64,000 nucleotides of DNA. Origin: Bacteroidota bacterium. GTDB taxonomy: Bacteria; Bacteroidota; Bacteroidia; Chitinophagales; Saprospiraceae. The translations under genes and the position numbers were made by a program. Shown here piece after piece: positions 1 to 64,000 of this stretch. The notes under the pieces are model-generated. The model worked only from the letters and a program-made list of their open reading frames with translations. It did not search any database and was not told the DNA's origin. Each line of letters begins with the position of its first letter. Positions within the stretch are counted from its first letter, which is position 1. The stretch lies in NCBI GenBank assembly GCA_024642665.1, contig JAHEAR010000012.1, forward strand, positions 1 through 64,000, given 5' to 3'.

Positions 1-33
1 TTTTTTTTTCAAGCAGAAGACGGCATACGAGAT
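1..33 (+). other. Illumina P7 flow-cell oligo (adapter contamination)
   Basis: Nine T residues are followed at 10-33 by the 24-base P7 adapter, beginning CAAGCAGAAGACGGCATACG and ending GAT. A T-tract plus P7 is the layout of the grafted flow-cell oligo. This is technical sequence. On the minus strand the adapter happens to read I-S-Y-A-V in the frame of the adjoining permease gene, so the exact genome/adapter boundary could lie a few bases inside 33. Confidence 0.97.
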
Positions 34-888
34 AATGGAGCGTACAGAGCTTCCTGTTTCAAATTGAGCGTTAGCCGTTTGAATATCTTCTGCATCCACT
101 TTAAAGACGGTGCTGTATTCCAGGCCGACAGCTGGAGCAGCGTTTATGTCTTTTAGTTTGATCTGTATATCCGTGATATAATTTTTTGATTCTCCCAGCA
201 GTTTTTGGGCTGTTTCAACAGAAGTATAACTCTGCACTTTGTCGATTTCAGCCATGCCTGACTGATAAAACCCTACGACCTTAAGTGGAAATTGTTCGCC
301 GCCTAAGGTAGTCACCTGGATAATGTCACCGATATGGGCCAGCATTTTATCGGCAGCTCCTTTTCCAAGAATAATAGAATTGGGAATCAGCTTTAAATCC
401 AGATAAGATCCCTTTGTAACGTATATACCAAAATCAAAAAGATCATTTTCTGCCTCTACCGCAATACCATTAATCACTCCGGTGACATCAATATTACCAA
501 TCGTATAGAAAGCCTGTGTCGTGATTTTAGGGGCAAGACCGGAAACCCGTGAATCTTTTTTAAGTGCAGAAACCATTGCTTCCACATTATAAAGTTTCAA
601 TTGGCTGCCACTAGGTTTGACGGATCGAACCATATGGTAATGGTCTTTCAGTTTTGCGTCCAACATAATGGGTTGTATGGCTGAAGGCTTGATCTCATTA
701 TAGAGTTTTATATGTGGAGTCCGGTTAAGCACCAGACCATCCAATAAATCATTGAGACCATTCATGAAACCCAGCAGGGCAATAAACATGGCGATACTAA
801 AAGTGACGCCAACAGCAGCAATGAGGGTTTGTTTCCATCTGGCGATCAGGAGTGCAAGAGCAATATCCGGGAGTAATAGATATTTCAT
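34..888 (-). CDS. ABC transporter permease, FtsX/MacB type (C-terminus missing)
   Basis: Inner-membrane permease of the FtsX/MacB-like family, expected to work with the adjoining adaptor to export a substrate across the envelope. The start ATG at 888 gives residues beginning MKYLLLPDIALALL, followed by a membrane segment at about residues 20-40 (IAAVGVTFSIAMFIALLGF) and a large periplasmic domain. The reading frame stays open to base 34, where the contig ends in adapter; the sequence there (ETGSSVRSI) is just before where the second membrane segment normally begins, so roughly the last quarter is missing. The ATG overlaps the adaptor stop as ATGA, showing translational coupling. The cognate ATPase presumably lies beyond the contig end. 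Confidence 0.85.
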
Positions 889-1967
889 TTTCGCGGTCGT
901 TTCAGAATTTCTTTTTCTCCTATTCCTTCCAGTACTTCTGTTTTAATATAATCCCGGGCACCTGTTTTTATAAGAATGGTATCACCTGTTTGTGAGATAA
1001 CAAATTCATCATCCAGCACATAAGCAAGAGGAATGGTCAATACATCTTTTTTGACCTGAAGAATAATATTAGCTTCAAGGGTGAGATTGGGGTACAGCGA
1101 TGGTGGCTGCTTTGTAAATTGAGCTTCTACTTTAGCAGTTTTCGTTCGCTCATTTAACAAGGGGAATACCTTTGTGATTACTGCATCAAAAACCTCTCCC
1201 CGATAACTATCCATTGTCACCTTTACTTCCTGGCCGGGCCGGATCAATACGATATCATATTCGTCAACTTGTAATTCTAATATAAAAGTGGAGTCGTCTC
1301 CGATGACCGCCAGTGGTGTTTGGGGACTGACAATCTCACCCTCTTCTTTAAGAAGGGAATAGACTTTCCCCTGAATCGCACTGGTGATGGTGAAATCATT
1401 TTCATTTTGTTTTGTGATCTGCAAGTTTTTTTGTGCTTGTTTGGAAATAATATCCAAACGTCGTTTTTCATCATTAAACCTGAATTGTGCTGAATGGTAG
1501 GTAGTCCTGGAATTCTCAAAGTTGAGCTCAGCAGTTTCATACGCCACCCTGGAACCTATGTTTTGTTCCCATAACTCCTTTTGCCGCATATAGAGTAAGG
1601 AATCATTGTTCAAGCGGCTTTTAGCAAAGGCAATACCCAGAGCAAGTTCATCTAAACGGCCCTGATTAGTTTTGATATCGGCGAGTTCGGCCGCCAACTG
1701 TGCATTTTCTCTTGAAAGCGTAGATGCTTCATTGGCGATGCTAAATAACAAGGCACCTCTTTCTACGTTATCCCCTTCATCAACATAGGTTTTATAGAGC
1801 AGACCGTTGACTGTGGCATAAACTTCATATTGATTTTTACTGCGCAGAATCCCGGAGGCATAAACTGACTCTGTAATATTTTCCCGGGTGACAGCCGTAG
1901 TCTCCACTGGTTCGCTACAAGCTGAAATGCATAGCAGGAAAACGAGCATTTTTGTTATGAAATTCAT
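885..1967 (-). CDS. HlyD/MacA-type periplasmic adaptor lipoprotein
   Basis: Membrane-fusion (adaptor) protein linking an inner-membrane exporter to the outer membrane. From ATG 1967 it has a hydrophobic signal and lipobox ISAC (Cys17), so it is probably lipid-anchored. A split biotinyl/lipoyl hairpin fold is visible: an N-terminal strand region around VYATVNGLLYKTYVDEGDNV, a long helical coiled-coil region, then SAIQGKVYSLLKEEGEIVSP and a beta-barrel domain. An upstream in-frame TTG (1976) would add three residues; I prefer ATG 1967. It is first in a two-gene operon with the FtsX permease and divergent from the TetR gene across about 100 bp, so both are probably controlled together. Confidence 0.85.
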   Translation of the reverse strand: MNFITKMLVFLLCISACSEPVETTAVTRENITESVYASGILRSKNQYEVYATVNGLLYKTYVDEGDNVERGALLFSIANEASTLSRENAQLAAELADIKTNQGRLDELALGIAFAKSRLNNDSLLYMRQKELWEQNIGSRVAYETAELNFENSRTTYHSAQFRFNDEKRRLDIISKQAQKNLQITKQNENDFTITSAIQGKVYSLLKEEGEIVSPQTPLAVIGDDSTFILELQVDEYDIVLIRPGQEVKVTMDSYRGEVFDAVITKVFPLLNERTKTAKVEAQFTKQPPSLYPNLTLEANIILQVKKDVLTIPLAYVLDDEFVISQTGDTILIKTGARDYIKTEVLEGIGEKEILKRPRK

Positions 1968-2017
1968 ACTCCACAAGATAAGGGTTATGAATTTAGAATG
2001 AATATGTACAAGATTGA

Positions 2018-2049
2018 TTTGGTTTTTTCAAACTATGCCATTAACTTTG
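2018..2049 (+). promoter_or_regulatory. Bacteroidota-type promoter for the tetR gene
   Basis: TTTG (2018-2021), 20 bases, then TAACTTTG (2042-2049) matches the Bacteroidota primary sigma consensus (-33 TTTG, -7 TAnnTTTG) in both boxes and spacing. The -7 box overlaps the first half of the inverted repeat at 2047-2066, so a bound repressor would block transcription. Confidence 0.75.
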
Positions 2050-2066
2050 ACTGACCGATTAGTCAA
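2047..2066. promoter_or_regulatory. Putative TetR operator (inverted repeat)
   Basis: Perfect 6-bp half-sites TTGACT and AGTCAA separated by 8 bp, ending 5 bp before the tetR ATG and overlapping the -7 box. Position and symmetry fit autorepression by the TetR protein, and the site also lies in the divergent spacer to the adaptor gene. Binding is inferred, not shown. Confidence 0.7.
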
Positions 2067-2071
2067 TAAAC

Positions 2072-2671
2072 ATGGCACCAAGATCAGAGGAACAATTTTT
2101 AGCCCTAAGGACAAAGAGCCGCGATAAGATTATTGAAGCGGCAACAGAATTGTTTGCTCGACAGGGATTTCATGGCACCAGCATCAGCGCCATTGCCGGG
2201 GCTGCAGAAATTTCCAAAGGATTGATGTACAATTACTTTGACAGTAAAGAGAGCCTGTTGGATGCGATTTTGCTGAAGGGATTTGAGGACATTGATGGGC
2301 CCATGAATCAGCTGCAGACTCTAAAGGATCCTTTTGAAAGACTTTATGCCATTGTAGAAGGCACATTTGCCATGGTAAAGAACAAACAAGATAGAATCCA
2401 CTGGCAGTTTATGATGTCTATTATGACACAACACGAAGTCATGAAACGAATGCACACCGTTGTTGCAAAATACATGAAAGGGTACATGGCCACCTTTGAA
2501 TCTATTTTCAAAGACATGGCGGTCGCCAATCCCAAAATGGAGAGCTATCGATTAGCCGCCATGCTCGATGGTATTCTGTTGCACTACTTAAGTGTTTTTG
2601 GAAAATCCTATCCGCTTGAAGAAATGAAAAATGAAATACTTAATCAATATGAAGCATACAGGAAAACCTGA
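2072..2671 (+). CDS. TetR/AcrR family transcriptional regulator
   Basis: One-domain repressor of 199 aa, the usual TetR size. The N-terminal TetR helix-turn-helix is clear at about residues 19-65 (IIEAATELFARQGFHGTSIS, then AEISKGLMYNYFDSKESLL). The rest is a helical ligand-binding and dimerisation domain. It sits between two envelope-transport units and has an operator-like palindrome over its own promoter, so it probably represses itself, the downstream LolA/ABC/OMP operon with which it overlaps, and perhaps the divergent adaptor gene. The ligand is unknown. Confidence 0.92.
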   Translation: MAPRSEEQFLALRTKSRDKIIEAATELFARQGFHGTSISAIAGAAEISKGLMYNYFDSKESLLDAILLKGFEDIDGPMNQLQTLKDPFERLYAIVEGTFAMVKNKQDRIHWQFMMSIMTQHEVMKRMHTVVAKYMKGYMATFESIFKDMAVANPKMESYRLAAMLDGILLHYLSVFGKSYPLEEMKNEILNQYEAYRKT

Positions 2672-3419
2672 TATAGTGAGATTTGTTTTTCTCTTATTCA
2701 TTCTTTTAGTGAGTACTTTCAGCTTATCCGGACAGACTGCTATTGACATCGTCAGGGCCGCCGATCAAAAACTAAAAGGACTTTCTTCAGAGGCCAGTAT
2801 GACTATTCGTATCGTACGCCCCACATGGCAACGGGACATTTCATTAAAGACATGGAGTAAAGGAGATCAATATGCTTTGATTTTAGTAACGGCACCAGCT
2901 AAAGACGAGGGCATGGTTTCTCTGAAACGCGATAAAGAAGTCTGGAATTGGATGCCCTCGATCGAACGAACTATTAAGCTTCCTCCCTCGATGATGACGC
3001 AATCCTGGATGGGAACAGATTTTACAAACGATGATCTCGTCAAGCAATCTTCCATTGTTACAGATTATATTCATACGCTGGCGAAGGATACGATGATAGA
3101 AAATTTTACCTGCCATAAAATTATCATGACGGCCAAACCGGAAGCAGCAGTCGTGTGGGGTAAAATTATTATTTACATTTCCCAAAAAGAATATATGCAG
3201 CTCCGGGCGGAGTATTATGATGAAGATGGCTATCTGATCAATGTCATGAGTGGTTCGAAAGTGAAAAACCTCGGAGGAAAAATGTTGCCTTCCGAAATGG
3301 AAATGATTCCTGTTGATAAGCCGGGGCAGAAAACGGTTCTGATTTATAACAGCCTTGTCTTTGATATCCCTATCGAAGAAAGTTTTTTTACTGTGCAGCA
3401 TATGAAAACGGTTCGATAG
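2649..3419 (+). CDS. LolA-like outer membrane lipoprotein-sorting protein
   Basis: Periplasmic carrier of the LolA/COG2834 type, expected to shuttle a lipid or lipophilic molecule from the inner-membrane complex to the outer membrane. From ATG 2649 there is a signal peptide (FVFLLFILLVSTFSLSGQ) followed by a predominantly beta domain with the family-type stretch KDEGMVSLKRDKEVWNWMPS and a MTQSWMGTDFTNDDLV segment. It overlaps the 3' end of tetR; an earlier in-frame ATG (2631) would lie deeper in that overlap and place charged residues before the signal. Its stop is immediately followed by the first permease ATG (3420), so it belongs to the transporter operon. Confidence 0.85.
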   Translation: MKHTGKPDIVRFVFLLFILLVSTFSLSGQTAIDIVRAADQKLKGLSSEASMTIRIVRPTWQRDISLKTWSKGDQYALILVTAPAKDEGMVSLKRDKEVWNWMPSIERTIKLPPSMMTQSWMGTDFTNDDLVKQSSIVTDYIHTLAKDTMIENFTCHKIIMTAKPEAAVVWGKIIIYISQKEYMQLRAEYYDEDGYLINVMSGSKVKNLGGKMLPSEMEMIPVDKPGQKTVLIYNSLVFDIPIEESFFTVQHMKTVR

Positions 3420-4637
3420 ATGCAACTGATATTTGCCTGGCGAAATATTTGGCGTAATAAACGAAGAACGCTGATCACGGCAGCATCAATTTTTACGGCG
3501 GTGATTCTGGCCTTACTTATGCGATCTGCTCAACTGGGGGCGTATCAACGCATGATTGATAATGTGGTTAGTTTTTATACCGGTCATATCCAGCTGCATG
3601 CGGTGGGGTATTGGGACGAAAAGACATTGGATAACAGCTTTATCCCTAATGATTCAGTAATTGCTATCCTCAATGGGCATAAAGACATTCGTTCCTGGGT
3701 GCCAAGACTGGAGTCTTTTGCGCTCACGTCATCTCAGGATCTTTCGGAAGGGAGTTTGGTAGTGGGAATAGATCCGGAAGCTGAAGATCGGCTCACCCGG
3801 TTGGGTCAAAAGGTAGTTTCAGGAAAATATCTGGGGACCAATGACAATGGAATATTAGTATCTGAGGGATTAGCTCAAAAAATGCAAGTTGGAGCCGGTG
3901 ATACACTTGTTCTTCTTGGACAAGGATATCATGGGGTTACAGCCGCAGGAAAATATATGGTCAAAGGACTTGTGCATTTTTCTGCTCCCAGCCTGAATGA
4001 CGGTATGATTTATTTGACCATAGCAGAAGCGCAGACTTTGTATGGCACCGGTAATCGACTGACGAGCATTGCCATTTCTGTAAAACCAAATGTTGATGCA
4101 ACACTCGTTGCCAATGAACTTCGAAACGAAGCAGGTACGCTGCCCTTTGAGTTTTTTGACTGGAAGCAAATGCTCCCGGAGATGGTACAGCTCATTGAGG
4201 TGGATAGTGCCGGGGGTGTTATTGTGATTTCAATCCTGTATATGATTATTGCCTTTGGTATTTTTGGTACGGTGCTGATGATGCTGGCTGAACGACAGCA
4301 TGAATTTGGCATATTGGTATCCATTGGGATGAAAAAAGTAAAGCTGGCGAGTGTGGTCATGCTGGAAATACTGATGATAGCCTTTACAGGCACTATTGCA
4401 GGTATTGTCGCAGGTATCCCGATCATCGCCTACTTTCATTATAACCCTATTCAAATTACCGGAGAGATGGCTAAAGCCTATGAAAGCTTTGGAATTGAAG
4501 CTGTATTTCCTTTTTCAAACGATATAAGCATTTTTTTTACGCAGGCAACCATTGTCTTTGTGTTGAGCCTGCTATTGTCCATTTATCCATGGTTCAGAAT
4601 TTTGAATCTTAAAGCCATTGAGGCATTAAAAAGTTAG
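3420..4637 (+). CDS. ABC transporter permease, LolC/LolE-like (first of two)
   Basis: 405-aa FtsX-family permease beginning MQLIFAWRNIWRNKRRTL, the AWRNxWRNKxR N-terminus typical of LolC/E-like proteins in Bacteroidota. One N-terminal membrane segment, a periplasmic MacB-PCD-type domain (about residues 45-260), then three C-terminal membrane segments starting VIVISILYMIIAFGIFGTV and the coupling motif ERQHEFGILVSIGM. Together with the next gene and the LolD-like ATPase it would form a heterodimeric type VII ABC exporter that hands substrate to the LolA-like carrier encoded directly upstream. No gap to the upstream gene and 3 bp to the next, so strongly coupled. Confidence 0.9.
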   Translation: MQLIFAWRNIWRNKRRTLITAASIFTAVILALLMRSAQLGAYQRMIDNVVSFYTGHIQLHAVGYWDEKTLDNSFIPNDSVIAILNGHKDIRSWVPRLESFALTSSQDLSEGSLVVGIDPEAEDRLTRLGQKVVSGKYLGTNDNGILVSEGLAQKMQVGAGDTLVLLGQGYHGVTAAGKYMVKGLVHFSAPSLNDGMIYLTIAEAQTLYGTGNRLTSIAISVKPNVDATLVANELRNEAGTLPFEFFDWKQMLPEMVQLIEVDSAGGVIVISILYMIIAFGIFGTVLMMLAERQHEFGILVSIGMKKVKLASVVMLEILMIAFTGTIAGIVAGIPIIAYFHYNPIQITGEMAKAYESFGIEAVFPFSNDISIFFTQATIVFVLSLLLSIYPWFRILNLKAIEALKS

Positions 4638-4640
4638 CAA

Positions 4641-5858
4641 ATGCTTACACGTATAGCATGGCGGAATGTTTGGCGAAATAAAGTGCGCAGTCTTATCCTT
4701 TTAAGTTCTATCGCCATGGGTATCTGGGCAGGTATATTTATTTTGTCTTTTTCCTGGGGCATGAGTATACAGTATGTCAATATGGCTATTCATGGACAGG
4801 TATCGCACATTCAATTGCATCATCCGGAATTTAAAACAGATAAAAAGATTATCTATTCAATTGCTGATGCGTCCGACATCGTACATGCCATACAAAAAAT
4901 GGAAGGGGTGAAGGCGGCATCTGGAAGAGTCATCGTCAGTGGAATGATTTCTTCACCGACCTCCGGAGCAGCTGCAAGGGTTTCAGGGGTTGATCCTGAA
5001 CAGGAAAATAGTGTTACCGGAATGGCGGACAACGTAATTGAAGGTGATTTTTTTAAGTCCGATAAGCGAAATCAAATTCTTATAGGTGAGAAACTAGCAA
5101 ACAAGCTCAAAGTAAAACTAAACCACAAGGTCGTGTTGACCCTGCAGGATATTAATGGTAACATTACGGCTGGTGCTTTTCGCATCACAGGCATCTATCA
5201 AACAAGGAATAGTACACTGGATGAACTAAATGTGTATGTGAGGACATCTGAACTATCCTCACTATTGGATCTTGAGGTTGGAAATCTACAGGAGATTGCT
5301 GTTTTGTTAAACGATAATTCTTATCTCACCACCGCGTATGATTCCATTCGGTCTGAGTTTCCTGAATTGCTGGTAGAAGACTGGAAGACCTTATCTCCGG
5401 AATTGCGATTGGTTATTGATTCGTTTAGCCAAACGATGTATCTCTTTATTTCAATTATTCTTTTGGCTCTCACTTTTGGCATTATTAACACGATGCTGAT
5501 GGCTGTACTGGAGCGCTATCATGAGTTGGGTATTTTAATGGCCATTGGGATGAATAAATTTTCTGTATTTATGATGATTATGCTGGAGACACTTTATCTG
5601 GCAATCATTGGGGGCATTTGCGGTTTGCTTTTGGCATATGTGACAATTCATTTGCTCGGGAACACAGGAATAGATTTATCTGCTTTTGCAGCAGGGTTAT
5701 CTTCTTATGGAATGGATACGATGGTTTATCCCGCACTCCCGGACAATCAATACCTTAAAATATTTGGAATGATTTTTATTGCCGCTATTTTGTCTGCGAT
5801 ATACCCCGCTTACAAAGCGTTAAAACTAAATCCTGTTCAAGCAATTCGTAAAATATAG
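4641..5858 (+). CDS. ABC transporter permease, LolC/LolE-like (second of two)
   Basis: 405 aa, same length and topology as the preceding permease: N-terminus MLTRIAWRNVWRNKVRSL, one membrane segment, periplasmic domain, three C-terminal membrane segments with the coupling helix ERYHELGILMAIGMNK. The two permeases are diverged paralogues, as LolC and LolE are, which suggests a heterodimer with distinct carrier-binding and substrate-entry subunits (inference). The spacing to the ATPase gene is 4 bp. Confidence 0.9.
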   Translation: MLTRIAWRNVWRNKVRSLILLSSIAMGIWAGIFILSFSWGMSIQYVNMAIHGQVSHIQLHHPEFKTDKKIIYSIADASDIVHAIQKMEGVKAASGRVIVSGMISSPTSGAAARVSGVDPEQENSVTGMADNVIEGDFFKSDKRNQILIGEKLANKLKVKLNHKVVLTLQDINGNITAGAFRITGIYQTRNSTLDELNVYVRTSELSSLLDLEVGNLQEIAVLLNDNSYLTTAYDSIRSEFPELLVEDWKTLSPELRLVIDSFSQTMYLFISIILLALTFGIINTMLMAVLERYHELGILMAIGMNKFSVFMMIMLETLYLAIIGGICGLLLAYVTIHLLGNTGIDLSAFAAGLSSYGMDTMVYPALPDNQYLKIFGMIFIAAILSAIYPAYKALKLNPVQAIRKI

Positions 5859-5862
5859 CATC

Positions 5863-6558
5863 ATGGCCGTACTGGAAATATCCAATTTAAAGAAAACATA
5901 TAACGAGGAAAGTGATTTTCCTGTTCGTGCTGTTAACGATGTCGACCTCATTATTGAGAAAGGAGAATTTACAGCGATTGTAGGGCCTTCCGGATCAGGC
6001 AAATCTACCTTGCTGAATATCATGGGCGGATTGGATCATCCTACTGCCGGAAAAGTAATTATCGATGGAAATGATATTTCTGAACTTCGCGAAAATCAAT
6101 TGATTGATTTTCGGCTTCACCATATTGGTTTCGTTTTTCAGTCCTACAATCTTATTCCGGTGCTGACCGCCCGGGAAAATGTGTCTTTCGTCATGGTGCT
6201 GCAAAAAACGCCTAAACAGGAAAGAGATCATCGCGCCTCTTCATTACTGACAGAAGTAGGTCTGGGCGATCGAATGGATAGCCGGCCTTCAGAATTGTCA
6301 GGAGGTCAGCAACAGCGTGTTGCCATAGCACGAGCACTTGCCTCAAGACCTGATTTCATCCTCGCGGACGAACCCACTGCTAATCTTGATTCCAAATCAG
6401 CCGGCCATCTGATGGACATTATGTTGAAATTAAATCGCGAGGAGCACATGACTTTTGTTTTTTCAACACATGATTCGAGAGTGATAGAGCGTGCACGTCG
6501 TGTGATTACGCTGGTCGATGGAAAAATAGTTTCTGATATACAACAAAATGCATCCTAA
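5863..6558 (+). CDS. ABC transporter ATP-binding protein, LolD/MacB type
   Basis: 231-aa cytoplasmic ATPase. Walker A GPSGSGKST (41-49), Q-loop Gln93 (VFQSYNL), signature LSGGQQQR (145-152), Walker B FILADE (165-170) followed by PTANLDS, and an H-loop in FSTHD are all intact. Length and motif spacing fit the LolD/MacB branch that powers FtsX-type permeases by mechanotransmission. It is the only ATPase in this operon and probably serves the two upstream permeases. The stop overlaps the start of the following outer-membrane gene by 11 bp. Confidence 0.95.
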   Translation: MAVLEISNLKKTYNEESDFPVRAVNDVDLIIEKGEFTAIVGPSGSGKSTLLNIMGGLDHPTAGKVIIDGNDISELRENQLIDFRLHHIGFVFQSYNLIPVLTARENVSFVMVLQKTPKQERDHRASSLLTEVGLGDRMDSRPSELSGGQQQRVAIARALASRPDFILADEPTANLDSKSAGHLMDIMLKLNREEHMTFVFSTHDSRVIERARRVITLVDGKIVSDIQQNAS

Positions 6559-7744
6559 TTTTGAACTGCAGATAAAGGGTTTTCTTGGGCTATACTTGTT
6601 TTTTGTTAGTCTGGCCTTACCCGCACAAGAAGTTTCAGGGCAGAAAAAGTTAGGCGATGTACTGACGTTTAAAGGTTATATTAAAGATCTTCAAGTCGTA
6701 ACTATCGCTAATCCGTTGCCTGTTACTACGTATAATTTTGTCCATAATCGATTAAATCTGAAATATTATCCATCCGGTTCCATTACGGCAGCACTCGAGG
6801 TTAGAAATAGAGTTTATTTTGGTTCAGGGATTAATCAGTTTCCTGATTTTGCTGATTTGGTTTCTGTGGATAATGGTTATTTTGATTTTTCTGCTTTGCT
6901 CATCAAACAGAACGCCATGCTGGCTGTCGCACAGATCGATCGCTTTTGGGTGGATTGGTATAAAGGTGATTGGCAGGTGCGGGTGGGTCGGCAGCGGATC
7001 AACTGGGGCAAAACCCTGGTTTGGAATCCAAACGATCTTTTTAATTCCTTCAATTTTACGGACTTTGATTATGAAGAACAACCGGGAAGTGATGCTCTTA
7101 AAGTGACCTATTATCCGACTGGAATGTCTTCCATCGAAGCGGCCATAAAACCAGGGAAAAAAAGTAATGAAACGGTAGCTGCAGGTTTGTGGAGATTTAA
7201 TCACAATGGCTATGACCTTCAGGTATTAGCTGGCCTGTATAAAACCGATATGGCGCTAGGAATGGGCTGGGCTGGAAACATTAAGAACGCCGGTTTCAAA
7301 GGGGAAGCAACCTGGTTTCAGCCTATTAAGTCTTTGACGGATCAGAAAAGCGTATTGAGTGCAACTATCACGGTTGATTACTCGTTTGAGAAACCCATTT
7401 ATATTCAGGGAGGTGTATTGTATAATCAGCACCATGAAACGGATTCATCCGGGCTTGGTTCGCTAGACTTTATTCGTGGCCAGGAACTCTCTCCAAAAAA
7501 CTTAATGCCTTCTGACTGGTCCTTTATAGGCCAGATCAATGGAAATATTACGCCACTTTTTCAAGCGAACTTAGCTGTAATCCAAACAGTATCTCCTGCT
7601 TTTTCTTTTATCATGCCCTCTCTGAACTACTCGCTTTTTGACAATTTGGATGTCACTTTATTGAATCAAAGTGTGGTCCTGTTTACAAGTGTTAAACCCA
7701 ATAATGTCCATACCCTTTATTTGCGTTTAAAATGGAGTTTTTAG
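6548..7744 (+). CDS. Outer-membrane beta-barrel protein of the LolA/ABC operon
   Basis: 398 aa with a signal peptide (LYLFFVSLALPAQ) and alternating-residue strands throughout, ending in the aromatic KWSF typical of a barrel C-terminus. The segment RVGRQRINWGKTLVWNPNDL resembles the GRQ-x-x-WG feature of DUF1302-like barrels, which in Proteobacteria co-occur with LolA-like and MMPL proteins; that similarity is from memory and tentative. It overlaps the ATPase gene by 11 bp, so it is probably the outer-membrane receiver of whatever the LolA-like carrier transports. No specific function can be named. Confidence 0.75.
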   Translation: MHPNFELQIKGFLGLYLFFVSLALPAQEVSGQKKLGDVLTFKGYIKDLQVVTIANPLPVTTYNFVHNRLNLKYYPSGSITAALEVRNRVYFGSGINQFPDFADLVSVDNGYFDFSALLIKQNAMLAVAQIDRFWVDWYKGDWQVRVGRQRINWGKTLVWNPNDLFNSFNFTDFDYEEQPGSDALKVTYYPTGMSSIEAAIKPGKKSNETVAAGLWRFNHNGYDLQVLAGLYKTDMALGMGWAGNIKNAGFKGEATWFQPIKSLTDQKSVLSATITVDYSFEKPIYIQGGVLYNQHHETDSSGLGSLDFIRGQELSPKNLMPSDWSFIGQINGNITPLFQANLAVIQTVSPAFSFIMPSLNYSLFDNLDVTLLNQSVVLFTSVKPNNVHTLYLRLKWSF

Positions 7745-7827
7745 CATAAACAGTGTCCACTATATTAAAATTCAGAGGATTAATATATTCAACCTAAGAA
7801 GTAAATGCTTTCACCATCTTTGTATGT

Positions 7828-9597
7828 ATGTCAGGAGTTTTAGATTCACGGCTTGGGTATTTGATACTATTTGCTTTCGCGATTTTGCTGTATGCCAATA
7901 CGCTGAATCATGATTTTGTTTTGGATGATGAAGTAGTCATCCTAAAAAACAATTATGTTCAAAAAGGGATTGAGGGGGTAAAGGAGATTTTAACCCATGA
8001 CAGCTTTGCAGGGTTTGCACGTATTGGGGAGGGCGAGAGTTTGCTGGTGGGAGGACGTTACCGTCCATTATCACTTGTCATCTTTTCTTTTTTTGAGGAT
8101 TTATTTGGAAATAATCCATTGCCTTTCCATTTTTTCAATATTTTATTATATGCAGGGTGTGGTATAATGGTATTTTATTTTTTAAAACAAATATTATACA
8201 ATGAAGCATCCGGGACACTAATGGCCTTTATCACCACTTTATTATTTGTTGCTCATCCGATACACACGGAAGTGGTTGCTAATATTAAAAGTCTGGATGA
8301 ATTATTAGTTTTGTTTTTTGGCATCGCAGCGCTTATTGCACTTTTCAAATCTTATGATGCCCGGTCTTTTTTTTGGAGTATAATTTCTTTTGCGTCCATT
8401 GTAATGGCGTGTCTTGCAAAAGAGAATGCAGTTTCCCTTATACTGATTGGACCATTATTTTTATGGTTTTTTAGAAAATCTTCCATACCGAAGCAATGGA
8501 AGTATTATCTGCCTATACTCTTAGGAGGTATACTTTTTTTGTTTGTTCGCATGGTAGTGCTTGGTAAAATGCCGGAAGGACGTCTCATGACCGATCCACT
8601 AAATAATCCATTTCTGGAGTGGACAGGTAGTGCCTGGATAGCCTGTTCAGAAGCCACGCAAGCAGCAACAGTAATGTACACCATGGGCGATTATTTGCGT
8701 CTTTTAATTTTTCCTTTTCCGCTAACGCACGATTATTATCCTTTTCATATTGAATTGCAATCATTCACCAATCCTAAAGTGATCATTAGTTTTTTGGCGA
8801 TGACAGGATTGACAGGACTTGCGATCCACGGGCTCTTCAAACACAGAAAGTACAGTGCCGGCATATGGTTTTTTCTTATTACCGGAAGTCTAACCTTTAA
8901 TATTTTTTTTCCGGTAGGTGTTTTTATGGCCGAAAGATTTTTGTTTCTGCCTTCCCTGGGATTGATTCTGGCTGTTGTTCTGTGGAGCGTACCATGGGTG
9001 GCAGAACGACATTCTCTGGCAGGTACTATTTTTCTAATTGCGGTGATTCTACTATTTTCAATCTTGACAGTTAAACGTAATCAGGCATGGAAAGACAATG
9101 AAGCATTGATGCAAACAGATGTCCATACATCTGCAAACAGTGCTAAAATCAGAAACCACCTGGGTACATTACTTTTGGACAAGGCCTTATTGCAGCAGGA
9201 CACCGTTAAACGAATGGAGTTGCTTAAAGAAGCGATCGTGCATCTTGAAAAAGCAGTTGAATTGCATCCTAATTATTTTGATGCATTATTAGCGAATGGG
9301 GCCTGCCATTACTACCTGAGGGATTATGAGCAGTCGGTGGAGGATTACCGTGCGGCAGTTCAGTATTATGCCAAAGACGAACAGTCATCATTAGGTCTGT
9401 CGTATGCACTATTAGCTTATGGAAAGAAGCAATGGGAAAATGGAGATTCCATTGAGGCTATTCAATCACTTCAGGAAGCATGGCGTATTCGTCCGGACGC
9501 TGAAAATGCTCATCAGATCTCAACATATTATCTGGAGATGAATCAATCGGAAAAGGCACTTGAATGGACAACAAAAGCATCCTCAACTGAAAACTAG
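7828..9597 (+). CDS. TMTC-like multi-pass membrane protein with C-terminal TPRs
   Basis: 589 aa. About ten hydrophobic segments (residues 8-420) come first, then tetratricopeptide-like helical repeats (about 440-589: HLEKAVELHPNYFDALLANG, AWRIRPDAENAHQIS). The early motif FVLDDEVVI in the first extracytoplasmic loop is the acidic motif position of GT-C glycosyltransferases, and the overall plan matches the DUF1736/TMTC family, some of whose eukaryotic members are O-mannosyltransferases. A role in protein glycosylation is therefore possible but unproven. It stands alone: an 83-bp spacer separates it from the transporter operon and a hairpin follows its stop. Confidence 0.75.
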   Translation: MSGVLDSRLGYLILFAFAILLYANTLNHDFVLDDEVVILKNNYVQKGIEGVKEILTHDSFAGFARIGEGESLLVGGRYRPLSLVIFSFFEDLFGNNPLPFHFFNILLYAGCGIMVFYFLKQILYNEASGTLMAFITTLLFVAHPIHTEVVANIKSLDELLVLFFGIAALIALFKSYDARSFFWSIISFASIVMACLAKENAVSLILIGPLFLWFFRKSSIPKQWKYYLPILLGGILFLFVRMVVLGKMPEGRLMTDPLNNPFLEWTGSAWIACSEATQAATVMYTMGDYLRLLIFPFPLTHDYYPFHIELQSFTNPKVIISFLAMTGLTGLAIHGLFKHRKYSAGIWFFLITGSLTFNIFFPVGVFMAERFLFLPSLGLILAVVLWSVPWVAERHSLAGTIFLIAVILLFSILTVKRNQAWKDNEALMQTDVHTSANSAKIRNHLGTLLLDKALLQQDTVKRMELLKEAIVHLEKAVELHPNYFDALLANGACHYYLRDYEQSVEDYRAAVQYYAKDEQSSLGLSYALLAYGKKQWENGDSIEAIQSLQEAWRIRPDAENAHQISTYYLEMNQSEKALEWTTKASSTEN

Positions 9598-9627
9598 TCC
9601 CTGTTTAATCGGATGATTTAACAGGGA
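9598..9627 (+). terminator. Hairpin directly after the TMTC-like gene
   Basis: Arms 9598-9610 and 9615-9627 (TCCCTGTTTAATC / GATTTAACAGGGA) form a 13-bp stem with one mismatch and a 4-nt loop, beginning on the base after the stop codon. There is no T-tract, so it may protect the 3' end rather than terminate on its own. The rest of the spacer to lipA shows nothing else except the promoter. Confidence 0.45.
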
Positions 9628-9786
9628 ATGGAAGACGAAGCTAGTGCACCGGAAACAATTCGGCAGGAAAGTGGTTTTTTAAGTTTATTTCCATTTTGTA
9701 CCATGAAATTGTGAGTTTGGGACACTACAATTGATTTGAGCCACATTAGCCATCGCGTTTAAAGGCTGAGGTAAAGGGCAAATCCC

Positions 9787-9819
9787 TTGATAGTTTCGTC
9801 TTAAAACGCCTAACTTTGC
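9787..9819 (+). promoter_or_regulatory. Bacteroidota-type promoter of lipA
   Basis: TTG (9787-9789), 21 bases, then TAACTTTGC (9811-9819) fits the -33/-7 consensus. The lipA ATG begins only 6 bases after the -7 box, so the transcript would have almost no leader. Confidence 0.6.
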
Positions 9820-9825
9820 CGTCCG

Positions 9826-10695
9826 ATGATTGAACTTAATGTTACTGAAAAGCAGCCCAGAGCCAGAAAGCCAGATTGGCTTAGGGTTAAGTTGCCGATA
9901 GGCGAAGAATATAAGAAGGTACGCAAGTTGGTAGATACCTATAATCTCCACACCATTTGTCAGAGTGGTAATTGCCCAAATATGGGAGAATGCTGGGGAG
10001 CCGGGACAGCTACATTTATGATTCTTGGAAATATTTGTACCAGATCCTGTTCATTTTGTGCGGTCAAAACCGGACGCCCAAATGAATATGATGAAGATGA
10101 ACCGCGTCGGGTAGCAGAAGCCATTTCGCTCATGCAAGTAAAACATGCTGTGATCACTTCAGTCAATCGCGATGAATTAAAAGATCGCGGAGCAGAAATC
10201 TGGTACCAAACCGTCGTGCAGGTAAAATCACTATCACCTTCCACCACGATTGAAACTTTAATTCCGGATGTTAAGGCCAACTGGGATGCTTTGAATCGAA
10301 TGGTTGAAGGAGGACAGGAAGTAGTCTCTCACAATATGGAGACAGTTCCTCGTCTTTACAGGTTGGTTCGCCCGCAGGCAAAATATGATCGTAGCCTGGA
10401 GCAAATACGACGAACAAAAGATTTAGGTAAGCGCACCAAAACCGGCATTATGGTTGGTCTTGGAGAAACAAAAGATGAAATGCTTCAGGCCATGGATGAT
10501 CTTATGCGCCATGGTTGTGATGTCCTCACGATCGGTCAATATCTGCAGCCCACTCCGATGCATCTGGCAGTCGCTGAATTTATACATCCGGATGTTTTTG
10601 CGATGTATCAGGAAGAAGGAATGAAAAGAGGATTTGATTTTGTAGAAAGTGGTCCACTGGTTCGTTCCTCTTATCATGCGGAGAGGCACTTGTAA
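9826..10695 (+). CDS. lipA: Lipoyl synthase
   Basis: Radical SAM enzyme inserting two sulfurs into protein-bound octanoyl groups to make lipoyl cofactor for 2-oxoacid dehydrogenases and glycine cleavage. 289 aa, family-typical. Auxiliary cluster cysteines C45, C50, C56 ([13 protein letters not shown]), radical SAM CX3CX2C at C71, C75, C78 (CTRSCSFC), and the C-terminal RSSY motif (280-283) supplying the serine ligand are all present. The start is the first Met and agrees with other family N-termini; it lies just after a strong -7 box. It is a single gene with no lipB beside it. Confidence 0.97.
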
Positions 10696-10744
10696 GCCTA
10701 TTGCAGGAATCATTATTTATCTGAGCATCTCCATTTACTATTTT

Positions 10745-10770
10745 CTCTTTCAGCAAAGAGTGGATTTTTT
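10745..10770 (+). terminator. Weak intrinsic terminator after lipA
   Basis: CTCTTT (10745-10750), loop CAGC, AAAGAG (10755-10760), then TGGATTTTTT. The stem is short and AT-rich and the T-run begins 3 bases later, so termination here is plausible but weak. Confidence 0.4.
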
Positions 10771-10816
10771 AGTGAAATCCCCTTAGTTTTGAAAGCCTGT
10801 TTACTTTTTGAAATCA

Positions 10817-12961
10817 ATGACCTCCCGAATGCCATCCGAAATTCTGAAACAAGCACTCAAAACACACTTTGGTTTTGATACGTTTCGTCCTCATCAGGAA
10901 GATATTATTGAGCACATCCTGGAAGGAGGGCATGCCCTGGTGATCATGCCAACAGGAGGGGGTAAGTCAATTTGTTATCAACTGCCTGCACTTTTAAAAG
11001 ATGGATTTGCTCTAGTGATTTCTCCGCTCATTTCATTGATGAACGATCAGGTACGTTCCATGAAAACCAATGGCATTGTAGCAGGAGCCATTCATAGTGG
11101 TACGAGTGCCTCAGAAAGCAAACAGATTCTTCAGCAAATGGATAGTGAGCAATTGAAGATTCTCTATGTGTCTCCTGAAAAAGCATTGAGTTCGAGGTTT
11201 ATTGAATTTGTTGCGAATAAAAATATTTCGCTCATCGCTATTGATGAGGCCCATTGTGTCTCGATTTGGGGGAATGATTTCAGGCCTGAATATGCAAAGT
11301 TGCAAGGGTTGATTCAATATTTTCCTGAGACCTCGATTATTGCGCTTACCGCTACTGCAGATAAAGCTACCCAGGAGGATATTTGTCAGCAACTAAAATT
11401 GCGATCCCCAAAAACGTATTTGTCAAGTTTTGAACGACCTAATATTTATCTGGCGGCGAAACCCGGTATACAGCGGTTAGACCAGATAAAAGCTTTTATC
11501 CGACGGCAAGATGGGCAAGCGGGTATTGTCTATTGCCTCGCCCGGAAAACCACGGAAACCATTGCGCAGGCTTTGCGGAAGACAGGGTATAGGGCCGAAG
11601 CCTATCATGCAGAAATTGATAATGGGCAACGGAAAAAAATACAGGAGGATTTCCAATATGATCGTATACAAATCGTATGTGCTACGATTGCTTTCGGAAT
11701 GGGTATTGATAAACCGAATATTCGGTGGATCATTCATTATAATTTACCAAAAAATATTGAAAACTATTATCAGGAGATTGGCCGGGCAGGTCGTGATGGT
11801 CAGCCAGCAGAGGCCCTGATGTTTTATAGTTTCAGAGACGTCAGTGTGTATCGCGATTTTATTGAAAAAAGTGAAGCAAATGCAACCTTTAGCCGGGTGC
11901 AGTCGGAAAAATTAGACAGGATATGGGAGTATAGCCAGGCTACCAATTGCAGAACGAATGTGATTTTAAATTATTTTGGTGAGTATCGAGCTGCACCTTG
12001 CGGTCATTGTGATCATTGCCTTCATCCACCGGAAGGATTTGATGGTACACGAATCGCTCAAATGGCGTTATCGGCATGTAAGCGTTGTAATGAAACAGTG
12101 GGAATTGGTATGCTGGTAGATGTCCTTAGAGGATCCGGTCGAAAAGAAATTTATGAACGCAATCTTCAGTCAGTCAAAACGTACGGAGCAGGAAAGGATA
12201 TCAGTTGGAAAGACTGGATGCATTACATCACTCAGCTTATCAATCAAGGACTACTTGATATAGACTATATCAATCATTCGGTATTAATTTGTACGCCATT
12301 GAGTGATGAAGTGTTGTTTGAACATAAAGTAGTCATCCTGCATCGGCCTGCAGATCTATTGGAAGAACCTGTAAAACTCAAAGAGCCAAAACGGGAGCTC
12401 TTTAATAAGGAATTGATTCAGCGGTTATTGAATTTGTGTAAAAAAATTGGAAGGGAAGAAGGCATTCCACCATACTCTGTTTTTCCGAAAGGCACCATTA
12501 AAGAAATGGCTGAAGTGCGCCCATTGACCGTTGGAGAATTCACTGAGTTGAATGGAGTCGGTGAATATAAGGCAGAAAAATATGGTCAGTCCTTTGTGGA
12601 GGCTATTCGCGCGTATATGACGGATCAGGATATCATTAAAAAGCCAAAGGGAATGACGTATGTGGAGACACTGGATTTGTTTCATCAGGGATTGTCTTTG
12701 GAAGCTATTGCTCAGAAAAGAGAAATGGCCGTGTCTACTATTGCCACCCATTTGGCAAGACTGTATGAGAAAGGAGAAGATATTGATTTGGTGCAATATC
12801 TGCATCCGGACGATTTGTCGATTGCCAGGCAAGGGTGGCGGGCCAGCGGTTTCAGTACTCAAATGAGCAAAGTAAAAGAGCAGGTGGGAGATAGCCTCAA
12901 CTATACAAGACTGCATCTCGCGCTGGCGATCGTCCGGAGAGATGAAAAAAGGGGGGCATGA
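10817..12961 (+). CDS. recQ: ATP-dependent DNA helicase RecQ
   Basis: 3'-5' helicase for recombination and fork repair. From ATG 10817 about 714 aa. Walker A MPTGGGKS, DEAH box in AIDEAHCVSIWGNDFRPEY, helicase motif VI region QEIGRAGRDGQPAEA, zinc-binding RQC cysteines in CRTNVILNYFGEYRAAPCGH and the following CDHC, an HRDC domain (LNGVGEYKAEKYG) and a C-terminal HTH_40-like region (GLSLEAIAQKREMAVSTIA). The aromatic-rich loop reads SIWGND rather than the common SQWGHD. Start is uncertain: an in-frame TTG at 10808 and ATG 10829 are alternatives. Length is longer than E. coli RecQ because of the HTH tail. Confidence 0.95.
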   Translation: MTSRMPSEILKQALKTHFGFDTFRPHQEDIIEHILEGGHALVIMPTGGGKSICYQLPALLKDGFALVISPLISLMNDQVRSMKTNGIVAGAIHSGTSASESKQILQQMDSEQLKILYVSPEKALSSRFIEFVANKNISLIAIDEAHCVSIWGNDFRPEYAKLQGLIQYFPETSIIALTATADKATQEDICQQLKLRSPKTYLSSFERPNIYLAAKPGIQRLDQIKAFIRRQDGQAGIVYCLARKTTETIAQALRKTGYRAEAYHAEIDNGQRKKIQEDFQYDRIQIVCATIAFGMGIDKPNIRWIIHYNLPKNIENYYQEIGRAGRDGQPAEALMFYSFRDVSVYRDFIEKSEANATFSRVQSEKLDRIWEYSQATNCRTNVILNYFGEYRAAPCGHCDHCLHPPEGFDGTRIAQMALSACKRCNETVGIGMLVDVLRGSGRKEIYERNLQSVKTYGAGKDISWKDWMHYITQLINQGLLDIDYINHSVLICTPLSDEVLFEHKVVILHRPADLLEEPVKLKEPKRELFNKELIQRLLNLCKKIGREEGIPPYSVFPKGTIKEMAEVRPLTVGEFTELNGVGEYKAEKYGQSFVEAIRAYMTDQDIIKKPKGMTYVETLDLFHQGLSLEAIAQKREMAVSTIATHLARLYEKGEDIDLVQYLHPDDLSIARQGWRASGFSTQMSKVKEQVGDSLNYTRLHLALAIVRRDEKRGA

Positions 12962-13041
12962 AAGTTGCCGGAGAATGTTTAACATTAGATTGTGAACTGG
13001 CCCTTGTTTTTTCCTTATTTTTATGACTTGAATAATTTCAT

Positions 13042-14217
13042 ATGAGAAGCATATTAAGAGTCCTGGCCTTTGTCACCATTTGCACCACTTCAATTAGTGC
13101 GCAGGGCATTGAATTTTATCATGGCACATGGGAAGAAGCGTTGCTGAAAGCTAAAGAAGAAGACAAAATCATTTTTGTAGATGCCTACACGACCTGGTGT
13201 GGACCTTGTAAGCGAATGTCCTCCAATACCTTTCCTGACCCGGAAGTGGGCAAACTTTTTAATCAGTATTTTCTGAGTTTGAAAATTGATATGGAAAAGG
13301 GAATGGGCCTGGAGTTTAGAAATAAATTTCCAGTCTCTGCGTATCCCACGCTTTTTTTTATTGATTATGATGAGACCTTAATTAAAAAGACAGTTGGGGC
13401 TAAAACCCCTGCTGATCTTATCGCCTTTGCGGAAAATGTCATCAGTAAGTTTGATAAAAGCACTAAATATGAAGCTGCCTATGCTGATGGTGATCGGAGC
13501 TACCAATTAGTCTATGACTATGTGGCGGCATTAAATAAGTCAGGTAAGCCATCTGTTAAAATTGCGAATGACTACCTCGCCGAACAGGAAGATTTGAGTA
13601 CGGAAGAAAATCTGCGATTTATTTTAGAAGCGGCATCGCAAGTGGATTGCCAGTGTTTCGATTTATTTGAAGAGCATAAATCTCAAATCAGCAAGCTAGT
13701 CGATAAAGAAACGATTGAAGCACAAGTTAGGTTTGCTTGCAATAACACTGTCAACCGGGCGATAGAATTTGAAAGTCCTGAATTGATTGAGCTTGCCACT
13801 GCAGCCATGAAACGAAATATTCCCGGTGAGGCAGATCGATTTAAGGCCGAAAATGAAATTCATTATGCATTGGCACTTCATGCACTCACAGACATTGATG
13901 CATTGGTCAATCAATATGTGAAAAAGTACATGAAAAATGATCCGGAAGGACTTAATCTTTTGGCGATCGATCTTGATAAATTTGCGTCTGATGACAAGAC
14001 CTGTCGAAAGCTCGCCCTTGAGCTATCAGAGCGTGCGGCTACAGATAAAAATGCCACTACAGCCTTTGTGACCACCTATGCCAATTTGGTATATAAAGAA
14101 AAAGGTAAGGAGGAAGCGGTAAAAATATTAGATGACGCTTTGCTGAAGTCTGAAGATCAGGAAAGCAAAGATTATAAAGAATTGAAGGCATTAAAAAACA
14201 AAATTGAGAATAGTTAG
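13042..14217 (+). CDS. Exported thioredoxin-fold protein
   Basis: 391 aa with a cleavable signal peptide (VLAFVTICTTSISA, cut near residue 20). A thioredoxin-like domain follows with active site WCGPC (52-56) and the cis-proline in SAYPTLF (about 109), so it is probably an extracytoplasmic thiol reductase or oxidase of the thioredoxin_7/DUF255-like branch. Residues from about 150 are helical and charge-rich with no recognised domain (possibly TPR-like). It stands between recQ and the topoisomerase gene with its own spacers on both sides. Substrate unknown. Confidence 0.85.
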   Translation: MRSILRVLAFVTICTTSISAQGIEFYHGTWEEALLKAKEEDKIIFVDAYTTWCGPCKRMSSNTFPDPEVGKLFNQYFLSLKIDMEKGMGLEFRNKFPVSAYPTLFFIDYDETLIKKTVGAKTPADLIAFAENVISKFDKSTKYEAAYADGDRSYQLVYDYVAALNKSGKPSVKIANDYLAEQEDLSTEENLRFILEAASQVDCQCFDLFEEHKSQISKLVDKETIEAQVRFACNNTVNRAIEFESPELIELATAAMKRNIPGEADRFKAENEIHYALALHALTDIDALVNQYVKKYMKNDPEGLNLLAIDLDKFASDDKTCRKLALELSERAATDKNATTAFVTTYANLVYKEKGKEEAVKILDDALLKSEDQESKDYKELKALKNKIENS

Positions 14218-14338
14218 CCTTCAGACGATAAGGGGTTTAACTTTCTTTGTCTGTTGTTCACTGACGGCCATCTTCTCCTTTCTATCGTATTTCTCCATTT
14301 CATATGGTTAGGAAATCTAATATCTATGGTAGGTTCAC

Positions 14339-14347
14339 TATCTTTGC
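14339..14347 (+). promoter_or_regulatory. -7 box upstream of topoisomerase IV subunit A
   Basis: TATCTTTGC matches the TAnnTTTG(C) -7 consensus of Bacteroidota, 21 bases before the ATG at 14369. No convincing -33 TTTG at the right distance was seen. Confidence 0.5.
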
Positions 14348-14368
14348 ATTTCTGTACGAATAAATCCT

Positions 14369-17131
14369 ATGGGTAAGAAAAAAGACCCCCGAAAAGTATC
14401 GCTTCAATCTTCTGATCAGCCCGGCATTACCTATCTGGGGGGGATGTATGAAGATTATTTTCTTGATTATGCTTCCTATGTGATATTGGAACGAGCTGTT
14501 CCTGATATCAATGATGGACTCAAGCCGGTTCAGCGCAGGCTGCTCCACAGTATGAATGATATCCACGATGGTCGGTACCATAAAGTCGCGAATATCATAG
14601 GTCATACCATGCAATACCATCCTCATGGGGATGCTGCTATTGGCGATGCTTTGGTGAATCTGGGGCAAAAGGATTTGCTGGTCGATACGCAGGGTAACTG
14701 GGGAGATATACGTACGGGGGATAGCGCTGCTGCTGCTCGTTATATTGAAGCTCGATTGACCAAGTTTGCCCTGGAAGTAGCAATCAATCCTCAGACTACG
14801 CAATGGCAGGTTTCCTATGATGGCCGGCGCAACGAACCAATTGCACTCCCGGTAAAATTTCCTTTGGTGTTAGCGCAAGGCGTTGAAGGAATTGCCGTTG
14901 GTCTGGCTACAAAAATATTACCGCATAATTTTATAGAGCTTATTCAGGGGTCGATCAAAGTCCTTGAAGACAAGCGATTTAAACTCTATCCTGATTTTCA
15001 GACAGGAGGTATGATTGATGTGAGTGATTATCAAAATGGATTGCGGGGTGGCAAAGTAAGGGTGCGTGTCAAAATAGATAAGGTGGATAAAAGTACGCTG
15101 GTGATTCGTGAGATACCATACGGCGTTACCACCGGTACGTTGATGGATTCAATCGTCAAAGCCAGTGAGAAGGGGCAGATTAAGATTAAAAAACTAAGTG
15201 ATAATACCGCTGCCGAAGTTGAAATACAAATTGATTTGCAGGCAGGTGTTTCACCGGATCAGACCATTGATGCACTCTATGCATTTACGCAATGTGAAAA
15301 TTCGATTTCACCTAATGCCTGTGTCATTATTGACCAGAAACCTGTTTTTATAAGTGTGGAGGAAATGCTTCGGTTAAGCACGTTCCACACCCAGGATTTA
15401 TTAAAACAAGAACTTACGATACGCCTTGGTGAACTTCAGGAGAAGTGGCATTTTGCAAGTCTTGAGAAGATATTTATTGAGAAAAGAATCTATCGGGATA
15501 TTGAAGAATGTGAATCCTGGGAAGAAGTGTTGGAGGCCATAGCCGCCGGACTTGATAAGTATGTTGCTACGCCTTCAACCAAAAGTAAAAAGGGTGAAAA
15601 GCGTTTGGAATTACTTCGCGATATTACGGAAGAGGATATCCAGCGTCTTACAGAAATACGGATTAAGCGAATTTCAAAATACAATTCGTTTAAGGCGGAT
15701 GAGTACATCAAGGGCATCGAGGAAGAACTTACACAGGTAAAATATGACCTCGCACATCTCAAAGAGTATACCATCAGCTACTTTGAGCGATTGCTTGCTA
15801 AATATGGAAAAGGTAAAGAACGCAAAACAGAGATCACTACTTTTGATACGATTACTGCAGCGAAAGTAATTGCCAGTAATGCGAAGTTATATGTTGATCG
15901 AAAAGAGGGATTTATCGGGTATGGGTTGAAGAAAGAAGAGTTTGTCAAAGATTGCAGTGAAATAGATGAGATCATCGCTTTTCGAAGAGATGGAAAATTT
16001 GTGGTCAGTAAGATTTCCGACAAAGTATTCATGGGCAAGAATATAGTTCATGTGGATGTGTGGAAACGTGGGGATGATCGTACGACCTATCACATGATCT
16101 ATGTCGATGGGGAAAGTGGAAAAGCCTATGCAAAGCGTTTTAATGTTACTTCCATTACCCGTGATAAAGAGTATGATCTGACAAAAGGAGGAACAGGATC
16201 CAAAGTGGTGCATTTCTCGGCGCATCCAAATGGGGAGTCAGAGCATGTGGAAATTCAACTTACGCCGGGGAGCAAAGCGCGAAATAAAGTCTTTGATTTT
16301 TATTTTGAAGAATTAGCGATAAAAGGTCGAGGTGCCGGTGGTAATACGGTGACACGATATCCCATCCGAAAGGTTACGCAAATGGAAGTGGGGAAGAGTA
16401 CACTTGGTGCGCAGAAATATTGGTATGATAGTGTAAGTGGGCGCATCAATATCGATGAACGTGGAATCTATTTAGGGTCTTTTGATACGGGGGATCAGTT
16501 GCTGACCATTTTTTCTTCCGGAGAATATGAAATCTCTGATATAGATCCTACCGGGAAGATTGAAATGAAAGATTTGTTATTCGCGGGTAAGTTTGTTTCG
16601 AAAACACCTGTTTCAGCTATTTACTTTGAAGGGGAAAAACAGTGGACGATGGTGAAGCGTTTTCTGATTGAAACAACCTCTACCGGCCAGCGATTTAAAT
16701 TTATCACAGAGCATAAGGATTCAAAAGTGTATTTCGTCACAATGGAAAAGGATCCAATTGTTTCTTATGGGTTTATGAGTCAGCGTCAGAAAATTGTTGA
16801 GACTGTTCAGCCTGCAGCATTTATTGAAGTCAAAGGGTGGAAGGCTATAGGAAATAAACTGATTGATAAAAAGCTCATCAGTATACAGATCGAAGACTTG
16901 TCAGAGGAAGGGCCTGCCGTTAAAGAATCCACCGATAAAATTCCAAACCCGAAATCTGCCGGAAAGCAAGGTGATTTGTTTGGAGGAGATGATTCGGCTA
17001 AAGGAAGTGGTAAGACGGAAGCAGATCCAAAGACCAAAAAAAGCAAATTAAAAACTAAGGCAGCAAAGCGACCTAAATCCAAAAAAGGGGGCAAGTTAAA
17101 CACAGGTGATACGATTGAATTCGATGTTTAG
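14369..17131 (+). CDS. parC: DNA topoisomerase IV subunit A (ParC/GyrA family)
   Basis: Type IIA topoisomerase breakage-reunion subunit, 920 aa. The winged-helix catalytic core is clear: DGLKPVQRRLLHSMND, HPHGDAAIGDALV, and the active tyrosine Tyr125 in AAARYIEARL. The position matching quinolone-determining GyrA Ser83 is Ala89 here, and the Asp87 equivalent (Asp93) is kept. A beta-pinwheel-like C-terminal domain follows (about 530-860) without a clear GyrA box, hence ParC rather than GyrA. The tail from about residue 865 is Lys-rich (TKKSKLKTKAAKRPKSKKGG). No parE is beside it. Confidence 0.9.
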   Translation: MGKKKDPRKVSLQSSDQPGITYLGGMYEDYFLDYASYVILERAVPDINDGLKPVQRRLLHSMNDIHDGRYHKVANIIGHTMQYHPHGDAAIGDALVNLGQKDLLVDTQGNWGDIRTGDSAAAARYIEARLTKFALEVAINPQTTQWQVSYDGRRNEPIALPVKFPLVLAQGVEGIAVGLATKILPHNFIELIQGSIKVLEDKRFKLYPDFQTGGMIDVSDYQNGLRGGKVRVRVKIDKVDKSTLVIREIPYGVTTGTLMDSIVKASEKGQIKIKKLSDNTAAEVEIQIDLQAGVSPDQTIDALYAFTQCENSISPNACVIIDQKPVFISVEEMLRLSTFHTQDLLKQELTIRLGELQEKWHFASLEKIFIEKRIYRDIEECESWEEVLEAIAAGLDKYVATPSTKSKKGEKRLELLRDITEEDIQRLTEIRIKRISKYNSFKADEYIKGIEEELTQVKYDLAHLKEYTISYFERLLAKYGKGKERKTEITTFDTITAAKVIASNAKLYVDRKEGFIGYGLKKEEFVKDCSEIDEIIAFRRDGKFVVSKISDKVFMGKNIVHVDVWKRGDDRTTYHMIYVDGESGKAYAKRFNVTSITRDKEYDLTKGGTGSKVVHFSAHPNGESEHVEIQLTPGSKARNKVFDFYFEELAIKGRGAGGNTVTRYPIRKVTQMEVGKSTLGAQKYWYDSVSGRINIDERGIYLGSFDTGDQLLTIFSSGEYEISDIDPTGKIEMKDLLFAGKFVSKTPVSAIYFEGEKQWTMVKRFLIETTSTGQRFKFITEHKDSKVYFVTMEKDPIVSYGFMSQRQKIVETVQPAAFIEVKGWKAIGNKLIDKKLISIQIEDLSEEGPAVKESTDKIPNPKSAGKQGDLFGGDDSAKGSGKTEADPKTKKSKLKTKAAKRPKSKKGGKLNTGDTIEFDV

Positions 17132-17185
17132 TGTTCTCTTACCTGTTTGATTACCAGGTGATTCTATAAGAATGTTTTGATTCTT

Positions 17186-17219
17186 GTTTAGATTGTTTAA
17201 TTATTATCTAAACGTTTTT
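17186..17219 (+). terminator. Candidate terminator after parC
   Basis: Inverted repeat GTTTAGAT (17186-17193) / ATCTAAAC (17206-17213) with a 12-nt loop, followed by GTTTTTA. The 8-bp stem is AT-rich but the placement between parC and the anti-sigma gene fits. Confidence 0.45.
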
Positions 17220-17368
17220 AGGGAAAATATTTGTTTAACAGAAAGGTGTTTGAACAAATAATGTCCTGTATTCGTTTGATACAAATTCTAAAAAGGGGAT
17301 TTTGGCAAATTCGCACAACTTTTTCAGGGATTTGCTATTTATTAAGATGGAGTAACATTCAATTAAAA

Positions 17369-18091
17369 GTGACAAAAAAGGAATTAATCGAAGGGGGTTG
17401 GATTGATAAGTATGTCTTGGGACTCACGTCCGAGGAAGAAAATCTTGAGGTAGAGCGCTTGGCTCATCTCTATCCTGATATTCAGGATCAGGTCAATGCT
17501 ACCCGCAAGAAAATTTGTGGAAGTTTTAATCGAAAACTCACAAATCCGGTTTTTCATAATTCTTTTATAACCAAACGAAGAGTGCTGAGAGGATCAGCAT
17601 TCATAGTATTTGTTTCCCTTGCTGCTTTTGGCTTTTTATGGTGGAAACATTTTGATTTAAAAGAAACATACAATTTTCAATGCGAAAAGTCAGCTGCAGA
17701 TCAGGCGAAATTAGCACAGATGTCTTCCTTTTCACAAAAGGTCTCTGAACGATCCGCATTTATTAATTCCGCCACGACTGAAAGAATAAAAGTAAAGGGG
17801 TGTGAATCTACGCCGGATGCGGAAGTTTTAGTTTTTAAGTGTAAGAATTCAGGGAAAATGATGCTACAGGTTGTCGATCTTCCTGCCCTTCCGGAGGGAC
17901 AACATTATGAAGTCTGGACGCAATGGAATGATAGTACCAGCCATATGATTGGGATGATTGAACTTCCAATTAAATATGATAGCATGTACGTGTTGAATAG
18001 TGATTTGAATTATACCTTGCTTCAAATCACTGCCGTAGATCCTGTACTTAACTTCTCTCATCCGGTTTGTATGGCTCATGTAGATCTATAG
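17369..18091 (+). CDS. Anti-sigma factor, RskA-like (orphan)
   Basis: Predicted membrane anti-sigma factor. From GTG 17369: an N-terminal zinc-less anti-sigma-type segment (ELIEGGWIDKYVLGLTSEEE), a single membrane helix (GSAFIVFVSLAAFGFLWW, about residue 75-95), then an extracytoplasmic RskA domain (LPALPEGQHYEVWTQWNDST). The frame stays open upstream to a TTG at 17231, but those residues do not look like protein and would precede the conserved N-terminus, so GTG 17369 is preferred. No ECF sigma gene is adjacent on either side, which is unusual for this family. Confidence 0.8.
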   Translation: MTKKELIEGGWIDKYVLGLTSEEENLEVERLAHLYPDIQDQVNATRKKICGSFNRKLTNPVFHNSFITKRRVLRGSAFIVFVSLAAFGFLWWKHFDLKETYNFQCEKSAADQAKLAQMSSFSQKVSERSAFINSATTERIKVKGCESTPDAEVLVFKCKNSGKMMLQVVDLPALPEGQHYEVWTQWNDSTSHMIGMIELPIKYDSMYVLNSDLNYTLLQITAVDPVLNFSHPVCMAHVDL

Positions 18092-18122
18092 CAGTATACG
18101 TCTGAGTTTCATATCAATCATC

Positions 18123-18722
18123 TTATGGTTCTTCTCTTTTAATATATGTAAGCCAATCCGCTTCGGTATCTATGTCAGCAAGTTCATCCAGCAGATGAAA
18201 TGAAAGTCCCGCATTTCGGACATTGGATAAAAGTTTTTGTAAGACAGATGAAGTGCTCCATTGGATATCCTGTAATATCTCAGGGTTTAGTTTTTTACAT
18301 CCTAACAAATAGAATCCTCCGTCTACAGCAGGTCCTATCACTATATCACTTGTATCTAATTGTTTGAAACTTTCTTTGAGGGTAGTCGATGACAATTCCG
18401 GGCAATCACTTCCTATCACGATCACTTTACTATACGTACCAAGTACGAAGGAAATTGCATGTGAAATTTTTTGATCAAGCGGACCAACCGTTTGTTCAAC
18501 ATATGTAAATCGCTTGTCTCTGTCCGAGAGGGAGGGTATTCCTCCTTCATAAAAAAGGAACACGGGGATATTCGTTTCAGCAGCTGATTGAAGAGCACAG
18601 GCCATCAGATGCTGATATATCCTCAGGGCCATTTCATCACCGGTACTGGTAGCAATTCTTGTTTTTACTTTTCCCAGTATGGGGAGTCTTAAAAATACAA
18701 CCAGCGCTTCGGGCCGTTGCAT
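18123..18722 (-). CDS. TIGR04282/DUF2064 family glycosyltransferase-like protein
   Basis: 199 aa, nucleotidyl/glycosyltransferase-A-like fold of the DUF2064 family. Visible features: N-terminal LRLPILGKVKTRIA (nucleotide loop with KTR), the SDCPEL metal-binding motif, and GPAVDGGFYLLG. The family has been called arsenosugar biosynthesis glycosyltransferase from its genome context, but its reaction here is not established. Its ATG overlaps the adaptor stop by one base (TAATG), so it is the last gene of a TolC-adaptor-glycosyltransferase operon. An arsM gene lies in the same window but 20 kb away. Confidence 0.85.
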   Translation of the reverse strand: MQRPEALVVFLRLPILGKVKTRIATSTGDEMALRIYQHLMACALQSAAETNIPVFLFYEGGIPSLSDRDKRFTYVEQTVGPLDQKISHAISFVLGTYSKVIVIGSDCPELSSTTLKESFKQLDTSDIVIGPAVDGGFYLLGCKKLNPEILQDIQWSTSSVLQKLLSNVRNAGLSFHLLDELADIDTEADWLTYIKREEP

Positions 18723-20098
18723 TATTTTTTTGACTTATACTCTTGTTTACGTTCCAGCGGAAGCCCGTCTTTTAATTTTCTGGAAACGGTGGAATAAGGA
18801 CCGGTGATGACTTCCTGTTCTGTTTCAAGACCGGAGAGTATCTGTATATATTCGTTATCCTGAATACCTGTTTCGACTTTTATCATTCGCGCAGTGTCCG
18901 CTTCAAATACGAAAACGACTTCATCTATTTTGTCCTCCATCATGGAAGACTCGGATGGATCGATGTCCTCTGCATCGTCTTTTGACTTTTTTCTTTCTCT
19001 CGTAGTCACTGCCTGTATCGGAATGGAGATTATATTTCTTTCCGTGTTGGTATTGATATCAACCGTTGCCGACATACCGGGTCGGAAGGGCATTGACTTA
19101 TGACTTAGTTTTGCGTAGGAATCGGGCAGGATTCTGATTTTGACAACAAAGTTTGTTACCTGATCCGAATTTAGGGTTTGTATACCACTACTATTAGCGG
19201 CTGAGCTTGCCATCTCGGTGACCACACCTGTAAATTCTTCATCCAGGTAAGCATCCACTTCAATGGTGGCGGTGTCTCCGATTGAAACACGTAGGATATC
19301 ATTTTCACTAACTTCCACCTGTACTTCCATGGTATTAAAATTGGCAATCCGCATCATCTCCGTCCCGGTCATCTGGATGGTTCCTACTACGCGTTCCCCT
19401 TGCTCAACATTCAATTTACTGATGATACCGGAGGCAGGTGCTGTGATGGTGGTTCGACTCAGGTTAGTTTTGATTTCTTTAAGACTGGCTTCAGCACTGG
19501 CTACATTAAACTCAGCAGATTTGGAGGCTTGTTCGGCCGATCGATAGCTCGCATTCGCAGCGCGAAGATTAGCTTCTAATTGCAATAAATTGGACTCTGA
19601 ATTTTCAAAATCCTGGGCAGAGATGACACCATCCGCTTTTAGTTTTTTGTTACGCTCATGTATTCGTTTCGTGTTTTCAACCTGAGCCTTGATTTGTTCA
19701 ATTTGTGCGGTAGCATTTTCAATAGCAGAATTTGATCGGGCCAGTTCAGATTTTGATCCGCTCACACTTGCATTAGCTCTTTCCACAGCACTGATATAGG
19801 CTTCGGGATCTATTTTTGCTAAGACCTGACCAATGAGTACAGAATCGCCTTCTTCTACAAAGAGTTCTACAATTTCACCACTCACATCAGAACTGATTTT
19901 TATTTCTTTTTCCGGAAATATTTTTCCTGATGCTGAAACGATTTCACGGATATCCCGAAGGATTACTTTTTCAGTTTCAACAGGTTCACCCTTTGGTTTC
20001 TTTCTGGCTTTGATAGCTGCTGCAACGATCAGTAAAACCAGAAGAGCGATGAGACCCCAAATGATCCATTTATTTGTTTTTTTCTTTTGATTTGTCAT
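18722..20098 (-). CDS. Efflux adaptor, MacA/HlyD family
   Basis: 458-aa periplasmic adaptor. N-terminal membrane anchor (IIWGLIALLVLLIVAAAIKA), lipoyl half-motifs (SGEIVELFVEEGDSVLIGQ and PASGIISKLNVEQGERV) around a long Ala/Ser-rich coiled coil (about 105-200), then beta-barrel and membrane-proximal domains. A low-complexity acidic insert (KSKDDAEDIDPSESSMMEDK) sits in the C-terminal third. It lies 41 bp downstream of a TolC-family gene, giving two parts of a tripartite pump. The transporter (MacB or RND) expected next is absent and replaced by a glycosyltransferase-like gene, so the pump must be encoded elsewhere. Confidence 0.9.
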   Translation of the reverse strand: MTNQKKKTNKWIIWGLIALLVLLIVAAAIKARKKPKGEPVETEKVILRDIREIVSASGKIFPEKEIKISSDVSGEIVELFVEEGDSVLIGQVLAKIDPEAYISAVERANASVSGSKSELARSNSAIENATAQIEQIKAQVENTKRIHERNKKLKADGVISAQDFENSESNLLQLEANLRAANASYRSAEQASKSAEFNVASAEASLKEIKTNLSRTTITAPASGIISKLNVEQGERVVGTIQMTGTEMMRIANFNTMEVQVEVSENDILRVSIGDTATIEVDAYLDEEFTGVVTEMASSAANSSGIQTLNSDQVTNFVVKIRILPDSYAKLSHKSMPFRPGMSATVDINTNTERNIISIPIQAVTTRERKKSKDDAEDIDPSESSMMEDKIDEVVFVFEADTARMIKVETGIQDNEYIQILSGLETEQEVITGPYSTVSRKLKDGLPLERKQEYKSKK

Positions 20099-20139
20099 AA
20101 GACGTGTAATCGTAGGTGATAAGTTTGTTCGTTTTGGTA

Positions 20140-21588
20140 TTAGTCAAGGGAAATGCCTCTGCCCATGTAATATTTCAATATCTGAATTTGGAAATAATAA
20201 TCATAACGTGCGATTAGTAAATTATTTTCAGCGGCATCGCTTCTGTTTCTGGCACTGAGGTATTCAAAATTACCTATCGCTCCTAAAGCAGCTTTTTTAT
20301 CTGCATTATCTAATGATAATCGGGCTGCATAAGCTGAAGCTTCAGCGCCTTCCATTGTTTTTTTAGCTGCTTTTGCGTTGGCAAGGGCATTCTGGATGTT
20401 GGTTTTTAGTGTTTGCTTGATCTTTTCGGTTTCAATATCTGAATTGAGCGCATTAATTTTTGCCTGCTCTACACGAGCCTGAGCACTGTAATTATTTAAA
20501 ATCGGAATACTAAGCGTTGCCCCTACACCATAACCAAGTCCCTGATCAAGTTGCTTTCCATAAGCTAAACCTTTATACTTCGTAGGGTTGGCATATGCCT
20601 GTGAATATCGGTCCGGTTGACCATCTATAAAAACACCGGGGACTACAACCGTACCATAATCAAATTCTGTAGGTACTTTGTATAAGTTTGACCAGTTGGT
20701 ACCGAGGTTGCCACCAAGACTTAATGAAGGGAGTCGTTGACTTCTGGCGATAGCAATGCCGATCTCGTTAGCTTCCTGACGTATTTCTGCAGCAGTGATT
20801 TGAGGTTGGTTGATTAAAGCGATTTCAAAAATATCATCAAAGGGAACATTTTCAAGAGGCTCAAGAGTAGTAAAATTTAGTTCAGGTTTCTCTATGATCA
20901 GCGTGTCACTTGCCTCCATTAACATGAGTTGTTTAAGCCCAAGCAATTCGTTGTCGATCGCATTTTGAGCATTTATTCTAGAAGACTCATCAATGGCTAA
21001 TTGGGAAAGAATATCATAACGATCGACTTCTGGTTTAGTGCCGGCATCAATCATCTTATCCATATTGTCTAATTGTTCCTTCGTCAAAGCCACTCGGTCA
21101 TTGGCGATGTCAAGATTTTGATAGGCAAACAGGATTCGTAAATAGGCCGATGCAACATTAAGCGCGAGATCTTCCTGAGCTTGCTGAATGTCTTTTTCAG
21201 AGGCCTGCACGTAGGCATCATTTTGTTTGATCGTATTCACAGTGCGTCCACCGGAGTAAAGCATTACGCCGGTCGAGGCGCCATAACTTTGGTAAAGCGA
21301 ATTCTCGTTTTCAAAATTATTAGAGGAAGGGTTAATAACCCGACCCACATTATAACCAAGGTTGGTATTCAAATTTAATGATGGAATCCGGTTTCTTCTA
21401 AGTTGCTTCCCGCTAATATCATAACCATCTTTATTGAGTTTGATTTGCTCGATGGTGAGGTTCTTTTCTAATGCTACCCGAATGCATCTTTCCAGGTTCC
21501 ATGTTTCCTGAGAAAAGCTGGGCATGCTCAGTAACGAGAAGCATATTGAAAAGGCAATAATTTTCATCATCTGATCTTTATTTTTCAT
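20140..21588 (-). CDS. TolC-family outer membrane efflux protein
   Basis: Outer-membrane channel for a tripartite exporter; about 482 aa from ATG 21588. Signal peptide (IIAFSICFSLLSMPSFSQ), then two repeated OEP halves with characteristic openings (WNLERCIRVALEKNLTIEQI and LINQPQITAAEIRQEANEIG), and long heptad-rich helices. An in-frame TTG at 21606 would add six residues; the ATG is preferred. It is first in the operon with the adaptor. Substrate unknown. Confidence 0.92.
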   Translation of the reverse strand: MKNKDQMMKIIAFSICFSLLSMPSFSQETWNLERCIRVALEKNLTIEQIKLNKDGYDISGKQLRRNRIPSLNLNTNLGYNVGRVINPSSNNFENENSLYQSYGASTGVMLYSGGRTVNTIKQNDAYVQASEKDIQQAQEDLALNVASAYLRILFAYQNLDIANDRVALTKEQLDNMDKMIDAGTKPEVDRYDILSQLAIDESSRINAQNAIDNELLGLKQLMLMEASDTLIIEKPELNFTTLEPLENVPFDDIFEIALINQPQITAAEIRQEANEIGIAIARSQRLPSLSLGGNLGTNWSNLYKVPTEFDYGTVVVPGVFIDGQPDRYSQAYANPTKYKGLAYGKQLDQGLGYGVGATLSIPILNNYSAQARVEQAKINALNSDIETEKIKQTLKTNIQNALANAKAAKKTMEGAEASAYAARLSLDNADKKAALGAIGNFEYLSARNRSDAAENNLLIARYDYYFQIQILKYYMGRGISLD

Positions 21589-21730
21589 GGGCGATATTAC
21601 GACCAAACTATTTTTTGACAGAGATTTTTATATCAATCCCTTCAAAAAACAGATTAATTTAATTCTTTATCACAAACTCCCGCAAAGCTATTGATTAATA
21701 AGAGATTAGCAATATAATGATGGGGATATT

Positions 21731-23059
21731 TCAATAATAGGTGCCGAAGGATACAGCACCAACCAATTGATCATATTGGCCCCCTAGCGGTCTGTAATAT
21801 CCAAGGAGTGTATATTGATTCTCAGTTTCATACCAATCTCCTTCCAGAAGGCTAAAATCAGGTCGCCCTAATTCGTCCGCGACTGCATAGCCATAATTGT
21901 AGTAGCCTTGTTTCAAATACATCTTGCCTATATACCCTCCAACGCGATCATCATAGGTCATCCGATATTCAGGTAGCATTTTCCAGTCGGTCATACCACC
22001 CACAATGTAGATGTTGCGATCAGCCATAGGAGGCATTTTGAGTGTTGCGTATACGTCTGAATATTCCATATTCAGTTGCTGTTCGCGATAGTTGTATCGC
22101 TGTACAAGATTTAATGTCGATGCTAAAGAATCAGGTGGGATGTGTTTGCGCATGTAATCTCGGTTGAATGGAACAAACATACCATTCAAATCCCGCCGCC
22201 ATAGATAGGCCAATCTGTCGCGTGGTTCCCGTGTTATAAGAACGGTGCTAAAACCTTCGACATATTCCTCAACATCAAGTACATCTTCCGATCGGTAGAT
22301 CATACTACTGATATCCATATTTCGAAACTCCTTGCCTCCGGGAAAAACAATTTTTCCCGAATAATTGTAATCCAGGAAAGTACCTAATATAGTTCTAGGG
22401 ACAATGTCTTCAATCCTGTTCTCCCATCTTCCGTTTTGAAGAATCGTACACGTAAACTCTGCTCTCGGATTGCGCATATTCAACTGTTCTGTTTCGACGC
22501 TAAAATCAATTTCCTGACATGTATTTCGCAAGGAAACAATATTCGATCTGCGAATTGAAGTGGTAAAACTGACAGCATTTTCAGTTACCATAAATCTTCT
22601 GGTTAATATAGGATCGTTCTCCAAACCACGTTCATAAACGACCAGCAAATAATTACCGGAGAGGGACCAGTTGACTTCATCATTGGGAAGGGTAAGATAA
22701 TAATGCAGATAATTTTGAATGGTACCTGAAGAGATATCATAATCACGAATTTCGCCTTCACGATATCCCTGGAGATAATCAAACTGAGTGATGGATTCTG
22801 AAGGCCGCCAATATCGATCACAGTGCAAAACGGTATAATAATATATCGTTCCCTGCCCATCCAGTTCATCAAACGATAGGAAAAGGGAATTGGTTGATCC
22901 GAGGGCAGCTATCGGTTGAGATAAAGCAAGACCGTTAACATGAAGCCTGACAGTTTTAATATAATCCCGATAAACCCCGTCTTCATAAGCATCTAAATCT
23001 GGCTGAGCATGTAAGCCTGAAACACAAAAGAGTAGAGGGAGAAATAGCTTGATTTTCAA
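21731..23059 (-). CDS. DUF5103 domain-containing exported protein
   Basis: 442 aa with signal peptide (LFLPLLFCVSGLHAQ). Matches by eye the Bacteroidota-specific DUF5103 family: VRLHVNGLALSQPIAALGST, an LFLSFDEL segment, and the WRRDLNGMFVPFNRDYMRK region. All beta, carbohydrate-binding-module-like C-terminal half (IYIVGGMTDWKMLPEYRMTY). Function unknown. The start is TTG: a TAA stop in frame lies directly before it and the signal peptide begins there, so no upstream ATG is possible. It is transcribed alone, 131 bp from the palindrome at 23189. Confidence 0.82.
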   Translation of the reverse strand: MKIKLFLPLLFCVSGLHAQPDLDAYEDGVYRDYIKTVRLHVNGLALSQPIAALGSTNSLFLSFDELDGQGTIYYYTVLHCDRYWRPSESITQFDYLQGYREGEIRDYDISSGTIQNYLHYYLTLPNDEVNWSLSGNYLLVVYERGLENDPILTRRFMVTENAVSFTTSIRRSNIVSLRNTCQEIDFSVETEQLNMRNPRAEFTCTILQNGRWENRIEDIVPRTILGTFLDYNYSGKIVFPGGKEFRNMDISSMIYRSEDVLDVEEYVEGFSTVLITREPRDRLAYLWRRDLNGMFVPFNRDYMRKHIPPDSLASTLNLVQRYNYREQQLNMEYSDVYATLKMPPMADRNIYIVGGMTDWKMLPEYRMTYDDRVGGYIGKMYLKQGYYNYGYAVADELGRPDFSLLEGDWYETENQYTLLGYYRPLGGQYDQLVGAVSFGTYY

Positions 23060-23188
23060 TTACCTGAATTTTGACATCAAATTTAATGTATTTACAACAG
23101 TTTTTATTGCGTAATAGTTTGTCTTTGAGGTAAAGAGAACTTCAAATGTTGAAAAGGAATTGGGGGGTAAAACTGATATATTTCCATC

Positions 23189-23226
23189 AAAACAGTGTGC
23201 CACACCTAGGTGTGGCACACTGTTTT
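23189..23226. repeat. Perfect 38-bp palindrome at the 3' end of the RAYT gene
   Basis: Left arm 23189-23207 reads AAAACAGTGTGCCACACCT and the right arm 23208-23226 is its exact reverse complement, with centre CCTAGG and no spacer. It overlaps the transposase stop codon by two bases. RAYT proteins act on REP-type palindromes, so this is a candidate cognate element; it would also form a strong bidirectional transcription terminator flanked by A/T runs. I did not find a second full copy in the window. Confidence 0.9.
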
Positions 23227-23851
23227 AAAAAAACCGGGATTTGATATAATCAGGCACCTCATATTGATTGTAATCGATTAGCTCATTCATATCCAACCGC
23301 AATAGCTTTTTTCCCAGCCTGGTATTGCAAATCGGATCCGGGGATGTACCTAAGTATTCATGATAAGAGGAAAACGGCCATGCATCAGGGGTGTCCACAA
23401 GTCCTGCCATGAGGGGATTGTTATGGATATATCTAAAACACCATAAAGAGTAATCCAGGGTAAAATCATCGCTTGATGTGCATTTCGATTTTGTGTTTTG
23501 TCTGAATAAGGATCCTGAGCGTTGGTGTCTTTTGTTAATGGCTTTTGCATAGCTACTCAAAAGCATTTTCATGCCATGCGCAAAGCAGGTCATAAAGACA
23601 TATGGGTTTGCATCTGCATGATTGGTTTGATCCCTGTTTTTCATAAATGGAATGATGGTATTATCATTTCCGTGGATGAGCAAATGAAAATGATTTGGCA
23701 TCAGGCAGTAGGCGAGTATATCACAATAGGGTGACAAGTATTGTTTTAGTTTGAACTGGAAAAATAGATAGTTCTCCTGTTCATAGAAAAGGCGCTGCCG
23801 ATTATTACCATGGTTGTACACATGGTAAATCTCCTGCGGTTTGAGTTTCAT
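23225..23851 (-). CDS. REP-associated tyrosine transposase (RAYT, Y1_Tnp)
   Basis: 208-aa HUH single-strand nuclease related to IS200/IS605 transposases. N-terminal IYHVYNHGNNRQ typical of the family, HUH motif His54-Phe-His56 in MPNHFHLLIH, and the catalytic Tyr101 in SSYAKAINKRHQRSGSLF. The fold is intact with no frameshift, so the protein may be active. RAYTs are usually domesticated single-copy genes tied to REP palindromes; the perfect palindrome at its 3' end supports that here. It is not a complete IS: no flanking target repeats or second ORF. Confidence 0.93.
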   Translation of the reverse strand: MKLKPQEIYHVYNHGNNRQRLFYEQENYLFFQFKLKQYLSPYCDILAYCLMPNHFHLLIHGNDNTIIPFMKNRDQTNHADANPYVFMTCFAHGMKMLLSSYAKAINKRHQRSGSLFRQNTKSKCTSSDDFTLDYSLWCFRYIHNNPLMAGLVDTPDAWPFSSYHEYLGTSPDPICNTRLGKKLLRLDMNELIDYNQYEVPDYIKSRFF

Positions 23852-23917
23852 ACTGGTGAAGTATTTATTTCAAAATAGCAATTGAGGAGTAAATCCGTCT
23901 TTTATAAAATTAGGGGA

Positions 23918-24538
23918 TTATGGGCAGAAACTAGGGGCACTCACATATTTATTGTTTTTTACAAAAAACCGCCATGGATAGTGTGTGGCCTCGCCACTTC
24001 TGTCGATCCCTATTCTGGGTCCGGTGCAAATTTCCTGAGGATTGTAATGGATGCTTTGGTCTTCCAACCAAATCAATGCGTCTTTTTCATATAGTGATGT
24101 TCCGGTCATATTTCGATGTAGTCCAAGGGCAGTGCTAAGTGAACCGGGACCATTTGTCAGGCGAATATTGTTTGACGTTAAATTCCTTCTTTGCGCCATG
24201 ATATCAAGACCCGTTGTGGGTTCTATGGCGCGTATGAGTATTGCATGTGCACTGCCTTCGGGGCCAGTGACAATATTCATTAAGTGATGAATCCCATAAC
24301 ATAAATAAATGTAAGCCAGACCTCCTTTCGCAAACATGACTTCAGTCCTTGTTGTGCGCAAATTTTTAAAGGCATGGCAGGCACGGTCATCAGGCGCACG
24401 ATAAGCCTCTGTTTCTACAATGATACCACCCGTCGGATGCCCATTAATATGAGTCATTAATATTTTACCTAAAATATCTTTCGCTAGAAAAAGGACATCT
24501 TCGGTTGCATAATAGGATGCAGGTAATTTTTTGCCCAA
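23918..24538 (-). CDS. DNA-3-methyladenine glycosylase (AAG/MPG family)
   Basis: Base-excision repair enzyme removing alkylated purines. 206 aa with the AAG motif order: LPASYYATEDVLFLAKDILG, VETEAYRAPDDRACHA (general base in the E42-T43-E44-A-Y motif), AYIYLCYGIHHLMNIV, and NGPGSLSTALGL. The start is TTG 24538: the guaB stop TAA lies in the same frame only two codons upstream (TAA AAG GGT TTG), so the protein cannot begin earlier, and AAGGG just before the TTG may act as ribosome binding site. It is the second gene of a guaB-aag operon. Confidence 0.9.
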   Translation of the reverse strand: MGKKLPASYYATEDVLFLAKDILGKILMTHINGHPTGGIIVETEAYRAPDDRACHAFKNLRTTRTEVMFAKGGLAYIYLCYGIHHLMNIVTGPEGSAHAILIRAIEPTTGLDIMAQRRNLTSNNIRLTNGPGSLSTALGLHRNMTGTSLYEKDALIWLEDQSIHYNPQEICTGPRIGIDRSGEATHYPWRFFVKNNKYVSAPSFCP

Positions 24539-24544
24539 ACCCTT

Positions 24545-26026
24545 TTACTTTCTGGAATAATTGGGAGATTCTTTTGTAATCGTGATATCATGCGGATGAC
24601 TTTCACTGATACCTGCCGAGGTGATTTTTACAAAAGATGCTTCCTGCAAACTCTCGATATCTTTTGCACCACAATACCCCATACCGGCACGCAAGCCGCC
24701 GGTGTATTGCTGCATGACTTCGTGCAGTGTTCCTTTATATGGGACACGTCCTTCAATACCTTCCGGAACAAGTTTTTTGATGTCATCCTCTACATCCTGA
24801 AAGTATCTGTCTTTAGAACCCATCGCCATAGCGCCTAGAGAACCCATTCCTCGATAAACTTTAAATTTTCGTCCATCGAGAATGATCGTTTCACCGGGAG
24901 ATTCTTCGCAGCCGGCAAATAATGATCCGGCCATCACCGTATGTGCTCCTGCAGCAATAGCTTTTGCAATATCACCGGTGTACCGTATGCCTCCATCAGC
25001 AATGATAGGAACGCCTGTGCCTCTCAAGGCGTATGCAGCACCATAAATCGCGCTTAGCTGGGGCACTCCCACGCCGGCAACAATTCGTGTAGTGCAAATG
25101 CTTCCCGGACCTACCCCCACTTTAACACCATCTACACCTGCATCTACTAATGCTTTCGCACCTGCACCAGTCGCAACATTTCCGCCAATGATTTCTATAT
25201 CAGGAAAACTTCTTCTAATCTCTCGTATGATACGCAATACCCCTTCCGAATGTCCATGAGCAGTATCAACTACGACTACGTCAGCATCAACTGCTCTTAA
25301 TGCGTCTACTCTTTCCATCGTATCTGCGGCGATCCCTACACCCGCACCTACTAAGAGTCTTCCCCGGGCATCCTTACTACTGTTAGGATAAGCCTCTAGT
25401 TTCATCAAATCTTTATATGTAATAAGGCCTGTTAATTTATTGTTGGCATCAACCACCGGCAATTTTTCAATTTTATGCTTTTGCAATAATTTTTTAGCCT
25501 GTTCCAGGGTGGTACCCATGGGAGTTGTAATTAATGGGGCTTTCGTCATCAAGGCGGAGACAGGTCGATCATTACTAACTTCAAATCTCAGATCCCGATT
25601 TGTCAAAATACCTACTAAAATCCCTTCATCATCTACAATCGGAATTCCACCGATTTTGTATTGACGCATCAATAATTCTGCTTCGCCAACGGTGGCATTG
25701 GCTAAAAGTGTAACCGGATCCTGAATCATCCCACTCTCAGACCTTTTCACTGCCCGCACTTGTTGTGCCTGGCTTTCGATGGACATATTTTTATGGATAA
25801 TGCCTATTCCGCCTGCTCTTGCGATAGCAATAGCCGTTTCTTTCTCTGTCACAGAGTCCATTGCCGCAGAGGCCATAGGGGCATTGATTCGAATGTTGCG
25901 GGTAAATTGCGTACTGATGTTTACTTCTCTAGGTAGGACATTTGAGTATCCGGGAACCAGTAAAACATCATCGAAGGTAAGTGCATCAGCGAAGAGCTCA
26001 TGCTTGCTTTTCAAATTGAATTCCAT
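24545..26026 (-). CDS. guaB: IMP dehydrogenase
   Basis: Oxidises IMP to XMP in GTP synthesis. 493 aa from ATG 26026. N-terminal [20 protein letters not shown], two CBS domains (about 95-210), the phosphate and active-site loop [18 protein letters not shown] with the catalytic Cys, the flap region YFQDVEDD and [20 protein letters not shown]. All hallmarks are intact. An in-frame TTG at 26032 lies inside the -7 box and is unlikely. It is followed after 6 bp by the alkyladenine glycosylase gene. Confidence 0.98.
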
Positions 26027-26028
26027 GC

Positions 26029-26037
26029 GCAAAGATA
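26029..26037 (-). promoter_or_regulatory. -7 box of guaB, almost touching the start codon
   Basis: Minus-strand TATCTTTGC is a perfect -7 box ending two bases before the guaB ATG. If used, transcription would start at or within the first codon, giving a leaderless mRNA. No clear -33 element was seen. Confidence 0.5.
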
Positions 26038-26183
26038 ATCACAGATTACAGATTTCCCAGTTTATAGCCATTTGATTCGGTTATTTATTCCATTTAGGCA
26101 CAATGTTTGACATAGGTTTCGTTGTATTCCTAAGTATTATTCAGGATTTTAGAAAAATTTTGTGACGACAATCATAGTGGTCG

Positions 26184-26627
26184 ATGGAGATATATGGTGA
26201 TGAATATTTTATGAAATTGGCGCTTCAGGAAGCACGCAAGGCTGAAGAAATGGGGGAGGTTCCAATTGGAGCAGTCATTACCCATGGCGATCGATTGCTG
26301 GCACGTTGTCATAACAGCACGGAAATGCTCACCGATGTTACAGCCCATGCCGAGATTCTGGCGATTACGTCTGCCTCACAGAATCTGAACAGTAAATATT
26401 TAGGGGATTGCACCCTGTATGTCTCTCTGGAGCCTTGCGTAATGTGCGCCAGTGCCTTGCGATGGTCGCAGATTGGTCGGGTCGTGTATGCCACGGCTGA
26501 TGAGAAGGCGGGTTTTATGCGCTATGGAAAAGAGCTGCTGCATCCTAAAACGAAACTGGAAATGGGTATTATGATGGAAGAAAGTGCTAAACTTTTAAAG
26601 ACCTTTTTTGCCAATAGAAGAAGGTAG
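26184..26627 (+). CDS. tadA: tRNA-specific adenosine deaminase
   Basis: Zinc deaminase making inosine at the wobble position of tRNA. 147 aa. Zinc/catalytic motif His55-Ala-Glu57 and PCVMC (Cys85, Cys88) are intact, with the family openings MKLALQEARKAEEMGEVPIG and the C-terminal ESAKLLKTFFANRR. Divergent from guaB across about 150 bp and monocistronic. Confidence 0.95.
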   Translation: MEIYGDEYFMKLALQEARKAEEMGEVPIGAVITHGDRLLARCHNSTEMLTDVTAHAEILAITSASQNLNSKYLGDCTLYVSLEPCVMCASALRWSQIGRVVYATADEKAGFMRYGKELLHPKTKLEMGIMMEESAKLLKTFFANRRR

Positions 26628-26947
26628 CTTATGCCGAAAATGAATGCCTTTTCCCTTCGATAATCTCCACTCGCCATAAGATTCTTTTCATTGCGGAAAA
26701 CTATCCTATTTTAATATGTAATAACAAATATTACAGCTTTTTATATATTATTAATAATATTAATGTAAAACCACTTACAAATTGGACACTTATTCCTTTA
26801 AGCGTTTAGAAAGGATCCAATAAGACAAAAGGGCATTAACATTTTTTTAGCCTCTGTGATAATTCCAGGTTAAATAAGCAAAAGCTTGTTCGATGGATAC
26901 GGTTGTACCCCTACTTTAGGATTATCATTTACGTAATCTCATTTCTT
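26628..26947. other. Gene-free AT-rich spacer
   Basis: Strongly AT-rich around 26705-26790, with long runs of A/T and ATTAATAATATTAAT-like self-complementary sequence. An open frame from 26903 runs into the next gene but is not protein-like before its ATG 26948. I see no RNA gene or clear promoter. Confidence 0.5.
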
Positions 26948-27490
26948 ATGAAGTTTCAACTTTTGTTTGCTTGTCTCACCATGGGTATACTTACCTCCTG
27001 CTCGCCCCGCTACACCTATTTTACAAAGCGACTTTATGAGGAGGAAAAATGGACGGCAGATGATGTCGAAAGCATTCAGTTTTATCTTTCAAAAGATATT
27101 GTGCTCACCCGGACGCTCGGAGCAGATGAAACCAGAATTTCCGGTGGCAAAGTAAGTGTGATTAAAGGTCGCCAGGTGGAGCAAGTGATTCTGCGCGCCG
27201 GTACCCCCGGTGTATTAGTGCACATGCCTACCGAAGATCGTTTTGCCATCAGCTTTGAAGAAGCCACAGATGATGCTTTTCTGATGTTTGGCCCAAATGC
27301 AAATCAGGGAGATCGTTTTGTACTGCTCGCTCAAGAATGGCAACAGCATACAGGACAGGTACATTATAAAGATAACCTATACACGGTGGATGCAGAAAGT
27401 GCCTTTTCCAGTCTGATGATAGATTTGAAGAAAGAAGGGCAAAGTAAATATAGTGCACATAGAGTAACTGGACGGACTGTCAGCAATTAG
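26948..27490 (+). CDS. Lipoprotein of unknown function
   Basis: About 180 aa. Type II signal peptide MKFQLLFACLTMGILTSC with lipobox LTSC (Cys18), so it is anchored in the envelope. The mature part has no domain I recognise; it is mixed alpha/beta, with a repeated theme of charged strands (SIQFYLSKDIVLTRTL, ISGGKVSVIKGRQVEQVILR). The frame is open to 26903 but the lipobox fixes ATG 26948. It is convergent with pcm, 9 bp between stop codons. Confidence 0.75.
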   Translation: MKFQLLFACLTMGILTSCSPRYTYFTKRLYEEEKWTADDVESIQFYLSKDIVLTRTLGADETRISGGKVSVIKGRQVEQVILRAGTPGVLVHMPTEDRFAISFEEATDDAFLMFGPNANQGDRFVLLAQEWQQHTGQVHYKDNLYTVDAESAFSSLMIDLKKEGQSKYSAHRVTGRTVSN

Positions 27491-27499
27491 TGCCATTCC

Positions 27500-28147
27500 C
27501 TATTGAGTCCCTTTTAGAAATGGAACGAACTTGAATTTGCCAAAGGATTCACTTCTCATTTCAGTGTCACTCACCTTGGTATAACGCCACATCGTTTGTA
27601 CATCAGCATCACCGATCGGAATCACCAGATGCCCCCCTACGGCTAATTGAGAAATTAAGTTCTCAGGAATTGCATTGGCTCCGGCAGTTACTAATATTTT
27701 ATCAAAAGGAGCAAACATTGGCAAACCGGCATATCCGTCACCAAGAAATGTTCTGATGGCTACAAAACCCAAATCGCGGAGTAGTATATCTGTTTTTGCA
27801 AATAATTTACTTTGCCGTTCAATAGTATACACTTTCGCACCCATTAGGGACAATATACATGCCTGATATCCCGATCCGGTGCCTACTTCCAACACCGTCT
27901 CTCCTTTTTGTATGTCCAATAACGAAGTCTGAATGGCAACCGTCTGCGGCTGGGAAATGGTTTGATCACTACCAATCGGGAACGCCACATTTTGATACGC
28001 CCACTCTTCAAAGGCCTTTTCCAAAAAAAGATGTCTGGGAAGTTTGTACATCGCATCTAAAACAAGCTCGTCGTGAAACCCTTCACGGCGAACGGCTTCA
28101 ATCAGTTGTTTCCTGAGTCCCTGATGCTTGTATGTATCTCTTCGCAA
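27500..28147 (-). CDS. pcm: Protein-L-isoaspartate O-methyltransferase
   Basis: SAM-dependent repair enzyme for isoaspartyl residues. Motif I VLEVGTGSGYQA, substrate motif PIGSDQTISQPQTVA, and the post-motif ILVTAGANAIPENLISQL are all present. The conserved family begins near DTYKHQGLRKQLIEAVRREG. The frame is open to a GTG at 28210, but the intervening 21 residues look unrelated, so TTG 28147 (just before RRDTYKHQ) is my choice; no ATG is available. The start remains uncertain. Confidence 0.92.
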   Translation of the reverse strand: MRRDTYKHQGLRKQLIEAVRREGFHDELVLDAMYKLPRHLFLEKAFEEWAYQNVAFPIGSDQTISQPQTVAIQTSLLDIQKGETVLEVGTGSGYQACILSLMGAKVYTIERQSKLFAKTDILLRDLGFVAIRTFLGDGYAGLPMFAPFDKILVTAGANAIPENLISQLAVGGHLVIPIGDADVQTMWRYTKVSDTEMRSESFGKFKFVPFLKGTQ

Positions 28148-28269
28148 GATTGTTAATTTTACAAGATAGTTTTGAATTAGAGTGATTAGCTTTCCATAGC
28201 ATAGGCGCACAGGAGGTCTGCCTTGAAGGGGTGAAAATACAATTTTTATATTATAAAAAATAGTAATAT

Positions 28270-29667
28270 ATGGGTGATATCAAATTTGGAACAGATGGAT
28301 GGCGTGCCATCATTGCAGATGACTATACGGTGGAAAATGTCATTCGCGTATCAGAGGCAACGGCTCTATTCATGAAAGCACGTAATATGCATAAAGCGGT
28401 CATTGGATATGATTGCAGATTTGGGGGGGTGCTTTTTGCTGAAACCGCCGCACGCGTTTTGGGAAGTCATCAGTTAGAAGTCGTCATGGGCGATCATGTG
28501 GCTACTACGCCAATGGTTTCCCTCGGTGTAAGAAAGTTAAAGGCTGATATCGGTATCGTCATAACAGCCAGTCACAATCCACCATCCTACAATGGCTTCA
28601 AATTAAAGTCTTCCTTTGGGGGTCCTTCCATTCCGGCAGATATAGCAGCCGTTGAAAGCCATATTCCGGAAAAAGCAATGAATGATATTATGACATTAGA
28701 TACCATGATGGATAGCGGACTACTCACGTATACCAATATGGAAGACATGTACTATGAGCATGTCATGGCCTGCTTTGATATTCCTTCGATTCGCATGTCT
28801 GATTTCAATATCGGATACGATGCCATGTATGGCGCAGGCTATTTAATTTTTCCAAGAATTCTTCCGACAGCCAAACTCCTGCATTGCGATTATAATCCAT
28901 CGTTTTACGGTCAGGCACCGGAACCAATTGAGCGCAACCTGCAACCATTTAGTGAAATGATTAAAGCAGATCCAAAAATGGCCATTGGAATTGCCAATGA
29001 TGGGGATGCCGATCGCATCGGAATGTTCGACGGGGAAGGAAACTTTGTGGATTCACATCACATCCTATTACTCTTGCTTTACTATTTGCACAAGCATAAA
29101 GGTTTATCAGGAAAAGTGGTGATTACTTTTTCTGTCACCGATAAGATGGTACAACTGGCTAAAAAGTTTGGCCTGGAAGTAGAAGTGACCAAAATCGGTT
29201 TCAAGTATATTGCTGAAATCATGACGACCGAAGATGTATTGGTCGGTGGCGAAGAATCCGGAGGACTGGCAGTCAAAGGTCATATTCCGGAACGCGATGG
29301 CGTATGGATCGGCTTGATGATTCTTGAGTTTATGGCCAAGACCGGAAAGACACTGCAGGAACTCGTTCAACTCGTCTATGACGAAGTGGGCACCTTTGCT
29401 TTTGATCGCTATGATCTTCATATCACCCAGGAATTAAAAGAACAGGTGATTGAAAATTGTAAGGCAAATAAATATAATTCATTTGGTTCGCTGAAGATTA
29501 CGAAAACAGAATCATTGGATGGCTTTAAATATTATCTGGATAATGATACCTGGATTATGATCCGGCCATCCGGAACAGAACCTGTCCTGCGCGTATATTG
29601 CGAAGCGCCGAATCGGGAAATTGCTAAATCGACGCTGGATACGGTAAAGGAAGTCTTGCTAAGTTGA
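28270..29667 (+). CDS. Phosphohexomutase (phosphoglucosamine/phosphoglucomutase family)
   Basis: Four-domain alpha-D-phosphohexomutase, 465 aa. N-terminal IKFGTDGWRAIIADDYT, active phosphoserine Ser101 in TASHNP, metal loop NDGDADRIG, sugar-binding GGEESGG, and phosphate-binding RPSGTEPVLRVYCEA. The family includes GlmM, phosphoglucomutase and phosphomannomutase; the IIADDYTVENV opening and GEESGGLAVKGHIPERDG favour a phosphoglucomutase/phosphomannomutase of the short Bacteroidota type, but the substrate cannot be decided from sequence alone. Single gene. Confidence 0.88.
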   Translation: MGDIKFGTDGWRAIIADDYTVENVIRVSEATALFMKARNMHKAVIGYDCRFGGVLFAETAARVLGSHQLEVVMGDHVATTPMVSLGVRKLKADIGIVITASHNPPSYNGFKLKSSFGGPSIPADIAAVESHIPEKAMNDIMTLDTMMDSGLLTYTNMEDMYYEHVMACFDIPSIRMSDFNIGYDAMYGAGYLIFPRILPTAKLLHCDYNPSFYGQAPEPIERNLQPFSEMIKADPKMAIGIANDGDADRIGMFDGEGNFVDSHHILLLLLYYLHKHKGLSGKVVITFSVTDKMVQLAKKFGLEVEVTKIGFKYIAEIMTTEDVLVGGEESGGLAVKGHIPERDGVWIGLMILEFMAKTGKTLQELVQLVYDEVGTFAFDRYDLHITQELKEQVIENCKANKYNSFGSLKITKTESLDGFKYYLDNDTWIMIRPSGTEPVLRVYCEAPNREIAKSTLDTVKEVLLS

Positions 29668-29774
29668 AATAAAAGCAAATGATATTTTTGCGGCTGCAAA
29701 AAATAATCACGGCATTTTAGACAATAGCGATTTATTTAGCTGTTATATTTTAATCATCGGTTTATCTTTAGTCT

Positions 29775-30083
29775 ATGGGTACATTATTAAATGCTACATG
29801 CCGAAGCTGCGGCTACACCAGTTCCGGTTTGCTTTTTGGTTACTCGATGATGAATCCAACAGCTCGCGTACCGGCTATCCGAAAAGATACAGGTGCATTC
29901 GTCGTGGAGGATTTGTCGGATGATCCCAATCTTCAATTTTACCATCAGCGTGAGATGTATCAGGAGAAAATCGAAGGATATGGCATCCAGTGCGCTGAAA
30001 TATCACTTAATCCAACGAGCAATCTTTGCCCTTCTTGCGGAGATTACACCATGGATTTTGAAGTTTTTGGTGAGTTTGATTGA
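29775..30083 (+). CDS. Small zinc-ribbon protein
   Basis: 102 aa. CRSC (Cys9, Cys12) at the N-terminus and CPSC (Cys85, Cys88) near the C-terminus frame the protein and probably bind one zinc. The middle is polar with no recognised domain. A TATCTTTA sequence (29763-29770), one base off the -7 consensus, lies 4 bp before the ATG. Function unknown. Confidence 0.7.
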   Translation: MGTLLNATCRSCGYTSSGLLFGYSMMNPTARVPAIRKDTGAFVVEDLSDDPNLQFYHQREMYQEKIEGYGIQCAEISLNPTSNLCPSCGDYTMDFEVFGEFD

Positions 30084-30280
30084 AGGAGATTCCAGACGGG
30101 AAGCCTGATCCTGGATACCATTTTTGGGTATTCGTAGTTCTAAGCAGCGCATTCTGCTCTTTCTACTACGCATTCCTCCCTTTGCTCTGCGCCCTCTGCC
30201 CTCTGGTCTACGCCCTCTGCTTCCCGCCCATTTCTGGCGAATTAATATCTTTATACCGGAAGCTTATTTAATTCAAATCC
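30084..30280. repeat. Spacer with pyrimidine-rich word repeats
   Basis: From about 30150 to 30236 the plus strand is almost pure pyrimidine plus G, built of imperfect words such as GCTCTGCGCCCTCTGCC and GGTCTACGCCCTCTGC. No ORF with protein character. It resembles the word tracts elsewhere in the window (TCTGCG type). No promoter was recognised before the sulfatase. Confidence 0.55.
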
Positions 30281-31900
30281 ATGAGGAAAGTTTTTTTCAA
30301 TAGTATCACGGTAGTGATTGTGTTTATTGTTTCCTGCACCTACCCATTTACCACCGCCACTTACAAGTGGAATATTAAATGGGACAAGGAAGAATTGGCT
30401 GCCAAAGAACAATTCCTGCAACAGGATTTGCCACCGGCTACAAAGGATAAGGCCCCCAATATTCTGTTTATTGTCGTAGATGATCTTGGCAAGTACGAAA
30501 TCTCTTCCTATGGTTCTGTGACCATGAAAACACCCCACATTGATCAATTAGCATCAGAAGGCGTTCGCTTTACGGATTGCTATGTCAGCTCACCTGTATG
30601 TGCGCCTTCGAGAGCAGGCATGATGGCCGGCAGATATCCAACGCGGTATGGTTTTGAAACACAACCGATGGAGTTGTATCCAAACAATCTGGCGGTCTAT
30701 GCATTAGGTAAACATCTGATCAATACCGGCGATTTTGTGCTGGATGCCAAGCCTAAGTTTCCGCCTGAGTGGCAGATCCAAAAACAAGGATTGCCACCCA
30801 CCGAATATACCATAGCTGAGATATTAAAAATTAAGGATTACAATACAGCCTGCATTGGTAAGTGGCATCTTGGGTTTGCCGACAAAATGACCCCAAACAA
30901 TCGGGGTTTTGATTATCAATACGGATTTTATGGCGCCTTTAGTTTGTATTCCGAAAAAAAGGATGATCCGAACATGGTCAACTTTGTACAGTCATCCTTT
31001 TCCTCCAAACATCAGTGGCAGGTCGGCCGCAAAGAAACCAGCGCTATTCGGCGAAATAGTAAACTGATCAAGGAGACGCGGTATCTTACTGAAGCCATTG
31101 CAGAAGAAGGTCTGGAATTCATGGCTAGGCATAAAAATGATGAAAACCCATTCTTTTTATATCTGGCTTTCAATGCACCGCATGTTCCGTTTCAGGCGCC
31201 TCGTATGTACTATGAGATGGAAAGCGCCGATAAAGAAGATAATGTCCGTGTTTATCATGCCATGATTCATGCCCTGGATGACGCCATAGGTTCTATCATG
31301 GAGAAAATGGAATCGCTTGGACTGGATGAAAACACACTGATTTATTTCATCAGCGACAATGGAGGGGCCAGTTATACAAAGGCCACGACAAATGGACCTT
31401 ATAAAGGGGGCAAACTTACGATGTTTGAAGGAGGTGTCAATGTTCCGTTTATTATGAAATGGAAAGGACATATCCCCGCCGGCACTGTCTATGAACATCC
31501 GGTCAGCTCCATGGATGTATTTATGACGTCCGCACAACTGGCAGAAGCTCCGCTACCACAGGACAGAGTGTATGACGGCGTGAATTTGCTGCCGTTCATT
31601 ACGGGTTTGAATGATGAAAAGCCGCACGATGTTTTTTATTGGAAGGCTGACCACATTCAGGCAATGCGCAAAGGAGATTGGAAATTCCTGCTGAGTACAA
31701 GAGATAAGTGGATGGAGTTATACAATATCAGCACGGATCGCTACGAACATTATGATCTGCATGATGTCCGGCAGGATACCCTTAATCAACTCAGACTTGA
31801 GTTTGATGTCTGGCAGAAAGATCTGAAATCACCCATGTGGCCCCGGTTGATGGATCATAAGTTTACTATTGATGGCAAAGAATATTTATTTCCGGCTTAA
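30281..31900 (+). CDS. Sulfatase (arylsulfatase family), lipoprotein
   Basis: 539-aa alkaline-phosphatase-superfamily sulfatase. Type II signal with lipobox IVSC (Cys19). Calcium ligands in ILFIVVDDLGKYE (Asp67-Asp68), formylglycine motif Cys107-Ala-Pro-Ser-Arg (CAPSR) requiring FGE-type maturation, TACIGKWHLG with catalytic Lys/His, and FISDNGGASYTKATTNGPYK. It probably removes sulfate from polysaccharides or other sulfated compounds at the cell surface. No anaerobic maturase or glycoside hydrolases lie beside it. The following barrel gene starts within a few bases. Confidence 0.92.
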   Translation: MRKVFFNSITVVIVFIVSCTYPFTTATYKWNIKWDKEELAAKEQFLQQDLPPATKDKAPNILFIVVDDLGKYEISSYGSVTMKTPHIDQLASEGVRFTDCYVSSPVCAPSRAGMMAGRYPTRYGFETQPMELYPNNLAVYALGKHLINTGDFVLDAKPKFPPEWQIQKQGLPPTEYTIAEILKIKDYNTACIGKWHLGFADKMTPNNRGFDYQYGFYGAFSLYSEKKDDPNMVNFVQSSFSSKHQWQVGRKETSAIRRNSKLIKETRYLTEAIAEEGLEFMARHKNDENPFFLYLAFNAPHVPFQAPRMYYEMESADKEDNVRVYHAMIHALDDAIGSIMEKMESLGLDENTLIYFISDNGGASYTKATTNGPYKGGKLTMFEGGVNVPFIMKWKGHIPAGTVYEHPVSSMDVFMTSAQLAEAPLPQDRVYDGVNLLPFITGLNDEKPHDVFYWKADHIQAMRKGDWKFLLSTRDKWMELYNISTDRYEHYDLHDVRQDTLNQLRLEFDVWQKDLKSPMWPRLMDHKFTIDGKEYLFPA

Positions 31901-31904
31901 CGCG

Positions 31905-32537
31905 ATGACCATGTATATGAAAAGGTTTTTTATTCCATTGGTATGCACTTGTTTTTTCTGTTTAGTGCTACTGCCTTCTGCAAAATCTCAGGTGTTCTAT
32001 ATTGGTGTTCAGGCCGGACCAACCTATTCCTGGTACAAATCTCCTCCGTCGGATGTGATCCTGTCATCAAGTGGCTGGGGACATAATATTGGTTTCTTTC
32101 TTCGATATGGAAAGCGCCCATTTTATCAGGTGGGATTTGACTGGACCAGAGATGACAATGATTTTTCAGCTTATTTTCCTCAATTTGACGTTAAGTTTGA
32201 AGACAAGGTGCCTTTTCATAATTTTGATTTTTCAATCAAGGTAGGGTATGAAATTGTTCAGACACCCTACTTTAAATGGAGTGTATTTGGCGGACCGTTT
32301 ATCGGACGTTCGTTGCTTTTTAAGACCAATGATTTCGACTTTGCCAAAACAGATTTTATCAATCCACAAGTTGGTCTGATTGCCGGTACCGGATTTCAAA
32401 TCACAAACTTTATCATCAGTATAGATTACAACCTGCACCTGTCCGGTCTCTTTACCCCGGTCGATGTTGAAGGCTTTGATGTTGACTTTAGTGGTAAACT
32501 CCAGATATTGTCCATCAAGTTTGGTATGCAGTTTTAG
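31905..32537 (+). CDS. Outer-membrane beta-barrel protein (PorT-like)
   Basis: About 210 aa. Signal peptide (FFIPLVCTCFFCLVLLPSAKS) followed by VFYIGVQAGPTYSWYKSPPS and repeated barrel strands ending KFGMQF. The pattern is that of small Bacteroidota outer-membrane barrels of the PorT/OMP_b-brl type. ATGs at 31905, 31911 and 31917 are all possible; an earlier one (31869) would overlap the sulfatase. Probably co-transcribed with the sulfatase, with which it is nearly contiguous. Role unknown. Confidence 0.75.
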   Translation: MTMYMKRFFIPLVCTCFFCLVLLPSAKSQVFYIGVQAGPTYSWYKSPPSDVILSSSGWGHNIGFFLRYGKRPFYQVGFDWTRDDNDFSAYFPQFDVKFEDKVPFHNFDFSIKVGYEIVQTPYFKWSVFGGPFIGRSLLFKTNDFDFAKTDFINPQVGLIAGTGFQITNFIISIDYNLHLSGLFTPVDVEGFDVDFSGKLQILSIKFGMQF

Positions 32538-32564
32538 TAGCAAACCTTTTCTCTTTCTCTGCTT

Positions 32565-33341
32565 ATGCCTGCGATCAGGACAGTCAACGTGACACGCTAT
32601 ATTACGCCTTTGAGAGAAGGCGGGTCATTGCCTGCGATTGCAGAGGCCGACGATGATTTTATATATGTATTAAAATTCAGAGGTGCAGGCCAGGGTCCAA
32701 AAGCGCTCATCGCCGAACTGCTGGGAGGAGAAATAGCCAGAGCCCTTGGTTTGCGCGTGCCTGAGATTGTGTATGCAGAATTAGCAGAGGGCTTTGGACG
32801 AATGGAGCGGGATGAAGAAATACAGGATTTGTTGAAATTTAGCGTTGGACTCAATCTGGGCTTGCATTACCTGACAGGCGCTATTAGTTTTGATCCAACC
32901 GTGCATCAGGTGGATGAATTAAATGCCTCGCTGATCGTTTGGTTGGATAGTTTTCTGATGAATATGGATCGGACGGCAAAAAACACAAATATGCTCATCT
33001 GGCACAGAGAGCTTTGGCTGATTGATCACGGAGCATCCCTTTATTTTCATCATAGGAATCAGGACTGGCAGGAAACGGCTAAAAATCCATTCCCTTTCAT
33101 TAAAGATCATGTCCTACTCAAGCAAGCCAATATCCTTTCTACGGTTGATCACAAAGCGAAAATAATATTGACACCGGAAAAGTTTACTGCAATAGTCTCT
33201 GAAATACCAGAAGCTTGGCTGGATGAGAGCACATCTTTTGAATTGCAGCGACAACGATACTTGCAGTATTTTATAACACGCTTATCCAATACATCAATTT
33301 TTATAAACGAAGCTGAGCATGCAAGAGAAGCACTTATTTGA
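32565..33341 (+). CDS. HipA-like kinase family protein
   Basis: 258 aa. N-terminal DDFIYVLKFRGAGQGPKALI resembles the nucleotide lobe of HipA-like kinases, and the C-terminal half carries NMDRTAKNTNMLIWH with a catalytic-loop-like Asp-Arg and Asn, followed by LWLIDHGASLYF in place of the metal-binding DFG. It lacks the HipA N-terminal subdomain and any HipB partner. Instead its 3' end overlaps the next gene, DUF3037, by 23 bp; HipA-like plus DUF3037 is a recurring but uncharacterised bacterial pair (recalled). It could be a toxin-like kinase or a regulatory kinase; no function is shown. Confidence 0.8.
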   Translation: MPAIRTVNVTRYITPLREGGSLPAIAEADDDFIYVLKFRGAGQGPKALIAELLGGEIARALGLRVPEIVYAELAEGFGRMERDEEIQDLLKFSVGLNLGLHYLTGAISFDPTVHQVDELNASLIVWLDSFLMNMDRTAKNTNMLIWHRELWLIDHGASLYFHHRNQDWQETAKNPFPFIKDHVLLKQANILSTVDHKAKIILTPEKFTAIVSEIPEAWLDESTSFELQRQRYLQYFITRLSNTSIFINEAEHAREALI

Positions 33342-33708
33342 GTATGCGGTCATTCGGGTAGTTCCGCATGTTGAGCGGGAAGAATACATCAATGTAGGCG
33401 TGATTCTATATTGTAAGCAAGAGAAATTTCTTAGCGTTCGGTGGGCTTTGGATGAAATTCTGATGATGCAATTTGCTCCGGATATTGATATGACCGAGTT
33501 GAAAGATAACCTTCGTGCTTTTGACGTAATCAGCAAAGGAGGACTTGACGGCGGTACGATTGGGGCATTGGAAATGGCGGAACGATTCAGATGGCTGACA
33601 GCGACCAGAAGTACTATTCTACAGCCCTCCAGTGTTCATCCGGGATACACTATTGATGCGGAGGCTACGCTGGACAAGCTGTTCAATCAGCTGGTGAAAA
33701 GAAATTAA
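33319..33708 (+). CDS. DUF3037 domain-containing protein
   Basis: 129 aa. The family opening FEYAVIRVVPHVEREEYINV and the later VRWALDEILMMQFAPDIDM identify DUF3037. Overlaps the HipA-like gene by 23 bp and so is translationally coupled to it, implying a stoichiometric partner. DUF3037 has no known biochemical role; an antitoxin-like or substrate role for the kinase is only a guess. Confidence 0.82.
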   Translation: MQEKHLFEYAVIRVVPHVEREEYINVGVILYCKQEKFLSVRWALDEILMMQFAPDIDMTELKDNLRAFDVISKGGLDGGTIGALEMAERFRWLTATRSTILQPSSVHPGYTIDAEATLDKLFNQLVKRN

Positions 33709-33787
33709 AGAAGCTAATGGTAAATTGAAACAGGGTAAAAGGGAGGTCGAAATTGAACCGAATGATACCAATTCCAGGCTATTTGCC

Positions 33788-33827
33788 ATTTTAAAAGACA
33801 GTATAGCGAGGGTCTTTTCTTAAAATG
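33788..33827 (+). terminator. Imperfect hairpin after DUF3037
   Basis: Inner stem AAAAGAC (33793-33799) / GTCTTTT (33812-33818), extended outwards by CATTTT and AAAATG with a 3-nt bulge. It ends in an A/T-rich stretch and is a plausible terminator for the kinase/DUF3037 pair. Confidence 0.45.
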
Positions 33828-33941
33828 CTAGATATTAATTGATCAACATAAATGAAATCCTTTTTCACTGATAGTGTCCAATGATTTTAATTTGATTGGA
33901 GATTTGGACCTTCTACTGTATTAGAGATTGATTTCTAATAG

Positions 33942-33950
33942 TATATTTGC
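33942..33950 (+). promoter_or_regulatory. -7 box that fixes the start of the next gene
   Basis: TATATTTGC is a perfect -7 box. It lies inside the open frame that extends upstream to a TTG at 33928, so the translated start must be the later ATG at 33976. No -33 TTTG at the expected distance. Confidence 0.55.
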
Positions 33951-33975
33951 ACACATTTTTAAAAACATTAAGCCA

Positions 33976-34596
33976 ATGATTAAGCAATTATTTTTTTTAG
34001 TAATATGCCTTGCGCTGTTCAGCGTGGCATGTAAATCTGAGAATCAAGAAACCAATGAGGAATCTGAAATGGCACAAGACACAACTGCAACGGTAGGAGT
34101 AGTTGATTCTGCAGCAATTACCGCGTTGTACGCTGCCAGCCATGCTAAAAAAGTTCCGACAAACCAAAACATGCACAAATCCACTGAAAGTGGAAAGATG
34201 GCTAAGGTAGACAGTGATCCGGTCATTAATCATCATGAATCTTCTGATGACGCAGCAATTGATCTGATGGATGAAAATGGCTATTATTTTCACCCTTCTA
34301 AATGGGCTAGTTTCCCCGGAGGAGAGGTAGCACTGGATAAATACCTGGAAGATAATATTAAGTATCCAGCCATGGCGGTAGATAACGATGTGGAAGGTAC
34401 TGTTTATGCCACCATGTATGTGGATGAATCCGGTAATCTTGTAGATGTAGCTATAGCCGGAAAACGCATTGGGTATGGACTTGAAGAGGAGGTCCTACGC
34501 GTGTTGAAAAAAATGCCGGTATGGACACCCGGAGAGAATAATGACCAATCGGTAAAAACAAAATTTACCCTACCGGTAACTTTTGATTTACAGTAA
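33976..34596 (+). CDS. TonB C-terminal-domain lipoprotein
   Basis: About 206 aa. Type II signal IKQLFFLVICLALFSVAC (lipobox FSVAC). A low-complexity linker follows, then a TonB C-terminal domain (VALDKYLEDNIKYPAMAVDN through GYGLEEEVLRVLKKMPVWTP). TonB-C domains without the transmembrane TonB N-terminus are common in Bacteroidota envelope proteins. No TonB-dependent receptor is adjacent, so its partner is unknown. The -7 box at 33942 supports ATG 33976. Confidence 0.8.
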   Translation: MIKQLFFLVICLALFSVACKSENQETNEESEMAQDTTATVGVVDSAAITALYAASHAKKVPTNQNMHKSTESGKMAKVDSDPVINHHESSDDAAIDLMDENGYYFHPSKWASFPGGEVALDKYLEDNIKYPAMAVDNDVEGTVYATMYVDESGNLVDVAIAGKRIGYGLEEEVLRVLKKMPVWTPGENNDQSVKTKFTLPVTFDLQ

Positions 34597-34616
34597 TACG
34601 ACATTGACGATACACT

Positions 34617-34648
34617 AAAAAGGGCTGTCTTTAGACAGCCCTTTTTTT
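34617..34648. terminator. Strong bidirectional terminator
   Basis: AAAAGGGCTGTC, loop TTTA, GACAGCCCTTTTTTT. A stable GC-rich stem with A-tract and T-tract on both sides, so it terminates both the TonB-C gene (plus) and the small membrane gene (minus), whose stop codons flank it. Confidence 0.88.
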
Positions 34649-34673
34649 GTCAGCCAGAGAAGACAAATTAGCA

Positions 34674-35087
34674 TTATGATTTGGCACCGGCCCATTTTCC
34701 ACCTAACCAGACCATTGGCAGATAGGCTAAAGCGATATCTGTTACATTAAACCACATCGGGGCAGAAAGAGAGATTACATTTATTATACCTCCAATCAAA
34801 AACAAAGCCCCGACGATGAGTGCCGCTCTCATTTTATTGTTTCCTGCCAATTTTACAGCGATAAAGGCGCCCACCAAAGTGCCAAGTGCATGAGCCAGAA
34901 AAGGCATGATGTAATGTTTCGGCTCAAAAAGGTGCATGTTGTCTTTCAGACTTTCGACTGAAGTTGGGTCAATGCCCTCGGGAAGTGGCACGACAGAGCT
35001 GCTCAACATGATAATACCCATATTAACAAAGCTGCCGATTAAAGTACCTGCTAGTATGGCAAGGATGTTTCGAAAGGTTGGATTCAT
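34674..35087 (-). CDS. Small four-helix membrane protein
   Basis: About 137 aa from ATG 35087 (MNPTFRNILAILAGTLIGSF). Four hydrophobic segments are visible: near the N-terminus, IMPFLAHALGTLVGAFIAVK, AALIVGALFLIGGIINVI, and DIALAYLPMVWLGGKW. No domain recognised; the family is a common unannotated Bacteroidota membrane protein. The frame extends upstream to 35117 but the ATG at 35087 puts the first membrane segment at the N-terminus. Confidence 0.65.
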   Translation of the reverse strand: MNPTFRNILAILAGTLIGSFVNMGIIMLSSSVVPLPEGIDPTSVESLKDNMHLFEPKHYIMPFLAHALGTLVGAFIAVKLAGNNKMRAALIVGALFLIGGIINVISLSAPMWFNVTDIALAYLPMVWLGGKWAGAKS

Positions 35088-35219
35088 AATTTTATTGGTT
35101 TTTGATGAAAAACACAAAAGTTATATTTAAATGGATCATTAGCATTCAGAACTTTGAATATAATAAATGCCACCAGCCAATAAGGTGTGCCTGAACTTGA
35201 AACCCAAATAGGAATATTT

Positions 35220-36185
35220 TTATCGGGCATTCACGATATCCGGATCACCCATTTTGCCGGATTGATAATCATTGATGACCTTTTGCATTTCTTCCTTCGT
35301 ATTGGTGACAAATGGACCGTACGAATACACCGGCTCATTAAGCGGTTGCCCTCCAAGCACTAATAATTCAGCTCCATTAAGACTAAACAGATTGATGAGA
35401 CTTTCTCCACGCTGATAGAGGGCTACTTGTCCGGCTTTTACTTCCTTTCTGCCTTCGGTTTCAACTTGTCCCCGGACGACATAGGCAAAGGCGTTATGGG
35501 TTGGATCTGTAGGAATATCAAGACAGCAGTTTGGTTTCATTTTGATATGATAATAGAAGGCTGGCGAAAGCAATTCGATTTGTGATTTAGCATCAAACAA
35601 TTCACCCAAAATGACTGTAGCAGAGTATGATTTGGTGTCAATAGTACCCATTTTACGATCCTTATATACAATCGTCGAAGGAGCATCCCATTTGTGTCTG
35701 GCCGGCATATTTAACCATATTTGAAAGCCATGGTAATCGCCTCCATCATCATACAGTTTTTGACCGGTTTCTTCCATATGAATGGCTCCTCGTCCGGAAT
35801 GGAACATCATGAAGTCTCCTTTACCAATTTGAAAATCATAATTCAGACTGTCTTTGTGATGGCCTGTTCCGGCTAGAAAATAAGTCGTCGGAATAATACC
35901 CGCATGCGGGTGAGCATCAACACGTAATGGTTGACTTTTGGGCGCAAGTGCAACAGGTCCAAATTCATCAAATAAAACAAATGGAGAGACATAGTCCAAA
36001 TGATTACCGGCAAATGCTCGCAGGATAGGCAAGGTGCCTACTTTAGTTTTGTCCGTGTTGAGAATTTTATAAACGAACCTCTCGCGACCGATCGACATAA
36101 GTCCTGAACTTCCTCGCAGGAGCCTTGGCATCGCAAGTGACATGCCGAAAATAGCCGATCCATGAACAAATATTCTACGTTTCAT
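35220..36185 (-). CDS. Pirin-family protein with a twin-arginine-like N-terminus
   Basis: About 321 aa from ATG 36185. N-terminal MKRRIFVHGSAIFGMSLAMP looks like an export signal, possibly Tat (K-R-R). Pirin cupin motifs follow: DAHPHAGIIPTTYFLAGTGH with His metal ligands, GKGDFMMFHSGRGAIHMEET, and a C-terminal cupin half. Pirins are iron-binding cupins, some with quercetinase activity. It differs from the second pirin in the window (54898) by its signal sequence and length, so the two are not recent duplicates. Confidence 0.85.
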   Translation of the reverse strand: MKRRIFVHGSAIFGMSLAMPRLLRGSSGLMSIGRERFVYKILNTDKTKVGTLPILRAFAGNHLDYVSPFVLFDEFGPVALAPKSQPLRVDAHPHAGIIPTTYFLAGTGHHKDSLNYDFQIGKGDFMMFHSGRGAIHMEETGQKLYDDGGDYHGFQIWLNMPARHKWDAPSTIVYKDRKMGTIDTKSYSATVILGELFDAKSQIELLSPAFYYHIKMKPNCCLDIPTDPTHNAFAYVVRGQVETEGRKEVKAGQVALYQRGESLINLFSLNGAELLVLGGQPLNEPVYSYGPFVTNTKEEMQKVINDYQSGKMGDPDIVNAR

Positions 36186-36260
36186 TACCTTGAATTTACA
36201 TAATTTTTTAATACGCGTGATTGGGTGCATGCAGCCTAAAGCCTTGTGCCATATGGACTA

Positions 36261-36532
36261 AAAGATTATGACGTTATGAAGGTTAGCGGGTTATGAAGAT
36301 TATGAAGTGGGAAAAATAAAGTCTCGCGTCTAAAAGTCTCAGGTCCAAGAGTCTGAGGTCTGCAAGTCCCAGGTCTCATTTGGTGATTTAGTGATTCCAA
36401 AGAACAGATGTTTTTATGGGTTCTGCAGGTTATCGGATTTATGAAAATTATGAGGTGAGCAAGATTAGTCCAGGCTCCCAGGTCCAAAAGTCCCAAATCT
36501 CAGGTCTAAACATCTCAGGTCTAAACATCTAA
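36261..36532. repeat. Intergenic word-repeat tract
   Basis: Three word types in one spacer: GGGTTATGAAGATTATGAAG with a related GGATTTATGAAAATTATGAG (about 36289 and 36435); GTCTCAGGTCC, GTCTGAGGTCTG and GTCCCAGGTCTC variants (36321-36378, 36468-36530); and GGTGATTTAGTGATT (36382-36396). The last part is a perfect tandem pair of the 15-mer CAGGTCTAAACATCT (36501-36515, 36516-36530). No coding potential. The same words recur in other spacers of the window. Confidence 0.8.
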
Positions 36533-36558
36533 AACAGCAACTCTATTCCTGAAATAAA

Positions 36559-36595
36559 AAAAGACCTGACTGGAATTGTTCCAGCCAGGTCTTTT
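36559..36595. terminator. Bidirectional terminator at the OmpA gene end
   Basis: Arms 36559-36575 (AAAAGACCTGACTGGAA) and 36579-36595 (TTCCAGCCAGGTCTTTT) with one G-T-type mismatch and loop TTG, about 20 bases beyond the stop of the minus-strand ompA-like gene. On the minus strand it is followed by a T-run. Confidence 0.85.
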
Positions 36596-36617
36596 GGTTA
36601 TTACTTTTCAGAGCTGC

Positions 36618-38063
36618 TTATTTAGCCACTCGGAGATGTACTCTTCTGCTTAGGGTATCAGAAGCTTCTTTGGTTTCGGCTTGAACTTCAAGTTCACCCT
36701 TACCAGTTGCTGTTAAACGATTTGCAGCAACCCCTTTAGAAATCAGGTAATCTTTAACACTATCAGCCCGCTTCTGGGACAATTTCAGGTTATGCTCCTC
36801 ACTTCCCACCTGACTGGCATATCCATCAAGAATAATATTTACGCCAGGATTTGCCTGAATGACCTCAAGGGCATAATCAAGACGGGCGATATCGATGGTG
36901 GTAAGCTTAGGATCGTCATTCGCAAAATACAGATTCATTTCAGGGCAACCACCGTTTTCAGCTTTGCCGGGATAATGTGGACACTTGTCCATTTCATCAT
37001 TAATACCGTCGCCATCAGAATCCGGAATTGGACAGCCATTGTATTTAGCTATACCTTTCTCAGTAGGACATTTATCCATATCATCATTGATACCGTCGCC
37101 ATCAGTGTCCGTTGGAGGACATCCGTTGTATTTCAGCTCACCGGCCTGATTAGGACACATATCTACATCATCTGCAAATCCGTCACCATCAGAATCCGGA
37201 ACAGGACAACCGGCATATTTAGCGGAACCAAATACAGTTGGACATTGGTCAACATCATCATTGATGCCATCACCATCTGTGTCAGGCGTTGGACATCCGT
37301 CGTACTTTGGACTGCCAGCCACAAATGGGCAGGCGTCATTGACATCAGGTGTTCCATCGCCATCTGAGTCCAGCGCTACCATTTCAGCCATCATCTCTTC
37401 TTCCATGACCTTATCTTTTCCTGGGAATCCAATGGTCAATCCAATTTGAATCGCATCATTATATAATATACTTCCCTGGGTAAAAATTCCCTGATAATCT
37501 CCTTTTACAGTGTTTGAAAGGCCATAGATATAACGACCGTAGATACCGAAGTTGCCAAATAAATTTAACTGTAATCCTCCGGTTAATGCAAGAAAGGTTT
37601 GCCCGCCTGCGGCATCACCATAAGATAGAGACTCATCATCTCTTGCACCGTCGTCATATTTTATTTTACCTCCCATGTAATAATCCAATTGAGGCCCTAC
37701 AAAAAATCCTAATGCTTTAAACGGACTGACCTTAAATAAAACAGGAATAGAGAGGTAGTTCATTTGAAGTTCTCCGTCGGAAGTTAATGCAGGAGAGGTG
37801 TTAGCCTTAAATTTCCCACCCATTTGGGAGTATAGTAACTCAGGCTGGATGGCAATGGCCTTTGTCAAGCCAAGGTGAAAAAAACCACCCGCGGCTATCC
37901 CAATTCGGGAATCAAAGTTGTCATCATTAGTAAAACTCGAACCTGATCGAATGTTTGCCAGATTCACTCCGCCTTTTATGCCGAAGTAGGTTCGTTCGTC
38001 CTGCTGAGCATTTAGTGTGGTTAGCACCATGAAAGCTGCAAGGGTAAGTAATAAGTTACGCAT
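36618..38063 (-). CDS. OmpA-family protein with thrombospondin type 3 repeats
   Basis: 481 aa. Signal peptide (LLLTLAAFMVLTTLNA), an N-terminal outer-membrane barrel (PorT-like; TYFGIKGGVNLANI to about residue 215), then five or six calcium-binding TSP3 repeats (DSDGDGTPDVNDACP and variants, about 230-370), and a C-terminal OmpA peptidoglycan-binding domain (LSQKRADSVKDYLISKGV). It anchors the outer membrane to the wall. Asp-rich DxDGD loops recur every 24-35 residues. A terminator follows. Confidence 0.93.
   Translation of the reverse strand: MRNLLLTLAAFMVLTTLNAQQDERTYFGIKGGVNLANIRSGSSFTNDDNFDSRIGIAAGGFFHLGLTKAIAIQPELLYSQMGGKFKANTSPALTSDGELQMNYLSIPVLFKVSPFKALGFFVGPQLDYYMGGKIKYDDGARDDESLSYGDAAGGQTFLALTGGLQLNLFGNFGIYGRYIYGLSNTVKGDYQGIFTQGSILYNDAIQIGLTIGFPGKDKVMEEEMMAEMVALDSDGDGTPDVNDACPFVAGSPKYDGCPTPDTDGDGINDDVDQCPTVFGSAKYAGCPVPDSDGDGFADDVDMCPNQAGELKYNGCPPTDTDGDGINDDMDKCPTEKGIAKYNGCPIPDSDGDGINDEMDKCPHYPGKAENGGCPEMNLYFANDDPKLTTIDIARLDYALEVIQANPGVNIILDGYASQVGSEEHNLKLSQKRADSVKDYLISKGVAANRLTATGKGELEVQAETKEASDTLSRRVHLRVAK
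36960..37370 (-). repeat. Tandem TSP3-coding repeats in the OmpA gene
   Basis: Repeated units of roughly 72-105 bp, each encoding a DxDGDGxxDxxDxCP calcium loop followed by a GCP turn. The units are diverged, as expected of an old protein repeat rather than a new DNA duplication. Confidence 0.7.
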
Positions 38064-38481
38064 AAGTAAAGTTTTGTTTTAATGTATAAAATTTACATTA
38101 TCAATATGATAATGGGTATTTATTCAAATATTACGAATATAAAACGTCCCAAAATGAGCTTAGGCTGCCGTAATTGAAAACCAATATAGTTAATTACTTT
38201 ATCAAAATTACTAAATATCATAATTGTCTAAAGGTGAAAATACTTAAATATCTAAATTCTGAACGCATATTTATTTGGTGTTGCTTCACTTTTTGGTGAA
38301 TATTATGGAACGTCCCAATCAATTTCTATCCAACGGGTTGCGATAACTGTTTGCGATTTTGGAAGATTGTTCAGGAAACCACTACGTTCAGCAGATGTAT
38401 ATTTGATACACGAAAAATAGGGTGGTGCTGTTCCGGTACTGCCGAATTATTTTTTCTAAGCCGGTTCCGCATAACGTGAAA
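38064..38481. other. Spacer with paired AACGTCCCAA sites and a -7 box
   Basis: AT-rich spacer between the divergent ompA-like and DUF3667 genes. The decamer AACGTCCCAA occurs twice in direct orientation (38143-38152 and 38309-38318). TATATTTG at 38398-38405 matches the -7 consensus for the plus-strand gene, without a clear -33. No ORF or RNA gene was seen. Confidence 0.45.
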
Positions 38482-39537
38482 ATGATGAGTCATAACAAAT
38501 TACGAGAAGAAAAAAATTGTCTGAACTGCGGATCCATCGTTGAAGATAGATATTGTTCGGCGTGTGGTCAGGAAAATTTAGAATTCCGGGATTCTGCTTT
38601 TCATTTATTCCTGCATTATGTTCAGGATCTTTTTCATTACGATGGGAAATTCTGGTACACCTTTAAGCATTTTATCAGGAAGCCGGGACTGGTGCCGGAG
38701 GAGTATATGGCGGGCAAAAGACAACGGCATCTGAAACCGATCCAGTTTTATGTTTTCGCCTCTACCGTATTTTTCCTTTTTTTCTTTTTTATAACAGATC
38801 ACGCCCCAAATAATATAACTACTGGCGACGGGGAGGTGGATAAACGATTATATCATCTGGCGCAGGAAAGAGAATACCTGTCAGGAACACCCGACACCAG
38901 TTATGTAGACAGCCTGCTGCATGCATTGAAGGCACACATGGGCGATTCGGTAGCACGCCATCAGGATTCAATGTCCGGTTCCAATTTTGTTTGGGATCTG
39001 GAAGAACCTGATTCAACAGCCGGCGAAGAAAGCAATTGGTTGTTCAGAAAATTGGGCGAGCGCATAAAAAAGAAGTCGGAGGAAATGAACAGAAATCATG
39101 AAGGTGATACCTCCGGGGCCATTAATGCTTTTTTATTGGAGTTGCTGCATGCCTTCCCGCAACTTGTTTTTTTTAGCCTTCCTTTTTTTGCCTTGTTTCT
39201 GCAACTGCTCTATTATCGATCAGGAAAGAAAAGGTATGTCGACAATTTTATTTTTAGCTTGTATCATTATGCCTATCTCTATACCATATTATTGGTGTAT
39301 TTGTTTATTTTCTGGTGTGTGGATATGATAGGCTCAGAGGTATTGGATACGATATGGGAATGGTTGACCCTTGGATTCATAGTATATCCATTTGTTTACC
39401 TATTCCTGTCCATGCGCAGGTATTATCAGAGTAAGGGTATCTCCTTGTTCCTAAAATATTGGGTATTGCTGTTGCTGATGTTTTGCACCGTTTTGATGCT
39501 GTTTGTCATCATCAGCTTTTTAACATTTATCAGTTGA
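38482..39537 (+). CDS. DUF3667 membrane protein with N-terminal zinc ribbon
   Basis: About 351 aa from ATG 38482. Starts with a zinc ribbon (CLNCGSIVEDRYCSACGQ), then the DUF3667 motif block FHYDGKFWYTFKHFIRKPG and KRQRHLKPIQFYVFAS, a membrane segment, a Ser/Asp-rich extracytoplasmic loop (about 115-225), and four more membrane segments to the C-terminus. The family is specific to Bacteroidota and of unknown function. The frame is open to 38422; the ATG directly before SHNKLREEKNC is preferred. Confidence 0.82.
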   Translation: MMSHNKLREEKNCLNCGSIVEDRYCSACGQENLEFRDSAFHLFLHYVQDLFHYDGKFWYTFKHFIRKPGLVPEEYMAGKRQRHLKPIQFYVFASTVFFLFFFFITDHAPNNITTGDGEVDKRLYHLAQEREYLSGTPDTSYVDSLLHALKAHMGDSVARHQDSMSGSNFVWDLEEPDSTAGEESNWLFRKLGERIKKKSEEMNRNHEGDTSGAINAFLLELLHAFPQLVFFSLPFFALFLQLLYYRSGKKRYVDNFIFSLYHYAYLYTILLVYLFIFWCVDMIGSEVLDTIWEWLTLGFIVYPFVYLFLSMRRYYQSKGISLFLKYWVLLLLMFCTVLMLFVIISFLTFIS

Positions 39538-39782
39538 GAAGTCATTTGGTGATGGAGTGATTGGGTGATGGAGTCATTTAATGATGGAGTGATTTAGTGA
39601 TGAGGTGATTGGTAAATAATAAGTGCCCTTCACCCTTGCTTGTTCGAAATACCTTGAGTGTATTCGAGTCCTCCATGTTCCATGCCCTGCACTTTGCGCT
39701 CCATATGTCGAATCTCAGGATAAATTTTTGATAGTTAATATTTTAATGATCCCATCACTAAATCACTCCATCACCAAATCCC
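39538..39782. repeat. Inverted word-repeat tracts between DUF3667 and arsM
   Basis: The GTGATGGAGTGATT-type array 39541-39612 begins 3 bases after the DUF3667 stop. Its reverse complement occupies 39744-39782 and ends on the base before the arsM stop codon. ATTTGGTGATGGAGTGATT (39544-39562) is exactly repeated inverted at 39761-39779, and a 21-bp match pairs 39582-39602 with 39753-39773. The interior (39613-39743) has no gene; it includes CTCCATGTTCCATGCCCTGC-like words. Confidence 0.8.
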
Positions 39783-40637
39783 TTAGCAACATCCCCCCGC
39801 CGGATCACAACAAGGTTTTGGCTTTTCAGCATAAATTGTAATACTGGTAATACCTGTAGATCCATTTTTAAAATCCTCAATCTCCTCCTGACTCAGGTAG
39901 TTGGCCAGAATATCATCTGGGATATCAATGCGTTTTTCTTTTTGCAAAGCCACATTGGTAAAGCCATTGGAATGAATCATGTTCAGGTATGCATGTTTGT
40001 CAATGGCGCCTGCCACACAACCGGCATACATTTCCGCATCTTTCTTCAGGACATCGGGCAAATGACCATTAAGTACAATATCCGATATACTAAAATGACC
40101 ACCGGGCTTTAATACTCTGAATATATCTTTAAAAACGCCATTTTTATTCGGCACGAGATTTAAGACACAATTGCTGACGATGACATCTGCCGTATCATTT
40201 TTGACCGGCATTTGTTCAATATCTCCCTGGAGGAAGACTACATTTTCAAAGCCTGATTTTTCAGCATTCACCCTTGCCTTGTCAATCATCGCGGCTGTAA
40301 AATCAATTCCGATGACTTTACCGGAAGGCCCGACTTCTTTTCTGGCGACAAAACAATCATTGCCCGCACCACTCCCAAGATCAATCACAGTATCTCCTTC
40401 TTTGATGTGCGCAAATTGCGTCGGTAACCCACAGCCCAGACCAAGATCGGCATCAGGATTGTAGCCCTCGACAGTATTATAATCATCGGTCATGATATTA
40501 TAAACCTCCGTAGAGCAACCGCCTGCACCACAACACGAAGCCTGGTTGACTTCAATATTTTGCAAGGCTATTTCACTATACTTTTGGCGAACAAGTTCTT
40601 TGAGTTGTACATCTGTTTTTGTTTCCATGATTTTCAT
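39783..40637 (-). CDS. arsM: Arsenite S-adenosylmethionine methyltransferase
   Basis: 284 aa. SAM-dependent methylation of As(III) to volatile or less bound forms. SAM motif VIDLGSGAGNDCFVARKEVG, ArsM-type GLGCGLPTQFAHIKEGDTV, and a Cys-rich N-terminus (ASCCGAGGCS) and C-terminus (KPCCDPAGGCC) plus Cys in NCVLNLV and AGCVAGAI that fit the arsenic-binding cysteine set. An internal ATG at 40628 is also possible. It follows arsR with a second operator-like palindrome in the 41-bp gap, so it is probably controlled by ArsR. Confidence 0.93.
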   Translation of the reverse strand: MKIMETKTDVQLKELVRQKYSEIALQNIEVNQASCCGAGGCSTEVYNIMTDDYNTVEGYNPDADLGLGCGLPTQFAHIKEGDTVIDLGSGAGNDCFVARKEVGPSGKVIGIDFTAAMIDKARVNAEKSGFENVVFLQGDIEQMPVKNDTADVIVSNCVLNLVPNKNGVFKDIFRVLKPGGHFSISDIVLNGHLPDVLKKDAEMYAGCVAGAIDKHAYLNMIHSNGFTNVALQKEKRIDIPDDILANYLSQEEIEDFKNGSTGITSITIYAEKPKPCCDPAGGCC

Positions 40638-40648
40638 TATTTTAAATT

Positions 40649-40664
40649 ATCGTAATATATCGAT
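40649..40664. promoter_or_regulatory. Putative ArsR operator in front of arsM
   Basis: ATCGTAATATATCGAT has the same ATCG-N8-CGAT 16-bp geometry as the site in front of arsR, and lies 12 bp before the arsM start. It suggests a second ArsR-controlled entry within the operon. Confidence 0.6.
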
Positions 40665-40678
40665 TGTTGAATGGCCAT

Positions 40679-41011
40679 TCAGCAGCAGGATGATTTGTTG
40701 GCCTGGTAGCTCATAAATAGTCCTTGAAAAGCATCCTGAACCCGTTTCATTTCCTCTTCATCAATACAATAGCAAACTTTTACCCCTTCAATGTCGCCCT
40801 TGATCAAGCCGGCGGCTTTTAACTCTTTAAGGTGCTGTGAAACAGTGCTTTGGGATAATGGAAGCTCATCTACAATGTCCCCGCAAATGCACGTATTGCG
40901 CCTGATAAGGATTTTAAGAATCGCTACCCGTGCCGGATGAGCCAATGCTTTGGCATACGCGGCGATGCGATTGTCTTTCACTGAAAATTCTTCTGCTTTG
41001 GTCGAGCCCAT
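40679..41011 (-). CDS. arsR: ArsR/SmtB-family metalloregulator
   Basis: 110-aa winged-helix repressor. Core [35 protein letters not shown] (recognition helix) and [20 protein letters not shown]. Candidate As(III)/metal cysteines: Cys41/Cys43 at the start of the DNA-binding region, Cys80/Cys82, and Cys109/Cys110 at the end. It is followed by arsM, so the natural inducer is probably arsenite. Two matching operator-like palindromes flank it. Confidence 0.92.
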
Positions 41012-41023
41012 AATGCCTATTTG

Positions 41024-41039
41024 ATCGTAAAAGTACGAT
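41024..41039. promoter_or_regulatory. Putative ArsR operator (autoregulatory)
   Basis: Perfect inverted repeat ATCGTA-AAAG-TACGAT, 12 bp upstream of the arsR ATG. On the minus strand it contains TACTTTTA, one base from the -7 consensus, so repressor and sigma factor would compete. Confidence 0.7.
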
Positions 41040-41207
41040 TAATATAAATATAAGTCAAGGGATATGGAAAAAAAGTGAAAAAAGCCTATGCTAAGTCTTT
41101 GACGGAAACGGCAATTGCGCCTCAGGCGGTCAGGTGACCACATAGATTCGTTTATAGAATAATTCTCTACAAACTAAAAAAGAATAGGAGTAATTCTTAG
41201 ACAGGCA

Positions 41208-41576
41208 TTAGGCAAAGAAATCTCTCACCTGCGCCACCATCTGCGGATCGGTAATATGACTGGCAGTGCCCAGAGTAATATTTTTGTTTTTAAAATGAAG
41301 ATCCTGCTGAAGGAAATTCTGTAATTCTTCCTGTGAAGTGCCCGGGCCAAAAAGATAGATGTCATCATAGTTCATCAGATGATTACTTAAATCCTTATGA
41401 TATTTTCGATCAACATTGCGTTTGGCATTGTTGGACGTATGCTCTCCTTTGCGACCATGATATGCTTCGCTTTTGATTTTTTCCTGAATAGCAAATTCGC
41501 CATTTTCATTAGTGATAAAAATCGCTTCACGATGATCCATCCAGATGCCGGCACATTTTTTTTCGTCCTGAGTCAT
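41208..41576 (-). CDS. Small soluble protein, possibly eRF1/baeRF-like
   Basis: 122 aa, charged and cytoplasmic. CAGIWMDHREAIFITNENGE at the start and LMNYDDIYLFGPGTSQEELQ later resemble the beta-strand/GP pattern of bacterial eRF1-like (baeRF) proteins, but the match is by memory and weak. No partner gene; the arsR operator and a 170-bp spacer separate it from arsR. Function unknown. Confidence 0.6.
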   Translation of the reverse strand: MTQDEKKCAGIWMDHREAIFITNENGEFAIQEKIKSEAYHGRKGEHTSNNAKRNVDRKYHKDLSNHLMNYDDIYLFGPGTSQEELQNFLQQDLHFKNKNITLGTASHITDPQMVAQVRDFFA

Positions 41577-41976
41577 ACTTGTTGTTTAAACTGGTTAAGG
41601 AATAGTATTGACTATAAAGATATACCCCTTAAACCCAGATTGCAAATGTCGAGGAATGCCATGATAAAGGTCATTTTGTTTGACTCGCGGACTCACACAC
41701 AACAGATTGATTAGTGCCTGTTTAGCTTTTATTCATGCATTTGTCATGATTAAGATCAGGGGTCCATCAAAAGAGATAGTAAAGCCCTCCGGCAAAAGAG
41801 CATGTCTTGAATCGAATTGGGTGATAGTTGATGGGGTGATGGGTGATGGAGTGATTCGGTGATGAAGTGATTTACTCACCACTCACCACTCACTACTCAC
41901 TACTCACCACTCACTACTCACTACTCACCACTCACTACTCACCACTCACTACTCACCACTCACTACTTATCACTCA
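41577..41976. repeat. GTGAT words and a 7-bp microsatellite
   Basis: 41577-41820 shows no gene or clear signal. GTGATGGGTGATGGAGTGATT-type words fill 41821-41873. From 41874 the period-7 unit ACTCACY repeats: thirteen consecutive exact units to 41964, then ACTTATC and ACTCACT to 41978, directly continuous with and overlapping the stop codon of the giant gene. On the gene's sense strand this reads GTGAGTRGTGAGTR after the TAG. Confidence 0.88.
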
Positions 41977-44900
41977 CTACTCCTTCACAAACATTCTGAC
42001 ATCTGTAAGACCATCGTCGTTAAGTTGGATAAAGTAAATACCCGGCACCAATAGATCCGTTTTGAGTATTGCTTTCTCAGAAAATGATCCTTTACCTGAA
42101 AGACGCCCCAATGCATTGTGAATTTCATAATCAATGCTTCGCATATCACCCTCAGCTTCAATGTATAGCTTGTCAGTAACAGGATTTGGATATAATCGAA
42201 TCAAAGGATTTATTCCAATTGAATGAGTAGAGGATAGTACTACAGTAATCATGTTGGAGGGTTCAGACGAACAACCATTAACAGTAACAATGACATAAAA
42301 CTCACCGGAATATGTAGCAATAAATTCCTGATCCGTAGCTCCGGGGATCGCACCATTTTCATTGTACCACTGATTGCCGGAAGGAGCATCAGACAGCAGG
42401 ATTTGATCCGAACCTGAGATAACAGGTGTAGCCGGTTTTTCATTTACCACAAGGTCTAATGTAGAGGAATCGCCTTTGCACATTTCGTTATATCCAACAA
42501 CAGAGATGACACCTGAAAGCGCTGCTGCACTAAACGACACCTGAATGGTATCGGCATCACTCAACCCATTTGCCCCCTCAGGAAGTGACCAGACATAATG
42601 CGTCGCATCATCCATTGCTGAAGTTGTATAAAGTACTCCATCTTCCCCTTGACAAATCGTTTCCAATCCTTCAATAGGTCCGGCATTAGACGGCAGAGGC
42701 AATACATAGACCACCACTACATTGGAGTACACAGCGGCATGCGTCGGTTGCATAACTTCTGCTCTGAAATAAGTAGTCGTTGGCAAAGCTGCAGTAGTAT
42801 ACTGCGGAAGATTCATGCCTTCACCGTTCGTGACACTATTCCAGTTGGTGATACCATCCGGTGAGTCCTGCCATTGGATAGTTCCGGTACTTCCTTCAAG
42901 ATTAATGTCTGCAGTCAATCCTTCGCAGATGGTTTGATCCGCAGAGGCTGTTCCCTCCACAGGCGGAGTCGCTGAAAGGACAGCACCGATCATTAAGCGT
43001 AAGGACGCATTAATAGGCATCACTATGGTAGAGCCAACGGTGGAGGTGAAAAAAGTTTCTTCGCGCTGTGGATTTTCAACCTGGCTGCCAATTGAAATAT
43101 TGGATTCAGCAGGAATAAGGATTCCGGCGTAAAAGAAATTATCTTTTATCGGTTCTATATTGTTTAACTGAATCGTATGCCAGGCATCTAGATCACTATT
43201 CTCCACAATCAGGACATCGGAGAGACTCACAATAGCACCCTCATGATTCACCATCACGCCATAAAGCCGTTGACCAATTTCTGTTTCACCGGAGATATAG
43301 GCTGTGACCGCTTCGACATTAGCTTCGCCGAAAATGGTATATTTTGACAACAACATGTAATCAAGGTCGTCAGGACCACCATAACTTCCCTGTGTCCCTT
43401 CATCGGAGGTATACATGCAAGTAAATTCAGTAGTCTCTTGTTTCCATGTCTTGACATCATTCCGCGTATTCTGATCGCCGGGCACCGTGACAGAGATGAT
43501 CGAAGTACCGATTGATCCAGGGACAAAATCCGAAAAGGATATGGTCATATTTTCTTTTGGCGCTATGGAAGGGATGTAAATCGTATCCATAAAACTATTA
43601 GCACCGGATATATTTAAAATGACCGGAACATCAGTCATGTCAAACAAACCAACATTTTCAATATTTGCTCCTACCACTTGCGGAGAAGAGAAATACAGGG
43701 AAGCCTCGCCCATCGAATAGATTTCTTTGACGGCAAGATCCTGTTGATACACCGGAATGAATCTTAGTGTTCTCCCTGCATCCGGTTTCGGACTCTCCGG
43801 TGGTTTTTCATAATAAATGGCATCCGGTTGACCAAAGTTGGAATTGAGAAACGAAATTTCATCCCACGTCTGATTAGCTGATTTGCTCACCAGTAATACC
43901 TGATCCTTAGCCCTGTTCAAACCTTTTAGTCCGCAAGCGACAGGTCGTAAGTCTGTATCATTTCCGGAAGGGATCCAGTCACCATACACAAACTCAATGG
44001 CGTTAGTAGTTTCATAAAGTTTAATCTGAAACTGCATATTATCAAACTGAGGAATAATATCTCCGACGGCTTCACGAACATTTTTAAATTGAATGGTACA
44101 AATTCTGTCCGGTGCTTCGCCCGATGTATTCACACGATATTCAGGCATATCAGTACCGGCAGTCAAATCCATATTGAGCGCACTAAGTATATTGACATCA
44201 GCCGTATCATTGGTATTAAAGATTCCACCACTGACGGTTCTTGCACTGTCATAAAATAAAGCAGCAGTGGATGGAGGCGTATTTCCTAATTTGATAAATC
44301 CATTGGTGTTGAGGATAAATTGCGAAAAAGGTTGACACATATATTCAAAAGAAAATCCAATATCCACCGGATCAGAATTTGCATTGTCAAATTCGGTCGT
44401 GACGATCACGATACCATTCGTATCGAGATCAACATAATCGCCCGGAATACTAGTGGCATTATAGTCGAAATAGTTTAAGGCTGCACAAGGATCAAACGGC
44501 AGGATACGAATGGAATAATCTTCCACCTCTCCCCACTGAGCAAATCCACAAGGTTCTCCATGGGCACCATTTTGTGAATCATGCAAACGGATACGCATTT
44601 TAGTTAACCCTAACTTTGCGGAAGTGGGAATGTCAACGGTGCATTTGAATACATCTTCACCGGATGGATTTGAAATAAAAGCCGTCTCATCAGCATCCAG
44701 AAAATCGCCATCGCCATTCCAATCCACCCATATCAAAACCTGATCTGCCCAAAATGGGACACCATTATACACCAGTACATCCAGGGTGGTACCGATGGCT
44801 GCATGGACTGACTGCGAACTAAAATCAGCATATCCTCCAGGATCCTTGCCTGATGGATTATCGATCGTATCCATGCGCACTCTGGAGATATATTCGTACG

Positions 44901-47706
44901 TCAATTCTGTTGCTCCCGCATCACAATACTTCAGACTAATGATCCTAGCACCGTCAGGATCGGACACCACCAGATCTCTTGGTTCATCTATGGTCACGGA
45001 AGTGCATTGTGCATCTAGTAAATTGCCAATAGTAGCCGATGCCGGTACATCATAGGTTAACCAAAAATTGTTTCGGCCATCTCCCAGTTCCTGCGTATCA
45101 CTAAATGTAAATTCACCATTTGGAGAAATGACTGTTTGTCCAAATTGATTCTCCGGCGAGAATGCATTTGAAGCGTTTGAAAAATATAGCTTGGCATGCG
45201 TGATATCATCGCCGGGACTTGTCGAACCATTGGTATTAAAAGTAAACGAAGTGACATTTAGCGGCGATAGATTTCCAACCGTCTGAACTTCTACCTTAAT
45301 TATTTCCTGATTGGCTCGGTCCGGTGGTATGGAGGAAGTATTTTTTTGTTTGGCCGTGCTTGATGCGTAAACCATTGGTGAAGAAATATATTCAAGTTTG
45401 GTTTCCCACAGACCTCTGCCAAATGTCGCTGCTCTCAATTTACTTTCCCCCGGATTTCCGGAATAGTAAATTTCAATTTCACCAATTTTCACATTAGGTA
45501 ACCCATCATTGTAGGGTTCCCAATCATTCAAACCTTTTTTATAGTAAACGCCCAACTCAGTTCCAACATACAAATCAACGGTCGAGGTTGACTGACGATT
45601 TTGTACAATGGCATAGAGGGGAATTGGAGGAAGTCCTTCCGAAATATCAATCCAGGAATCTCCACCATCGACAGATTCATAGACAGCAGAATTACCATAT
45701 CCTGTGGTCGTTAACCACAGCGTGTTTTCATCATCGTTATGCACGGCGATATAGGAGATGTTTGTAAGACCGTTGGGCAGACTATCCGTCAGATCCCTCC
45801 ATGTCGCACCACCATCGATAGTTTTCCATAACGCTTTGTTTCCTGCCACATAGAGATATAGTGAATCAGTCGCGGCTGCGGCCATGGAACGTACTCTTCC
45901 ATTAATATCCATGTCGGAAATTTTCACCCAGTCATCCCCGCGATTTTCGGTTTTCCATACTTCATTATATCCACCATAGAGAATGTTTGGATTGTTTGGA
46001 TCAGTGATGAATGGCGTAACCCAATTGCCCTCGATGATATCATTATTCGTATCTCTGGGGGTAATATTTTTGGCATTCTGCCAGTGATTCATTGTACGAT
46101 TTATATTACCGTAGTAAATGGTATTGTACTGAATATTGACATCCGTATAATCAATCATGCATTCCATGCCATCGCCTCCCCGTGCATCAAACCAGTTGTT
46201 CCCCGAAAATAGCTTTGTGCCATTATCCTGCAGGCCGGTGATGACTTCATCAGGCTCTGTTTGCGATACGCCTAGCCGATACATCTGGCTGATCTGAATC
46301 CCATTGGTTTTATCGACCCAGTTGATCCCATTTTGTTTGGAAAGATATACGCCTCCATCATTGCATTCAAATAAATCGCCATTGTCACGAAAAGCTAGTT
46401 TGTGTTTATCCGCGTGTACCGCTTGCGAACTATTTCCTACCCAATGATTGGTGATGATCCAGTTAATACCCCCGTCCATCGAACGCCATGTATTGACACC
46501 GCCCACGAGAATAAAGTTGGCATCGAATGGAGAAGAGGCCATGGCGAGATCATACCATCCTTGTCCATCATTGCCATCCCCTGACGCAGACCATGTTAAA
46601 AGATTTAATGAATCGCCACTAAAGATTTTAATAAAACTTGCCCCGGCATCAATCGATTTGAAAATTCCATGTAACCCATTATTACCATTGGCAGCTAAAG
46701 CAAAAACCCAGTCCGGTTGATTCGGAGATACGGCTAGTTCGATGCGTCGTGCATCACCATCATCCAGGACCAGATCAAAATTCTGACCGTCAGTGGAAGT
46801 ATAGATTTTTCCATTTTTGGTAGATCCGTAAATGACATTATTTAATCCGGGTCTGAATTCCATATCGATAAACTGAACATCAGTCAGTTTTGTATCCCAG
46901 GTATCACCACCGTCGGTGGTTTTATATACGCCGGATGTGGTAGCGGCAAATAGAATATCAGGGTTTTCAGGATCCTGTAATAAACGATTGACCATTTGAT
47001 TATTCGCCAGCGTATAACTTATGCCTGTTGCATTCCAGGTGGCTCCGCTATCCGTTGATTTCAAAACACCAATGCTGCGATTGTCGGATCCATCGCGGTC
47101 GCCGGTTGAGATATAAATAATACCGGTGGCGTCAAAATCGGCAGGAATAATAATATCACTCACGGCGAGTACGCCATTATTATCTGTCATCACATGCCAG
47201 GTGGCTCCATCGTCTTTGGTTTCCCATAAACCGCCCGCGGCAGCACCCACCCAATATCTGTTGGTGTCTGAAGGGTGAAACGCAACGCAATTGAGTCTTC
47301 CGATGCCTGAGTATCCGCTGTTGGAGTAAGTGGGCCCCATGGGTGACCATTCGGCTGTTGATCTGTTTCGTGAAGGGGGATGATTTCTTTCAAAAGCCTC
47401 TTTCACTTCCATTGCTGTTTTTTCGGGAAATGTACCGGTCGCCGGATCTACCACAAAGGACATTTCATATTCCCAGCGTTTAAATTGTTTCCATCCGGCA
47501 GCTTTTTTTGTTTTCCCGTCTTGCTGGTAGGTGAGCGTTGTTTGGTCAACCTGGAAGGGAGCCCAGTAGGTTTCAAAGGCTTTCTGATAATCAAAAAGAG
47601 TGAGCTCAGAAGGAGATTTTTCTGCCGGGAGGTTTTCAAGCCAATTTTGTGCAGATAATGTGGTGATCGACACCAATGTCAGGATCGTCAGAATCGTGGT
47701 CCTCAT
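41977..47706 (-). CDS. Giant secreted protein: VPS10-like propeller, GEVED, T9SS sorting domain
   Basis: 1909 aa, exported by the signal peptide (TTILTILTLVSITTLSAQ) and then the type IX system. In order: BNR/sortilin-VPS10-like propeller repeats (about 100-790; recurring WVGAAAGGLWETKDDGATWH and STDSGATWN units), a BNR-associated beta domain (about 790-925), a GEVED domain (VLIWVDWNGDGDFLDADETA ... CGFAQWGEVEDYSI), further beta domains to about 1580, Ig-like segments, and a C-terminal T9SS type A sorting domain with LYPNPVTDKLYIEAEG and PGIYFIQLNDDG. It is likely surface-attached or released; substrate unknown. The stop codon lies in a microsatellite, so its 3' end could be repeat-prone. Confidence 0.9.
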   Translation of the reverse strand: MRTTILTILTLVSITTLSAQNWLENLPAEKSPSELTLFDYQKAFETYWAPFQVDQTTLTYQQDGKTKKAAGWKQFKRWEYEMSFVVDPATGTFPEKTAMEVKEAFERNHPPSRNRSTAEWSPMGPTYSNSGYSGIGRLNCVAFHPSDTNRYWVGAAAGGLWETKDDGATWHVMTDNNGVLAVSDIIIPADFDATGIIYISTGDRDGSDNRSIGVLKSTDSGATWNATGISYTLANNQMVNRLLQDPENPDILFAATTSGVYKTTDGGDTWDTKLTDVQFIDMEFRPGLNNVIYGSTKNGKIYTSTDGQNFDLVLDDGDARRIELAVSPNQPDWVFALAANGNNGLHGIFKSIDAGASFIKIFSGDSLNLLTWSASGDGNDGQGWYDLAMASSPFDANFILVGGVNTWRSMDGGINWIITNHWVGNSSQAVHADKHKLAFRDNGDLFECNDGGVYLSKQNGINWVDKTNGIQISQMYRLGVSQTEPDEVITGLQDNGTKLFSGNNWFDARGGDGMECMIDYTDVNIQYNTIYYGNINRTMNHWQNAKNITPRDTNNDIIEGNWVTPFITDPNNPNILYGGYNEVWKTENRGDDWVKISDMDINGRVRSMAAAATDSLYLYVAGNKALWKTIDGGATWRDLTDSLPNGLTNISYIAVHNDDENTLWLTTTGYGNSAVYESVDGGDSWIDISEGLPPIPLYAIVQNRQSTSTVDLYVGTELGVYYKKGLNDWEPYNDGLPNVKIGEIEIYYSGNPGESKLRAATFGRGLWETKLEYISSPMVYASSTAKQKNTSSIPPDRANQEIIKVEVQTVGNLSPLNVTSFTFNTNGSTSPGDDITHAKLYFSNASNAFSPENQFGQTVISPNGEFTFSDTQELGDGRNNFWLTYDVPASATIGNLLDAQCTSVTIDEPRDLVVSDPDGARIISLKYCDAGATELTYEYISRVRMDTIDNPSGKDPGGYADFSSQSVHAAIGTTLDVLVYNGVPFWADQVLIWVDWNGDGDFLDADETAFISNPSGEDVFKCTVDIPTSAKLGLTKMRIRLHDSQNGAHGEPCGFAQWGEVEDYSIRILPFDPCAALNYFDYNATSIPGDYVDLDTNGIVIVTTEFDNANSDPVDIGFSFEYMCQPFSQFILNTNGFIKLGNTPPSTAALFYDSARTVSGGIFNTNDTADVNILSALNMDLTAGTDMPEYRVNTSGEAPDRICTIQFKNVREAVGDIIPQFDNMQFQIKLYETTNAIEFVYGDWIPSGNDTDLRPVACGLKGLNRAKDQVLLVSKSANQTWDEISFLNSNFGQPDAIYYEKPPESPKPDAGRTLRFIPVYQQDLAVKEIYSMGEASLYFSSPQVVGANIENVGLFDMTDVPVILNISGANSFMDTIYIPSIAPKENMTISFSDFVPGSIGTSIISVTVPGDQNTRNDVKTWKQETTEFTCMYTSDEGTQGSYGGPDDLDYMLLSKYTIFGEANVEAVTAYISGETEIGQRLYGVMVNHEGAIVSLSDVLIVENSDLDAWHTIQLNNIEPIKDNFFYAGILIPAESNISIGSQVENPQREETFFTSTVGSTIVMPINASLRLMIGAVLSATPPVEGTASADQTICEGLTADINLEGSTGTIQWQDSPDGITNWNSVTNGEGMNLPQYTTAALPTTTYFRAEVMQPTHAAVYSNVVVVYVLPLPSNAGPIEGLETICQGEDGVLYTTSAMDDATHYVWSLPEGANGLSDADTIQVSFSAAALSGVISVVGYNEMCKGDSSTLDLVVNEKPATPVISGSDQILLSDAPSGNQWYNENGAIPGATDQEFIATYSGEFYVIVTVNGCSSEPSNMITVVLSSTHSIGINPLIRLYPNPVTDKLYIEAEGDMRSIDYEIHNALGRLSGKGSFSEKAILKTDLLVPGIYFIQLNDDGLTDVRMFVKE

Positions 47707-47981
47707 AAAGGGAAAATGAATATAATGGCGAATAATAGAAGGGGATGAAGGTAACGAAAAAACGGGCTGCCTTTCGACAGATTTTCCTCATTTTGACATT
47801 CAAATGACTTTTTCCGGCGGAAAGCATTCGCCGCTGCATATCGTAATTCATCGGGAGATGCAGAATTGATCCACTAATATCTGCGTGAATCAGCGATTAG
47901 ATCTGCGCGATCAGCGTGAAATAAGAATAATAAATGATGGTCATACCAATCCCATATCGCCCATCACTTATCACTCATCAC
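47707..47981. repeat. Spacer with TCTGCGT and TGATAAGTGA words
   Basis: 47879-47924 consists of ATCTGCGTGAATCAGCG and ATCTGCGCGATCAGCGTGAA-type words. 47961-47981 is CATCACTTATCACTCATCAC, the reverse complement of a GTGATGAGTGATAAGTGATG word, ending on the base before the thrS stop codon. No gene. Confidence 0.7.
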
Positions 47982-49910
47982 CTATACATTATCAATCTCC
48001 GCCAGCAACTGCTCTGAAAACTCAGCAACAGTGACAGATCCCTTGTCTCCTTCTCCCTGGATACGCAGAGCAACTTTTCCATCTTCCATTTCCTTGTCAC
48101 CAACCAGAAGCATGTATGGAACTTTCTTCATTTCTGTATCTCTGATCTTGCGGCCAATGGTTTCATTGCGGTCATCGATATAACCGGTCAGGTCAGATGC
48201 TTCGAGTTCTGCTAATACTTGTTTGGCATATGGAATATGTCCTTCGCCAATGGGCAGAATAGCAAACTGATCGGGAGCCAGCCACAGCGGTAATTTTCCT
48301 GTAGTATTTTCTATAAGGATACTGATGAATCGCTCCATACTGCCAAAAGGAGCACGGTGGATCATCACCGGACGATGCGGCTGATTGTCAGCACCGATGT
48401 ATTCCAGTTTGAATCGCTCCGGTAGATTGTAGTCCACCTGAATGGTGCCTAACTGCCATGTCCGTCCGATCGCATCCTTGATCATAAAGTCAAGTTTAGG
48501 ACCATAGAAAGCAGCTTCTCCGGCTACCTGTTCAGCTTCGAGTCCAGCTTCTGCTACGGCATCAATAATGGCTTGTTCAGCTTTGGCAAAAGTCTCCGGA
48601 TTGCCCAGATATTTTTCAGGCTTATTTAAGTCGCGTAAAGAAATCTGTGCTTTGAAATCTGTAAACCCGGCTTTTTCCAAAACAAGTTTTGTAAGCTCAA
48701 GTACTTTCAGGAATTCTTCCTGTACTTGTTCTGGTGTGCAGAAGATATGTGCATCATCCTGCGTAAATCCTCTTACTCTCGAAAGCCCATGAAGCTCTCC
48801 GCTTTGTTCATAGCGATAGACAGTTCCGAATTCTGAGATACGAATTGGTAGCTCGCGATAGGAGTGTGGTTTATGGCCATAGATCTCGCAGTGGTGAGGG
48901 CAATTCATTGGCTTCAACAAAAATTCTTCTCCTTCTTTTGGGGTGTGAATAGGCTGGAAACTATCAGCGCCATATTTTTCGTAGTGACCGGAAGTCACAT
49001 ACAATTCTTTTTTACCGATGTGTGGGGTCATCACCTCTTGATATCCCTGCTTTGCTTGTTCTTTGCGGAGGAAATTTTGTAATCGGTTTCTTACAACCGT
49101 TCCTTTAGGCAACCATAAAGGAAGACCTGCACCGACTTTTTCTGAGAAGGTAAAGAGTTCCAGTTCAGCGCCTAATTTACGGTGGTCGCGTTTTTTAGCT
49201 TCCTCCATCATCTCCAGGTATTCCTTCAGATCCTTTTGTTGCGGGAAGGTGACACCATAGATACGGGTAAGCATTTTGTTCTTCTCATCCCCGCGCCAGT
49301 AGGCTCCGGCGATATTGGTAAGTTTTACCGCTTTAATTTTTTCCGTGTTGGGTATATGTGGCCCCCGACAGAGATCAACAAAATTACCTTGCTGATAGAA
49401 TGTGATTTCTCCATCACTCAGATCTTGCAGGAGTTCGAGTTTATACTCATCCTTTTTTTCTTTAAAGTATGCGATGGCATCAGCTTTTGATACTTCTTTT
49501 CGCAGGTATTCATTTTTTTCACGGGCGAGTTCTATCATTTTTGCTTCTATCGCCGGCAGCTCATCTGCATTCAGTGTTCTGTCACCAAGATCGATATCAT
49601 AGTAGTAACCGGTTTCGATCGGTGGACCAATACCAAATTTGACGCCCGGATAAATGGCTTCAAGTGCTTCTGCCATGAGGTGGGCAGAACTATGCCAGAA
49701 AGTAGATTTTCCCAGATCATCGTTCCAGGTGAGCAGTTGCAGCGTAGCATCGGTCGTGATCGGACGATTGGCATCCCAAACGACATCATTGACTTTTGCG
49801 GCCAGTACATTGCGTGCCAGACCTTCGCTGATTGATTTAGCGATATCCATAGAGGTGGTTCCCTGTTCAACTTCTCTGACCGAACCATCGGGTAGTGTAA
49901 TATTAATCAT
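47982..49910 (-). CDS. thrS: Threonine-tRNA ligase
   Basis: Class II aminoacyl-tRNA synthetase, 642 aa. TGS domain at the N-terminus ([18 protein letters not shown]), editing domain with [11 protein letters not shown] and the CRGPHIPNT region, catalytic core with [20 protein letters not shown] and [12 protein letters not shown], and the C-terminal anticodon-binding domain ([20 protein letters not shown]). Complete and family-typical. No T-box leader is visible. A TAACTTTA sequence 4 bp before the ATG is one base off the -7 consensus. Confidence 0.98.
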
Positions 49911-50120
49911 GCGGTAAAGTTAAGACCTTGTTTTAAGACAGGCAGGTCTTTCGATGACTATTATTCATGGATTGGCTGAGGAATGGTTTTTTTAGGTCGG
50001 CAGGCAGAAAGGCAGAAGGGTGGAAGGGGAAGGTTGTCGGGGTCATTTAGGTCATGACGTGGCCAAAAATAAGTCACTTGTCGCGTGTCGAAAAGTCGCG
50101 TGTCGCTTCTTAGGTCCCAA
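49911..50120. repeat. Word-repeat spacer (GGCAGAAAGG and GTCGCGTGTCG types)
   Basis: 50000-50033 is built of GGCAGGCAGAAAGGCAGAAG and GGTGGAAGGGGAAGG words. GTCGCGTGTCG occurs exactly twice (50080-50090, 50095-50105) and is followed by TTCTTAGGTCCC up to 50118, two bases short of the transglycosylase stop. No gene. Confidence 0.8.
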
Positions 50121-51575
50121 TCAATTCAATCGAATGACATCACCTGTACAGCCATTTGTGGGTAGCGTAGGATCAGTCAGTTGGGCGGAAGTAATCGTTT
50201 GGCCCAGTAGCTGACGAACGCTCTGGCGACGTTGCAATACGATAGTGTTCATTTGTGGTGTATTGATCACCGGAACGATATTCGCATTCACTTTGGTGGC
50301 TCTTGCGGCCACGGAATAGTTGTCAAAAGCCAGACTTTGCAGGGTAGTTAGGGTCACAATATTTCTGCCGGGAGTGGCAGGTGCCTGAGCTTCAACGATA
50401 TCATTGACTAATTCTCTGATAGTATATCGGATGTCCAGGATTTGCCCTATGTTAAGATTGGTACTGGTCAGGCCATTCCATTTCATCAGATCACTGACTG
50501 AGCAATTGTTTCGGGCTGCGATGACGGAAAGATTTTCGCCTGCGCATACTCGATGCTCTGTCGTTGCAGAAGTGATTTTATAAGTGTTCGACCCAATTTT
50601 TACAGTTTTGGTTTCTACATACCCATCATAGTTGATGGTGGGAAGCTCAATCGTACGATTGGCATCAAACAACGCTGCGGATTCCAAGGGTAAAACGATA
50701 GCGTAACCATAGGTGGAGGTTGGAATATAATTTCGCACAAACGATGGGTTCAGTTGCTTTACGTTATCCACTGACATACCAGCACGACGGGCCAGTTCAG
50801 AAATTGACATTCCCTGATAAACCAATACTGTAGTCATTCCGCACATGACGTGCTCAGGATAAACAGCTGAGATATTATGTTCATCATGGAAATTCATCAA
50901 ATAACTGGCAGCAATAAAACCCGGCACATAGCTTTGCGTTTCGACCGGAAGATATCGGGCGATCTTCCAATAGTTGGATGATCCACCTCTTTTGACGGCT
51001 GATCGAACTCTCCCCGGACCAGCATTATAAGCGGCCATGACCAGTTCCCAGTTGCCGAATTGAGCATAGAGTTGTTTTAAATATCGTACGGCAGCTTTGG
51101 TGGATTTTTCAGGATCCATTCGTTCATCGACATAAGAGCTGATCTTAAGTCCACATTCGCGCGCTGTTGGCTTCATAAACTGCCATAATCCTCCGGCACC
51201 TGATCTGGAAAGTGCATTTGGATTCAATGCTGATTCTACAATGGTCAGATATTTCAAATCTGTTGGTAGCCCTTCTTCCGCCAGTGCTTTTTCAAAAATT
51301 GGAAAATAGACGGCTGCCCATCCCAGCATTTCTGCAGTCTGCTCAGGTCTTCGAAGAAGATATGTATTGAGGTAGGATCTTACTTTGGCATTGTAAATCG
51401 GTTCCACAATAGAAACCGCTGTTGGAATTCGTTCGCGAATGAGATTCTCATGTTCATCCAGGTTCGCAGCGGGAATCCCACTGGGTACCGGCATTGTCCA
51501 GGCGCATAGACATAGGATGCCTAAGGCTAAGAGAAAGGGGCGTAAGGGATTAAGATTGTTCATAGGATGAATCAA
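50121..51575 (-). CDS. MltD-like lytic transglycosylase with LysM
   Basis: 484 aa. Signal peptide (FLLALGILCLCAWTMP), SLT domain with catalytic Glu114 (IVESALNPNALSRSGAGGLW), MAAYNAGPGRVRSAVKRGG, then two LysM-like regions: a weak one (VLVYQGMSISELARRAGM, about 235) and a strong one (HRVCAGENLSVIAARNNC, about 340-385). It cleaves peptidoglycan and binds it through LysM. The C-terminal tail has no domain I recognise. Single gene, ending in a word-repeat tract. Confidence 0.93.
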   Translation of the reverse strand: MIHPMNNLNPLRPFLLALGILCLCAWTMPVPSGIPAANLDEHENLIRERIPTAVSIVEPIYNAKVRSYLNTYLLRRPEQTAEMLGWAAVYFPIFEKALAEEGLPTDLKYLTIVESALNPNALSRSGAGGLWQFMKPTARECGLKISSYVDERMDPEKSTKAAVRYLKQLYAQFGNWELVMAAYNAGPGRVRSAVKRGGSSNYWKIARYLPVETQSYVPGFIAASYLMNFHDEHNISAVYPEHVMCGMTTVLVYQGMSISELARRAGMSVDNVKQLNPSFVRNYIPTSTYGYAIVLPLESAALFDANRTIELPTINYDGYVETKTVKIGSNTYKITSATTEHRVCAGENLSVIAARNNCSVSDLMKWNGLTSTNLNIGQILDIRYTIRELVNDIVEAQAPATPGRNIVTLTTLQSLAFDNYSVAARATKVNANIVPVINTPQMNTIVLQRRQSVRQLLGQTITSAQLTDPTLPTNGCTGDVIRLN

Positions 51576-51966
51576 CGAAACGCTACTAAATATTCACGCT
51601 GGGATTAACCGCAAAGTTGGTTATAAATTCAACGGGTTAGGTACTGTAAAGGCAGGGTTAACAAATAATTTATATTAGTTATATGTATAATATTGATAAA
51701 CAACAATTAATACATTAAAAAAGAACCTTAACAGCTTGTTAATGGCTATTTTTTGATTAAGGGTTTACCCTGATGAGCTTTTTTGCATGATAAATGAACG
51801 GTAAACGGTGATGGAGTGATTGTAGCATGATGCCTTGCGCATCCTGTGGTGATGGGTGATTTAGTGTGTTGACTTGATCGCAGAGTTCATATTTCTCCCG
51901 TCTCGCCTATCGATTATCGATTATCGCGTTTCGTAAACTGCGTCTCAGATCTTCAATTCTCAGGTC
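51576..51966. repeat. Spacer with several word types
   Basis: Gene-free. AACGGTAAACGGTGATGGAG (51797-51816) joins an AACGGT word to a GTGATGGAG word; GGTGATGGGTGATTTAG at about 51848; CTATCGATTATCGATTATCG at 51907; and CTGCGTCTCAGATCTTCAAT / TCTCAGGTCTTAGATCCC at 51939-51975, in which the TTA of CTTAG is the stop codon of the epimerase gene. Confidence 0.75.
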
Positions 51967-52938
51967 TTAGATCCCATCCTTATAATACGCAGCAATCTCC
52001 GCGATACTCTCATCAGGGTCTGTGTAATGAAATCCCTCTATGCGCAGACTTTTTGATGCATCGTAGGTAAATGACCCATAAGATTGATTAAGCATTTCTG
52101 TGCCCAGAGTACTTCGGGTAAATAAACTACGCGCAGCGAGAATTAATTTGGCCAGCCATTTTGGGGCTTCCTTAAATTCTTTTTCGATGCCAAGTTGTTT
52201 CGCAAAAGCACCATAGATTTCTTCATAAGATTTATTCATTCCACAGAGCAACCATCGTTCGCCGGAATTTGAAGTTTCAAGCAATACAGTGATAAATGAA
52301 ACAATATCACGCACATCAACAAATCCGGTTTTTCCACCCGGATACCATTTCGAACCTGAGGCGATACGCTTGACCATCTGCAAACTTGAATTTTTCCAAT
52401 TTCCTGTTCCCAGGATCACGGAAGGAAGTATCACCGAAGCATTTAATCCTTCTGCTATACCGCGCCACACTTCCAGTTCGCCAAGGTATTTTGACAACCC
52501 ATAATTGGTGCTGTATTCGTTATCCAGCCAGGAAGCATCTTCATTCAGGATTTCATTTTCCTTTTCTTTTCCAAGGACACTTTTTGATCCGACGTATATT
52601 AAATGTTCGACGTTGTAAGCTAAACATGCATTGACAATCTGACTCGTGCCCGTAGTGTTGATGGCTAAGAGTTTCTGACGGTCTCGGGGGTTGTAGGAAA
52701 CAAAACCTGCGGCATGGATGACCCAATCCTGTCCTTTGACTAATTCATGGATTTGCTCCTTGTCCGGAAGTGTGAGATGTTTCCATTGAATGCCTTCACG
52801 AATCTCAGGAGGAATTTGCTCAAGTGATTTTTGATAAGTAGCGGTAATATGCGTATGGCCTTTTGTAATAAACCATTTCGTCAGGTATGATCCAAGTAAT
52901 CCGGAGCCACCGATAATGAGAATCTTCTTATCCATCAA
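51967..52938 (-). CDS. NAD(P)-dependent epimerase/dehydratase (extended SDR)
   Basis: 323 aa, Rossmann GGSGLLGSYL nucleotide motif, WVIHAAGFVSYNPRDRQKLL, and the active-site pair in NYGLSKYLGELE (Tyr-x3-Lys). It resembles NAD-dependent epimerases or dihydroflavonol-4-reductase-like SDRs; the substrate is unknown. Start ATG overlaps the anmK stop by 4 bp, placing it third in a cytochrome c-anmK-SDR operon. Confidence 0.9.
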   Translation of the reverse strand: MMDKKILIIGGSGLLGSYLTKWFITKGHTHITATYQKSLEQIPPEIREGIQWKHLTLPDKEQIHELVKGQDWVIHAAGFVSYNPRDRQKLLAINTTGTSQIVNACLAYNVEHLIYVGSKSVLGKEKENEILNEDASWLDNEYSTNYGLSKYLGELEVWRGIAEGLNASVILPSVILGTGNWKNSSLQMVKRIASGSKWYPGGKTGFVDVRDIVSFITVLLETSNSGERWLLCGMNKSYEEIYGAFAKQLGIEKEFKEAPKWLAKLILAARSLFTRSTLGTEMLNQSYGSFTYDASKSLRIEGFHYTDPDESIAEIAAYYKDGI

Positions 52939-54011
52939 ACGGCTTTATGTATGGCTCCTCCGATGGTATTCACGGCAGCACCTGTGATATCTTTGATTCC
53001 GTAGGGTTGCCCTGATAGGGTCAAATAACCAAGGTAAGCCATCAGTGCACATTCTTTATGGTCAATGATTTCTTTTGAAGGGATATGAAAAGTGTAAGGA
53101 TGATTTAAATTCAAAGCATTTATTCTTTTCATCAAAAATGTATTGTGCGCTCCACCTCCGGAGACCAGAATATTTGCTTTTGGGGAAATAAGCGGAGAAA
53201 TATGAGAGTTGATAAGTGATGCAATAGCCTCTACTGCAGATGCCATCAGATCAGCTGTTTTTTCATTTTTGGAAGCAACATATGTCAACCATGTGTTTTT
53301 TACTGAGGCGTTAGATAGCCCTTTTGGTTGCCCCCCATGATAAGGAAACATCGAAATTAATGCATTGACGATCTCATTATTGACTTCTCCACTGGCAGCG
53401 ATTTCGCCATTCAAATCAAAAGTTTGATTTTGTTTTTTTGCGAGAAAATTTAATACCTGGTTACATGGACCAATATCCCAGGCTTTATAACGGCCATCTT
53501 CGGTTTTGATATGGATATTTGCTATGCCACCAAGATTAAGGTAAGCATCATATCCGGGAAACAATTTGATATCCGCTACCGGTGCAAAGGGTGCACCTTG
53601 GCCACCTGCGGCAACATCAGCGCTTCTGAAATTTGTGATGGTATCTATGCCTGTAGCAAAAGCAATGTGGCTTCCACTTCCAATCTGCGTGGTAAATCCT
53701 TCCGCCGGTTCATGAAAGACAGTGTGTCCGTGCGAAGCGATCAAATCGGCTGATAGTTGGTTTTGCTGCAACCAGCTTTTAATCTGTTCACCAATAAATA
53801 TTCCGAACGCTGCATCCAGTTGCATCAAATCAAATCCGCTTAATTTATATGCAGTGGCCAATTTATTTTTGAGGGAAGAGGGAAAAGGGATAACAATATG
53901 ATGTTCTAAAGCCCACTTGAAATCATCGCCCGGATCTGAAAAGGAACACAGGGCCAAATCCAGTCCGTCGAGCGAACTTCCGGACATGACGCCTATAATG
54001 GTAACAGCCAT
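52935..54011 (-). CDS. anmK: Anhydro-N-acetylmuramic acid kinase
   Basis: Recycles 1,6-anhydroMurNAc from cell-wall turnover to MurNAc-6-P. 358 aa. GVMSGSSLDGLDLALCSF, DIIASHGHTVFHEP-type region, NLGGIANIHI, DIGPCNQVLNFLA and the C-terminal VSGGGAHNTFLMKRINAL all fit. It lies near the MltD-like enzyme that would generate the anhydro sugar, though in a separate operon. Start overlaps the cytochrome stop (TAATG). Confidence 0.95.
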   Translation of the reverse strand: MAVTIIGVMSGSSLDGLDLALCSFSDPGDDFKWALEHHIVIPFPSSLKNKLATAYKLSGFDLMQLDAAFGIFIGEQIKSWLQQNQLSADLIASHGHTVFHEPAEGFTTQIGSGSHIAFATGIDTITNFRSADVAAGGQGAPFAPVADIKLFPGYDAYLNLGGIANIHIKTEDGRYKAWDIGPCNQVLNFLAKKQNQTFDLNGEIAASGEVNNEIVNALISMFPYHGGQPKGLSNASVKNTWLTYVASKNEKTADLMASAVEAIASLINSHISPLISPKANILVSGGGAHNTFLMKRINALNLNHPYTFHIPSKEIIDHKECALMAYLGYLTLSGQPYGIKDITGAAVNTIGGAIHKAV

Positions 54012-54322
54012 TACTGAGCTGTTAGGGTCATGGAATAGGCAGCCACGGCTTTAATTTCTTCGGGCGTCAGGATTCCTTCAAATGGAGTCATGGTGTTTTT
54101 CCCTTTGGTGATTTGGACGATTCTCTCTGCTTCGGTTACCTTGGAGACCGTGAGATCTTTGGAACCATTTAAACCGAGTTTTCCATCTATCCCATGACAA
54201 ACCACGCAGCGATTTTTATAGATTTCTTCTCCATCGGCAGCAGTCGCATATTTGTTAGCAGGCTTTCCGCCACAAGCAAGGAGGATCAAGGTAAAAGTGA
54301 TAATGATTAGTGATCTGTACAT
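54011..54322 (-). CDS. Small cytochrome c lipoprotein
   Basis: About 103 aa from ATG 54322. Type II signal MYRSLIIITFTLILLACGG with lipobox LLAC (Cys17), one c-heme site CVVCH (Cys39, Cys42, His43), and a likely axial Met in NTMTPFEG. Class I-like monoheme cytochrome in the envelope. An earlier ATG (54346) is possible but would bury the signal. First gene of the anmK operon; redox partner unknown. Confidence 0.88.
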   Translation of the reverse strand: MYRSLIIITFTLILLACGGKPANKYATAADGEEIYKNRCVVCHGIDGKLGLNGSKDLTVSKVTEAERIVQITKGKNTMTPFEGILTPEEIKAVAAYSMTLTAQ

Positions 54323-54897
54323 TGTAATAATTATGGTGTTCGGCAAAGCTAAGGAAAAAGCATGGGGCTTTAGGCAGATAGCAAAGCACTAAGGGCAAAG
54401 TGTCTTGTCCTGATGTAGATTGATCGAAATCCTTCACAATTTTTTAGCGATCAAATGGTATAGGGAGTAGTGAGGAAATTAAAAACTGCGTCCCTGCGGC
54501 TCTGCGTGATGCACATTAAGGTGCGTGGTGAGATAATTATAATCTTCGAATTGCCCTACTTTGCAATCCATTCTCAATTGATCAAAAACTGGAGTGATAT
54601 TTTTCTGCTTAATCCCGATCGACCGAGAGCGAGATCAGAGGGAAATATTTTCTTTCCCATTGTCCACAAAACTAATTAAGTCGTTGCCGCGAACGCTATC
54701 CCGACCTTAATTGGCAGGTATGCCACACAGAACTATTAAAAAAAACTAAACGGTCTAAACAGCATGTGCCAAAGGTGCAGCTTACTCAACAAAAGAAACC
54801 GTCAGGTTTCTTAACTCAACACATGTTCCATTGGCATCTATTCCTGCTTTCGCAACAACCATGAACTAAAATTACCCCGATTTGTTTCCTTCCCACT
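54323..54897. other. 575-bp gene-free spacer with a hairpin
   Basis: No ORF with protein character and no RNA gene recognised. CTGCGTCCCTGCGGCTCTGC (54486-54505) continuing GTGA is a TCTGCGTGA-type word. At 54793-54812 AAGAAACC-GTCA-GGTTTCTT forms a perfect 8-bp hairpin, flanked by direct repeats ACTCAAC (54784-54790 and 54814-54820). No clear -7 box before the pirin gene. Confidence 0.5.
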
Positions 54898-55644
54898 ATG
54901 CGTATTATACCTATATCTCAGCAAGCATCTGGTAACTTTAACAACGGACAGATCATTGAAAACAAGCCCATTGGTTTCCCACAAGAAGGTGGGTTTGTGC
55001 GCCCTTACGGGTCACTTTTTTATTGGGCTAGAGCGGAAGGCTTAATCGATAGTACGATTGGGCTTCATCCACATCAGGGATTCGAAATTATGTCCTTTGT
55101 CCTCGAGGGGAATATTCGTCATTTTGACACAAAGATGAATGGCTGGAAACCACTCAAAGCCGGTGATGTACAGATCATTCGGGCGGGTAAGGGAATATCC
55201 CATGCAGAGCACATCGAAAAGGATGGCGTGATCTTTCAGATATGGTTAGATCCAAATCTCTCCCTGACTTTGCCGAAAGAAGCATCCTATGATGATTACG
55301 AAGGCAAAGCATTTAAACAAACGAAATCAGGATCTTCCGTTATCACGCATTACGCAGGTGAAAATGGATTAATGGAACTGGATACTCCCGGAGTAGATAT
55401 CCGTCGAATAAAAATAAGCACAGAGCCTTATGCCATAGATGGCGATAAAAAGTTGATTCGTTCGTTGTATATCATTGGTGGCTCAGGTGTGATCAATGAA
55501 AAGACTGTTGATCAGGATGACTTTATTATTGTAGATAATGGAGAAGATATTCTGATGACGGCACATCCGGATGGCATGGATGTTTTTGCCTTTACGGTCC
55601 TTGCAGATGCAGGGTATCCAACCTATGCGCAACGGATGAGGTAG
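54898..55644 (+). CDS. Pirin-family protein (cytoplasmic)
   Basis: 248 aa, two-cupin pirin. GLHPHQGFEIMSFVLEGNIR contains the His-x-His metal pair, followed by GDVQIIRAGKGISHAEHIEK with further His/Glu ligands, and a degenerate second cupin. No signal peptide, unlike the pirin at 35220. Single gene; the word GTGAACGGATAACGAAGAACGG-type follows its stop. Confidence 0.9.
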   Translation: MRIIPISQQASGNFNNGQIIENKPIGFPQEGGFVRPYGSLFYWARAEGLIDSTIGLHPHQGFEIMSFVLEGNIRHFDTKMNGWKPLKAGDVQIIRAGKGISHAEHIEKDGVIFQIWLDPNLSLTLPKEASYDDYEGKAFKQTKSGSSVITHYAGENGLMELDTPGVDIRRIKISTEPYAIDGDKKLIRSLYIIGGSGVINEKTVDQDDFIIVDNGEDILMTAHPDGMDVFAFTVLADAGYPTYAQRMR

Positions 55645-56009
55645 AAGGGTTAAAGGTGAACGGATAACGAAGAACGGTTTATCCCGATTGATTTCAGGAG
55701 CAGAGATGCTTTTCCGATTCAACAGAATATTTTGCACGCAGGGCTGCGGAGTCAATACCTTTTCTAATTCGTCTTTCTTAATTTTCCACTCACCGTTAAC
55801 CCATTTTTATAAAATACCCGCATTCGATATTAAATCTAAAGTCTAAAAGTCTCAGGTCTATTTTTGAAAAAGGGCGGAAAGGCGGAAAGGCAGAAGGGCA
55901 GAAAGCAGAGATTTAAGAGCGAGGGGCTGGTAGTGAAAGAGTCGCGTGTCGCGTGTCGGAAAGTCGTGTATCGGAAAATCCCAGGTCTTTTTTCCAAGAT
56001 TTTGCAAAT

Positions 56010-56040
56010 AAAAAAAGCCACCCGCTTCAGGCGAATGGCT
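56010..56040 (-). terminator. Terminator of the Hsp20 pair
   Basis: On the minus strand AGCCATTCGC, loop CTGAA, GCGGGTGGCT, then TTTTTTT. A 10-bp stem with two G-U pairs and a clean T-run, so a good intrinsic terminator. Confidence 0.8.
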
Positions 56041-56053
56041 CTTCTTAACGCAC

Positions 56054-56068
56054 TCCCGCTATGCGGGA
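56054..56068. repeat. TCCCGC hairpin, copy 1
   Basis: TCCCGC-TAT-GCGGGA, a 6-bp stem with a 3-nt loop, 9 bases beyond the downstream hsp20 stop. The same stem with loop TGA occurs at 59810. Confidence 0.65.
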
Positions 56069-56076
56069 AAATCCCA

Positions 56077-56523
56077 CTACTTGATTTCTATGGTCGTTGC
56101 CGTTGGTTTCTTCCAGTTCTCTTCTTTTTTAGGAAGGGTAATGCTCAGCACACCATTTTCATAGGTGGCGCTGATACCATCCTGCTGGATATTTTCATCC
56201 ACCTGAAAAGAACGTTTGAAGGAACTATAATTGAATTCTCGGCGTGTAAATTTACTATTGCTCTTGTCTTCTGTTTCTGATTTTTTTTCTGCAGAAATCG
56301 TGAGATAGTCATTCTCCATGTTGATATTGAAATCACTTTTTTCTAATCCCGGCGCAGCCAGCGACATTAAGAAATGCGTGTCGTGCTCTTCAATATTGAC
56401 AGCAGGAGAAGAAACGGTAAAGTCAGTGCCCATCGCATCAGCCAACGTGGTATTGAACAATGTGTCAATCCATTTATTGACAGAAGTGGACGGAGGAACG
56501 GAATGAAATTTTGAGTATGTCAT
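56077..56523 (-). CDS. Hsp20/alpha-crystallin small heat shock protein (downstream copy)
   Basis: 148 aa. Alpha-crystallin domain from about residue 42: PAVNIEEHDTHFLMSLAAPG, REFNYSSFKRSFQVDENIQQ, and GVLSITLPKKEE with the L-x-I/V-type anchor. ATP-independent holdase. Second of two tandem hsp20 genes, 18 bp apart; they are clearly paralogous (both carry the KRSF segment) but diverged. No CIRCE element seen. Confidence 0.93.
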   Translation of the reverse strand: MTYSKFHSVPPSTSVNKWIDTLFNTTLADAMGTDFTVSSPAVNIEEHDTHFLMSLAAPGLEKSDFNINMENDYLTISAEKKSETEDKSNSKFTRREFNYSSFKRSFQVDENIQQDGISATYENGVLSITLPKKEENWKKPTATTIEIK

Positions 56524-56541
56524 GATGTTTAGTTTTTTGAA

Positions 56542-56973
56542 TTATTGAATATTAATTTTAGTAATTGTCTTTTCCATATCAGGCACATGGATGGTGAGTA
56601 AGCCCTGATGAAAAGAAGCGCTGATGGTATTGGTGTCAGCATTTTTGTGCAAACGAAATGATCGCTTAAAGCCTTCATAATTGAATTCCTTACGGATCAT
56701 TTTTGGTTGGTTGTCCTGCTCATTTGGGGTAGCACTGATGATCAGTTGATTTTCATGAAATTCAATTTTCACCTGATCTTTTGTCAATCCGGGAATCGCT
56801 AATTGAATATCAAATCCACTTTCTTTTCTCAGAATATTTGCAGAGGGTCTGGTACTGACCAGTTGATTGGTAAATCCTGGTCGGTTAGTTTGTGGAAAGC
56901 CGGGATTTGAAAATCTTCTGGAAGAAGGAGCAAATTGTGTCCTTACCATTGGGTTGCATGAATATGGTCTCAT
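56542..56973 (-). CDS. Hsp20/alpha-crystallin small heat shock protein (upstream copy)
   Basis: 143 aa. Pro/Ser/Arg-rich N-terminus (APSSRRFSNPGFPQTNRPG), alpha-crystallin core SGFDIQLAIPGLTKDQVKIE, KEFNYEGFKRSFRLHKNADT, GLLTIHVPDMEKTITKINIQ at the end. First of the tandem pair. Diverged from the second copy, so not a recent duplication. Confidence 0.92.
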   Translation of the reverse strand: MRPYSCNPMVRTQFAPSSRRFSNPGFPQTNRPGFTNQLVSTRPSANILRKESGFDIQLAIPGLTKDQVKIEFHENQLIISATPNEQDNQPKMIRKEFNYEGFKRSFRLHKNADTNTISASFHQGLLTIHVPDMEKTITKINIQ

Positions 56974-57137
56974 CTTTTTTTAAGTTTTTAAATGTTGATT
57001 GATACATGCCTAAACTCAAAAGATATTCCATTGCGATTTTAGCGCCAAAATGGCAGTGTTTGTTTAAATTGCATGCCAAATTGGCTGTGACGATTGGCTT
57101 TTTCTGAAAAAATGCCATGAATGATGGGAAAGAACAT

Positions 57138-57164
57138 AAAAAAAGGGCTCAGCAAGCTGAGCCC
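57138..57164 (-). terminator. Terminator of the TonB-C gene
   Basis: GGGCTCAGC (57145-57153), loop AA (with TTGC-type top), GCTGAGCCC (57156-57164). On the minus strand the stem is followed by a seven-T run (57138-57144), giving a strong intrinsic terminator about 45 bases after the minus-strand stop at 57209. Confidence 0.88.
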
Positions 57165-57208
57165 CATTTTATTTTTTATTCGATCCAGGTCATTTGACCT
57201 TTGAATTT

Positions 57209-58066
57209 TTATTGATCGGATGTCTTTTCTTTAGGCAGTTGGAACATTACCGGAAGATTCATTTTCACTTTAACAGGCACCCCCGCAATCTGTCCCGGAA
57301 TCCATGCAGGCATGAGGGCAATGACCCGAAGAACTTCTTCATCACAACCGGAACCAAGCCCTTTCACGATTTTTGGATGTGTCACCGCCCCATCATTAGC
57401 TACCACAAACTCAACGACTGCCTGACCTTCTACTTTGTTGTCAATAGCTTCCTGTGGGTATTTAAGATTGGTATTGATAAAGGCAACCACACGGTTAAAG
57501 GTGCAATCTGCATTCTGGCCTGCCTCTGTACATCCGGCATATTTCGGCATGTCATCCACCGTATCATAGATCTTATTAGGATCCGGTTTGAAGGAATTGG
57601 TTGATTGATCATCAGCTGATTTTGGTGGCGCAGCCAGATTAAAACTGATAGGAACTGTATATCGGTAGGCGACTTTTTTCCCATCAATTTTGGCTGGTTC
57701 CCATTTTATTTTTCTGGTTTTCATGAGCTCAATCACTCTGGTGGCTTCTGCGCCTAATCCTAATCCCGGATCATGCACCGGTTTAATCACGCCAATCATT
57801 CCGTTTTTTTCAACCACAAATTCCATCATCACAAGACCACCGGCATTTTCATTTTTAGCCTCCAAAGGAATCTGCAGGTTAGCAGCAATAAAATCAGCTA
57901 ATCGCGATTTGGTGCATTCCGGCACAATCGGGTCACAATCAGGCCAGACCGGAGCAGTATCTGCTCTCCGAACGGCTTCTTCAATGGGCGTCTGGGCATT
58001 GACGCTGGCATTAGAAAAGCCAAAAACAAGGACCAGCATAAGAAGGTAGGAGGTGTAAATTTTCAT
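57209..58066 (-). CDS. Exported protein with two TonB C-terminal domains
   Basis: 285 aa. Signal peptide (YLLMLVLVFGFSNASVNA). Two similar TonB-C domains: ADFIAANLQIPLEAKNENAG to about residue 145, and AFINTNLKYPQEAIDNKVEG to the end (VLRVIALMPAWIPGQ). It lacks an inner-membrane TonB helix, so it is not a standard energiser; tandem TonB-C proteins are common in Bacteroidota. Each domain holds a CT-x-x-N/R-type Cys pair region (PECTKSRL, NADCTFNRV). A -7 box TACCTTTGC lies upstream. Confidence 0.85.
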   Translation of the reverse strand: MKIYTSYLLMLVLVFGFSNASVNAQTPIEEAVRRADTAPVWPDCDPIVPECTKSRLADFIAANLQIPLEAKNENAGGLVMMEFVVEKNGMIGVIKPVHDPGLGLGAEATRVIELMKTRKIKWEPAKIDGKKVAYRYTVPISFNLAAPPKSADDQSTNSFKPDPNKIYDTVDDMPKYAGCTEAGQNADCTFNRVVAFINTNLKYPQEAIDNKVEGQAVVEFVVANDGAVTHPKIVKGLGSGCDEEVLRVIALMPAWIPGQIAGVPVKVKMNLPVMFQLPKEKTSDQ

Positions 58067-58110
58067 GGGATAATAACTATTTGATGGGTTAGATGTCCTT
58101 TAACGATGGG

Positions 58111-58119
58111 GCAAAGGTA
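58111..58119 (-). promoter_or_regulatory. -7 box upstream of the tandem TonB-C gene
   Basis: Minus-strand TACCTTTGC matches the -7 consensus, 44 bases before the ATG at 58066. No -33 TTTG found. Confidence 0.5.
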
Positions 58120-58144
58120 AAAATTCCTTGTCGTGGAATTTATT

Positions 58145-58888
58145 TTAAGGCTTGTAATAACACAGCTTTAACGCCTGCCCATCCCACACCGCATAGGTAT
58201 AGTATTTGAGCCAGTCGCCCAGATTGATGTATTTCGCACCGTTAATCCCCAGATCAAAATCAATAGGGAGATGACGATGTCCAAATATGAAATAATCGAT
58301 CTTCTCTTTGGTTAGAACTTCACGGGCATGCTGAATCAGCCATTCTTTCTCAGGTCCCAGAAAACCCTCTATTTCCGTATGCTTTCTGCTGGTACCGGAA
58401 AAATACTTCATCAGCCTGATGCCGGAATTGGGATGGATTCTGGCAAACATCCACTGACAAACTTTGCTGGCAAAAAGTTTCTTGATCATTTTATACCCTA
58501 AATCACCCGGGCCCAGACCATCGCCATGCGCGATGTAAAATTTCTTGCCGTCAATTTCATGGATCACTTCTTTTCTCAAAATCGGAATACCATATTCATC
58601 CGTCAGATAGCGAAACATCCACATATCGTGATTGCCGGTGAAATAATAAATCATGATCCCCGCATCTCTGAGTCTGCGCAAACAAGCAAATAAATGATTG
58701 AAGCCTTTTGGAATCACCTGACCATATTCAAACCAGTAGTCCCACACATCACCAACGAGATATAAAGTCTTCATTTCCGGAGCAGAGGCATCCAGCCATT
58801 GTACGATGAGTAGTTCACGCTCAAGGCTGGTCAAGTCACCATCTATTCCAAGATGGAAGTCGGAAGCAAAGAAGGTCTTCTTCATCAT
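58145..58888 (-). CDS. lpxH: UDP-2,3-diacylglucosamine diphosphatase-like phosphoesterase
   Basis: 247-aa calcineurin-type metallophosphoesterase. Metal motifs ASDFHLGIDGD, VGDVWDYWFEYG, TGNHDMWMF, IAHGDGLGPGD and FGHRHLPIDF are all in order. LpxH hydrolyses UDP-diacylglucosamine to lipid X in lipid A synthesis; the GDVWDYWFE and DGLGPGD variants match the Bacteroidota LpxH-like group. No other lpx gene is adjacent, so the substrate is inferred from family. Confidence 0.88.
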   Translation of the reverse strand: MMKKTFFASDFHLGIDGDLTSLERELLIVQWLDASAPEMKTLYLVGDVWDYWFEYGQVIPKGFNHLFACLRRLRDAGIMIYYFTGNHDMWMFRYLTDEYGIPILRKEVIHEIDGKKFYIAHGDGLGPGDLGYKMIKKLFASKVCQWMFARIHPNSGIRLMKYFSGTSRKHTEIEGFLGPEKEWLIQHAREVLTKEKIDYFIFGHRHLPIDFDLGINGAKYINLGDWLKYYTYAVWDGQALKLCYYKP

Positions 58889-58997
58889 CGGGCGCTAAAT
58901 TAACGCCATTTATGATAAAAGCGAAGGAGTGACACCTCAAGTAATGCCAGGCAAAGAAGATCAGGAGGAATTCTAAAGCCTTGGTTTTTGATAATAA

Positions 58998-59525
58998 TTA
59001 TACCACAAATCGTTTATCCACCTCCATCACATGACCGCATTTGGAGCAGGTACGGAGTGCTTCAGAACCGTAAAATTCTTTGAATCTTGGCAGAAAGTCT
59101 TGTTCAATATCTTCTAATGGAAAATAAGTTTCATGCAATTTGTTGTTGCAATGATCACAAAACCACATCAGACCATCTTTGTTTGTTTTGTCGCGTTTGA
59201 CTTCAATGACCAGGCCAATAGATCCTTCCGTTCGGGATGGGCTGTGCGGGACATTGCCGGGCAACAAAAACATTTCACCTGCTTTGATAGGAATGTCAAC
59301 TGCTTTGCCATCCTCCTGGATACGCACATTAATGTCTCCCTCCAGCTGATAAAACAACTCTTCCGTTTCGTTAAAGTGATAATCCTTCCTCGCATTCGGT
59401 CCGGCCACAATCATCACAATATAATCGCCTGCATCATGATATAGATTTCTATTGCCAACCGGTGGCTTAAGTTCATGGCGATGCTCGTCTATCCAGGCTT
59501 GAAGGTTAAATGGTCTGCGGATCAT
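58998..59525 (-). CDS. haaO: 3-hydroxyanthranilate 3,4-dioxygenase
   Basis: Opens 3-hydroxyanthranilate to the precursor of quinolinate. 175-aa cupin. Iron ligands His50, Glu56 and His94 (ARKDYHFNETEELFYQ; PGNVPHSPSRTEGSI), and a C-terminal rubredoxin-like iron site with Cys123/Cys126 (CDHC) and Cys160/Cys163 (CSKC), typical of the bacterial form. Lies downstream of kmo on the same strand, separated by a 350-bp word-repeat spacer, with kynU further upstream. Confidence 0.96.
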   Translation of the reverse strand: MIRRPFNLQAWIDEHRHELKPPVGNRNLYHDAGDYIVMIVAGPNARKDYHFNETEELFYQLEGDINVRIQEDGKAVDIPIKAGEMFLLPGNVPHSPSRTEGSIGLVIEVKRDKTNKDGLMWFCDHCNNKLHETYFPLEDIEQDFLPRFKEFYGSEALRTCSKCGHVMEVDKRFVV

Positions 59526-59875
59526 AATAGCGAATAAAAGAATGTTTGAGATAATTACTGATTATGCTAAGGTACTTAAAAGGTAATCGAATGCAATAAA
59601 GTCTAAAAATATTTTTCTCGCAAAGTCGCAAAGAAAATAAATGAAAAATCATGCAGACGGGGTACCACCATTTCCAAAGCACTGAGGCTTCTGGACAAGT
59701 AGGGGGCAAAGGGGGGTCATGTGAGCCAAGTGAATCAATAGCATGTAAACATTATCTCAAAAAGGCAAAGGTGAATTCTTCACTTTTACATGAAAGAAGT
59801 TTCACGCAGTCCCGCTGAGCGGGAGCAGAGACACAGAAAATTGGAAATTAACCCATCCACTAAATTTCTCCTTCA
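59526..59875. repeat. Spacer with CTTTGCG/TCTGCG words and a hairpin
   Basis: TCGCAAAGTCGCAAAGAAA (59618-59636) and TTCACGCAG ... GCAGAGACACAGAAAA (59801-59809 and 59825-59840) are word-type repeats; the second is split by the hairpin at 59810. No gene or clear promoter. Confidence 0.7.
59810..59824. repeat. TCCCGC hairpin, copy 2
   Basis: TCCCGC-TGA-GCGGGA, the same 6-bp stem and 3-nt loop size as 56054-56068. It sits inside a word, between TTCACGCAG and GCAGAGACACAG, as if inserted there. Confidence 0.65.
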
Positions 59876-61240
59876 TTATATCAGTTCGCCTATTTTTTTC
59901 AGTTCGTTGTATATCTTTTCTAACTCCTCAGCAGAAATATCTTCCGTAGCATTTTGATTACAATAATCGAGTAGCCACTTGTCCTGTGCTTTCCCCTTCT
60001 TCATGGCAACAGAGTAGGGCACATGTTCACAGAAAGTTACGAGATTATATTTTGATGCATAATCCGGGTACTTTTTTTCCAAATGCATTTCAATGGCTCG
60101 TTTAGCCATGAAGTCAGGATTGTCAACATGATCACGCATCTCAAAATAATTTCCAACGGCCAGATCTGCGATGGCATCTGCATCCTTTTTTCTTTCACTT
60201 GTATATTGATTAAACGCATCACGCCACGTCTCGTGCGACTGATCCAATATCTGATCAAGTATGAGGACATCCTCCATCGAACAGTTCATACCCTGCCCAT
60301 AAAAAGGTACTACGGCATGTGCTGCATCACCCATGAGTAAAGTCTTTGAGGTATGCCACGGACTACATTTCACCGTACCCAAAGACCCATTTGGATGTTT
60401 CTTAAAATCTTCCACCAGATCCGGCATTAAAGGGATGAGATTGGGGAAGTATTCTTTGAAGAAACTTAATATTTCTTCATCAGTCTTTAGCGAATTAAAA
60501 CCGGGCTGTCCATCAAAGGAAAGAAATAGCGTAACCGTAAAACTCCCGTCAAGGTTTGGCAGCGCAATAATCATAAAGCTTTGTCTGGGCCAGATATGAA
60601 GCGCATTTTTTTCAATTTGCCAGCTACCTCCCGGTCCGGCAGGAATTTCAAGTTCTTTATACCCATGATCCAGAAATTGCTGACTGTAATTAAATCGGAT
60701 ATTGGCGCCCTGTTGCATAAACCCCTGACGGATTTCTGAGCCTGCACCATCTGTGCCAATAAGTATGTCGCCCTTCAATTCAAAAGGATGCCCTGTTGTA
60801 CGATCAATCCCTTTGACTGTTGCCTGCTGAATATCCGCATGTTGAACATCATATTGAAAACGAACATCGATGGAAGGATAAGCAGAAGTAGCATCTAATA
60901 ATAAGGCATTCAGACCGGGACGTGAGATGGATTGGATAAACTCTCCTTCACGACCACTGTACGGTTGAAGCATTGTCGTTGTTCCTCCTTTGGTATGAAT
61001 CATCCGTCCTAACATCGGAATGGAGATAGCCAGTGCCTTTTCTTTCAGGCCAACCAAATCAAGAGCAGCAAGTCCGCGATCGGATAGCGCAAGATTAATA
61101 GATCGACCGGCAGCCATTTCTTCTTTGCGGAGATCGCCTCTTTTTTCCAGGAGGGTCACGTAGTGTCCGCGTTTAGCCAGCTTCAGGGCCAGCAAGGTGC
61201 CACATAGTCCTGCACCGGTTATAATTACATTTGAAGACAT
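59876..61240 (-). CDS. kmo: Kynurenine 3-monooxygenase
   Basis: FAD/NADPH hydroxylase converting kynurenine to 3-hydroxykynurenine. 454 aa from ATG 61240. N-terminal FAD motif VIITGAGLCGTLLALKLAKR, GRSINLALSDRGLAALDLVG, LIGTDGAGSEIRQGFM and the second FAD motif LLMGDAAHAVVPFYGQGMNC. The frame is open for 34 further codons upstream, which look non-coding. With kynU, haaO and presumably other genes it makes quinolinate for NAD. A TATCTTAA sequence just before the ATG is a weak -7-like match. Confidence 0.96.
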   Translation of the reverse strand: MSSNVIITGAGLCGTLLALKLAKRGHYVTLLEKRGDLRKEEMAAGRSINLALSDRGLAALDLVGLKEKALAISIPMLGRMIHTKGGTTTMLQPYSGREGEFIQSISRPGLNALLLDATSAYPSIDVRFQYDVQHADIQQATVKGIDRTTGHPFELKGDILIGTDGAGSEIRQGFMQQGANIRFNYSQQFLDHGYKELEIPAGPGGSWQIEKNALHIWPRQSFMIIALPNLDGSFTVTLFLSFDGQPGFNSLKTDEEILSFFKEYFPNLIPLMPDLVEDFKKHPNGSLGTVKCSPWHTSKTLLMGDAAHAVVPFYGQGMNCSMEDVLILDQILDQSHETWRDAFNQYTSERKKDADAIADLAVGNYFEMRDHVDNPDFMAKRAIEMHLEKKYPDYASKYNLVTFCEHVPYSVAMKKGKAQDKWLLDYCNQNATEDISAEELEKIYNELKKIGELI

Positions 61241-61405
61241 GGCGTTAAGATAGGAAAAAGAGATAATGGGGTGTTTATTAATTCCCCTCGGATTGTTTTT
61301 TTGGCATGTCGGAAAAGTTATAAAAAAAGGGAAAAACTCCAATTTGAAAGTGGTAATATTGATGTATCTTCTTGACTATCTAAGTCATCTGAACAATTAG
61401 TTAAA

Positions 61406-62518
61406 ATGATCTCTTTAAGCCATAATCACATTAAGTTATATCAACAGCTTTTCTCAAAAGTGGCCTTTCCCCTTATGCGGATCGTCCTCTGTATGGTTGC
61501 ATTTGGAAATTTGCTAAGTCAGTCAGTGACCATTAGTTCAGAAACAGCTAAGGTGGAGTATTACCGAATGCCGGATTATCCTTTGCCGCCCGCTTATAGG
61601 ACGTATAGTGCCGATCTCGATATATCTTTTACTGAATTGTCTAAAAGCGGCTATTCAGAATCCTATCTTGTGGATAACTTCTTGCATTTGGATGGCTATG
61701 AGCGGGTCAATAAAGACGGGGATGTGGATATCACTGCAAGGATCAGTGATCTGATCATTTGGAATGAATCCAGAACGACCAGAAAGTCAAAAACAAAAGA
61801 TAAAAATGGCGTTGAAACAACAAGTTATAAGTATCTTCTTGAATTGAAGTATAGCATGCCATTGGCGATCAGGGTGGTCAATAAGGAAGGCAAAACGCTA
61901 TTGGATGAATATATTTTCTCCATGTCGGATACGCGGACCTGGACATCATCATCCTACAATTCGATGTCTGCCCTGGATTCCTATTGGAATACACAACGTA
62001 AATCACGGCTGTCGGATATTCAAAGAGATTTGATCAGAGAGGGAATGAATAAAGCCACTGATCGGATCAATAATGGATTTGGGTTTCGATTGATGAGGGA
62101 GAAGATAAAGTTTGCCACCATTGGAAAGCAAAAGCATCCGGACTATGATCGATTTCAAAAAAACGTAAAACTCCTTCAGGCAGCTTTTGAAACGATGAGT
62201 GCTGACAAAGGCCTGGAAGAGGTAAGGGAAAAAGCTATGCCGGCTTTAGAGTTTTATGCCGCTGCAGCTAATAAGTATAAGAACGGCAATAAGGACCAAA
62301 AGAAGATAAATCATATTTGTTTGTATAATCAGGCGCTGGCCTGCTTTTGGTTGGAAGATTTTGATTTGGCGGAATCCTATGCTGAAGCCATCAAAAAGTT
62401 TGATTCGAAGAATAAGGATGTGCGGAGGTTATTGGAGGATATAGATTATACCCGTACTTCACTCATCAATGCAGGGAGAGCCTCACGCCACCAGATAGTA
62501 GTGGGTGGCAAAACCTAG
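61406..62518 (+). CDS. Exported protein of unknown function
   Basis: 370 aa. Probable signal peptide (VAFPLMRIVLCMVAFGNLLS). An N-terminal beta-rich part (YYRMPDYPLPPAYRTYSADL) is followed by a helical C-terminal region (about 230-355) with repeats resembling TPR helices (INHICLYNQALACFWLEDFD). No domain I recognise. It is on the opposite strand from the neighbouring kynurenine genes kmo and kynU, so not in their operon. Start could be ATG 61406 or internal ATG 61472. Confidence 0.7.
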   Translation: MISLSHNHIKLYQQLFSKVAFPLMRIVLCMVAFGNLLSQSVTISSETAKVEYYRMPDYPLPPAYRTYSADLDISFTELSKSGYSESYLVDNFLHLDGYERVNKDGDVDITARISDLIIWNESRTTRKSKTKDKNGVETTSYKYLLELKYSMPLAIRVVNKEGKTLLDEYIFSMSDTRTWTSSSYNSMSALDSYWNTQRKSRLSDIQRDLIREGMNKATDRINNGFGFRLMREKIKFATIGKQKHPDYDRFQKNVKLLQAAFETMSADKGLEEVREKAMPALEFYAAAANKYKNGNKDQKKINHICLYNQALACFWLEDFDLAESYAEAIKKFDSKNKDVRRLLEDIDYTRTSLINAGRASRHQIVVGGKT

Positions 62519-62552
62519 TGGATGGTAAGAACTGTTTTGGTTGTTTTGCAAT

Positions 62553-63521
62553 TCAATTTTGCCATCTCGATTCTACCCAGACCTTACATTGTGCCGGTGT
62601 GAGAAATGTCCAGGCGATGACCCGACTTGATTTGTTGCCTTGCCCCATTGGAAAAGTCTTTACTTGAGTGGCACCGGCATGATCAAGTTCGCTGTAGGCC
62701 ATTTTAAGATTTGTTTGCTTGGACACTAAGCTAGTAAACCAAAAAACAGATGTTGCAAACTGAACACTCTCCAATATCATTTTTCCTAAAAACATTTTTT
62801 CTCCACCGTCATACACAAGTTCATTGGGTTGGCCACCAAAGTTAAGAACAGGCGTATCCGTTTTTGTGTTGGTAAGGTTTCTGTTTTTTCTCAGCGAACT
62901 GGCATCTGCATCTGCCTGAGAGGCATGGAACGGAGGATTGCAAATCGTCAAATCAATGTACTCTTCTTTATTAATAATTCCCTTGAAAAAATGTTCTTTT
63001 TTGGGTTGTAACCTGATGTCCACCTGATCCTTGAGGTTTGAATTTTTCTCAACAATATGCCTGGCTGCTTCTATAGCAGCTGAATCCGTATCTGAACCAA
63101 TAAAGGACCAGCCATATTCTTTGGCGCCAATGATGGGATAAATACAATTTGCTCCAACACCGATATCAAGGCATTTTATCTTAGCACCGGTGGGTATTTT
63201 TCCTTTATTGGATTCCGACAAGAGATCTGCCATGTAATGGATGTAATCCGCCCGTCCGGGAATCGGTGGACATAAATATGCAGGAGGAACATCCCAGAAT
63301 GTGAGGTCGTAGTATTGCAGCAACAAAGCTTTGTTAAGCCACTTCACTGCTTCAGGATTATGAAAGTCTATTGTCTCATTGCCATAAATATTGGTAGTGC
63401 CAAATTCTGCCAGTTCAGGACATTTTTCTTTTAAGACATTGAGGTCATATCGTTCACGATGGCGATTGCGTGGATGCAATCGGGCTTTCTCTTTTGGGGG
63501 TTGCTTTTTTTCTTTGGCCAT
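62553..63521 (-). CDS. rlmF: 23S rRNA (adenine-1618-N6)-methyltransferase
   Basis: 322 aa. Family opening HPRNRHRERYDLNVL, CPPIPGRADYIHYMADLL, SAM motif CLDIGVGANCIYPIIGAKEY (117-136), and the N6-adenine catalytic NPPF (195-198, ICNPPFHAS). Methylates A1618 in 23S rRNA. It lies 27 bp downstream of the kynU stop on the same strand, so may be co-transcribed with it although functionally unrelated. Confidence 0.95.
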   Translation of the reverse strand: MAKEKKQPPKEKARLHPRNRHRERYDLNVLKEKCPELAEFGTTNIYGNETIDFHNPEAVKWLNKALLLQYYDLTFWDVPPAYLCPPIPGRADYIHYMADLLSESNKGKIPTGAKIKCLDIGVGANCIYPIIGAKEYGWSFIGSDTDSAAIEAARHIVEKNSNLKDQVDIRLQPKKEHFFKGIINKEEYIDLTICNPPFHASQADADASSLRKNRNLTNTKTDTPVLNFGGQPNELVYDGGEKMFLGKMILESVQFATSVFWFTSLVSKQTNLKMAYSELDHAGATQVKTFPMGQGNKSSRVIAWTFLTPAQCKVWVESRWQN

Positions 63522-63548
63522 TACGGTGTATCTATTGTCACTTTGGAT

Positions 63549-64000
63549 CTATCCGAAGGATTCAACAATCCTGACAAATGTTTCCGCATCTTGTTTCGTG
63601 TTATACAAAGGAGCGGTAGCGATGCGAATGACATCCGGCTCACGCCAGTCTGCGATCACACCATGCTGTGTGATATGATCATATAGTGCTTTTCCTCCCT
63701 GAAGCACGAGAAGCGATAACTGACCACCTCGGTCTGCGGGATTTTCAGGCGTGATCACTTTTATTTGTTTTGAGTTAGTGAAGGCATCGTAAAGGAATTG
63801 CACATTTTCTTTTGCGGCGAGTTGTAGATTTTCAATACCTGCATCATCAAACAATTCAAGTGATGCGCGCATCGCCGCTAAGGGCAAAATTGGTGGATTA
63901 CTTAATTGCCAGCCTTCTGCGCCCGGCAATGGATCAAAAGCATCACGCATACCAAAGCGAGTAGTTTTATTGTGTCCCCACCAACCGGATAAACGTTGCA
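63549..64000 (-). CDS. kynU: Kynureninase (5' end beyond the window)
   Basis: C-terminal part of the PLP enzyme that cleaves 3-hydroxykynurenine to 3-hydroxyanthranilate. The in-window segment starts mid-protein (RLSGWWGHNKTTRFGMRDAF), continues GAEGWQLSNPPILPLAAMRA, and ends DAETFVRIVESFG. The GWWGH and GAEGWQ-SNPP motifs are characteristic; the PLP lysine lies upstream, outside the window. Together with kmo and haaO it supports de novo NAD from tryptophan. Confidence 0.95.
   Translation of the reverse strand, partial: QRLSGWWGHNKTTRFGMRDAFDPLPGAEGWQLSNPPILPLAAMRASLELFDDAGIENLQLAAKENVQFLYDAFTNSKQIKVITPENPADRGGQLSLLVLQGGKALYDHITQHGVIADWREPDVIRIATAPLYNTKQDAETFVRIVESFG

What the first reader, a model, noticed from the sequence alone, without database searches (positions are those of the whole stretch)
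2018..7744. TetR-controlled LolA-LolCE-LolD-barrel export line
A complete route is encoded in one tight operon: ATPase, two permeases, periplasmic LolA-like carrier and a dedicated outer-membrane barrel, behind a TetR gene with operator over its -7 box. Canonical Lol uses LolB at the outer membrane; here a DUF1302-like barrel takes that place. It parallels LolA/MMPL/DUF1302 sets of Proteobacteria but with an ABC engine, suggesting specialised lipid, pigment or hydrophobic compound export.
Basis: partly seen in the sequence, partly recalled or inferred. Interest (0 to 1): 0.62.

Follow-up and report, generated by a model that had tools for sequence, protein, structure and literature searches.

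The report
Conserved LolA-like shuttle with dedicated porin
A bacterial gene set appears to build its own delivery line for a greasy molecule: an ATP-driven extractor in the inner membrane, a soluble carrier, and a private pore in the outer membrane; the cargo is unknown, but many other bacteria keep the same parts together.

Summary
Window 2072-7744 is one tight operon: TetR, LolA_like carrier (PF17131), two FtsX/LolCE-type permeases, LolD-type ATPase, and an outer-membrane barrel (weak DUF1302). A TetR-type palindrome overlaps the -7 box; 24 of 38 loci, the window included, have it before TetR, 20 in the same register. The set is widely conserved: of 295 genomes of the window's class, 57 have a close carrier, and 51 of these have the barrel; of the other 238, one has it. 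The five transport genes also occur in Vibrio campbellii, Persicobacter and a Coatesbacteria MAG. A carrier tree splits by engine (ABC versus MMPL). Predicted folds: permease 1 nearest LolE/LolC (Z 30); barrel of the OprD/Occ, chitoporin and AlgE porin kind (Z 22-24). It works like a Lol line feeding a channel, but is probably not the cell's Lol system: the carrier is of another family, and better-scoring LolCE-like permeases and another LolA-like gene lie elsewhere. 'Barrel in place of LolB' is doubtful, because the fold is a channel. Cargo unknown: hopanoids unlikely, carotenoids no strict partner; an isoprenoid gene (IPP isomerase) lies beside the set in 6 of 66 loci. A new variant of a known kind.

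The parts
2042..2049 (+). Bacteroidota-type -7 box TAACTTTG
   Evidence: sequence; TAnnTTTG 5 nt before the palindrome in 20 of 24 loci
2047..2066 (.). TetR operator palindrome TTGACTGACCGATTAGTCAA, sharing TTG with the -7 box
   Evidence: only site in the genome with 0-1 mismatch to the consensus
2072..2671 (+). TetR-family regulator (199 aa), presumably repressor
   Evidence: TetR_N 63.7 bits; TetR hit in 34 of 45 related loci
2649..3419 (+). LolA_like periplasmic carrier (PF17131), signal peptide by eye, no lipobox; ATG 2649 (2631 also possible)
   Evidence: PDB kin 9tp6, 3buu, 4z48, 3bk5
3420..4637 (+). FtsX-type permease 1, conserved GQGYHGxxAAG loop at the place of the LolC/LolE loop that in LolC forms the Hook
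   Evidence: model pLDDT 88, best Z 30.2 to LolE
4641..5858 (+). FtsX-type permease 2
   Evidence: (lolCE 147.5 bits)
5863..6558 (+). LolD/MacB-type ATPase; Walker A GPSGSGKST, signature LSGGQQQR, Walker B FILADEPT present
6548..7744 (+). outer-membrane beta-barrel, OprD/Occ/AlgE-type fold, DUF1302 core, C-terminal Phe

Best explanation
A dedicated, TetR-repressed line that moves one kind of hydrophobic molecule from the inner membrane to or through the outer membrane. Step 1 (inferred from homology and model): two different FtsX/LolCE-type permeases with a dimer of the ATPase take the cargo from the outer leaflet of the inner membrane. Step 2 (inferred): the soluble LolA-fold carrier takes it and crosses the periplasm; no adaptor tube is encoded in the operon. 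Step 3 (weakest): the carrier docks on its own porin-fold barrel, which releases the cargo outward or into the outer membrane. Control (site shown, binding inferred): TetR sits on a palindrome that overlaps the -7 box and leaves when a ligand, perhaps the cargo, binds. Shown: the genes, their tight packing, conservation as a set, the conserved operator motif, the fold predictions. Not shown: cargo, direction, any contact between the parts.
For: Fold and family of each part. Carrier-barrel co-occurrence at E below 1e-50 and 1e-80: 51 of 57 carrier genomes against 1 of 238 others; 44 of 57 with the barrel downstream on the same strand within 12 kb. In two genomes of one family the permeases, ATPase and barrel stay together while the carrier is on another contig without them (L081/L080, L082/L083). 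Same order in Vibrio campbellii and Persicobacter and a Coatesbacteria MAG. The two permeases, sorted by best BLAST hit, each give a well-conserved alignment. Operator motif in 24 of 38 loci. No lipobox pattern in 35 of 35 carriers; C-terminal aromatic residue in 31 of 32 barrels. Cousin sets respond to hydrophobic compounds: MMPL+LolA-like fusion TOL_3187 up 42-fold and its neighbour porin TOL_3188 only on n-C28 alkane (PMC6304351, passages); ameB (LolA superfamily, DUF1329) needed for growth on monoterpenes, beside DUF1302 and RND genes (PMC6394551, passage). Weak lead: IPP isomerase beside the set in 6 of 66 loci.
Against: No cargo evidence. The barrel fold is a porin kind known for polar substrates (OprD/Occ, AlgE; recalled), which does not suggest grease. 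6 of 57 carrier genomes have no strong barrel hit. The permease loop that forms the Hook in LolC is about 5-6 residues shorter than in LolC, LolE or LolF, so carrier loading may differ. Direction could be reversed. 13 loci have three permease genes and one has four, which a simple two-permease pump does not explain.
Confidence: 0.56

Rival explanations
1. A second, specialised lipoprotein-sorting line: the pump and carrier move a subset of lipoproteins, and the barrel helps to insert or surface-expose them.
For: Closest relatives of the permease 1 model are LolE/LolC; several LolA and LolB exist in Flavobacterium johnsoniae (PMC11885536, passages), and some lipoproteins still reach the outer membrane without them (its abstract, recalled). 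Borrelia authors propose lipoproteins as one possible cargo for a similar set (PMC13078400). The equivalog cut-offs that the permeases miss are missed by every permease of this genome.
Against: No lipoprotein gene family was recognised as recurring beside the set, but not every recurring family was annotated; best fold matches of the barrel are porins; the carrier is outside the LolA families; better LolCE-like candidates and another LolA-like gene lie elsewhere. TetR control fits poorly with housekeeping sorting.
Confidence: 0.17
2. A porphyrin or metal-complex efflux line: the ATPase and permeases work like the heme exporter HrtBA, with a TetR regulator as HrtR does.
For: HrtBA permease is the third kind of match to the permease 1 model, after LolCDE and a pneumococcal ABC (Z 22.6). 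A cousin set of Porphyromonas gingivalis (TetR, MMPL, lipoprotein-sorting protein, ABC; PG1175-PG1181) is among the strongest responders to iron or heme supply (PMC10434189, PMC10470040 under other locus tags, PMC13227078; passages).
Against: LolE/LolC are clearly closer (Z up to 30.2). The P. gingivalis genes rise when heme or iron is scarce, the opposite of efflux, and have an MMPL engine. HrtR as a TetR-family heme sensor is recalled, not tested.
Confidence: 0.07
3. A retrograde or uptake line: the barrel takes up a hydrophobic nutrient and the carrier brings it inward.
For: Barrel is of the substrate-uptake porin kind (OprD/Occ, chitoporin); cousin sets are linked to growth on alkane or monoterpene.
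Against: FtsX-type ABC systems with known transport direction (LolCDE, MacB, HrtBA) work outward (recalled); I recognised no catabolic gene family recurring beside the set.
Confidence: 0.1
4. Chance neighbours: unrelated transport genes under one TetR promoter.
For: Carrier and barrel lie on different contigs in 7 of 57 genomes, and solo carriers exist.
Against: 51 of 57 against 1 of 238 co-occurrence; same order across phyla; gene overlaps.
Confidence: 0.01

Closest known systems
Lol lipoprotein pathway (LolCDE-LolA-LolB)
   Same: Type VII ABC engine with two permeases and a LolD-like ATPase; soluble carrier of the LolA superfamily; permease 1 model best matches LolE/LolC (best Z 30.2, rmsd 4.3, 371 residues).
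   Different: Carrier is PF17131, not a canonical LolA family; loop at the Hook place shorter; porin-fold barrel and TetR added; no LolB-like gene in the operon. Equivalog scores are missed, but by every permease of this genome.
MMPL/RND - LolA-like - barrel sets (AmeABCD of Castellaniella; TOL_3187/3188; P. gingivalis PG1178-PG1181)
   Same: Same carrier superfamily, often with a DUF1302 barrel; MMPL sets in this class carry the other branch of carriers.
   Different: MMPL/RND engine instead of ABC; carriers form a separate branch (97/88). Whether the P. gingivalis set has a barrel I did not test (a 'hypothetical protein' in the papers).
Borrelia BBJ23-BBJ29 cluster (PMC13078400)
   Same: MacB-type ABC, LolA-like protein and outer-membrane barrel in one cluster, proposed to carry a non-polar ligand.
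   Different: Omp85 barrel, homodimeric permease, two TPR proteins; no TetR among its seven genes.
LolA2/LolB2 of the Flavobacterium flexirubin locus (PMC11885536)
   Same: LolA-fold carrier proposed for a dedicated hydrophobic cargo in Bacteroidota.
   Different: LolA/LolB pair, tied to a biosynthetic locus; no barrel or own ABC named in the passages I saw.
MacAB-TolC
   Same: FtsX/MacB-type permease and ATPase; export across two membranes.
   Different: Needs an adaptor (MacA) and TolC tube; none in this operon. Permease 1 model clearly closer to LolE (Z 30 against 18).

Membership tests
Lol system | LolC/LolE permeases at equivalog level | tested here: inconclusive
   TIGR02212 96.8 and 147.5 bits, cut-off 362.45; but no permease of this genome reaches it, best 208.2 elsewhere
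Lol system | LolD at equivalog level | tested here: not met
   TIGR02211 239.1 bits, cut-off 307.75; no control with the genome's other ATPases was run
Lol system | LolA of family PF03548 or PF16584 | tested here: not met
   carrier matches only PF17131 at E up to 0.1
Lol system | LolC Hook loop for LolA docking | tested here: inconclusive
   loop about 5-6 residues shorter than in LolC, LolE and LolF in sequence alignments; short turn in the permease 1 model; no complex modelled
Lol system | LolB-type lipoprotein acceptor in the unit | tested here: not met
   none in the operon; no lipobox pattern in 35 carriers and 32 barrels; the rest of the genome was not searched for LolB
Lol system | transports lipoproteins | not testable with these tools
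   needs experiment
PF17131 LolA_like | family profile above cut-off | tested here: met
   173.1 bits, cut-off 30
PF06980 DUF1302 | family profile above cut-off | tested here: inconclusive
   28.6 bits, cut-off 23.2, but over 70 residues only; 14 of 32 relatives match at E up to 0.01; the Vibrio barrel has no Pfam match
OprD/Occ-AlgE type porin fold | same barrel fold | tested here: met
   model pLDDT 85; Z 24.1 to 22.0 over about 290-320 residues to Occ/OprD, chitoporin, MOMP and AlgE; identity 5-12%
MacAB-TolC / tripartite ABC efflux | periplasmic adaptor and TolC in the unit | tested here: not met
   none in the operon; the divergent adaptor gene 885-1976 has no hit in the 45 related loci at 1e-4
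MMPL-LolA-DUF1302 set | MMPL engine | tested here: not met
   ABC engine instead
Borrelia BBJ23-29 type | Omp85 barrel | tested here: inconclusive
   best matches are porins; Omp85 not among the 50 rows shown

The most novel reading that the evidence does not exclude
A separate trans-envelope export architecture: a type VII ABC pump that feeds a free-swimming LolA-fold shuttle, which in turn docks on its own OprD/AlgE-type channel, so that a hydrophobic compound (perhaps an isoprenoid) leaves the cell without a continuous tube; the same carrier-barrel module has been mated with two different engines (ABC and MMPL) in evolution.
Probability: 0.35. Interest if true: 0.72.

Novelty: new variant of a known kind. 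Interest (0 to 1): 0.5.

Why it matters
About one in five sampled genomes of the window's class (57 of 295) carry the carrier, mostly with the rest of the set, and the set crosses phyla, yet my searches found no description of the ABC plus LolA_like plus porin-fold form. If the reading is right, the Lol shuttle principle serves cargoes other than lipoproteins, and there are handles for finding the cargo: a soluble carrier to purify with its ligand, and a TetR operator to use as reporter.

Tried and rejected
Carotenoids as cargo: the CrtI family is too broad (281 of 295 genomes ring, 198 over the cut-off), and 19 of 57 carrier genomes, some of them incomplete, have no hit better than 1e-50, so no strict partner. 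Hopanoids: cyclase family at E<=0.001 in 8 of 295 genomes (5 over the cut-off), not in this one. A wider TetR regulon: the only other place with up to 2 mismatches lies inside a reading frame. A substrate hint from the Vibrio neighbours: they are a GGDEF protein and a chemoreceptor. Isoprenoids through the IPP isomerase (NF002995 165 bits over its cut-off, one member scanned): it lies next to and divergent from TetR in L010, L034, L036 and L037 and one or more genes away in L029 and L035, but the same loci share other neighbours (rpsO and pnp by my reading), so it may be clade synteny; kept as a lead. Omp85, LptD or FadL folds for the barrel: none among the 50 rows shown; this absence is no proof. 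Free search for palindromes before TetR: most single loci not above shuffles, and in the window the best palindrome was another one (p 0.27); only the shared motif stands out. PDB profile search with the barrel: nothing significant (best E 0.22). No canonical LolA chain appeared with the carrier profile at E up to 10. The MFP/FtsX unit on the other strand as a further part: not conserved.

Limits of the counts. In one search my gene caller lost loci where an antisense frame overlapped a gene: L014 and L017, which one search shows with two permeases each, are not among its 37, and in L022 and L071 it hid the ATPase. In one search the label 'solo' is wrong for L110, which has the set; the tree used 35 of the 45 named-genome carriers plus those recovered from L071-L112. 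In one search the thresholds were chosen after seeing the lists; below them, one barrel fragment (G051) also occurs without a carrier match. Genomes are unnamed; that the class is Bacteroidia is my inference from the named relatives.

Papers: passages only for PMC6394551, PMC10434189, PMC10470040, PMC11885536, PMC13103446, PMC13227078, PMC6304351; outline, abstract and passages for PMC13078400; others seen in search listings only. 'No description found' rests on the searches in an open-access library.
Full report
What is there. The window is bases 1-64000 of contig C34 of a 3.7 Mb draft genome. Bases 2072-7744 hold six genes on the + strand with overlaps or gaps of 0-4 nt. Families: TetR_N; PF17131 LolA_like; two FtsX/MacB_PCD permeases; ABC ATPase; DUF1302 by a short match. 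NCBIfam puts the permeases and ATPase nearest lolCE and LolD, below their equivalog cut-offs. The ATPase keeps its Walker and signature motifs.

Regulation. TTGACTGACCGATTAGTCAA (2047-2066) overlaps TAACTTTG (2042-2049). In 38 loci with a TetR gene beside the carrier, the window included, 24 have TGACn10GTCA within -200..+100 of TetR; 11 of the 24 read TTGACCGACCGTTCAGTCA; 20 of the 24 have TAnnTTTG exactly 5 nt upstream. Background in the same loci is 0.026 sites per 300 bp. The loci are related, so the binomial value (4e-29) overstates independence. A free palindrome search gave weak results for most single loci and did not pick this site in the window. The TetR recognition region SKGLxYNYF is shared, and the ligand domain varies more. 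The genome has no second good site, so the regulator looks local.

Conservation. The carrier as query found 45 loci in named genomes: mainly Bacteroidota, also MAGs labelled Chlorobiota, Gemmatimonadetes and Coatesbacteria. Of these 45, 34 have a TetR hit, 36 an ATPase in the set, and 35 the barrel. In 9 of the 10 without barrel the held DNA ends inside the permease/ATPase part or within 400 nt of it; L030 has room but no hit. L026 and L031 have the barrel upstream of TetR. Among 37 loci, the window included, where my gene caller recovered carrier and downstream barrel, 22 have two permease genes, 14 three and 1 four; L005 counts as three only because one permease is split, so 13 are real threes (L014 and L017 were lost by the caller).

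Sample of one class. In 295 genomes of the window's class (one per species, unnamed; I take it to be Bacteroidia), 63 match the carrier profile at E<=0.001 and 54 the barrel profile. With carriers below 1e-50 (57 genomes) and barrels below 1e-80 (52 genomes), thresholds set after seeing the lists, 51 genomes have both, 6 only the carrier, 1 only the barrel (74% complete). In 44 of 57 the barrel lies downstream on the same strand within 12 kb; in 7 it is on another contig. In two genomes of one family the permeases, ATPase and barrel stay together while the carrier is on another contig without them. Some carriers stand alone (L077, L078). Of two other genomes of the window's family, one (G142) has carrier, permeases and barrel; six sampled genomes of another family of its order have none.

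Other phyla and other engines. tblastn against plasmid records found 8 with a match; the two at about 50% identity, a 2 Mb Vibrio campbellii replicon and a Persicobacter replicon, hold the five transport genes in the same order, the Persicobacter one with TetR. Of the 18 weaker carrier matches (1e-50 to 1e-20) of the class sample, 11 lie beside an MMPL gene, 3 in a reverse-order ABC set (barrel-ABC-FtsX-FtsX-carrier; L084, L087, L091), 2 beside an MMPL-type barrel only, and 2 without recognised partner on short or cut contigs. In a tree of 71 carriers, 13 rows with the MMPL-linked ones and 58 rows with the ABC-linked ones fall on two sides of a branch with support 97/88, and the window type is separated from the reverse type at 100/98; the root is unknown and some long branches are unsure.

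Neighbours. Over 66 loci the gene families recurring most beside the set are a DUF308 protein (8 loci) and an IPP isomerase (6 loci: L010, L029, L034, L035, L036, L037; one member identified). The isomerase gene is next to and divergent from TetR in four of them, 150-290 nt away. These loci also share other neighbours, so this may be synteny of one clade; it is the only hint, a weak one, to an isoprenoid cargo. Families in 3-5 loci were looked at by eye and mostly not annotated by a tool.

Structure. Barrel model: pLDDT 85 (32 sequences), 19 strand segments by DSSP, with most of the best conserved stretch (RINWGxxLVWNPNDxFN...PGSD) outside the strands. Best VIA-align matches: Occ/OprD porins, chitoporin, MOMP and AlgE, Z 24.1 to 22.0. 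Permease 1 model: pLDDT 88; LolCDE permeases Z 30.2 to 21.2, pneumococcal non-canonical ABC 24.6, HrtBA 22.6, MacB 18. The loop at the LolC Hook site is shorter by about 5-6 residues in both permeases, against LolC, LolE and LolF alike, and in permease 1 it carries a conserved GQGYHGxxAAG: a candidate carrier-docking site, by inference. The carrier was not modelled; its solved kin are 9tp6, 3buu, 4z48 and 3bk5. It has no lipobox pattern in 35 of 35 rows; barrels end in an aromatic residue in 31 of 32. The carriers are well conserved (mean column identity 57%) with an Arg-Pro pair (R59 nearly invariant, P60 invariant); LolA of E. coli has a studied Arg-Pro motif (PMC13103446), but equivalence was not tested.

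Is it the cell's Lol system? Probably not. Elsewhere the genome has a 218-aa LolA_2-like protein (24.1 bits, below its cut-off of 26.8) beside a gene that I read as a DNA translocase, and LolCE-like permeases with better scores (208 and 154 bits). None of them reaches the LolCE cut-off either, so that cut-off cannot decide. This is most likely an extra, conditional line.

Mechanism. The best reading is extraction by the ABC pump, carriage by the LolA-fold protein and delivery to a private porin-fold barrel, repressed by TetR. Direction and cargo are inferred. A channel fold rather than an acceptor fold suggests passage across the outer membrane (as AlgE does for alginate) more than insertion into it, so 'in place of LolB' should be dropped or tested. 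Literature on cousins points to hydrophobic cargo (PMC6304351, PMC6394551) and, for a P. gingivalis MMPL set, to strong induction under heme or iron shortage (PMC10434189, PMC10470040). A Borrelia cluster with ABC, LolA-like and Omp85 parts was proposed in 2026 to carry a non-polar ligand (PMC13078400). The idea is thus in print for another barrel type; this TetR plus porin-fold form I did not find described (searches listed under Tried and rejected).

Verdict. Real, conserved and well defined as a module; a new variant of a known kind, with unknown cargo.

Noticed in passing
window 10-33: After nine T's the contig starts with the exact Illumina P7 adapter (adapter sequence recalled); an assembly artefact.
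   Followed up: yes
window 1-888 (-) and G000:C64:2-511 (+), L056: An FtsX gene is cut at the window's start; C64 begins with what looks like its C-terminal part (lolCE positions 24-246 and 275-410), so the two contigs probably adjoin. An ABC ATPase gene and, by my reading only, a nos (nitrous oxide reductase) cluster follow on C64.
   Followed up: partly
window 885-1976 (-): Membrane-fusion-protein gene divergent from the tetR promoter, 70-80 bp from the operator; could be co-controlled, but has no hit in the 45 related loci.
   Followed up: partly
L010, L029, L034, L035, L036, L037: IPP isomerase family beside the set, next to and divergent from TetR in four of the six loci; isoprenoid lead or clade synteny.
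   Followed up: partly
L007, L012, L015, L024, L027, L029, L032, L036, L037, L046 and others; L042 with four: Three or four FtsX permease genes with one ATPase in the set; perhaps alternative permease pairs.
   Followed up: partly
L084, L087, L091: Second ABC type with reversed order: barrel-ABC-FtsX-FtsX-carrier, in L084 after a TetR-like gene; the two of its barrels scanned (L084, L087) have no Pfam match.
   Followed up: partly
L111:8932-14179: The five transport genes in Vibrio campbellii, tree neighbour Persicobacter (97/83): transfer between phyla likely.
   Followed up: partly
L010, L024, L029, L034, L036, L037, L040, L046: A DUF308 (HdeD-like) membrane protein gene recurs downstream of the barrel in 8 loci.
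   Followed up: no
L038, L042, L044: Some permeases of about 470-480 aa, in L042 and L044 with an insertion of some 60 residues in the periplasmic domain.
   Followed up: no
L077, L078, L079: Solo carrier genes, in genomes with no strong barrel hit.
   Followed up: no
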